Positions 1 to 25,982 of a DNA stretch of 25,982 bases are shown piece by piece; position 1 is the stretch's first letter; every line of letters begins with the position of its first letter. Source of the DNA: a virus; the IMG/VR virus record IMGVR_UViG_3300013101_000074, positions 1 to 25,982 of that record; one strand, written 5' to 3'. The position numbers and the translations under genes are program-made. The notes under the pieces are model-generated. The model was given only the letters and a program-made list of their open reading frames with translations, was not told the origin of the DNA and searched no databases.

Positions 1-1481
1 CCGAACGGCGTCCCCGCCGTGAAGTCGTACCCATCCTTATGCACGAAGTCTGACGCAGGTTTCCCGACAAGAGCATCAGGATCTACTGCATCCTCATCAG
101 GAGCCTCTGGTAAAACCACTTCCTCTTCCTCAACCGGAGTTTCTTCGTCAGGCTCCACGACGGTGGGAGCATCCCCTGGATCTATACACACCGACCCTGA
201 AACCGGGTCTATCCACGGCCCGGTGCATTGAAGTGTACCACCCTGGTACACAACACACCGAACGCAGCCGTTTGAGCTTGTCTGCTTATAGACGACAGTA
301 TTGGTATCTTCCTCATCCTCACTCTCTACGGATTCCTTGCCGATGCCCTCGCAACTCTCCACTATCGTAGCGACTGAGGGAATGTACGTAGCGGAGTCTT
401 TAGCCTGGGTGTAATCGTCCCTCAACGCACTACCATGTATACCCGGCGGGGATGTTTGGTAACTCTGACTGGTTGGACACCCAATATCCCAGTTGTAATC
501 GACGAATCCTACGGGGCGGTAATACGTTGTAACGGCCTCGTGCCAGAAATCACGATACACCGTAATATCTATCAAGTTCATCGAGCTGATGCCCGATACT
601 ACGTCAACAGTTAGTTGTGCTTTGCGGAACTTAGAACTTTGATTTACCCGCCACCATCGGTGTTCCTCGAAGTTGCGAGCTTTCGTGAAATGTCCTGTGC
701 AGTATTCTGGATGTGCGCCGCCGTCACACCCCGGAGCGAACGACCCGTGAGATGCATGTACAGACCCCGTAAAGACCCCCTCGTAGTGCTGCAAAAATTG
801 CCGCCAGTAGTAAGACTTCGATCTCTCAGTAACGTCTACGCGCCACTTCAGATATATGGGCTTACCGTCTGCACATTGCCCAAGTAATGCAGTACCAGCG
901 TTACCCCCCTCCTGTAAGCTCTCATCCAAGTCCCACTCCTGATGCACGAACGCGCAGTATTTAACCGCGATAAGCCCAGTCCAGTAGTAGCAAGGCGATA
1001 TTTCCTGAGTACACGGGTTACGGCTATCAGCGTCTTTGGAATAAGTCTCGAAATGCACAGGATCAAGTTCTGTGTTTTTGTAATACCCCTCATCGGCGTT
1101 CGCATCTATCGAGTCACCGCACGACAGATCGCCCCACTCTCCACCACCGAACGCAGCATCTACGGACTCATCGCTCGTCTCCTCCTCGTTGTCACCAACG
1201 TTTGGGTCTTTAAGGAGATCGTCAGAGTACGTACAACAGTCGGTAGCCGGAAGAGCCTCGATAACGATTACGTTACCGGCGAACCCAGCAGTAGCCTGGA
1301 TGCGGATAGTGTCGTTCTCAAGCAGTTCGCGTTCAACACCCTGCTTGCGTCCGTCAGAATTCAGTTTGGAAATGGCGCGAGCGAGGAGGACTCGCCCACG
1401 CGCAAGGTACTCCGGTCTACCAGCCCTAACTTTATCACCACGAAGGTCAACCCTCGTGACCTCCGTGGCACGTCTGGTCAT
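1..1481 (-). CDS. Partial Cys-rich virion or tail protein, C-terminus beyond window
   Basis: The minus frame from an ATG at 1481 stays open for 493 codons to the left edge; I checked every codon and found no stop, so the gene is truncated by the window. Fifteen cysteines occur, including CC, CxxC and isolated pairs, with many Trp and Tyr residues (for example CYYW, HRWWRV), which suggests an extracellular or structural fold with disulfides or metal sites. Towards the left edge it becomes very acidic and Pro-rich (residues about 425-465, runs of Glu and Asp), like a linker before a further domain. The start is one base after the stop of the 179-aa gene, with no clear Shine-Dalgarno, so translation is probably coupled. 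Its place at the end of the head-to-tail block suggests a tail or fibre component. The family is not recognised. Confidence 0.8.
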   Translation of the reverse strand, partial: MTRRATEVTRVDLRGDKVRAGRPEYLARGRVLLARAISKLNSDGRKQGVERELLENDTIRIQATAGFAGNVIVIEALPATDCCTYSDDLLKDPNVGDNEEETSDESVDAAFGGGEWGDLSCGDSIDANADEGYYKNTELDPVHFETYSKDADSRNPCTQEISPCYYWTGLIAVKYCAFVHQEWDLDESLQEGGNAGTALLGQCADGKPIYLKWRVDVTERSKSYYWRQFLQHYEGVFTGSVHASHGSFAPGCDGGAHPEYCTGHFTKARNFEEHRWWRVNQSSKFRKAQLTVDVVSGISSMNLIDITVYRDFWHEAVTTYYRPVGFVDYNWDIGCPTSQSYQTSPPGIHGSALRDDYTQAKDSATYIPSVATIVESCEGIGKESVESEDEEDTNTVVYKQTSSNGCVRCVVYQGGTLQCTGPWIDPVSGSVCIDPGDAPTVVEPDEETPVEEEEVVLPEAPDEDAVDPDALVGKPASDFVHKDGYDFTAGTPF

Positions 1482-1482
1482 T

Positions 1483-2022
1483 TTAGCTGTTCTGGCCGGT
1501 GATTTCGTAGGTGAGGAAAACCTCATCGTTCGTCATCAGGCCACTTCTGGAGGCAGCGAAGTTACCGGCTGCGAACAGCATGGCAACCTGCGAACCCTTT
1601 CCGGACTGCGTAGTAAGCCCTGCACCGGTAAGCGTCTGAGTATCCGTGTCGATGGTGATCTTCGCCTTTGCCACGGAATTGGTTATGGTCTCACCAGTAC
1701 GGACTCCCGTCCAAGCAGGGCGAGTAGCCTCTGAGTAGTTCAAAAACTCATTGCCCGGTCCTGCACCCAGGTCGCCACTGTCCCAACTTTCAGCCGGTGT
1801 ACCTGCTTTCAGCGGCACGACATACCAGCTCGATCCACCAACCACGACACCGAACGATGCGTCGATGACATACTGCAGTCCAACGGTAGTAATGACGTTC
1901 TCGGTGAAGAGCGTATCGATGAGTTTACCGGCACGGTAAATCTCAGCCTTGATACGACCCAATACGTTGAAGCCATCCTCGTTTCTAACAATGCCCATCT
2001 CGGGGGCCAATTCTTTATTCAT
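1483..2022 (-). CDS. Hypothetical phage structural protein, 179 aa
   Basis: I prefer the ATG at 2022 over an in-frame GTG three bases upstream, because GAGG lies 8 bases before the ATG. The N-terminal part (IKAEIYRAGKLIDTLFTENVITTVGLQYVID) is followed by a Gly/Trp-rich segment with SSWYVVPLKAG and a Thr-rich beta-type C-terminal half ending in a tyrosine-containing strand. The pattern of a short N-terminal region, then YVIDASFG, then WYV, then alternating beta strands resembles small virion proteins encoded beside tail genes in podovirus-like phages. That is a resemblance, not an identified family. It sits between the 433-aa protein (15 bases upstream) and the large Cys-rich partial gene (one base downstream), so all three are probably on one transcript and part of the tail or neck. 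Confidence 0.75.
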   Translation of the reverse strand: MNKELAPEMGIVRNEDGFNVLGRIKAEIYRAGKLIDTLFTENVITTVGLQYVIDASFGVVVGGSSWYVVPLKAGTPAESWDSGDLGAGPGNEFLNYSEATRPAWTGVRTGETITNSVAKAKITIDTDTQTLTGAGLTTQSGKGSQVAMLFAAGNFAASRSGLMTNDEVFLTYEITGQNS

Positions 2023-2037
2023 CACATAGTCCTCAAG

Positions 2038-3339
2038 TTAAATCGGAACCCCGTTACGGAACACTTCCGCAACTGCCCTATCGCCAAACTTGAACCCACT
2101 GGAGTCCCCGCCTGGATTCTTCACCGTACCAATGTACATGGAAGCACCGTTCCTTTCCAGGAACGTACCCGCTCCTTCACACCCAGCGTCGATGTCCACC
2201 CGGCCTGCCGTCAGGTCGAGCACAGTACCATCGGCCAGCCCAGCGTGAAATCCACGCTGTGACATCCATATCCAGACATCCCCGGCGATAACGGATTCCG
2301 TGGCGTCGTCGTCTACCTTGAATCTTTCGGAGGGTATGCGGGTCTCTGTCCCGGGAATAACCGGGTACTTGCCCCGCTCCTCCATAACCATGTCACCGGG
2401 TTTGTCCCCCGGCAACCACCTGACTCCATCGCTCGTACTGACGTACAATCCCTGATCAGTCGGCATCACTGAGAGAATCCCGGTGGAGAACCGGAAAAAC
2501 CCCACAGTCGGGTCCACCAAACCCAAGTGATAGGGCAGCGTATGCCACAACACGTCTTTTTGTGCCACGTACATGCGGCCCTTGTAGTAAGCAATAACGT
2601 CCCCTGCTGGGACAGGAACTGCTCCCACAGTATCGAGCACCCGGCCAGAGTAAACCGGGAACAACACGTACGTAGCTTGCCCTGCGGCAAACGTATCAAC
2701 GAGATGAAGTTCAGATCCATTCGGAGCGGTGCAGTAGATCCTTATCCGATCTGCTCGCTCCGGTGCTGATATCCCTGTAACAGAGATGGAAGTACCTTGA
2801 CTGACGGTAATTGATGCGGCGGTTGTGGGAGCTGACTCCTCTCCTGTGGTTGACAGAGCCGTGACCACGACCCGGTATACCCCCGGCTGCAGCCCCGCTC
2901 CAGCCTCTACTGACAGCCCGATTGTGTTGGTGGGAGCGGGTTGTCCCCACCCAACCTCTTTGTTATCAAGCACGCATCCTTTGTCTTTTCCGTTGGAATA
3001 GAAGATAAGGGACTCCACAGGCGCGTACGACATTCTGCCCGCATCCTGCAACCCAGAGCGTACAAGCTCAGAAGCAGGACCATCAATAGCGTAAAGACTG
3101 TTACTGCGAACAAAAAGCGTCGTACGATCATTGCCACCGAGATCGGTGACTGCCGCTCCTGTTTCGACTGCCTGAAACCCAGTCCTTTGGATCGCCTTTC
3201 CTCTATCGGTGATGTCGATATTTTCCGCCGCCGCGAATTCATTCTCTTCCAGTTCCTCGGGGGATGCTACGTTGTTAATCCCCAGGAAGTCCTGAAGAAC
3301 TTGGACGGGGTCGTTCCTACGCTTACCCACGGATTCCAC
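2038..3339 (-). CDS. Neck/tail structural protein, probable beta-propeller type, 433 aa
   Basis: The frame begins at a GTG at 3339 with AAGG six bases upstream; a second GTG three codons later is a possible alternative. It overlaps the upstream adaptor gene by 17 bases. The N-terminus (LGINNVASPEELEENEFAAAENID, then GKAIQRTGF) is the kind seen in podovirus DNA-stabilisation or tail proteins, which often begin with a short description of an internal repeat. Recurrent beta motifs follow: SLYAIDG, LIFYSNGKDKG, AYYKGRMYVAQKDVLWH, GLYVSTSDGVRWLPG and IWMSQRGFHAGLADG. These blade-like repeats suggest a propeller, as in P22 gp10, although clear sequence identity to gp10 is not visible. The order adaptor, then this protein, supports a role in closing the portal vertex. 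Structural role likely; exact function inferred. Confidence 0.75.
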   Translation of the reverse strand: MESVGKRRNDPVQVLQDFLGINNVASPEELEENEFAAAENIDITDRGKAIQRTGFQAVETGAAVTDLGGNDRTTLFVRSNSLYAIDGPASELVRSGLQDAGRMSYAPVESLIFYSNGKDKGCVLDNKEVGWGQPAPTNTIGLSVEAGAGLQPGVYRVVVTALSTTGEESAPTTAASITVSQGTSISVTGISAPERADRIRIYCTAPNGSELHLVDTFAAGQATYVLFPVYSGRVLDTVGAVPVPAGDVIAYYKGRMYVAQKDVLWHTLPYHLGLVDPTVGFFRFSTGILSVMPTDQGLYVSTSDGVRWLPGDKPGDMVMEERGKYPVIPGTETRIPSERFKVDDDATESVIAGDVWIWMSQRGFHAGLADGTVLDLTAGRVDIDAGCEGAGTFLERNGASMYIGTVKNPGGDSSGFKFGDRAVAEVFRNGVPI

Positions 3340-4030
3340 CGTACCTTACTTTGTGCGGCCCCTTCCGTGCCTGTTTGAACTCTGCCGTAAACTTCTGCAG
3401 GTCCACGAGCCACTGAGTCTTGTATTTGAGAGCGAGATCCTCGTCGTGAGTCTCCTCGTCCATCTTCAAGTATGCCTGGGCTTTCATGCCCGTGATCAGC
3501 TTGAGCCGGTACTCTTCGGGGATTTCCAGCACGCCACCATCGTAGATGGGAGCTTTCGGAAGCCTGTAAACTACGAGCTGACACACGTCGTTGGCTACTG
3601 GCGTCGGATACAGCGTGTAGTATCCGGACTCCTCATCGGTAATGAGGATACGGGGAGTGCCGGTGACACCATCGGCTCTCCAGTCCCTGTGGACCGAGAT
3701 GCCATAATCACTCGACAACTGCCCCTCATCCATCTCCCTGCCGGTCGTAATATGCAGACCAGCACCGGAGCTTTGAAGAAATGCCCTCCGTGGCTTGACT
3801 ATCCTGTCACTTGCTTTGATGCGGTTATCACCCGCAGTGATAGCGGGTTTGTACGAACGCGGGTCGCTAAGGCAAAAAGTAGCTCTGCAAAACTCGTTCT
3901 GAGCTGTGGTCATGTACCGTTTGATATCGGCATCTGTCCACAGGGATTCAGAGGAGTCCTCATTTCCTGGCAGTTCCGGATCAAAAACCTCGGACCTGAA
4001 TGCAGCAGTTACACTTTTGACATCGCTCAT
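3323..4030 (-). CDS. Head-tail adaptor (connector) protein, SU10-adaptor type
   Basis: This 235-aa protein starts at an ATG that overlaps the upstream stop as ATGA, so it is translationally coupled. Residues about 28-55 (ESLWTDADIKRYMTTAQNEF, then CRATFCLSD) match the first helices of phage adaptor proteins that dock under the portal, where a W-(S/T)D-x-(E/D)-(I/L) helix precedes an AQ-x-E helix. The central part has beta strands with RRAFLQ and GTPRILITDEESGYYTLYPTP, and EIPEEYRLKLITGMKAQAYLKMDEETHD gives the late helix typical of these proteins. The length suits the family (about 200-240 aa). It lies in the neck block downstream of the capsid genes. The alternative is another gp6-like connector; either way it should sit between portal and tail. 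Confidence 0.75.
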   Translation of the reverse strand: MSDVKSVTAAFRSEVFDPELPGNEDSSESLWTDADIKRYMTTAQNEFCRATFCLSDPRSYKPAITAGDNRIKASDRIVKPRRAFLQSSGAGLHITTGREMDEGQLSSDYGISVHRDWRADGVTGTPRILITDEESGYYTLYPTPVANDVCQLVVYRLPKAPIYDGGVLEIPEEYRLKLITGMKAQAYLKMDEETHDEDLALKYKTQWLVDLQKFTAEFKQARKGPHKVRYGGIRG

Positions 4031-4416
4031 AATTCGTTAGCACGCGACTCCAGCACTTTCCGCCAGACTGCGTCAGCCTCCTTTCTATCAACGGGGTAAC
4101 CAACTTCTGCTTCGATTGCCTTCAGCTTGGGGACGCCTCCACTGGTGAAGTCGTCAGCGTTGGAGCGGTCCATCAGGCGTTTGCTCGCCTCGTGTATGTC
4201 CTGCTCGCGCTCAAACCCATACTTCTCTTCGGGCTTCTTCTCTTTGGGTGTGGGGTTGTACAGACCACCATCGGCGAACACGGCCCCAACGGCCAAGGCG
4301 GATTCGATTGCCAGGGGGTGGACTCCAACAGGTTCGTCTTTTAAAAACTTGACGTTTACGCCTTTATCGGTGTTGAGGAAGTAGTCCCTCGGCATGAACA
4401 TTTCTCTGAGTGCCAT
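4027..4416 (-). CDS. Hypothetical head/neck protein, 129 aa, with LEM-like C-terminus
   Basis: The gene starts at the ATG at 4416 with GAGAG about 10 bases upstream and ends in an ATGA overlap with the adaptor gene. It is the first gene after the terminator at 4441-4471. The N-terminal half (MFMPRDYFLNTDKGVNVKFL, then GVHPLAIESALAVGAVFADG) is a compact fold; the middle is Lys/Glu/Pro-rich and charged. The C-terminus, with GGVPKLKAIEAEVGYPVDRKEADAVW, resembles the short helix-extension-helix segment of many phage head-completion proteins, where G-x-P, then a helix, then G-(Y/F), then a second helix ending in W are typical. I infer this from the pattern and cannot confirm it. Its position suggests a structural or assembly role. 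Confidence 0.75.
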   Translation of the reverse strand: MALREMFMPRDYFLNTDKGVNVKFLKDEPVGVHPLAIESALAVGAVFADGGLYNPTPKEKKPEEKYGFEREQDIHEASKRLMDRSNADDFTSGGVPKLKAIEAEVGYPVDRKEADAVWRKVLESRANEL

Positions 4417-4440
4417 AATTATTTCTCTCTAATAATCATT

Positions 4441-4471
4441 AAGAAAAGTTGGGGGACCGAAGCCCCCCAAC
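4441..4471 (-). terminator. Rho-independent terminator with UUCG tetraloop
   Basis: Read on the minus strand, GTTGGGGG (4471-4464) pairs perfectly with CCCCCAAC (4455-4448). A G-U and a C-G pair then close a UUCG loop, and TTTTCTT follows. This is a textbook intrinsic terminator placed after the small decoration-type gene and before the neck block. It would lower expression of the neck and tail genes compared with the capsid protein. Confidence 0.9.
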
Positions 4472-4485
4472 CACTGGGTACTGCT

Positions 4486-4896
4486 TTACTGGACGTTGTA
4501 ATCCACCTTGCCCACCACGACGAAGTTCACGCAAGCGTAAACCTCACCAGCGGTAGAGTCGGCTGCTACGCCCTTGATCTTCAGGAGCTTCGGCGAAGTA
4601 AGCTGGTTGATAGCCACCAAGTCCGGAGCCGAGAAGTGATCAACAGCAGCATCGGCGTCCGATGCTGCGATCAGCTCGACGGGGTTCGCCCCATCCAGAT
4701 CGGTATAAACCAACTGGACTGTGGGGGTAGTACCATCGAACACCTCGATGATGTGCATATCTGCACGTTGAAGGATGGCCCCACCGGGAAGTTCCCCAAT
4801 GGTTTCGTAGCCAGCCAGAAGGTTAGCACCCAAAGCTCCACCACCTGCGGCGATGGGCCACTGAGCACCCTTGTTTACTGCGGTTTCCTTAGTCAT
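4486..4896 (-). CDS. Small virion protein, probable head decoration, 136 aa
   Basis: The gene starts at the ATG at 4896 with AGAGAG about 9 bases upstream and lies 44 bases downstream of the major capsid gene, on the same strand. The protein begins MTKETAVNKGAQWPIAAGGG and continues as an all-beta, low-Cys sequence (GELPGGAILQRADMHIIEVF, VQLVYTDLDGANPVEL, AGEVYACVNFVVVG). Small acidic beta proteins directly after the capsid gene are very often decoration or head-stabilisation proteins. The terminator 15 bases downstream makes capsid protein plus this protein a high-expression pair, which is consistent with high copy in the virion. No named family is recognised from the sequence alone. Confidence 0.8.
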   Translation of the reverse strand: MTKETAVNKGAQWPIAAGGGALGANLLAGYETIGELPGGAILQRADMHIIEVFDGTTPTVQLVYTDLDGANPVELIAASDADAAVDHFSAPDLVAINQLTSPKLLKIKGVAADSTAGEVYACVNFVVVGKVDYNVQ

Positions 4897-4940
4897 GATT
4901 CAATCTCTCTAAGTTAGGTTAGGGGTTTCGCCTTCGGGGA

Positions 4941-6065
4941 TTAACCCTTGATGGCTACGTCCACGCACATGACACCGAAGTCCTCGACTACGCCGGAGGC
5001 CATTCCGCCCATCAGCTTGCCTTCGAACTGGGGCTTCAGGAGTCCGGAGATCTTGCCCACGGAGATACCATCCTGGTTCCCGTAGTCGAAGGTCTCTTCG
5101 TTCCAGTCAGCCTTGCCGATGTCAGCGATACCCATTGCCTGAGCACCACAGAAGAGCATACGACAGCCGTCGATAGTTCCAGATGCGCCCCACTTACTGC
5201 CGGAGGCCAAACCACGAGTGTTGTACACGTGCCGGTACTCGGAGATCGCCATACCATCAACCATGACGGTGTCAGTTCCCTTGAACAGTTCGTTCACAGG
5301 CCCACGCTGACCAGCATTGCGGACGTTGGCGAGGTAGTCGCTATCGGTACGCAGGTTGGCCATCGCCATCGGGGTAAGGAACACATGGAAGAACTCAATG
5401 CCATCACTGGTCCGAATCGCGCGCATGTACTTCTCTTTCGCAAGAGCTTTCAGCTCGACGAGATCGGCCCATCCGATGGTGTCGGTAGCGGTGATCGCAT
5501 TCTGCGCCCCACCGGGAGTGAGAACACCCGCGATCTTGGCGAAGTAGCGACCAGCGGAAGGAGCCTTCACATCGGCTGCATACTCAAGCAGCGGAAGATC
5601 GGAACCCACACGGGTTGCACCATTGGTGTGCAGACTGTAAGCCACACCTGACAGAGTCAGAAAACCGAGCTGATCGTGACGGTCGGCGACCCAGTAGGCC
5701 AGCTTGTCGCGGGACTGCTCACGGAAGGTGACGACAGACCGCTGGTCGGCCATCTTACCCTTGGAACGGTTCGCATTACGGAGCTGATCGATCTGAATGA
5801 CCTGATCTTCGGAGGTCAACGCCTCTTCATTACCTTCCAGCGTTCGATCTCCGGCCTTACCATCGCCGTCAATATCGTTAACCAGGGTAATAACGGCGCG
5901 TGCGCCTTTCTTGGTCTTGGTGAGTTCGCTGATGCGCTGTACCAGAGCATCCTGGCCGGAGCCAGTGAACTTGTTGAGGAACGAGTAGTTCCTTGCTTTA
6001 CGCCAGAAGTCCATCGACCAAATGGTCAATTCTTCGTCGGTAAGTGCGGCGAAATTTGTTTGCAT
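4941..6065 (-). CDS. Major capsid protein, N4 gp56-like family
   Basis: This 374-aa protein forms the icosahedral shell. The N-terminal segment has the features of the N4 gp56-like capsid family: SMDFWRKARNYSFLNKFTG, then ELTKTKKGARAVITLV, GDRTLEGNEEAL and IDQLRNANRSKGKMADQRSV. RDKLAYWVADRHDQLGFLTLSG follows at about 120-140. The later part contains FHVFLTPMAMANLRTDSDY and an insertion-like YRHVYNTRGLASGSKWG. The length agrees with the family (about 350-400 aa). The start at 6065 is an ATG; the sequence just before it is TGAGGGCATAGAA, which gives GAGG 8 bases upstream. It follows the scaffold gene after a 198-base structured leader and is followed by the decoration-type gene and a terminator. 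Confidence 0.93.
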   Translation of the reverse strand: MQTNFAALTDEELTIWSMDFWRKARNYSFLNKFTGSGQDALVQRISELTKTKKGARAVITLVNDIDGDGKAGDRTLEGNEEALTSEDQVIQIDQLRNANRSKGKMADQRSVVTFREQSRDKLAYWVADRHDQLGFLTLSGVAYSLHTNGATRVGSDLPLLEYAADVKAPSAGRYFAKIAGVLTPGGAQNAITATDTIGWADLVELKALAKEKYMRAIRTSDGIEFFHVFLTPMAMANLRTDSDYLANVRNAGQRGPVNELFKGTDTVMVDGMAISEYRHVYNTRGLASGSKWGASGTIDGCRMLFCGAQAMGIADIGKADWNEETFDYGNQDGISVGKISGLLKPQFEGKLMGGMASGVVEDFGVMCVDVAIKG

Positions 6066-6263
6066 TTCTATGCCCTCAAAACAGATGATTCGGTGTGCGA
6101 GACTCTACGGAAAAATCCGCACGGTTGTTTACTACCACATCTGCGTATCGTGCAGAAAAACCGAGTCTCGCCTCTGTTTTGGGGGTGCGATACCCCGCCG
6201 CTGTATCGCACACGGCTTTCGATGTCCAGGATTGTAGCCCCGATTCCCCGGGGCTACAAGTGC
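6066..6263 (-). promoter_or_regulatory. Structured leader upstream of the major capsid gene
   Basis: This is the longest gap in the head operon (198 bases). It holds three inverted repeats. The first, closest to the scaffold stop, is TTGTAGCCCC (6232-6241) with GGGGCTACAA (6250-6259), a 10-bp stem with an 8-base loop. The second is GTGCGATAC (6185-6193) with GTATCGCAC (6203-6211), 9 bp with a 9-base loop. The third is GCGAGACTC (6097-6105) with GAGTCTCGC (6163-6171), 9 bp with a long loop. None is followed by a run of T on the minus strand, so they are not ordinary terminators. They may protect or process the capsid mRNA or mark a promoter. The structures are seen; the function is inferred. 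Confidence 0.6.
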
Positions 6264-7376
6264 TTACGCAGTTGTTCTGAAGTCACCACGCAACTTTTTC
6301 AACTGATCGAGAGGCATATTCTCAAGATCATCGAGTGACAACTTGTCCGGATCGACGGTTGCTTGAAGCCCACCGGTATCCGAGTCATCACCCACACCCT
6401 GAGTATTCGGAGCCTGAGCGTTCGCGGCATCCGTAGCCTTTTTAAGAGCTGCGGCGGTCTGCTTCTCCTTCGCTTCCTTCTGAGCCTTGGTCTCCTTATC
6501 CAGATCTTTATCATCCTTATCTGCATCCAGCTCGTCTTTACTCTCCTCAGCCGGGATGTAAGTACGGACAGCCTTGACCAACGCCTGCGTCGGCGTGTAC
6601 TTACCAGTGGCTAAAAATCCACCACGCAGCTCCTGGATTTCAGCCACCAGGGCATCGTCGTAGTTGGTGTTATCGTTGGGGTCGAGCTGAGGATACATCT
6701 CCTCAATCTGCTCCAACGCCACATCCAACCGCATGGACTCACGGGTCGCCTGGGAGGTGTGCAGATCCATATCCTGCGCCTCTTTGAGGTACAGACTCCG
6801 CTCCATCTTCCGCTGTTCCGCCCGCAAACTTGCGGCCTTATCCGTGTCCCCATCCTTGTACGCCTCGGCGATCTGCGTATCCAGCTCCTCTATCGTACCT
6901 TCGGCAGTCTTCCGTTCGTGCTGCTGCTTGGCCGCAGCAACTTGCCGAGCCTTTGTATCAGCGTTCTCACGAGAAGCCTCAATGTAGTCCAGCTTCTTCT
7001 GGAGGGCTGCTGACTTCGCTTTCTCCTCGTCGATGATCCGGTTCTTGGCGTCGAGACGTGACTTGGGTATGCGGTGATCGTCGTCATCCCCGTCATCATC
7101 ACCGTCGCCTGCCTTACCATCTCCGCTCTTTCCATCTCCATCTCCAGCCTTGCCTTTGTCTTCTGCCGCAGCTTTCGCTGCTGCTTCATCTTCCGACTTT
7201 TTGGCAAGTGCTGCATCCTCTTCCTCCTTTTTCTTGTCCGCCTCAGCGGCGGCGTCAGCCGCAGCCTTACCTTCCGCGTCGAGGACAGTCTTGTCGTCGG
7301 CGGGGGTCTCTATGAGGTCATCTCCTCTTGCAGCCGCTACAGCGGCGGGATCGTCCCAGTTAATTTCCGGTGGCAT
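6264..7376 (-). CDS. Scaffolding-type capsid assembly protein
   Basis: This 370-aa protein is almost entirely charged and helical. Residues about 38-80 are Ala/Lys/Glu heptads. Residues about 73-102 are a low-complexity stretch of GDG and GKAGDG units ending in runs of Asp. HRIPKSRLDAKNRIIDEEKA then opens a long coiled coil to about 215. The C-terminal part has a second charged helix (DELDADKDDKDLDKETKAQ) and ends in LSLDDLENMPLDQLKKLRGD, a likely capsid-binding tail. Composition, lack of an enzymatic motif, and a place between portal and major capsid genes fit a scaffold that guides shell assembly. The ATG at 7376 has GGAGA 8 bases upstream. Little sequence conservation is expected in this class, so the call rests on composition and context. 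Confidence 0.82.
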   Translation of the reverse strand: MPPEINWDDPAAVAAARGDDLIETPADDKTVLDAEGKAAADAAAEADKKKEEEDAALAKKSEDEAAAKAAAEDKGKAGDGDGKSGDGKAGDGDDDGDDDDHRIPKSRLDAKNRIIDEEKAKSAALQKKLDYIEASRENADTKARQVAAAKQQHERKTAEGTIEELDTQIAEAYKDGDTDKAASLRAEQRKMERSLYLKEAQDMDLHTSQATRESMRLDVALEQIEEMYPQLDPNDNTNYDDALVAEIQELRGGFLATGKYTPTQALVKAVRTYIPAEESKDELDADKDDKDLDKETKAQKEAKEKQTAAALKKATDAANAQAPNTQGVGDDSDTGGLQATVDPDKLSLDDLENMPLDQLKKLRGDFRTTA

Positions 7377-7407
7377 TTACTTTGTCTCCTATTACGTGTT
7401 CGTCGTA

Positions 7408-7635
7408 TTACCCGGTGATGTCTTTAACAGCCCACATCACACACTCTTCGAGCTTGGTTCTAGCCAGACTCAGTTCTCTCGACGCACCAAAGGAGCTGAG
7501 GTACTCATGCAGATCCAAGGCTTTGTCCTTGACCGTCTGCATCTGTTCCTTCTCCGTCTCGGACAGCACCTTATACTGGTGCCTCATTACGTTATTGGTA
7601 GCGCGTTTGTCGTCCGTACTGTTGAACTCTGTCAT
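7408..7635 (-). CDS. acb2: Acb2/Tad1 hairpin-family protein, putative anti-CBASS cyclic-nucleotide sponge
   Basis: This 75-aa protein has a short N-terminal tail and then an antiparallel helical hairpin: RHQYKVLSETEKEQMQTVKD is helix 1 (residues 18-37), LHEYLSSFGASRELSLARTK covers the turn and start of helix 2, and the C-terminus is LEECVMWAVKDITG. The HxYxxLSxxE start, the S-R-x-LSLA-x-T-x-L-E-E helix and the final MWAVKxIT are the signature I know for the Acb2/Tad1 domain, whose members bind cyclic di- and trinucleotides and so blunt CBASS or Thoeris signalling. Tyr21 and Lys36 are 15 residues apart, the same spacing as Tyr11 and Lys26 that I recall as cGAMP-binding in PaMx33 Acb2. The start overlaps the portal stop as ATGA, and scaffold follows 31 bases on. 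Function is inferred from family. Confidence 0.78.
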   Translation of the reverse strand: MTEFNSTDDKRATNNVMRHQYKVLSETEKEQMQTVKDKALDLHEYLSSFGASRELSLARTKLEECVMWAVKDITG

Positions 7636-9917
7636 TTCTTCGGTGCTCCTGGTTTAGCCCCTGCGGGCTTTGGGGTGGGTTTATCCGCCTTCTTGTTCTC
7701 AACTTTGAGTTTTCCGGCGTCATTCTCTGATTTCTGATCGAGTGCGCGGTCAGCCGTTCCCTGCTTACCGGCGTCACTCGCTCCCTGCTGCTCCACGGCT
7801 TTGTCGGCAGTTCTGGCCTTCGTGAGTTCCATCACGTGCTTGGAGCGAATCTCCTGACGCTTCACCGCAAGCTCTTCGCGGGCAAAACGCATCTTCTCGT
7901 CGATCTCGTACTTATCCAGCTCAAGCGTTGCGAGATCCTTCTCATAGTTGTGCTTCACCTCGGCCATCTTGATCTGATCATCGACGGTCATCACCTGACC
8001 CTCAAGCTCGCCGCCCGGTCCCTGCTCAGCGTCGATCATGGAGATAGCTGTCTCTGCGCGGATCTTGGCAGTCTCAGCCTCGGTCTTCTGAGCCTCAAGC
8101 TGCTTGATCTGCATCTCCAGGTCCATGAGAGCCTGCTCTTCCTCAGTGGGGCCACCGTCGTTCGACATCTGTTCCAGCAGCTCCTGCTTATCAGGCAGGT
8201 GGCTGGCAGCGATGATAGTCGTGTCGGGAATCTCAACACCCAACTCTCTGAGCTGGATAGCCTGTTGAAACTGCGACTCTTCGAACGTCTCACGTGCGGG
8301 AACGCTAGTGACTACGACTTCGTACTTACCGATGCTGAGGTCGCGGGCAATCTGCCCTTCGGGGGTCACCTCATTGATCGTGACCTCTTCCGTCTCGTTG
8401 CCAACCCCCTTGGTGATCTGCAGAATGCGCTCCTCGCGCATGAAGTCCTGCATCAGCTCCATGATATTCCGAGCAAGGATCATGCGGGACTTGTTCAGAT
8501 TGTGGAGCACTTTCGTGAAGTTCGTACTGCCCTGCGCCTGTTTCGCCTGGATAGCCTTGGCGGCTACGTCAGCCCTGTCAAACCCACGCATCGAGTCAGA
8601 CACCATCGACATCTCTTTGAGGTCGTTGTTCAGGAGCTGACTGATCCGGTCGAGGCCGGTGGGGACTTGGTTGGGAGTAATCTTCTCAAGCGGCTGCGAC
8701 CCGGCGCGTCTCATCAGAACAAGGCCGGTCTCCGCGCCACGTTCCTCAAGCTCCTCGTCGGTCATGTTGGTGAGCTGCCCTTCTTCACCCTGCCAACCGC
8801 TATTCGCAGTTGTGTTCACGATGTGAAGCTCCTGCGACCGGGTCTTGTTGTACATGTTCTGAGGGTCGATCATGTTCTCAACGAGCCCGATAGTCTGCCC
8901 GTGCCGGAAGAACGGGAAGAAAGGCACAACCGTAAAACTGCGATAAGGGCTCTTCGAGTCGTGCAGCAGTGTATCGTTGCACGTTACAGTCCAGTGGATC
9001 TGCTCAACCCGCTTCTTAATGATAGCGACGTTGAACTCCTGCTGGATGAGCTGGACCTTCTCTCGGGGCATCCCCGGTGAGATCGGGCGCACTTCCCCGG
9101 TACGCAAGTCTACGAAGTGCTCCTGCATGGCAATTTTCTTGTACTGCCGCTCAAGTATTCTGTAGACCCGTCGATACTCATTTACCTCGCGCTCTACGCC
9201 GAACTCGGTAAATCGTGTGTTCTCACCACCGAAGGTATCGGGGCGAATATCCAGGAAGTCATAGCCCAGGTAATTCTCGTTGTAGGCCATCGAACGCAGC
9301 TCGTCGGCTGCTCCCTTACCATAGAACATCTCTATGTCCTGAATGGACAGCCACTTCGTGACAATCACATCCTTCCATGACTTGGGGTCGTACTCTTCAG
9401 AGTCAGGGTCCAGGACTACGTTGCGGGGGTTGAGCTGGGTAATTTTCACATCACCGAAGATGTTCTCTTCGTAATTCATGCGGCAGTCGAAGTAGCCGCG
9501 AGAGGTAATTACACCATCCTCGAAGACATCTGCTTCTTTCTCGCCGAGACGGTTCCAGTTGGTTATGTGGATGAACGTCTGGTTGAGGGCGTTGGAAGTC
9601 TCCATGTTGCCGCCACGTATCGGCTTGAACCCGATATCGGCGACTTCGTTCATCTGTTCACCAAGGATGGCCGCGACTGCGGGGAGCACCTTGTTGATAG
9701 TGAGTGCCGGTCTACCCTCGGCTTCGAGGTCGGCTTTCGTCTTTGCGGCCCAGTGATCGCCCCGGAAATACCGGTCGCAGACCTTAGCCTTCTCATTAAA
9801 GAGAAGATGGCCGTTGTCGCGTGCGTACACGTACCGCTGGTTGTTTACCCGCACCTTTTCAGTTTTGATCATGCTGTTACGGGGATTCGATGCTTTTGTA
9901 AGGTCGTTCGTTCTCAT
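7632..9917 (-). CDS. Portal protein, P22-like/SU10-like
   Basis: This 761-aa protein should form the dodecameric ring through which DNA enters the head. Motifs typical of P22-type portals are visible: CDRYFRGDHW (about 47-56), GRPALTINKVLPAVAAILGE (68-87), FEDGVITSRGYFDCRMNYEE (131-150), NPRNVVLDPDSEEYDPKSWKDV (about 160-180), SFTVVPFFPFFRHGQTIGLVE and DPQNMYNKTRSQELHIVNT (the wing-to-crown helices). The C-terminal 160 residues are a long Glu/Lys/Gln-rich coiled coil and a Pro/Lys tail, which would form a barrel. ATG at 9917 overlaps the previous stop as ATGA and GAGG lies 8 bases before it. The length fits the P22 family (about 725 aa). It is followed by the Acb2-like and scaffold genes. Confidence 0.93.
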   Translation of the reverse strand: MRTNDLTKASNPRNSMIKTEKVRVNNQRYVYARDNGHLLFNEKAKVCDRYFRGDHWAAKTKADLEAEGRPALTINKVLPAVAAILGEQMNEVADIGFKPIRGGNMETSNALNQTFIHITNWNRLGEKEADVFEDGVITSRGYFDCRMNYEENIFGDVKITQLNPRNVVLDPDSEEYDPKSWKDVIVTKWLSIQDIEMFYGKGAADELRSMAYNENYLGYDFLDIRPDTFGGENTRFTEFGVEREVNEYRRVYRILERQYKKIAMQEHFVDLRTGEVRPISPGMPREKVQLIQQEFNVAIIKKRVEQIHWTVTCNDTLLHDSKSPYRSFTVVPFFPFFRHGQTIGLVENMIDPQNMYNKTRSQELHIVNTTANSGWQGEEGQLTNMTDEELEERGAETGLVLMRRAGSQPLEKITPNQVPTGLDRISQLLNNDLKEMSMVSDSMRGFDRADVAAKAIQAKQAQGSTNFTKVLHNLNKSRMILARNIMELMQDFMREERILQITKGVGNETEEVTINEVTPEGQIARDLSIGKYEVVVTSVPARETFEESQFQQAIQLRELGVEIPDTTIIAASHLPDKQELLEQMSNDGGPTEEEQALMDLEMQIKQLEAQKTEAETAKIRAETAISMIDAEQGPGGELEGQVMTVDDQIKMAEVKHNYEKDLATLELDKYEIDEKMRFAREELAVKRQEIRSKHVMELTKARTADKAVEQQGASDAGKQGTADRALDQKSENDAGKLKVENKKADKPTPKPAGAKPGAPKK

Positions 9918-10078
9918 GGAGCTGCCCTCAAGCCTCTGCGCTTCTTTTTCTCATTGGGGAGGTGCGTCTCCAACAGCTCCTGTGCTTCCTCTTTCGATAC
10001 CTTGGGTTTCTTCTTCAGTGGTTTAACCTTCGGATCTCGTAAAACGTCGTCCATCCATCGTGTTATGCCGTTCTTCAT
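9914..10078 (-). CDS. Small basic protein, 54 aa
   Basis: The true start is probably the ATG at 10078: GAGGA lies 7 bases upstream and the ATG overlaps the previous stop as ATGA. A TTG ten codons further upstream has poorer support. The protein (MKNGITRWMDDVLRDPKVKP, then KKKPKVSKEEAQELLETHLP, then a Lys/Arg-rich end) is strongly basic in the centre and C-terminus, with one short acidic helix. It has no recognised family. It could bind nucleic acid or help portal assembly, since it is coupled to the portal gene by a 4-base overlap; this is inference. Confidence 0.7.
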   Translation of the reverse strand: MKNGITRWMDDVLRDPKVKPLKKKPKVSKEEAQELLETHLPNEKKKRRGLRAAP

Positions 10079-10281
10079 AACTGGTTCCTCAACCAAGTCC
10101 TTCCACAATCTTGACAGTATAGCCGCCGCGAAGAGCCGATAATAGTCCTTCCAGCTCCGGGGTTTACGTCAGAGCAAGGACAAATATACCCTTCTTCGGC
10201 CCACTGGGAAACCCACTCCCCCTTGTCGAAGTGCCAGCTACGGGCGTCCGTAACTGACAACTTGGTGAGGTTATGCGTCAT
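10075..10281 (-). CDS. Small zinc-ribbon-like protein, 68 aa
   Basis: The ATG at 10281 follows directly after the stop of the upstream gene with no gap, and its own stop overlaps the next ATG as ATGA. Two Cys pairs are present: YICPCSD (Cys34 and Cys36) and YCQDCGRTW (Cys56 and Cys59), about 20 residues apart, a layout that suggests one bound zinc. The N-terminal half has several Trp (SWHFDKGEWVSQW). Such short ribbons are common unknowns in phages. No family is named; the protein may bind nucleic acid or another protein. Confidence 0.7.
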   Translation of the reverse strand: MTHNLTKLSVTDARSWHFDKGEWVSQWAEEGYICPCSDVNPGAGRTIIGSSRRLYCQDCGRTWLRNQL

Positions 10282-10602
10282 TCAGATCGCGTTTTCGTTC
10301 AACTTGTGATCTCCGCACCAATCATCCCCGAATACAGCGGGATAACCCCCCATCGTCGGAGAGTGCCTGCGACACCGCCCAAACGGTTTATTCTCGGCGT
10401 TCGCCTCTCCACTGGACACCTTCTCCACAAAGAACATGCACGTGCTACAGCGCATACCTTTCGCTCTGTGTTTCCACGGATCTTCGCTCATAGTTATTTC
10501 CTCTGTTAAAAATAAAAGGTCTGGTTTGTGTATACAGCCGAAGCCCCCTCGACCCAGACAGTTCAAACCACATACGGGGCAACTGAAATCCGCAGCCTTC
10601 AT
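10282..10602 (-). CDS. Cys-rich two-part protein, 106 aa, with internal start
   Basis: I place the start at the ATG at 10602 because it overlaps the thyX stop as ATGA and GAGG lies 5 bases upstream; an in-frame ATG at 10647 would overlap thyX by 49 bases. Residues 1-25 hold CPVCGLNC and a further Cys. The second part, from Met38, contains MRCSTCMFF, then GRCRRHSPT, then DDWCGDHK, a four-Cys module met in many phage orphan proteins (CxxCxFF, CRR-x-P, DWCGxxK). A very strong ribosome site precedes Met38 (see the site at 10489-10504), so a 69-aa shorter product is likely too. A metal-binding role is inferred; the partner is unknown. Confidence 0.72.
   Translation of the reverse strand: MKAADFSCPVCGLNCLGRGGFGCIHKPDLLFLTEEITMSEDPWKHRAKGMRCSTCMFFVEKVSSGEANAENKPFGRCRRHSPTMGGYPAVFGDDWCGDHKLNENAI
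10489..10504 (-). promoter_or_regulatory. Strong internal ribosome binding site
   Basis: On the minus strand AGAGGA (10504-10499) is followed by a 7-base spacer and an ATG (10491-10489). It lies in frame inside the 106-aa Cys-rich gene and would start a 69-aa protein that holds only the C-terminal four-Cys module. The bases before it are unusually A/T-rich for this operon (CTTTTATTTTTAACAG). Confidence 0.6.
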
Positions 10603-11303
10603 GTCTTCCTCATGAAATCTTCGAACGCCTCGTAGCTCACCGGACATTTCTCCTGGATGATCGAAGCGATGGCTTCCGCATAGACGCGGATCTCGTACTG
10701 AGCGTGGTGATGCAGCCGCTCATTCAGGAACCTGAACCAGTTAAGCATGTTCGCCGTCACGAACATCTTCGAGTACATAGCGACGGGGAGCACACTGCGT
10801 GCAAGCTCCCTTGCTACTCCACGTTTCAGCAACTCCTGGTACGCCTCATACGACGCCGAGTTCGCTTCGAACATTAGTTTGCGGATAGCGTGCAGCTTCA
10901 GCTCCTCATCCCCAGTGAGCTTCTGCCCGGGTGTGATGTCCCTGCTCTGCTTGTTATCCGCACTCTGGACGCCTATCACTTCGATGCCGGGGACGTAAAA
11001 CTCCTCGGGCAGCTCCGTGTAGCGGGCCGACATCTCGTTGTAACTCTGCGTCCGATGCCGGTGCCACTGCCGGTAGGTGAAGATAGGAGCTTTGACCTCG
11101 AACTTGAAGGTCACCATCTCGAACGGTGTGCTATGCCCGTTCTTCATCAGATAGCGGATAAGCCCCCGGTCATTCTTCTCATCCTCGCCGGAACGCCACG
11201 CAGCGTCGAAGCTGGTGCGGGCAGCCCGCACAACGTCAATATCCCCGCCCATGTGGTCGATATACCGGAGGTAGCCATGATCGAGCAGATTGACCTGCTT
11301 CAT
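10599..11303 (-). CDS. thyX: FAD-dependent thymidylate synthase
   Basis: ThyX makes dTMP from dUMP with methylene-tetrahydrofolate, using FAD and NADPH. The signature RHRTQSYNEMSARY is present at residues 82-95, matching the ThyX motif RHRxxSxNExSxRY. NGHSTPFEMVTFKF (about 55-68) is the upstream substrate-binding segment, and ELARSVLPVAMYSKMFVTAN, then LNWFRFLNERLHHHAQYEIR, are the later conserved blocks. The length, 234 aa from the ATG at 11303, is normal for the family. That ATG overlaps the previous stop as ATGA and has GGAG just upstream; an in-frame GTG 33 bases further upstream is less likely. Phages carry thyX to feed DNA synthesis. Here it is coupled to a probable dNTP diphosphohydrolase. 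Confidence 0.96.
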   Translation of the reverse strand: MKQVNLLDHGYLRYIDHMGGDIDVVRAARTSFDAAWRSGEDEKNDRGLIRYLMKNGHSTPFEMVTFKFEVKAPIFTYRQWHRHRTQSYNEMSARYTELPEEFYVPGIEVIGVQSADNKQSRDITPGQKLTGDEELKLHAIRKLMFEANSASYEAYQELLKRGVARELARSVLPVAMYSKMFVTANMLNWFRFLNERLHHHAQYEIRVYAEAIASIIQEKCPVSYEAFEDFMRKT

Positions 11304-12499
11304 TTCTCCACCCCCGCTTCCTTGTTGTTCTCCCACTCGTCCTTACGTTTCAGTCTCCGCCCCAAATCACGAAACCTCTCTTTCTCCTGAGCATCCAGCT
11401 CGTCGTACGGGGGGATTTTATTTATCACCGTATTCACATTCCGGTCAATGCGACTACCCACTTTGAACCCTTCGCGCTTCTCCGTCTTGAAGTCACGCTT
11501 CTTCACCTCACTAGCTTCGTCAACCGGCTCGTGGCTCCGCATCTGCAACTCCAGTATAGCCATCGCATTCCATGCAGCGTGCGCGAGGTGAGTCAAACCA
11601 AACTCGGGGTCAATGATCTCTCCCCGATTGTGTTTGATGAGGTGACGACGCATAGCCCCCTGATAACGAGCCTCCGCCTTGGAAACTTTCAACCACCCGC
11701 CGTCGCTATACTTCGCAGCCCCGTGGGTGGCAATCTTGCCAATGGCTTCGAGCGCACGCGGGAAGTCCATGTCGATCAGCTCCATACGAACTTTCTCATT
11801 ATCATCCTTCGCGCCGGGAGATTTCAAATCCATCGTCGATGCGGTGTGGGTGGGGCCGATGTCCCCCATCGTAGCCCCCCCAGACAAATGGTTAAAAGCC
11901 ATCTCGTCAACCTTATCCTGCAGAGTACCTTTCCCCGGGAACGTCTCGTCCAACCTGTCTTTGAGATCCTCAAGGTTCACCGGCTCCTCAATGAACACAG
12001 TCTGAGCAGCGGGGCGTGTCATCTCAGGGTAATACTTCTTGCGGAGCTGCTCGTACCGTACGGGTGTGAGATTATAGAGCACGGACTTATCGGGGAAGAA
12101 GAACTTACGGGATCTGTGGGTTCCGGGCTTCAAGAAACTATCCCGTGCGTCAGTACCGCCATCGGGCGGGCTCCACATCTCGATCTGAGCCAGAGTAAGA
12201 TTCAGATCCATCTTCGTCAGCTCCTCCTTCTTCACGAACATGATGGAGAGACTCTCGGAGTTCCCGTAGATCACAGGGATAAGTCCCTTGTTCTGAGCGA
12301 AGCTGCTCAGCACGTTGTTTATGGTATGACGGAGTTTCGTCCACCACACCTGCGTATCCTTGGAAGTGGGGTTAGCAGCCGGGTCCAACTCATCGTGCCA
12401 CTTCACCAGCTTGTCCTCGATGGGGTACTGCTGCGTATCGATCAACTTCATTACGTGCGAAAGAACTGTCTGCGCTGCTCGCTTATTCAGGTTTTTCAT
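11300..12499 (-). CDS. Protein with dATP/dGTP diphosphohydrolase-like (DUF5664, MazZ-type) domain
   Basis: The 399-aa protein has an unknown N-terminal half (1-225) and, at about 232-320, the DUF5664/MazG-like block: KVRMELIDMDFPRALEAIGK, ATHGAAKYSDGGWLKV, RYQGAMRRHLIKHNRGE and GLTHLAHAAWNAMAILELQM. Members of this group are annotated as dATP/dGTP diphosphohydrolases, and the cyanophage S-2L enzyme MazZ is related. The usual form of this domain is a short stand-alone protein, so the long N-terminal extension (with SFLKPGTHRSRKFFFP and RPAAQTVFIEEP) is odd. The C-terminus is Lys/Arg/Glu-rich and probably unstructured. ATG at 12499 has GAGGA 8 bases upstream and the gene runs into thyX by ATGA. 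A role in nucleotide pool control is inferred. Confidence 0.78.
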   Translation of the reverse strand: MKNLNKRAAQTVLSHVMKLIDTQQYPIEDKLVKWHDELDPAANPTSKDTQVWWTKLRHTINNVLSSFAQNKGLIPVIYGNSESLSIMFVKKEELTKMDLNLTLAQIEMWSPPDGGTDARDSFLKPGTHRSRKFFFPDKSVLYNLTPVRYEQLRKKYYPEMTRPAAQTVFIEEPVNLEDLKDRLDETFPGKGTLQDKVDEMAFNHLSGGATMGDIGPTHTASTMDLKSPGAKDDNEKVRMELIDMDFPRALEAIGKIATHGAAKYSDGGWLKVSKAEARYQGAMRRHLIKHNRGEIIDPEFGLTHLAHAAWNAMAILELQMRSHEPVDEASEVKKRDFKTEKREGFKVGSRIDRNVNTVINKIPPYDELDAQEKERFRDLGRRLKRKDEWENNKEAGVEK

Positions 12500-12549
12500 G
12501 TGGTGGTTCCTCTGTGAGCCCCGTGGTGCGGGGGGTATGGTGTAGTGAT

Positions 12550-14388
12550 TTATGCGGCCATCGAGCCTCCAGCCCGCTTGCCTCTTTTCCTTGTATGACT
12601 TTTCAATTTATCCTTCCAAGATACAACTTTCTTCACTCTGGGCCGGTGCGGCGTGGACGCCTTGTTCACCATGCGTACGAGCCACGCCAACGCATCGACC
12701 TGATCGTCATGGACCCCGTTGGGAAAGCGAAGCAACTCCGCGATGAACTCCTCGGTCCACGGCTGGTCAGCCGGGAGTATGATCTTGCCCTGCTGCGTCC
12801 AACCTTGCGCGGGCCTCGCACGTGCGACCTTGTCGTTTATCGGCAGCAGAGTCTCATCGAAGGGACAGGGATAGCCCCCGTGGGCATTGTCAGAGAGGAG
12901 CCTCATCAAATTCGGCATTATCGCCATCTGAATCTGTCCACGCTCAATTCCGCACATCTGGAGCTTGTCCTGGTACGGTTTCATACTTTCGAAGACTAAT
13001 TTCGCGGGGTCGTCGGTGCGAGCGCGTATCCGGTCCACTAAGTGGAGCCTCCCTTCGAAGTCAAGCGCAGCTATGAGCCCCACAGTCCAGTCGTTGGCCT
13101 GCTTGAGACCGATTGCCAAGTCCCACGCGGCGTAAACGTGCCATCTCTGCCACGGTGCGACGTGGGCTTCGAGCCGAAAATTCTGCCTTTTGAAGATACT
13201 GCCCTCATCCGGCACCGGTTTCTGCATAAACAGCGCATTCCAGAAGCGTGGCTGCGTCGATTTCTTCTTCCTCCGATAAAACGCCTCGTCATACCGCGCC
13301 GGGTGCAGTGCCGCGTCCTTTTTACGCACCAACCGTACTGAGGGGTCGTCCTCGTCCGGTGTCGTGGTGAGATGACCCCTACCATCTATAAACTCATCCT
13401 CCTCAGCTACCGCTGGGAAGCTCACCACGTCCCAGTTGATAATATCTTCGCGGTCCTGCTGCATCGCCTTCAGCCGGTCCCGGCTGTACTCCCTCATAAT
13501 CTCCGTAGAATTCGGGTCGGCCAAAGTAATCTCACACTCGTCCTCCTGCTCGACCACCTCTTTCATCGCATCCATCTCCTGCTGGATGAGACGACCGGCG
13601 AGGTCCAAGTCAGACCACCTCGTCATGGTCAGCATGACTCCTCCACCCGGAGAAAGTCTCGTGTCCGCAACTGAGTCCCACCAGTCCCAGATACTTTGAA
13701 GAGTCGTCTCGGAGTCCGCCTCTGTAGCATCTTTCACCGGGTCGTCGATGTTAAAGATATGAGCGCCCTTACCGGTAGCACCACCGCCGACACCCACCGG
13801 CAAGTACATCCCCTGCTCTGTGGTGTACCACCCGTCAGTAGCCTGTGCGTTGGGGTCAAGTCTGGTCTTCGGATACAAGGCTTGATACTCATTACTGCTG
13901 AGGGTTGACTTGATCCAACGTGAAAAACCCATAGGAAGTGAGACTGCGTAGGACGCAGAGATAAATTCCCAGTTGGGGTGCTTGCCGAGCACCCACGGAG
14001 GGAACGCCTTGCTCACGATGGTGCTCTTCCCCGTACGTGGCGGCTGGAAGAACATGATGCGGGGGGACTGCTTATTCTCCACATCAATTACGAACCGTTC
14101 GAGCTTCGCGCATATCAACTTATGCACCCAACCGGCGTCATAGTTGGGGATGAAGTTCGTAATGAAGTTTATGAGCCTTCTTCGAATGAGTTCACGCCGG
14201 AACAACTCCTGCTTCGCTGACTCAGCCTGATGGTCAATAGGCGTGCAGGTTCTGCACACCACGGATCTGGTATGCGGTTTCGTTCCTTTGAGGAAACTCC
14301 GGAAAGTCTTATAGGCAGTTCCGCACAGCCTGCAGATTTTAGTGTGCTGCTTCTCGTAGATGTACGCTTGTTCTGCGTGGGTAGTCAA
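12550..14388 (-). CDS. terL: Terminase large subunit, with N-terminal zinc ribbon
   Basis: This 612-aa ATPase and nuclease packages DNA into the head. Walker A is QPPRTGKST (about 115-123) and Walker B HIFNIDDP (about 207-214); TMTRWSDLDLAGRL follows the coupling region. The nuclease domain shows YAAWDLAIG, then DFEGRLHLVD, and DDQVDALAW near the C-terminus. Unusually, an N-terminal CRLCG (Cys19, Cys22) and VCRTC (Cys45, Cys48) form a probable zinc ribbon. No ATG precedes the ATPase domain in frame. The TTG at 14388 overlaps the upstream stop as TTGA and has GGGGA upstream, so it is preferred; a TTG at 14415 is the alternative. The C-terminus is basic (KSHTRKRGKRAGG). Confidence 0.92.
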   Translation of the reverse strand: MTTHAEQAYIYEKQHTKICRLCGTAYKTFRSFLKGTKPHTRSVVCRTCTPIDHQAESAKQELFRRELIRRRLINFITNFIPNYDAGWVHKLICAKLERFVIDVENKQSPRIMFFQPPRTGKSTIVSKAFPPWVLGKHPNWEFISASYAVSLPMGFSRWIKSTLSSNEYQALYPKTRLDPNAQATDGWYTTEQGMYLPVGVGGGATGKGAHIFNIDDPVKDATEADSETTLQSIWDWWDSVADTRLSPGGGVMLTMTRWSDLDLAGRLIQQEMDAMKEVVEQEDECEITLADPNSTEIMREYSRDRLKAMQQDREDIINWDVVSFPAVAEEDEFIDGRGHLTTTPDEDDPSVRLVRKKDAALHPARYDEAFYRRKKKSTQPRFWNALFMQKPVPDEGSIFKRQNFRLEAHVAPWQRWHVYAAWDLAIGLKQANDWTVGLIAALDFEGRLHLVDRIRARTDDPAKLVFESMKPYQDKLQMCGIERGQIQMAIMPNLMRLLSDNAHGGYPCPFDETLLPINDKVARARPAQGWTQQGKIILPADQPWTEEFIAELLRFPNGVHDDQVDALAWLVRMVNKASTPHRPRVKKVVSWKDKLKSHTRKRGKRAGGSMAA

Positions 14389-14663
14389 GCGTATCCCCGA
14401 ATGTAGATACTGCAACCCGGGTTCATGACACGAGCCAGGACTGAAGCCATAAATACCGGGAAGGTCGCTAAATCGTTAGCCTCCGGTGTGATGTACAACA
14501 GATCTGCGTGGTGGTGTTTCAAATCATCACCCACCGCGCAAGTCTGAATCAACGCCTTCTCACTGAAATACATCTGCTTCGCAGATCGTGCGGCGTGCTC
14601 ATCTTTATACACAACCAGAATGGAAGACTCACAGTCTTCCTGGTGGAACTTACAAGGTGTCAT
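14385..14663 (-). CDS. Hypothetical protein between the terminase genes, 92 aa
   Basis: The ATG at 14663 has GAGG 9 bases upstream, and the gene ends in a TTGA overlap with the large terminase. The protein begins MTPCKFHQEDCESSILVVYK and has KHHHADLLYITPEANDL in the middle and MNPGCSIYIRGYA at the end. Alternating short helices and hydrophobic strands (ILVVY, ADLLYI, CSIYIRG) suggest a small alpha/beta fold. I do not recognise the family. Its place between small and large terminase genes suggests a late role in packaging, or an accessory cargo gene. Confidence 0.75.
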   Translation of the reverse strand: MTPCKFHQEDCESSILVVYKDEHAARSAKQMYFSEKALIQTCAVGDDLKHHHADLLYITPEANDLATFPVFMASVLARVMNPGCSIYIRGYA

Positions 14664-14703
14664 AGCTTGGTGCCTCTGTGGTGGTGGTGGTCGCTACTAA
14701 TGC

Positions 14704-14739
14704 GATCTACTCCAGTCACTCTGTTGACTGGAGTAGATC
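14704..14739. repeat. Perfect 15-bp inverted repeat across the terS stop codon
   Basis: GATCTACTCCAGTCA (14704-14718) and TGACTGGAGTAGATC (14725-14739) are exact complements with a 6-base loop. The terS stop codon lies in the right-hand end of the hairpin as transcribed. No run of T follows on the minus strand, so it is not a normal terminator. It may stabilise mRNA, reduce read-through to the genes below, or be a DNA site such as a packaging site. Confidence 0.9.
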
Positions 14740-15168
14740 AAATTCGGCGTCGATTATAAGGTCATCGCCCGCCATGTCCATCAACAACTTCTCGTCCATG
14801 AGTCCGAGCTGCCTCTTACGGTTCTCCTCTTCCGTGCTGAGAATGATGCGCTTGGTCTCCGGCTCATAGTAACCCATCATACGGCCAATTTCTCTCCACC
14901 CACTGATCTTAGCCTGGGCGTCTCCCAAGAGATGAGCCGTATCGATGGCATCTTTAAAACCCGCGATCACATCGTCCCGCGTCACATTGTATTTCTCAGC
15001 CGCGTCACGTTGAAGGATGAGGATGTAGGCAATAATGTCCGGACGCTTCGAGACTCTCACAGGATTCTTCACACCCACACTGCGACCTGCCGCTGTGGGC
15101 GACAGTCCCAAGTGGATCTGATGACAAAATTCTCTAAGTTTAGCGTCTACCAGCATGTGATAACCCAT
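14716..15168 (-). CDS. terS: Terminase small subunit
   Basis: This 150-aa protein should recognise phage DNA and load the large subunit. The N-terminal part is a helix-turn-helix (LREFCHQIHLGLSPTAAGRS, then VGVKNPVRVSKRPDI). The central part, AAEKYNVTRDDVIAGFKDAI, then AQAKISGWREIGRMMGYYEP, is the oligomerisation region typical of this class, followed by a charged C-terminus that ends in an acidic tail (DDLIIDAEFDLL). The length and place upstream of the large terminase fit. ATG at 15168 and ATG at 15156 are both possible; neither has a strong Shine-Dalgarno. It is the first gene of the leftward block and begins at the divergent control region. Confidence 0.88.
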   Translation of the reverse strand: MGYHMLVDAKLREFCHQIHLGLSPTAAGRSVGVKNPVRVSKRPDIIAYILILQRDAAEKYNVTRDDVIAGFKDAIDTAHLLGDAQAKISGWREIGRMMGYYEPETKRIILSTEEENRKRQLGLMDEKLLMDMAGDDLIIDAEFDLLQSTE

Positions 15169-15224
15169 TCAATGCTCGTACCGTCACCGGTACTCGTACA
15201 GTGAGGCACTCCGATGCACATTTG

Positions 15225-15240
15225 ATCGCAAATTTTAGCA
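15225..15240 (-). promoter_or_regulatory. Candidate extended -10 promoter for the leftward block
   Basis: The minus strand of 15240-15232 reads TGCTAAAAT, an extended -10 (TGn followed by TAAAAT), with A/T-rich DNA upstream and no convincing -35. A start near 15225 would give a leader of about 57 bases before terS. This is a weak pattern-only call. Confidence 0.35.
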
Positions 15241-15267
15241 TAAATTTTTCAGTATTGTTGGAAAAGT

Positions 15268-15348
15268 AAATTTCCGGGCTGTTTTAGTCCTATTGGTTCA
15301 ATGACTTAGTCCCCGATCCGGGAAAACAGCCCGCAAATTTCCGGGCTG
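15268..15348. promoter_or_regulatory. Divergent-region repeat cluster with mutually exclusive hairpins
   Basis: AAATTTCCGGGCTG occurs exactly twice in the same orientation (15268-15281 and 15335-15348). Between them lies the inverted segment AAAACAGCCCG (15323-15333), which pairs perfectly over 11 bp with CGGGCTGTTTT (15275-15285) and over 7 bp with CGGGCTG (15342-15348). Only one pairing can form at a time. On the minus strand the 7-bp hairpin is followed by TTTT, so it looks like a short terminator, and the 11-bp pairing would replace it. The elements could also be operator half-sites for a repressor. They lie between the divergent gene blocks, 107-180 bases upstream of terS. Confidence 0.7.
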
Positions 15349-15405
15349 ATATGTTCTCTGTAGGTTCTCTTCTTGGTAAAAAGTGCTGGGTATATATGTG
15401 GGTGG

Positions 15406-15436
15406 GGGGTGACCCCTGGGTTCCAGGGAGCACCCC
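15406..15436. repeat. Long inverted repeat in the divergent control region
   Basis: GGGGTG (15406-15411) pairs with CACCCC (15431-15436), and inside it CCCTGG (15414-15419) pairs with CCAGGG (15423-15428), with a 2x2 internal loop and a 3-base terminal loop. A tandem pair of CGGATTC follows at 15441-15454. There is no run of T behind it. The rest of 15169-15594 holds no convincing gene. Confidence 0.7.
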
Positions 15437-15526
15437 ACTTCGGATTCCGGATTCTGACATGGTCAAGAGAAGAGAGGAGGGGGTTAGAAAAGATTAAACG
15501 TAGCTGCGCTGCTTTAAGAATTAAGA

Positions 15527-15587
15527 GAGCCTCCGACAAGCTGCGGCCAGGGGCATCGGGTTGTAATTCAATTCGATCAACAGGAGA
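15527..15587 (+). repeat. Leader repeat, copy 1, including ribosome site
   Basis: This 61-bp block begins GAGCCTCCGACAAGCTGCGG and ends CAACAGGAGA, where AGGAGA is the ribosome site of the 81-aa gene that starts 8 bases later. A second copy with 58 of 61 identical bases lies 341 bases downstream at 15868-15928, ahead of another gene. The CCTCC at its 5' end is complementary to the GGAG at its 3' end, so the leader could fold to hide its own ribosome site. Confidence 0.85.
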
Positions 15588-15594
15588 GTAATAA

Positions 15595-15840
15595 ATGTAT
15601 ACAGTGCGAGTAACCTTCCAACATCCATTGCAAGTAGAGACACTAGCACAGGCCATAGACATAGTCATTGCTGCCGTGTTCGACGATAACATGTCAGTGT
15701 TCGTATACGACAGTGCATACGAAGAGTGCAACATACCAGCAGCTATCTCTATCCACTGCATAGATCCAGAGCCACGTTGGTTCATCAACGAAGGTGAGCC
15801 CGAATGGTTACAAGAGATGTATGACGACATACCTATGTAG
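15595..15840 (+). CDS. Hypothetical early-type protein, 81 aa
   Basis: This is the first gene of the rightward block. ATG at 15595 has AGGAGA 7 bases upstream inside leader copy 1. The protein (MYTVRVTFQHPLQVETLAQA, then IDIVIAAVFDDNMSVFVYDS) looks like a small alpha/beta domain with an acidic C-terminus (EGEPEWLQEMYDDIPM) and net negative charge. Cys in YEECNIP and IHCIDP are the only two. It has no recognised family. Small acidic proteins just behind a divergent control region are often host-takeover or anti-defence proteins in phages; for this one that is inference. Confidence 0.8.
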   Translation: MYTVRVTFQHPLQVETLAQAIDIVIAAVFDDNMSVFVYDSAYEECNIPAAISIHCIDPEPRWFINEGEPEWLQEMYDDIPM

Positions 15841-15853
15841 CATTACACCAACA

Positions 15854-15877
15854 TCGGAGGTTCGTAAGAGCCTCCGA
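15854..15877 (+). promoter_or_regulatory. Hairpin overlapping leader copy 2
   Basis: TCGGAGG (15854-15860) pairs perfectly with CCTCCGA (15871-15877), loop TTCGTAAGAG. The right arm is the 5' end of leader copy 2. Copy 1 lacks this upstream arm. It lies 13 bases after the stop of the 81-aa gene and no run of T follows, so a terminator is unlikely. Confidence 0.65.
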
Positions 15878-15928
15878 CAAGCTGCGGCCAGAGGTATCGG
15901 GTTGTAATTCATTTCGATCAACAGGAGA
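15868..15928 (+). repeat. Leader repeat, copy 2, including ribosome site
   Basis: This is the second copy of the 61-bp leader. It differs from copy 1 only at 15892 (A for G), 15895 (T for C) and 15912 (T for A), with no insertion or deletion. AGGAGA at 15923-15928 is the ribosome site of the 34-aa gene that starts at 15934. Two of the three changes fall in the GGGCA segment that a simple fold leaves unpaired. Confidence 0.85.
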
Positions 15929-15933
15929 TACAC

Positions 15934-16038
15934 ATGGAGATCACGGTAACAGTAGCACTGTGCATCGTTGCGCTTGATTGGGCAGTACGTACCTACATAG
16001 TATGTTCAATCATCAAGCACAACACCATCTTCAAATAA
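15934..16038 (+). CDS. Small hydrophobic protein, 34 aa, one membrane segment
   Basis: ATG at 15934 has AGGAGA 5 bases upstream, carried by leader copy 2. The product is MEITVTVALCIVALDWAVRT followed by YIVCSIIKHNTIFK, largely hydrophobic with one Asp, and would fit a single membrane-spanning helix with a short basic tail. It has no homologue I recognise. Its separate, well-made ribosome site argues that it is a real gene in spite of its size. A role at the membrane (for example holding off superinfection) is conceivable but unproven. Confidence 0.65.
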   Translation: MEITVTVALCIVALDWAVRTYIVCSIIKHNTIFK

Positions 16039-16147
16039 AGGAGAAGCACCAGCCGGGGAAGGGAATCCCGAATAAGTCCTCGCACTGAGGCAGCTCATCG
16101 ACACGGCGGTGAGCAAACCAATCCATCCAAACCACAGAGGCAATACA

Positions 16148-17035
16148 ATGACTAATTTCGTAGGCATAGACACCGTAGAAAACCAGATCCGCACAGAGTG
16201 GCTCACCATAGATGTACCCCAGGACAGTAGCGATAGAGGTGCGCCGATTGAAAACTTGTTCGCTAGTCTGGCATGGAGCAACGCCGGGGGCATCAAGTAC
16301 CATCTGTCAACAATCTGTCAGCTCAGTCGGGCGCAGATTCCGGAGACCAGTGAGAAAGCCAAGGAGGCAAACCTGGCAAAGATCATCGACGCTGAGATGG
16401 CTCTGGAAAGAGCAGTCGATATGCTTCGGTGGAGCTATTGTCAGGCTAATCCGTTATTCCGACCTCTTGCGTCGGACATTCTCACAACCTTTGGTCCTAG
16501 CGTCGAGCGTTTCGCAAATAACCGTGCCGTACTCATCAAGGGTGCGGGCTACACGGAGAAACAGGCAGACGCGTTGATCGAAAAGAAACTCGGGCTGGAA
16601 CAAGCCGCGTTTGAGCCGGTCAAGGATGAGTTGTATGAGATCCTTCACCGCGTCATCAAGATGGCACAGGCCGACTTCCGGGAGGCATTGGAGAAGGATA
16701 TCCCGTATGTACCCTGTAAAGAGAACTTCGACATCACCACTAAGGAGGCAGCGGCAATGCTTCAGAAGGCATCGAAGAAGGCCATCCAGTACGGCAGAAA
16801 TGGCATCGAGGCCAACGTGTCGAGGAGTGAGAACGACTTGACAACCGCGATGGGTGCAAACCTCGTGTACAAATCAATATCCAAACATCACGACAAGCAG
16901 GCTCTCATCTGGCTTCAAGAAGATGAGTCGGCTCCGGACATGCTCGATATGACTGAAGAGCGTGAAACGTATGCCGAAGCAGCTCGCAAACACAGAGCTG
17001 CGTACTGCACAGGCAACGAGAACCTCACCCTTTAA
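16148..17035 (+). CDS. Hypothetical helical protein, 295 aa
   Basis: I use the ATG at 16148 (AGAGG 7 bases upstream) and not an in-frame GTG at 16109 with no ribosome site. The 109 bases before it hold small inverted repeats (CCTC with GAGG) but no gene. The protein is mostly helical: SEKAKEANLAKIIDAEMALE, RAVDMLRWSYCQANPLFRPL, RVIKMAQADFREALEKDIPY and TTKEAAAMLQKASKKAIQYG. It has only three Cys and no enzymatic motif that I can see. GYTEKQADALIEKKLGLEQA resembles a short DNA- or protein-binding helix pair. It is an early-type gene by location. Function is unknown. Confidence 0.85.
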   Translation: MTNFVGIDTVENQIRTEWLTIDVPQDSSDRGAPIENLFASLAWSNAGGIKYHLSTICQLSRAQIPETSEKAKEANLAKIIDAEMALERAVDMLRWSYCQANPLFRPLASDILTTFGPSVERFANNRAVLIKGAGYTEKQADALIEKKLGLEQAAFEPVKDELYEILHRVIKMAQADFREALEKDIPYVPCKENFDITTKEAAAMLQKASKKAIQYGRNGIEANVSRSENDLTTAMGANLVYKSISKHHDKQALIWLQEDESAPDMLDMTEERETYAEAARKHRAAYCTGNENLTL

Positions 17036-17043
17036 CATCAAGT

Positions 17044-17081
17044 AAGGAGCCCGGGTCAGCAATGGCCCGGGTACATCAATG
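17044..17081 (+). promoter_or_regulatory. Ribosome site separated from its start codon by a hairpin
   Basis: AAGGAG (17044-17049) lies about 30 bases before the ATG at 17079. Between them, GCCCGGGTC (17049-17057) can pair with GGCCCGGGT (17064-17072), six C-G pairs plus two wobbles, loop AGCAAT. When the hairpin folds, the ribosome site is about 6-7 bases from the ATG, the normal distance. The loop also contains the start of an out-of-frame 23-codon ORF. Confidence 0.5.
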
Positions 17082-17474
17082 TCCAATATCATACAATGTA
17101 CAACTACGTCAGTCTTTCCTCCGGACCAACTAGACATTCCGCGTTTACTCGCAGCTATTGCAAAAGTCAACGAATACCCAGGTACACCCAATCACGATCC
17201 CGATTCAGAACAAGTAACCGACTGGACTCCGTTCATAATCTGGTGGTACTTAGGGGATGACAACGTCTGGCTCGAAGATGGTTGCCTCTGTATAGAATTC
17301 GGCAAGCATCGCAGTGAACATACCTGGAGAGATCTCGGTGCAACCCTCATAGTCTTAAATCAATTCGCATTGCAGAAGAACGTGCGTTGCCCAATACACA
17401 TCATCGATAAAGACAACAACTTCGCAGATTGTGGAGAAGTACACTTCGACTTAGCAACAGGGCAACCGATGTAG
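17079..17474 (+). CDS. Hypothetical protein, 131 aa
   Basis: The protein starts MSNIIQCTTTSVFPPDQLDI and has a Trp-rich middle (TDWTPFIIWWYLGDDNVWLE) followed by CLCIEFGKHRSEHTWRDLGA and CPIHIIDKDNNFADCGEVHF. The pattern of alternating strands and helices, and a Gly/Asp-rich end, suggests a compact alpha/beta domain. Phage orphans with a similar WWYLGDDNVWLEDG-type core exist to my knowledge only as hypothetical proteins. It ends just before a strong terminator, so the leader-repeat gene set 15595-17474 forms one unit. Function is unknown. Confidence 0.82.
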   Translation: MSNIIQCTTTSVFPPDQLDIPRLLAAIAKVNEYPGTPNHDPDSEQVTDWTPFIIWWYLGDDNVWLEDGCLCIEFGKHRSEHTWRDLGATLIVLNQFALQKNVRCPIHIIDKDNNFADCGEVHFDLATGQPM

Positions 17475-17482
17475 CGTTCTAT

Positions 17483-17516
17483 CCTCAGAGTCCGTCATGG
17501 GCTCTGAGGTTTTCGT
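17483..17516 (+). terminator. Rho-independent terminator
   Basis: CCTCAGAG (17483-17490) pairs with CTCTGAGG (17502-17509); TCC and GGG add a further U-G wobble and two pairs, with loop GTCAT. TTTTCGT follows. It closes the first early unit, 8 bases after the stop of the 131-aa gene. Confidence 0.9.
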
Positions 17517-17546
17517 GCTAAAAGAAGGGGCCAGGACTTGAGTGGG

Positions 17547-17960
17547 GTATCAGGGAGTATCAAGGAGTATCAGGGTGTTTTTAGCGAATTCGTTATACAA
17601 ATCAACCAGTTAAGCGAAAGTATCAGCGTATCACCATTACCCTGGGTGCGGGGGACACTCCAGGGGTGACTTGCCCTTTTATACCCCATATGTGTACTAA
17701 CCATAGATATATATAAGATGATACCCTGATACTTTCTCCTCTACCGTAATGATTTATATAGGGTTTTCTGGTATCACCTTATGGTATCAGGTATCTGTAT
17801 TAACCATGATAATTTACCCTTTTATAGGTGATTTCACCCTTATTTGGGGGTGCAAACGCCAATCCTTGCCCTTACTCAATTCATCTTGAACAGTGTTCAA
17901 TTAATAAAAAGCATACTAAACACTGTTCAGAACCCCAAAAGGTATCAGTAACCTGATACC
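17547..17960. repeat. GTATCA repeat array, candidate origin or operator cluster
   Basis: This gene-free stretch has at least ten copies of GTATCA. GTATCAGGGA, GTATCAAGGA and GTATCAGGGT stand head to tail with a 10-base period (17547-17576). GTATCAGC and GTATCACC follow at 17620-17635. TGATAC occurs twice in the reverse sense with an 8-base period (17719-17732). GTATCACC is at 17771, GTATCAG at 17784 with GTATCTG directly behind it, and the array ends in GGTATCAG taac CTGATACC (17941-17960), a perfect hairpin just before the ribosome site of the next gene. Between the clusters are A/T-rich runs (for example 17703-17720 and 17753-17760). Iterons plus A/T-rich DNA next to a primase-helicase gene fit a replication origin; a repressor operator array is the alternative. 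Confidence 0.72.
17887..17929. repeat. TGAACAGTGTTCA palindrome and inverted partner
   Basis: TGAACAGTGTTCA (17887-17899) is a perfect 13-base palindrome. AACACTGTTCA (17919-17929) repeats its core in the opposite sense, 11 of 11 complementary to TGAACAGTGTT, so either two dimer sites or a hairpin can form. It lies at the right end of the array and ahead of the next gene, as a repressor operator would. Confidence 0.65.
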
Positions 17961-17971
17961 GCAGGAGTAAA

Positions 17972-18118
17972 ATGAATATTGATGATTTAATCCTCTTACA
18001 AAGCCTCAAAGAACTCGATACATTCTGCGAAACTAACAGTCATGAATCAGTGGAAGCACTGATCAAACACGTCAAACTACTAACACAATACATACTTGAA
18101 AAAAAGGAGGACATATAA
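17972..18118 (+). CDS. Small acidic protein, 48 aa
   Basis: ATG at 17972 has GCAGGAG 5 bases upstream, directly behind the GGTATCAG hairpin. The product (MNIDDLILLQSLKELDTFCE, then TNSHESVEALIKHVKLLTQY, then ILEKKEDI) is a pair of short acidic helices with one Cys. Its stop overlaps the next start as TAATG, so the two genes are coupled. It has no recognised family. Because the operator-like hairpin touches its ribosome site, it is probably the first gene of a regulated unit. Confidence 0.7.
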   Translation: MNIDDLILLQSLKELDTFCETNSHESVEALIKHVKLLTQYILEKKEDI

Positions 18119-18363
18119 TGTTCACACTCGCACTCATCACAGCCCTCGGCGTCTACTTCATCTTCATGAGAATAGGCATGAGACGTGTACTTGGATTCGG
18201 CGCAGCCGCAGACATCACAACCTCAATTGGCTTGGTCTTATTGGGAGCTGCTACCTTCAGTGGAATGATGGTCGCACTGATAGCCGGAGCTATGCTCTCA
18301 GTCATGCTGTTCACCACTCGACTATTTCTCAAACCTACAAAGATGAAACTCTTTAGACGGTAA
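18118..18363 (+). CDS. Membrane protein with two to three helices, 81 aa
   Basis: ATG at 18118 overlaps the previous TAA by one base and has AAAGGAGG 6 bases upstream. The sequence is MFTLALITALGVYFIFMRIG at the N-terminus, then a short loop with MRRVLGFGAAADITTS, then IGLVLLGAATFSGMMVALIA and AGAMLSVMLFTTRLFL, ending in a basic tail (KPTKMKLFRR). By the positive-inside rule the basic loop and tail lie in the cytoplasm. Such small membrane proteins occur in the early regions of many phages, but this one has no assigned function. Confidence 0.8.
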   Translation: MFTLALITALGVYFIFMRIGMRRVLGFGAAADITTSIGLVLLGAATFSGMMVALIAGAMLSVMLFTTRLFLKPTKMKLFRR

Positions 18364-18369
18364 TAGACT

Positions 18370-18462
18370 ATGTTAGGACCACACTACGATGAATTCTGGT
18401 TCGTACTCCCAGTATGGGTAGGTATCATGCTCCTGGGATTACTCCTCTGGTTAATATTCTAA
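18370..18462 (+). CDS. Possible single-helix membrane peptide, 30 aa
   Basis: An ATG six bases after the previous stop opens a frame of 30 codons: MLGPHYDEFWFVLPVWVGIM, then LLGLLLWLIF. Nearly all of the second half is hydrophobic and fits one membrane helix. No good Shine-Dalgarno is visible (GACGG only), so it would rely on coupling. Real-gene status is uncertain. The bases 18463-18541 after it hold nothing clear apart from a small GCAC/GTGC repeat. Confidence 0.45.
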   Translation: MLGPHYDEFWFVLPVWVGIMLLGLLLWLIF

Positions 18463-18541
18463 AGGTTCTACCCACGTTCCTATTGCACCTCACTGTGCCT
18501 TAGTAGTATGGTTTCTAACCCGAACTTTTACATCCCATTGG

Positions 18542-18736
18542 ATGATAATGTCAATGAAAACAAAGAACCCCCGTAAAGTGCCGGTCACAATTCATCTTGA
18601 CCGTCGCACATACATAGAGTTGAAGAAACGTGCAGCCTATGAAGGACGTACCATGTCCTCATACGTATTTCGAATGTTGCAGACCTCATTCACTCATGCA
18701 CCCAAGCGCGAGAGTGACACACAAGAGGCAGCATAA
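18542..18736 (+). CDS. Ribbon-helix-helix DNA-binding regulator, 64 aa
   Basis: The core VPVTIHLDRRTYIELKKRAA, then YEGRTMSSYVFRMLQ, is a typical Arc/CopG-type ribbon-helix-helix: a beta strand that reads the major groove (VPVTIHLD) followed by two helices. Such proteins bind as dimers to short operators and often regulate their own operon. In-frame ATGs at 18542, 18548 and 18554 are all possible; GGA lies 5 bases before the one at 18548. The stop is one base before the start of the primase-helicase gene, so both are probably one unit. The GTATCA array and the TGAACAGTGTTCA palindrome upstream are plausible targets; this is inference. Confidence 0.85.
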   Translation: MIMSMKTKNPRKVPVTIHLDRRTYIELKKRAAYEGRTMSSYVFRMLQTSFTHAPKRESDTQEAA

Positions 18737-18737
18737 A

Positions 18738-21242
18738 ATGGGCTTCAAAAAGAAAGACAACAAGCTGAACATACTCAAGCTCTGTGACGAAGATGCCTTA
18801 CTCCCCACATCGTTATGCGTGCTCAAAGGCAAGCGACCTGTACGCAAAGAAATAAAAGGGCAGAAGCCCAGTGGGGATTGGGACATTATACCCTACCCCA
18901 ATCTTGCCATGTTCGAGTGCATGTACGCCGTCGTAGCCGACATTGAAACACTCGAATCAACGATCAAAGCTCTCGCTGAATCACCGTACTACTTCCCTAT
19001 CATGGGTAAGCCCAGCGAAGCAGTAATCAACAACTACGTTAATAGACTCAACCCTCTGGATATACCTGAGATCTATCGCCGCTCTAACGACAGTGAAGCG
19101 GGACCACGCTCTATCATGGAGATGCCGGGTCTCTTCTTACCTATTGATGTAGACACCATGACCATTGAGGGCTACACCACTAATAAAGCAGGGGCTAAGA
19201 AGGCATTAAAGAAACTGTGTGAGGACATACCTGAACTCACCGGAGTAAGCTGTGTCTACCAGCACACCACTAAAGCAGGTATGACCAAAGATGCAGTAAA
19301 GATTCGCTTCTATTTCCTCTTGGACACACCTACATTGCCACGTGATATCAAGGCATGGCTCAAGAACAAACCTATTGATAGGAGCATTTATGGAATTGTT
19401 CAACCTATCTACACAGCTAATCCTTACTTCAACACTAATGCAGTTGCCAATCCTATCCCTGATCACCTGCGTATTGGCTCTATCATTGGTGATCTGGAGT
19501 TTGTTTCTGTTCCCACCGCGCACAAATCCAAGACTGCGGACATTGAAAAACTTCATAAAACATCCTTTCAAGACAAACTCGCAACCGACCCCATACTTCA
19601 CGAATTGTTCTCGAAAGATATGGTTAAAGCTGAAAACGAGAAAGTCCCCGGCACGTTCAATCTCAATGAGTGTCCGTGGGCCGATAGTCATACTGATGGG
19701 CAAAGAACTGGTGCCGCATACTTCGCACCTCATTATAACAACCGCAAGTCACCGGGATTCAGTTGTTTTCATGATCACTGCAGAGAACACAATATTCATT
19801 CACTGAAAGCATTCCTTGGCATCAGGATGCCTCACCCTAATGACAAGTCTCAAAAAGATCCTAAATACGCCAAGCAGCCCAAGAACGAAGAAGCAGCAGA
19901 GTGTGGGACAGTGAGCGACCGCTTCGCCGACCCGGTGTTCTATGAAGATATCGATAGATTCGACACCGCATTTGATACATTAAAGAAACGCTTTATTTAT
20001 GTAATGGATCAAGAGTCTTTTTATGATATGTGTTCTCACCGCCTTTATAAGAAAGAAGCCGTAGATAACATGTACAGGGCTCACTACAATCAGGCCAATG
20101 GCTTACTTGGAGTTCAGCTCCTGAATGACATGTCAGCTATCAAGACCACCTCCATGATATACCTGCCGGGTGAGTCCCCCATCGTGGAATACAACAACGA
20201 ACTGTGTGTCAACATCTACAATCGCCTTGGTACACCGGCACCTATACCCGGAGCTGTAGAGATCTGGACTGAACACATGGAGTACCTGTTCCCTGATGAA
20301 GTAGAGCGTGAACACCTCTATAGTTGGCTGGCGTTCTGTCTTCAGAACCCTGCCATCAAGATCAACTATGCTGTCCTGGTCGCAGGGATATCGAGGAACG
20401 GTAAAGACTCTGCCTTTGAACCCTTCAAGAGAGCTATGGGCATCAAGAACGTACGTGAGATAGCAGCCGTGGAGTTGAAAGAAACCTACACGGACTTCCT
20501 CATGAACACAAAACTGGTAGTGATCCAGGAAGCTCAGAATTTTGACAAGGCCAGTATTGAGAATAAACTCAAGCCCATACTTGCATCACCTCCCGAGATG
20601 TTACGCATCCGGATGTTTGGTAAGGGCTTCTTTGAAACACCCAACATCGTACAAGGTCTCTTCTTCAGCAACCACTACAACGCCCTGAAGATATCCGAAG
20701 GTGATGGCCGGTACTACGCCCTGTGGTGTGGTATGAGTCCTCAATCTGCAACGTATTACCAGAGGTATTGGGACTTCATCAACGACACAGGCACTAGCCA
20801 CATCATGTACTGGCTCCTGGACAGGGACATATCTGAGTTCAACCCGTATGACTCTGCTCCCCAGACTGCGTACAAGCGAGGCATTCAGGATCTCTCACTG
20901 AGCAACACAGAACGTGGGATCAAACACATGATCGAGACGTTCGAGCCGCCCTTCCACCGTGACATGGTTGATATCCACCACGCAGTAAGTAGTGGGCAGA
21001 TACAACACGTGTCGGAGAAGAGCATCGCCATAGCACTGGCTGACATGCACTGTGAACGTAAACGCATCAAGCACATGGGCAAATTGCACAGTGTCTGGTG
21101 TATCCGCAATCAATCGAAATGGGCTAAGAAATCACCCAGATGGTGGTATGAGGAGTTAAAAGCTCGTGGAACTAAAAATGACAAAGACGAGGGTTCGGAA
21201 GCTGCGGGAGCAGATGGAGAGCCGTATGAGGAGAAGGATTAA
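18738..21242 (+). CDS. Primase/SF3 helicase (D5-like), 834 aa
   Basis: ATG at 18738 has GAGG upstream and is one base after the regulator stop; the frame reads further upstream but overlaps that gene. N-terminal region: FLPIDVDTM (Asp137, Asp139) and KIRFYFLLD (about 188-196), motifs expected of an archaeo-eukaryotic primase fold. A zinc-type patch, ECPWADSH (about 311-318) and SCFHDHCRE (342-350), follows. The helicase domain has Walker A GISRNGKDS (550-558), Walker B LVVIQE (593-598) and motif C LFFSNHYN (641-648) of superfamily 3, with GDGRYYALW after it, as in the DUF5906/NrS-1-polymerase group. The protein should open the duplex and prime DNA at the origin. It overlaps the next gene by 17 bases. 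Confidence 0.9.
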   Translation: MGFKKKDNKLNILKLCDEDALLPTSLCVLKGKRPVRKEIKGQKPSGDWDIIPYPNLAMFECMYAVVADIETLESTIKALAESPYYFPIMGKPSEAVINNYVNRLNPLDIPEIYRRSNDSEAGPRSIMEMPGLFLPIDVDTMTIEGYTTNKAGAKKALKKLCEDIPELTGVSCVYQHTTKAGMTKDAVKIRFYFLLDTPTLPRDIKAWLKNKPIDRSIYGIVQPIYTANPYFNTNAVANPIPDHLRIGSIIGDLEFVSVPTAHKSKTADIEKLHKTSFQDKLATDPILHELFSKDMVKAENEKVPGTFNLNECPWADSHTDGQRTGAAYFAPHYNNRKSPGFSCFHDHCREHNIHSLKAFLGIRMPHPNDKSQKDPKYAKQPKNEEAAECGTVSDRFADPVFYEDIDRFDTAFDTLKKRFIYVMDQESFYDMCSHRLYKKEAVDNMYRAHYNQANGLLGVQLLNDMSAIKTTSMIYLPGESPIVEYNNELCVNIYNRLGTPAPIPGAVEIWTEHMEYLFPDEVEREHLYSWLAFCLQNPAIKINYAVLVAGISRNGKDSAFEPFKRAMGIKNVREIAAVELKETYTDFLMNTKLVVIQEAQNFDKASIENKLKPILASPPEMLRIRMFGKGFFETPNIVQGLFFSNHYNALKISEGDGRYYALWCGMSPQSATYYQRYWDFINDTGTSHIMYWLLDRDISEFNPYDSAPQTAYKRGIQDLSLSNTERGIKHMIETFEPPFHRDMVDIHHAVSSGQIQHVSEKSIAIALADMHCERKRIKHMGKLHSVWCIRNQSKWAKKSPRWWYEELKARGTKNDKDEGSEAAGADGEPYEEKD

Positions 21243-21558
21243 GATACATTCTCCTTTTTACCACGTCATAGTTAAAATCAATTCTCCTGACGACGCCTTC
21301 ACCAAGGGCGAAGAAGGAATTGCTGCAGAACTCAACACCTCAGACAAGTATGATTTCGTCGTTACACTCCCGGGCCTTATGGTCCGGGAGTTCGAAGGGT
21401 ACATGTTCAGAGCCACTCGTCGCTTCTACATGACCAGAGACATGGTACAGATCATATCCAAGCAGCGGTCTGATTCAGATAAGACCATAAATGTCACTAC
21501 AATAGGTGATCTTGACTCAAGTACAAAAACACTGATAAAGGACAAAATGCGTAAATGA
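21226..21558 (+). CDS. Hypothetical basic protein, 110 aa
   Basis: I choose the ATG at 21226 because GGAGA lies 5 bases upstream; the in-frame GTG at 21166 and ATG at 21178 would overlap the primase gene more and have weaker sites. The protein (MRRRIKIHSPFYHVIVKINS, then a loop, then YDFVVTLPGLMVREFEGYMF, then RATRRFYMTRDMVQIISKQR) has a basic N-terminus and alternating strands. The end is Lys/Asp-rich. Its stop overlaps the next start as ATGA. Family unknown; basic charge and neighbours suggest DNA or RNA binding, which is inference. Confidence 0.75.
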   Translation: MRRRIKIHSPFYHVIVKINSPDDAFTKGEEGIAAELNTSDKYDFVVTLPGLMVREFEGYMFRATRRFYMTRDMVQIISKQRSDSDKTINVTTIGDLDSSTKTLIKDKMRK

Positions 21559-22097
21559 AATCAGATAACGTCATACGTGAATTACACGGACAACATGAGA
21601 AAGCCTTCTGGTCCGTATCAACACATACACCTATGACTGTAGCTGAAATATCACACGAGCTTCACTCCAAACAAATAATGATCAATACGCGCAGTCTGAG
21701 TCGTGTACTTGAAGACTTAGCTGATCGTAAAATATTAAGACGCAGTCACATAGTAATACGTGGGACTGACGAACGCCTCTTCATGCGAATACCAAGTTGT
21801 AAACCAGGCGGTAAAACAAAAAAGATCACGGAGACCAAAGTGCCAACACCTACTGAACGTAAGCCTAAAGCAGTGCCAACACCACCTAAACCCAAAGCAG
21901 TGCTACCTGACCCTGCTCCAGGATTTACAGAGCTGCTCCTCCGTATCGATAGAATCCGTACGGGATTAAACTCACTGGAAGAGGGACTACTGGCTGAGAA
22001 TGTCCGTATAGAGGAGCGTGAACTGGACATGAAAGAGTCCATGAAGGAAATGGACGTATTCAAGTCAATGATGCGTAAATTTACAACGGAGTCGTAA
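21555..22097 (+). CDS. Winged-helix-like protein with coiled coil, 180 aa
   Basis: Residues 20-78 (FWSVSTHTPMTVAEISHELH, then INTRSLSRVLEDLADRKILR, then a strand turn RSHIVIRGTDERLFMRI) match a winged helix-turn-helix: TVAEIS-type helix 2, RSLSRVLEDL recognition helix, and a wing. A Pro/Lys linker with two near repeats (PKAV preceded by KP) follows at 90-117. Residues 120-180 (FTELLLRIDRIRTGLNSLEE, then GLLAENVRIEERELDMKESM) form a coiled coil that would dimerise it. It may be a transcription regulator or replication accessory. It is coupled to neighbours by ATGA upstream and TAATG downstream. Confidence 0.8.
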   Translation: MKSDNVIRELHGQHEKAFWSVSTHTPMTVAEISHELHSKQIMINTRSLSRVLEDLADRKILRRSHIVIRGTDERLFMRIPSCKPGGKTKKITETKVPTPTERKPKAVPTPPKPKAVLPDPAPGFTELLLRIDRIRTGLNSLEEGLLAENVRIEERELDMKESMKEMDVFKSMMRKFTTES

Positions 22098-22297
22098 TGA
22101 TCAAGTCATCGGTAGCTACCATCGCAATCAAACGTCAAACGATAGTGATATCAACTACCAATCGTTATCGTGTATTTCCGTATGGTAATCAACTCAACAA
22201 AATTGAGACATTGGATCTCGCATTACAGTATGCACAGACAATTGCTGACCATGTAAATCTGGTGAGTGAACTTGATTCCAGCAAGGCAGTATTCTAA
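22097..22297 (+). CDS. Hypothetical protein, 66 aa
   Basis: ATG at 22097 overlaps the previous TAA, and its own TAA overlaps the next ATG: a chain of TAATG junctions. The product starts MIKSSVATIAIKRQTIVIST and continues NRYRVFPYGNQLNKIETLDL, then ALQYAQTIADHVNLV, probably a small beta-beta-alpha fold like other phage orphans of this size. No Cys. No family recognised. Confidence 0.72.
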   Translation: MIKSSVATIAIKRQTIVISTTNRYRVFPYGNQLNKIETLDLALQYAQTIADHVNLVSELDSSKAVF

Positions 22298-22551
22298 TGA
22301 TTAACATGACTCCCGGTAAGATCCAAAAACGCCAGCTTAGATATAGAATCAATGATGTATTAGTTGGGGACACGTTCAAACTCGTTCCCACCGACAGAAA
22401 CGTATTCATGATGACCAACGCACTTCCAATAGAGTCTAAAAGCCGCGTAGCGGTAGCTCTCTCCTCTGGATACAGTACTCAACTTGGAATTGATGTCATC
22501 GTATACATGGTAGACGTAGACGCAGTCAACGAGAAACGCAACGAAAAATAG
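22297..22551 (+). CDS. Hypothetical protein, 84 aa
   Basis: ATG at 22297 overlaps the previous stop. The protein (MINMTPGKIQKRQLRYRIND, then VLVGDTFKLVPTDRNVFMMT, later RVAVALSSGYSTQLGIDVIV) shows a basic N-terminus and strand-rich middle. No Cys, no motif recognised. Coupled to its neighbours; probably the same transcript as the primase-helicase. Confidence 0.72.
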   Translation: MINMTPGKIQKRQLRYRINDVLVGDTFKLVPTDRNVFMMTNALPIESKSRVAVALSSGYSTQLGIDVIVYMVDVDAVNEKRNEK

Positions 22552-22559
22552 GAGACTTC

Positions 22560-22880
22560 ATGCCATTCATCACATCGGTCACGTATGATGCACGTGGTGC
22601 ATCTCGCCGTCAGTGGTTCCTCAATGATCAAGGTGCTCAAGCCTTCGCAGTTAAAGTAACAAAGAAGTACAAAGGCAGCAGCCCTATCACCAAGACTTAC
22701 AGCTATAACCCCAACAACATCGTAGCCCTGCTGTGTGGAATTGAACGTGAGATCCCCCTACCTGATATCAGTGATTCAAAACTGAAAAAGCAGCAGAAGG
22801 TTACTCCCATTAAATCAGCGCATGTTGTAACGGTAGATAGCAACAAGCTACAAAAACTTGCGGAGAAATACGCTCAATGA
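22560..22880 (+). CDS. Hypothetical basic protein, 106 aa
   Basis: ATG at 22560 has TAGGAGA about 6 bases upstream, a proper ribosome site in a cluster otherwise held together by overlaps. The protein (MPFITSVTYDARGASRRQWF, then LNDQGAQAFAVKVTKKYKGS, then KTYSYNPNNIVALLCGIERE) has many Lys/Arg and one Cys, with a charged C-terminal tail (SKLKKQQKVTPIKS). No family recognised. Its stop overlaps the next start as ATGA. Confidence 0.75.
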   Translation: MPFITSVTYDARGASRRQWFLNDQGAQAFAVKVTKKYKGSSPITKTYSYNPNNIVALLCGIEREIPLPDISDSKLKKQQKVTPIKSAHVVTVDSNKLQKLAEKYAQ

Positions 22881-23140
22881 ACGCGAAGGAAATACTCTAC
22901 AACTGTGAGCCGGTAATGACTAAGCTCATGCACGAGGATGGTGCTTGTGGGGGAGAGATCGAGTTTACCGGTAATGTCATACCCCCCACGGATAAACGTG
23001 ACCACCCACTGTACACCCATAAATGTATGGCTTGTGGAGAACTGAGCAACACACCGGCTGTGTACCCCAAGATCACTTTCGAGTCCACCACAATACGCCT
23101 GGAGATGCCTCCCAAGCCCCGTATAGTGAGACCCAACTAA
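22877..23140 (+). CDS. Hypothetical protein with zinc-ribbon-like Cys pairs, 87 aa
   Basis: ATG at 22877 overlaps the previous stop as ATGA. Residues CEPVMTKLMHEDGACGGEIE bring Cys10 and Cys24, and HKCMACGELS adds the CxxC pair at Cys50 and Cys53, so one zinc ribbon is likely with His48 as a possible further ligand. The C-terminus is Pro/Lys-rich. The stop overlaps the next start as TAATG. Unknown family. Confidence 0.75.
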   Translation: MNAKEILYNCEPVMTKLMHEDGACGGEIEFTGNVIPPTDKRDHPLYTHKCMACGELSNTPAVYPKITFESTTIRLEMPPKPRIVRPN

Positions 23141-23565
23141 TGAAAGTCCTTTATCTAACCCAAGACAAGTATGACGACCTCTGCGCTGACTGGGCAAAGG
23201 TACTCGCTCACTGGTCACGCTTATCTACCGGAGCACCTAAAGAAGGCGAGTCTGTGGGATGGCCTGACTGTATTTTCTGTTTGAAATTCAACAACTTAGC
23301 TCCTAATGTCCCTGTAAATGGCTGTCAAGGATGTCCTATCGAAGCTATAACTGGTAAAAGCGGTTGCATGGAATCCCCTCACACCGATGTGATGAGGACG
23401 TTCCGTAGGGTTTATCACGAGGCTCGACGACCACGTGAAACTAATGAACAACACTCAGCCAGAGTAATGACTAACTTCGAATTTAAGGCTAAGGCTCTAA
23501 TCGAATTAAATTGGTTGGAAGCTGCCTTTAAGAAGTGGAAGGAGAATGTTAAGATTGTGACTTAA
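23140..23565 (+). CDS. Cys-rich hypothetical protein, 141 aa
   Basis: The coupled ATG at 23140 (TAATG overlap) is the likely start; the frame is open further upstream but has no ribosome site there. The protein begins MKVLYLTQDKYDDLCADWAK and then has WPDCIFCLKFNN (CxxC), NGCQGCPIEAITGKSGC (CxxC with a later Cys), a typical pattern of a metal-binding domain seen in phage orphans of this size (WPdCxxC ... GCxxCPI ... GC). The C-terminal half is helical (RRVYHEARRPRETNEQHSAR). Function is unknown. It ends 30 bases before the nuclease gene. Confidence 0.78.
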   Translation: MKVLYLTQDKYDDLCADWAKVLAHWSRLSTGAPKEGESVGWPDCIFCLKFNNLAPNVPVNGCQGCPIEAITGKSGCMESPHTDVMRTFRRVYHEARRPRETNEQHSARVMTNFEFKAKALIELNWLEAAFKKWKENVKIVT

Positions 23566-23595
23566 ATTAGACTCCCACCCATACTGGAGTGTTTT

Positions 23596-24456
23596 ATGTC
23601 ACAGACTATTACTGCCTGGAGTAATTCCAGGGCTGATACCTATCTGCTTTGCCCCTTCCGAGCTAAACTTAAATTTAAGGACAAACGTCCTGAGCTTCCG
23701 CGTGAGTTGCCGACAGGCAAGAAAGAACACGCGAATGATCGGGGCTCACGTATTCACGATGCGGCAGAACGCATGGTGACACACTCAGCTCCTATGGTAA
23801 GAGAGCTGCACCACTTTGAGACCGAGTTAGTACGGGCTCAAGACATCTACGTTGGGGACTCCAACAGCATCGAGACCGAGAAGACTTGGTTCTTCGATGC
23901 GGATTGGCTCCCCATCGACGGAAAGGAGTACGACAAGATATGGCTGCGCGTAGTCATCGACTTGAACGTAAGGTTGTCCCCCACGGAAGTGCTGATCATC
24001 GATCACAAGTCCGGGAAGCGGTACAACAACGAAGTGAAACACTCGGAACAGATGTTGCTGTACGTGTTGTCTACTTTCATGAAGTACCCGGAGGTGGAAC
24101 TCGTAACCGCAGAGTTGTGGTATCTCGATCTCAACGAACTCGTTAGTATCACCATGACCCGGCACCAAGCGTTGCAACTGTTTCGTAAGTTCAACAACCT
24201 CGGGGTACGTATCACTTCAGACACCACGTACATAGCTAAGCCCTCACTCCACTCGTGCAGGTTCTGCCCGTATAGATCCGGAGCAAACAAGTGGGTTGTG
24301 GGGACTGGAGAGTGTAAGAGGAATCCGGCAGACAAGACGGAGCAGCCTGATGCACGGTGGCACACCTTACGCAATGAGGGGCTGCTGAAACTGAAAGAGC
24401 TGCAGGAGAAGCGACGTGTCGAGAAAAGCAAGAGCCAGAACAAACAGCGTAGGTAG
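23596..24456 (+). CDS. PD-(D/E)XK nuclease, RecB/Cas4/AddB-like, possible Fe-S cluster
   Basis: ATG at 23596 has TGGAG 6 bases upstream. The 286-aa protein has NDRGSRIHDAAE (47-58, with His54), VVIDLNV with Asp122, EVLIIDHKSGK (131-141, Asp136 and Lys138) and HSEQMLLY (149-156, Gln152 and Tyr156): the ordered motifs of the PDDEXK_1 nucleases (His, Asp, Asp-x-Lys, QxxxY). Cys19 (LLCPFR), Cys221, Cys224 (CRFC) and Cys240 match the N-plus-C-terminal cysteine layout of Cas4/AddB iron-sulfur nucleases. It should cut or trim single- or double-stranded DNA ends, as in phage recombination. The C-terminus is basic. Activity is inferred from motifs. Confidence 0.85.
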   Translation: MSQTITAWSNSRADTYLLCPFRAKLKFKDKRPELPRELPTGKKEHANDRGSRIHDAAERMVTHSAPMVRELHHFETELVRAQDIYVGDSNSIETEKTWFFDADWLPIDGKEYDKIWLRVVIDLNVRLSPTEVLIIDHKSGKRYNNEVKHSEQMLLYVLSTFMKYPEVELVTAELWYLDLNELVSITMTRHQALQLFRKFNNLGVRITSDTTYIAKPSLHSCRFCPYRSGANKWVVGTGECKRNPADKTEQPDARWHTLRNEGLLKLKELQEKRRVEKSKSQNKQRR

Positions 24457-24775
24457 GATAACCAACCAAGCAGAGATATGGGGAGACAATCCCTCGATCA
24501 GCTATAAGCCTGATAAGCTGATAGTACGAGGGGATGTAGCTGGCAGCAACCACGGCATAAGATCAGCTCCCCATGAAAAATTGGGAATACTGTTAGGCAA
24601 TGAAGATTATGATCAGCTCGCCCGGTGGATATTAAACAACACCGGAGCTACTGCTACCTCTCGTATATCTTACGGGCGTACTGATGACCATAAACGATAC
24701 ATCGACCACATCAACACCCGGTACGTACAACATAAATACGGAATACATGCCTTCGACATTCAATATAAGGCATGA
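24416..24775 (+). CDS. Hypothetical protein, 119 aa, GTG start
   Basis: The start is a GTG with GGAG 7 bases upstream, overlapping the nuclease gene by 41 bases. The protein begins MSRKARARTNSVGRITNQAE and has RGDVAGSNHGIRSAPHEKLG in the middle, with ITNQAEIWGDNPSISYKPDK before it, then ATATSRISYGRTDDHKRYID. It is Arg/Lys/His-rich and near neutral to basic. No Cys, no motif recognised. The stop overlaps the next start as ATGA. Confidence 0.75.
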   Translation: MSRKARARTNSVGRITNQAEIWGDNPSISYKPDKLIVRGDVAGSNHGIRSAPHEKLGILLGNEDYDQLARWILNNTGATATSRISYGRTDDHKRYIDHINTRYVQHKYGIHAFDIQYKA

Positions 24776-24987
24776 AAGTAATACTCAATAATTCAAACCC
24801 GTATAGAACCACCGTAATCGTTCAACATGATAACGGCACTGAAGAATCAACAACCCCCTTTGAATTTCTTGAGGGGGATATGGTAACCCTGACCATAAAA
24901 TTGCCCAAGGAGAACACCCGTGAAAAGAGATCTAAAAAGCATAGCAATATTCCTATTCCTCATAATAGCGGCGATCACCATCGTTGA
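24772..24987 (+). CDS. Hypothetical protein, 71 aa
   Basis: ATG at 24772 overlaps the previous stop (ATGA). The product is MKVILNNSNPYRTTVIVQHD followed by NGTEESTTPFEFLEGDMVTL, then a Lys/Arg/His-rich tail that shares DNA with the next small gene in another frame. The N-terminal 45 residues look like a small beta-rich fold. No family recognised. The overlap with a well-supported ORF at 24920 casts some doubt on the tail. Confidence 0.65.
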   Translation: MKVILNNSNPYRTTVIVQHDNGTEESTTPFEFLEGDMVTLTIKLPKENTREKRSKKHSNIPIPHNSGDHHR

Positions 24988-25042
24988 ATCCGCTGAAGCT
25001 AAACCTATATGGAGTATCCTCTCCGGCCCGTTGTTTTGCTGA
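24920..25042 (+). CDS. Small exported peptide with signal sequence, 40 aa, GTG start
   Basis: GTG at 24920 has AAGGAG 7 bases upstream, a strong site that sits inside the previous gene. The product is MKRDLKSIAIFLFLIIAAIT followed by IVESAEAKPIWSILSGPLFC. It has a basic N-terminus, a 16-residue hydrophobic core and SAEA before KP, a signal peptide with a likely cleavage, leaving a peptide of about 13 residues that ends in Cys. The out-of-frame overlap and good ribosome site argue for a real gene. A role at the membrane or in the envelope is possible; it is not at the usual place for a lysis gene. Confidence 0.65.
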   Translation: MKRDLKSIAIFLFLIIAAITIVESAEAKPIWSILSGPLFC

Positions 25043-25054
25043 GGTAGTAAAATC

Positions 25055-25210
25055 ATGGCGACCAAAAACGAACTGCTGAAAGAGAATGCAAAACTGAGAG
25101 CCCAGATAGTAGATCATCGCAAACTTATCGACGGTTTCCGAAGGGAGACTGTGTGGGAGAAGATCAAACGTAGTTTAGATTGTGGGTGCCACAATGATTT
25201 TCCGAAATGA
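25055..25210 (+). CDS. Small charged helical protein, 51 aa
   Basis: ATG at 25055 has GAGG about 10 bases upstream. The product, MATKNELLKENAKLRAQIVD then HRKLIDGFRRETVWEKIKRS then LDCGCHNDFPK, starts with a leucine-rich coiled-coil-like helix and ends in CGC. It overlaps the next gene by 17 bases in another frame. No family is recognised. Its small size leaves some doubt, but start signals and tight packing support it. Confidence 0.6.
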   Translation: MATKNELLKENAKLRAQIVDHRKLIDGFRRETVWEKIKRSLDCGCHNDFPK

Positions 25211-25832
25211 AATCACACTGGGTATGCAAATTGTTCATGACGGACATAACGGACGCCACGGTTGGAAAGGCACCGTATTCGAGAAAAACAGGCACAATGT
25301 TTTAGTACGCTTCGAAAACCACATCGAGCAAAGTTATAGTTATAGCCATTTCTGCAATCACATGAGAATTCGTGGTGCTGAAGATAATAACAAAGGATTT
25401 TATTTTCTGTGGTCACCTGAATCCAATGTTCCTTTAACTGAACGGATACTGACTTACAAGGAAATTAAAGGAAAGCAGAAACAACTGGAGTTTCAACGTA
25501 AAAGACGATTCTTCGTCGTGCAATCAGTAGGCCCACACCCCGATGATGTATTAACAGAACATTACGACAACTCAACGGAAGACAATATGGAACAAGTAAA
25601 ACTACTCAAGCTCAACAAGGGTGACAAGATCATCGAGATCACCGAAAAACAAGCCAAGCTCCTGGGTGCAGTAGGTCCGAACTACACTGTTACCGATGCG
25701 ATACGCTCCGGTGACGTGTATCTCGCCGCCACACCTATCACTGTCACCAAGATCCCTGAAATGGAACAGAAGCAGCCTCTTGACGTGCGTATCGTCAATG
25801 ATGATGCGTACGTAGATAATGAGAAAAAGTAG
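25194..25832 (+). CDS. Hypothetical protein, 212 aa, possible internal start
   Basis: The ATG at 25194 is preferred over an in-frame GTG at 25182; neither has a strong ribosome site. The N-terminal half (GMQIVHDGHNGRHGWKGTVF, then a strand-rich segment NVLVRFENHIEQSYSYSHF) looks like a small beta-barrel domain. The middle is basic (KGKQKQLEFQRKRRFFVV). From the Met at 25587, with GGA 7 bases upstream, a second segment begins (MEQVKLLKLNKGDKIIEITE) that may also be made alone as an 81-aa protein. Function is unknown. A terminator follows 32 bases after the stop. Confidence 0.75.
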   Translation: MIFRNEITLGMQIVHDGHNGRHGWKGTVFEKNRHNVLVRFENHIEQSYSYSHFCNHMRIRGAEDNNKGFYFLWSPESNVPLTERILTYKEIKGKQKQLEFQRKRRFFVVQSVGPHPDDVLTEHYDNSTEDNMEQVKLLKLNKGDKIIEITEKQAKLLGAVGPNYTVTDAIRSGDVYLAATPITVTKIPEMEQKQPLDVRIVNDDAYVDNEKK

Positions 25833-25864
25833 TACCAAGAAGTAAAGAGATTAAAGAAGTAGAG

Positions 25865-25896
25865 GGGGGCCACTCGGAAGGGTGGCCCCCTTTCGT
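25865..25896 (+). terminator. Rho-independent terminator
   Basis: GGGGGCCAC (25865-25873) pairs perfectly with GTGGCCCCC (25882-25890), loop of 8 bases, followed by TTTCGT. It ends the rightward gene run 32 bases after the last stop. Confidence 0.88.
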
Positions 25897-25931
25897 GGTG
25901 TAATTAATAGATAATTTACGTGGAGAAAGCA

Positions 25932-25982
25932 ATGAACACCCCTGAAGTCCTCAGCATGTCCGTCCAGCAGGCTCTTACCAAG
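25932..25982 (+). CDS. Partial CDS, 5' end only
   Basis: ATG at 25932 has GTGGAG 6 bases upstream, and the frame (MNTPEVLSMSVQQALTK) is open to the right edge. The gene therefore begins in the window and continues beyond it. It follows a terminator and an A/T-rich stretch (TAATTAATAGATAATTTA) that may hold its promoter. Seventeen codons are too few to name a family. Confidence 0.65.
   Translation, partial: MNTPEVLSMSVQQALTK

Follow-up and report, generated by a model that had tools for sequence, protein, structure and literature searches.

A putative cyclic-nucleotide sponge of the Acb2/Tad1 hairpin family encoded between the portal and scaffold-position genes of a viral sequence record

The window analysed here, which is the entire IMG/VR record IMGVR_UViG_3300013101_000074 (25,982 bases) and probably a fragment of a larger genome, encodes in its head operon a 75-aa sponge-like protein (positions 7408-7635, minus strand) whose sequence assigns it with confidence to the Acb2/Tad1 hairpin family (PF24729). 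This assignment draws on the PF24729 match, on profile matches to the solved structures of Acb2, Vs.4 and Tad1, and on the hairpin predicted by AlphaFold. By analogy with these proteins, it is quite probable that the product is a sponge that sequesters cyclic nucleotides, mainly CBASS signals, without cleaving them, and our best reading is a late-expressed putative sponge for cyclic di- and/or trinucleotides. The family itself is already known; this new member carries an N-terminal motif conserved in its clade and has an unusual genomic address.

The ORF starts at position 7635, stops at position 7408 and encodes MTEFNSTDDKRATNNVMRHQYKVLSETEKEQMQTVKDKALDLHEYLSSFGASRELSLARTKLEECVMWAVKDITG. A preliminary description had reported an ORF at 7408-7635 and left its strand unstated; the ORF exists and lies on the minus strand. 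The motifs listed in that description are all present (HQYKVLSETE, SRELSLARTKLEE and MWAVKDIT), as is the 15-residue spacing between Tyr21 and Lys36, and its proposal of Acb2/Tad1 family membership was borne out by the HMM match, the profile of the relatives and the predicted fold. The PF24729 model (Acb2/Tad1, hairpin domain) matched the protein with an E-value of 6.7e-17 and a score of 61.9 bits (curated cut-off, 27); the PaMx33 Acb2 reference scores 66.1 bits against the same model. Among the PHROG families, phrog_1454 was matched, as was, more weakly, phrog_717, the group in which the authors of the Vs.4 study located Vs.4 homologues (PMC10097602). No second PF24729 gene above the cut-off was found elsewhere within the 25,982-base window. 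Matches to SAICAR synthetase (19.8 bits, near the cut-off of 20) and purC (17.6 bits, cut-off 189.9) were rejected as helix look-alikes far below PF24729.

Because a single-sequence phmmer search against solved structures yielded only matches to Vs.4 and Tad1 at E ~0.8, which are not significant, a profile was needed for this comparison. The profile built from 34 relatives matched solved sponges with E-values of 7e-7 to 3e-4, including Acb2 homolog 43 (9ptq, 7e-7), Vs.4 (8e-5), Tad1 (1e-4) and Acb2 p26 (2e-4). Relatives showing 33-89% identity across the matched segment are carried by 56 viral contigs, and the comparison with close relatives gave pN values of 0.25-0.30 and pS values of 0.71-0.98. 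This distribution, the excess of pS over pN and the Pfam E-value all indicate that the ORF is not a chance reading frame.

In the AlphaFold monomer, residues 26-47 and 53-74 form two helices (pLDDT ~98) packed as an antiparallel hairpin, the N-terminal 20 residues are of low confidence, and no strand is predicted in residues 1-25. The segment comprising the putative ligand Tyr21, the helix cap and both helices of the hairpin, as defined by this model and by the alignment to Acb2 and Vs.4, corresponds to positions 7414-7575 (minus strand). When the model was compared with 350,542 chains using Foldseek, Vs.4, Acb2 and Tad1 occupied 17 of the top 18 ranks (1-14 and 16-18), with probabilities of 0.92-1.00 for Vs.4 and Acb2 and 0.66-0.80 for Tad1, although the E-values of these matches taken alone are above 0.1. 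The best superposition on Acb2 gave an rmsd of 1.2 and a TMq of 0.69. VIA-align returned Z-scores of 6.9 for Vs.4 and 6.5 for Acb2 (rmsd 1.9 over 59 residues). However, the helical hairpin is a common shape, and unrelated hairpins reach Z-scores of 5-6 in the same analysis; the fold by itself is therefore not decisive.

The Tyr11/Lys26 pair of PaMx33 Acb2, which the preliminary description had cited, indeed occupies residues 11 and 26 in the protein read from the PaMx33 genome, and Y21 and K36 fall opposite Acb2 Y11/K26 and Vs.4 Y8/K23 in an ungapped alignment of the first helix. In the crystal structure of Vs.4, cGAMP is contacted by Y8, H11, K23, R79 and F82, and the hexamer interface includes L29, A66, A73 and A77 (PMC10097602). 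The contact residues correspond to Y21, L24, K36, K71 and T74 in the 75-aa protein, so that R79 is retained as a lysine and H11 and F82 are changed; PaMx33 Acb2 also lacks these two residues (L14 and A88). The interface positions correspond to L42, A58, C65 and A69, and their hydrophobic or small character is thus conserved. Across 18 close relatives, Y21, K36 and T60 never vary, position 71 is K or R throughout, and R53 is present in 17; of 16 more distant relatives, 15 keep Y21 and all have K or R at position 36. R53 and T60 align with R67 and T74 of PaMx33 Acb2. The NNVMRHQY and KLEECVMW columns are biased by the peptide patterns with which the contigs were searched; K36, T60 and K71 lie outside these patterns.

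Immediately preceding the ligand Tyr, a clade-specific motif, D9-x-R11-x-x-N14-N15-x-M17-R18-H19-x-Y21 (positions 7573-7611, minus strand), was recognized from its conservation in close relatives. In the form D-x-R-T-x-N-N-x-M-R-H-x-Y, it is common to 18 proteins, three of which were obtained by a pattern-free tblastn search of annotated phages. D9 is conserved in 17 of 17 and R11 in 16 of 17 sequences, N14, N15, R18, H19 and Y21 are conserved in 18 of 18, and the first residues of the motif are present in every clade protein that extends so far. The DxRTxNNxMRH segment is absent from PaMx33 Acb2. A conserved extra motif of this kind marks a subfamily, whose ligand range could differ.

The genomic context of the gene is that of a head operon. 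On the minus strand, the terminase large subunit gene (12550-14415; PF03237/PF17289, phrog_38 E 2.3e-93), close to where this series of same-strand genes begins, is followed by genes for a dATP/dGTP-diphosphohydrolase-domain protein and ThyX, three small ORFs and the portal gene, and then by the putative sponge gene, the scaffold-position gene and the genes for the major capsid protein, an SU10-type adaptor and the head closure protein Hc3. The upstream neighbour encodes a P22-type portal protein (7632-9917, minus strand; P22_portal PF16510, E 2.2e-89; ~40% identity to the KPP25 portal), and its TGA stop codon falls within the ATGA that opens the 75-aa ORF (7632-7635, minus strand), confirming the coupling noticed earlier. 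The downstream neighbour (6264-7376, minus strand) begins 31 nt past the ORF with its own AGGAG-like ribosome-binding site. None of the family models in the Pfam and PHROG searches matched its product; we infer a putative scaffold from its place between the portal and major capsid genes, its D/E/K/A-rich composition and its weak similarity (E 1e-3 to 8e-10) to the proteins encoded at the same place in KPP25, R18 and MW202615. The major capsid protein (4941-6065, minus strand) was identified by PF13252 (E 2.5e-38) and by 57% identity to the KPP25 major head protein. A search with Phage_capsid_3 was uninformative, because the model matched none of 24 related records but equally none of the control genomes. 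Promoter and terminator scans remained at chance level and thus gave no evidence of separate regulation of the putative sponge gene. Given the operon and the ATGA overlap, late co-expression with the structural genes, as suggested in the preliminary description, is a fair inference.

Several other loci in the window are worth recording. The interval between the terminase and portal genes (9914-12499, minus strand) constitutes a second cargo site containing several extra genes, whereas KPP25 and R18 have none there; these include the gene for ThyX (PF02511, 1.4e-53) and that for a 399-aa protein carrying a dATP/dGTP diphosphohydrolase domain at its C-terminus (PF18909, 1.8e-26), and they possibly serve nucleotide-pool or modified-base functions. 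The plus-strand gene block encodes a DUF5906 protein (18630-21242) and a PD-(D/E)XK nuclease (23596-24456; PF12705, 4.1e-17).

The nearest cultured relatives are the Pseudomonas phages KPP25 and R18 (portal ~40%; capsid 57% in KPP25). In these two phages, as in phiA008 of Aeromonas, the portal gene and the one after it overlap, with no gene in between. Acidovorax phage AP1 carries a gene for an unrelated 105-aa protein at the portal-scaffold joint (L070:7126-7443), and MW202615 carries a GH108 lysozyme gene at the same joint (L071:6959-7462). No PF24729 gene was found in any of these five genomes, and a portal-based scan of viral contigs returned no matches. The empty joint and the lack of PF24729 in KPP25, R18 and phiA008 indicate that the putative sponge gene is inserted cargo rather than a head gene, and the variable contents of the joint suggest that extra genes, including this one, come and go there.

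In several unrelated phages, family genes lie in or near packaging or head operons, and in others they lie beside recombination or nucleotide genes. Relatives occur between the terminase and portal genes (contigs L007 and L013), directly ahead of a portal-like gene (L019), just upstream of the terminase gene (L018, L020 and L021) and, in Sinorhizobium phage Aussie, between the head-tail adaptor and stopper genes. In Microbacterium phage NoodlelyBoi, gp26 (L064:3983-4225; PF24729, 3.7e-14) is encoded between the capsid protease and the major capsid protein; this protein is annotated as hypothetical and is here matched to PF24729. Family genes follow the holin gene in Bing and PSonyx, adjoin exonuclease/RecT genes in MW202738 and L009, lie near an integrase gene in L005 and, in Gordonia phage Rosalind, are found amid nucleotide-metabolism genes. 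The acb2 gene of PaMx33 is the last in a replication operon that also encodes polymerase, primase and MazG, and the head-operon position of the gene in the window thus contrasts with that of the reference. In another contig (L011:1014-1256), a close relative converges on a head-tail adaptor gene encoded by the other strand. Twenty distinct contigs have a phrog_2 terminase; in 12 of them the family gene lies within 5 kb of the terminase gene on the same strand, compared with 4.5 expected from random placement on a random strand, a difference that is suggestive only, because most phage genes are co-stranded, the null randomizes strands, and several of the contigs are short.

Members of this family hold their ligands uncut: dinucleotides bind between protomers, and a second site accommodates trinucleotides (PMC12043709, PMC10097602). 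Following this model, the 75-aa protein would form a hexamer in which 3',3'-cyclic dinucleotides would sit between protomers, with the Tyr stacked on the bases and the Lys bridging the phosphate, and cyclic trinucleotides would probably be held in the second site. The ligands would be sequestered uncut, so that CBASS effectors, and perhaps also type III CRISPR effectors that use cA3, would stay off. Being translationally coupled to the portal, the protein would appear late, alongside head and packaging products with reported effects on CBASS activation or escape: a staphylococcal CBASS cyclase is activated by RNA from the terminase region, and mutations in the scaffold permit escape from the same system (PMC10686824), and phages lacking acb2 acquire a major-capsid mutation (PMC10419184). 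A portal-coupled putative sponge that is absent from close relatives and recurs near terminase and portal genes allows timing to late CBASS triggers to be tested. The broader proposition, that placement in packaging or head operons repeatedly times PF24729 sponges to late triggers (terminase-region RNA, scaffold and capsid) and that the DxRTxNNxMRHxY motif also alters the choice of cyclic nucleotide, is offered tentatively and is, as a whole, doubtful.

Other readings of the protein were weighed against CBASS-directed sequestration. The protein may mainly bind another signal, either the gcADPR of Thoeris or the cyclic oligoadenylates of type III CRISPR. The hairpin domain and the profile matches shared with Tad1, the binding of cA3 by Acb2 in a separate pocket (PMC12043709) and the near invariance of R53 and T60 are in line with this idea. 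However, the 75-aa protein lacks the N-terminal beta-sheet region of Tad1 and the loops around its gcADPR pocket (PMC12043709), and the Tyr/Lys pair for dinucleotides is fully conserved in the clade, so we regard this alternative as unlikely.

A place between the portal and scaffold-position genes, translational coupling, and the presence of relatives at adaptor/stopper, terminase/portal and capsid protease/major capsid junctions, would also be expected of a minor head or assembly protein, such as a portal-scaffold adaptor, that kept the sponge fold for a role in capsid assembly. Yet close relatives in other phages adjoin RecT, exonuclease or integrase genes, the nearest cultured relatives make a similar head (57% identical capsid) without such a gene, and the ligand-contact residues are conserved, all of which makes an assembly role very improbable. 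That the protein is a degraded or inactive family member retained by chance has slimmer prospects still: two Vs.4 contacts are changed and D72 occupies a position that is mostly H or G in the clade, but the frame is intact and under strong purifying selection, and the family-invariant residues are all kept. Sequestration of mainly CBASS nucleotides thus remains the preferred reading.

Among the known sponges, the 75-aa protein shares with Acb2 of the Pseudomonas phages PaMx33 and PaP2 (PDB 8H2J, 8H2X and 8IXZ) the PF24729 domain, the equivalently spaced Tyr/Lys pair and two long antiparallel helices, but Acb2 is longer (93 versus 75 aa), with a longer stretch between the helices, ends a replication operon and lacks the DxRTxNNxMRH segment. 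Vs.4 of T4 (PDB 7UQ2; phrog_717) is the top fold match, aligns Y8/K23/R79 with Y21/K36/K71 and has the TKL-E--MWA helix in common with the 75-aa protein, although its H11 and F82 contacts are lost here and it is ~20 residues longer between the helices. Tad1 (PDB 7UAV, 8KBB and 8SMD) resembles the protein in its C-terminal helix pair and the RE--A-T--EE-MW motif and differs in having an N-terminal beta-sheet region. The phrog_1454-type PF24729 proteins of Mycobacterium, Gordonia and Paenibacillus phages and NoodlelyBoi gp26, themselves putative sponges, share the SREKSLAMTKLEECVMWAN-type helix and, in the case of gp26, the head-operon location, but have an N-terminal segment of their own (NNFTYHPPK...) and are ~30-35% identical to the 75-aa protein.

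Follow-up and report, generated by a model that had tools for sequence, protein, structure and literature searches.

We have found that eleven exact copies of GTATCA lie in a gene-free gap of a phage record, with the least stable DNA of the whole record inside the array. We read this gap as probably being an iteron-type origin of phage DNA replication, whose initiator would most likely be the 834-aa DUF5906 helicase encoded further downstream, with the control of the early operon overlapping. The window analysed here is the complete IMG/VR virus record IMGVR_UViG_3300013101_000074 (25,982 bp), which is a linear fragment, so it is possible that an origin or an initiator lies elsewhere in the phage genome.

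To our knowledge, the origins of most uncultured phages are not known. If our reading is true, sequence alone would be enough to locate the origin of a DUF5906-helicase phage, by a short word that is repeated on the two strands where the DNA is least stable, and the recognition of iterons by the helicase becomes testable across many phage lineages. In addition, phage replication would be joined to that of SaPI and SCCmec elements.

Organization of the record

The left side of the window is taken up by leftward structural genes, and the genes run rightward from ~15.6 kb on. The main structural genes are as follows.

4941-6065, leftward block: major capsid gene
7632-9917, leftward block: portal gene
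12550-14415, leftward block: terminase gene

The portal and terminase are nearest to those of Pseudomonas phages of the KPP25 group and of Acidovorax, Aeromonas and environmental phages, at ~29–40% identity. No close relatives appeared in single-sequence scans with the helicase and the terminase, nor by DNA similarity among phages and plasmids. Within the leftward structural block, a ThyX-like gene (flavin-dependent thymidylate synthase, 10599-11336) was judged by eye from its translation. A 62-nt direct repeat, 95% identical, is present at 15526-15587 and 15867-15928; both copies end in a ribosome-binding site ahead of a small ORF, and the repeat is a candidate duplicated leader.

The GTATCA array in the gene-free gap

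The gap is bordered by an ORF ending at 17474 and a 48-aa ORF starting at 17972, and contains the following features.

17475-17971, no strand: non-coding gap with the array, the proposed origin region, without any ORF of at least 50 aa
17483-17509, plus strand: intrinsic terminator (12-pair stem, T-rich tail) that opens the gap and closes the upstream rightward genes
17547-17572, plus strand: iterons 1-3, GTATCA at 17547, 17557 and 17567 with a 10-bp period
17616-17633, plus strand: iterons 4-5, GTATCA pair at 17620 and 17628 (8-bp period) that forms the left arm of an inverted repeat of 18 nt
17634-17718, no strand: centre between the arms, 85 bp, A/T-rich at its right end (TATACCCCATATG...AGATATATATAAG)
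17703-17802, no strand: candidate unwinding element, the 100 bp with the lowest stability anywhere in the record by a nearest-neighbour scan
17719-17736, minus strand: iterons 6-7, inverted GTATCA pair at 17719 and 17727 (8-bp period) that forms the other, right arm of this repeat
17771-17796, plus strand: iterons 8-9 at 17771 and 17784, then a near copy, GTATCT, at 17791
17886-17930, no strand: two palindromes that are almost identical, TTGAACAGTGTTCAA and CTAAACACTGTTCAG, ~31 bp apart, in the stretch from the array to the first early gene
17941-17960, no strand: iterons 10-11, a perfect 8-bp inverted pair, GGTATCAG-TAAC-CTGATACC, just 5' of the ribosome-binding site

An earlier note on this DNA had described at least ten GTATCA repeats in about 490 bases without genes, and this description holds well: the exact sites number 11, between 17547 and 17959, in a gap of 498 bp. 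The three head-to-tail copies with an exact 10-base period, the two 8-base-period pairs in opposite orientation and the terminal perfect hairpin that it reported are all present, as iterons 1-3, 4-5 against 6-7, and 10-11, respectively. Its statement that the array directly precedes the replication block fits the operon, whose first gene is the 48-aa ORF, but not the helicase gene, whose start lies 778 bp past the last repeat. The note overlooked two features, i.e., the record-wide stability minimum and the 18-nt inverted repeat (GAAAGTATCAGCGTATCA / TGATACCCTGATACTTTC, 94%), whose arms are the two 8-bp-period pairs, 85 bp apart.

Such a density is far higher than chance would give. Among 2,000 versions of the gap made by dinucleotide shuffling, none had more than 3 copies of GTATCA or more than 8 of any hexamer, and outside the gap the densest hexamer of the record is found 6 times per 500 bp. 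In the window as a whole, 21 copies are found where 11.8 are expected, so the excess of GTATCA sits in the gap.

DNA stability and other signals in the gap

According to nearest-neighbour energies, the 60-bp stretch of lowest stability in the record (17701-17760) also falls inside the array. The 100-bp minimum has a value of -1.149, compared with a mean of -1.420 and a standard deviation of 0.072 over the whole record. A terminator-like match at 17767-17791 was discarded, as it consists of two direct iterons. The two palindromes at 17886-17930 are operator-like and probably serve a second dimeric regulator, a protein other than the one of the array.

The exact DnaA box TTATNCACA is absent from the gap, where one match with a single mismatch occurs at 17593; over the window, DnaA-box matches number 20, against 17.5 expected. 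No clean reversal of GC skew was found at the array. The Rfam search and the sigma-70 promoter scan gave nothing decisive, and the literature search on the GTATCA motif gave nothing informative.

The early operon and its helicase

Directly after the last inverted pair come AGGAG and then the ATG of the 48-aa ORF, with the ribosome-binding site region at 17961-17971. Three genes of the operon are of concern here.

17972-18118, plus strand: 48-aa ORF, first gene of the early/replication operon, with an AGGAG ribosome-binding site
18542-18736, plus strand: 64-aa Arc-like ribbon-helix-helix protein (PHROG 582, Arc-like repressor), the rival ligand of the array
18738-21242, plus strand: 834-aa DUF5906 (D5/VapE-like) primase-helicase, the proposed initiator (Pfam DUF5906 and DNA-primase PHROG matches)

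The match of the 64-aa protein to PHROG 582 is weak (E 0.002) and below Pfam cut-offs. For the helicase, a profile of 49 homologues searched against the PDB matched the NrS-1 helicase with E 5e-38 and, with E 1.5e-6, a VapE-like SaPI protein. The N-terminal part of the AlphaFold model is of low confidence (mean pLDDT 67), while the helicase core is of high confidence, together with a C-terminal helix-helix-helix-hairpin at residues 723-790, which we confidently predict from the model to be a winged helix. The solved folds nearest to the model, as found by Foldseek, are the helicase of phage NrS-1, the SaPI5 primase-helicase and PriRep1. Judging from this family and fold, the iterons are probably bound by the C-terminal domain of the helicase itself.

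GTATCA arrays in other phages

A scan of IMG/VR for GTATCA triplets with a 10-bp period returned 48 contigs. As a recurrent motif the triplet had to be given up, because a scrambled control word saturated the wider scan too; triplets of any word are thus frequent and say little by themselves, and only arrays on both strands were used later. Five IMG/VR contigs (L021, L030, L034, L035 and L048), from Firmicutes-type phages, carry the 10-bp-period triplet beside regulator genes of the DUF1492/phrog_36 type and ahead of HNH or TerS genes, where the triplets are candidate late-promoter sites.

About 13 independent GTATCA arrays on both strands were obtained. The control word and other words also give similar arrays, many of which adjoin VapE or DUF5906 helicase genes, and it is therefore the architecture rather than the word GTATCA that recurs. 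Eight loci (L161, L179, L198, L238, L255, L340, L329 and L350) have such arrays of other words around A/T-rich DNA, adjoining VapE/DUF5906 helicase genes, and these are candidate origins readable from sequence.

These arrays belong to phages unrelated to that of the window, and for eight of the 13 independent ones a helicase or primase gene is at most 500 bp away, where 2.4 are expected (P ~2e-4), a figure whose force is limited as the loci were picked for their arrays. The helicases at these eight belong to the classes D5 (L080, L151), VapE (L130), DUF5906 (L123), DUF927 with a Cch HTH (L065, L079) and AAA_25 (L062, L138). No recognisable helicase is near the array in L044, L056, L085 and L145. 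Mere presence of a helicase gene is not significantly associated with the array (DUF5906 in 6 of 15 array records and 8 of 30 controls), so only adjacency counts. In addition, weak DNA co-locates with the array across 14 array loci (Fisher P ~4e-7).

The exact dyad geometry of the window was seen in just two other contigs, L079 and L355. The latter (G001, IMGVR_UViG_3300032248_000474) has, like the window, 8-bp-period GTATCA pairs as inverted repeats that flank A/T-rich DNA with a spacing of ~100 bp. Its array stands where the leftward structural genes meet the rightward early genes, and a DUF5906 helicase is encoded in the record. Unlike in the window, a long distance separates the array from the helicase gene on the linear contig. 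No close protein homology between the two records is detectable.

Relatives and homologous helicase loci

Pseudomonas phage KPP25, chosen without regard to any motif, is the closest relative by structural genes and encodes a DUF5906 helicase, as the window does. In its genome (NC_024123, ~26.2–26.9 kb), a 677-bp gap in the rightward early module holds 8 GTTACGA sites on both strands, with one 8-bp pair, and these sites surround the 60-bp stability minimum of the 50 kb examined (z 6.4). The layout is the same, the iteron word differs, and the KPP25 helicase gene is ~12 kb from its array. In MW202483, the closest relative by helicase, arrays of TGTAAAC and TACCAA surround the 60 bp of lowest stability in the 38.8-kb genome.

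We further fetched 80 loci with homologous helicases through the protein only, blind to the motif. None of the 80 has a GTATCA array, and most are without any dense array. On the other hand, the least stable 60 bp lie within 400 bp 3' of the helicase gene in 8 of the 53 usable loci, compared with 1.8 expected (P 3.5e-4 before duplicate removal); 6 such loci are left after duplicates are removed. Iterons on both strands surround the weak spot 3' of the helicase in L340 (TAGAGG) and L329 (GTAAGC), and the same is seen in L350 (GTAAGG), which is outside the 53-locus set. The earlier note had held that a lack of conservation of the array in related phages would speak against it. The hexamer is indeed not conserved, but the layout recurs in KPP25, in MW202483 and at several helicase loci. 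Overall, the comparison with other phages suggests that the gap is where replication of the phage starts.

A probable replication origin and its alternatives

The repeat density, the symmetry of the inverted pairs and the helicase fold with its predicted winged helix speak for an origin. The origin that the earlier note proposed gains partial support from the stability minimum in the array, from the layout shared with KPP25, MW202483 and homologous loci, and from the arrays that adjoin helicase genes, while the lack of conservation of the hexamer in the helicase family counts against it. So do the lack of a good DnaA box, the 778 bp between the array and the helicase gene, the unclear GC skew, the array phages without a recognisable helicase nearby, and the single GTATCA triplets that also occur at late-gene promoters of Firmicutes-type phages.

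If the gap is an origin, the initiator, most likely the 834-aa helicase through its predicted C-terminal winged helix, would bind the GTATCA sites flanking the weak DNA at ~17680-17800, and two opposed assemblies would sit on the two inverted 8-bp-period pairs. Once bound, the protein would open the least stable DNA of the record and then load as a helicase, from which bidirectional copying would start. The last inverted pair, beside the ribosome-binding site, may let the same protein damp its own operon. As a wider proposal, phages with D5/VapE/DUF5906 helicases might generally use fast-diverging iteron origins of the SaPI kind, with GTATCA as a recurring core beside four helicase classes through a common partner or convergence; we put this forward tentatively, as a doubtful extension.

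The main alternative is an operator array, where the 64-aa ribbon-helix-helix protein or some HTH regulator binds GTATCA cooperatively and switches the early/replication operon. The array does follow a terminator and precede the operon's first gene, with its last inverted pair abutting the ribosome-binding site and well placed for control, and an Arc-like gene is within the operon; moreover, six GTATCA sites stand beside a ribbon-helix-helix gene in L019. However, among 19 records that carry GTATCA arrays or triplets, such genes were found in 3, and in none where the array adjoins a helicase gene, so the ribbon-helix-helix operator that the earlier note offered as its other reading gains little. 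Also, the array is more than 400 bp long, is centred on the weakest DNA and not on a promoter, and its layout is repeated beside helicase genes in other phages. We consider this explanation unlikely as the main role, though origin and operator functions can coexist in the same site.

It is very improbable that the array is a packaging or late-control site, i.e., a pac/cos-type terminase site or a set of late-activator sites. GTATCA arrays often border TerS, and single triplets stand between DUF1492/phrog_36 regulator and HNH/TerS genes in several Firmicutes-type phages, but such triplets are easily found with the scrambled word too, and the array of the window lies on the early side, at a distance of 2.4 kb from the TerS-like gene, reads into early genes and has DNA prone to unwinding at its centre. 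That the array is a centromere-like partition site of a plasmid-like prophage is hardly to be believed, since neither ParA nor ParM genes were recognised in the window and its sites are irregularly spaced and face both ways, although a ParA-like gene does stand near a GTATCA triplet in L011.

Comparison with known origin systems

The replication origin proposed here shares iterons and an A/T-rich unwinding stretch with the iteron origins of theta-type plasmids. Unlike those, its iterons are only 6 bp long, irregular and on both strands; no DnaA boxes stand beside the unwinding element in the gap, and no plasmid-type RepA gene was seen in the window.

The origins of SaPI and SCCmec elements, with their self-loading helicases Rep and Cch2, are more alike. 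In these the C-terminal end of the helicase binds the origin iterons, and the SaPI origin is directly downstream of the helicase gene (PMC7581432). In the window the iteron word is GTATCA and not AAGTG, the genome is that of a phage and not an island, and the array is upstream of the helicase gene with small genes between. As this position departs from the SaPI rule, we say that the site may work like a SaPI origin and do not class it as one. The points in common are that several short specific iterons (11 in 498 bp) are present, that easily melted A/T-rich DNA lies between the iteron sets, and that the helicase is of the D5/VapE class with a putative C-terminal dsDNA-binding domain, as indicated by Pfam, by the fold match to the SaPI5 primase-helicase and PriRep1, and by the predicted winged helix.
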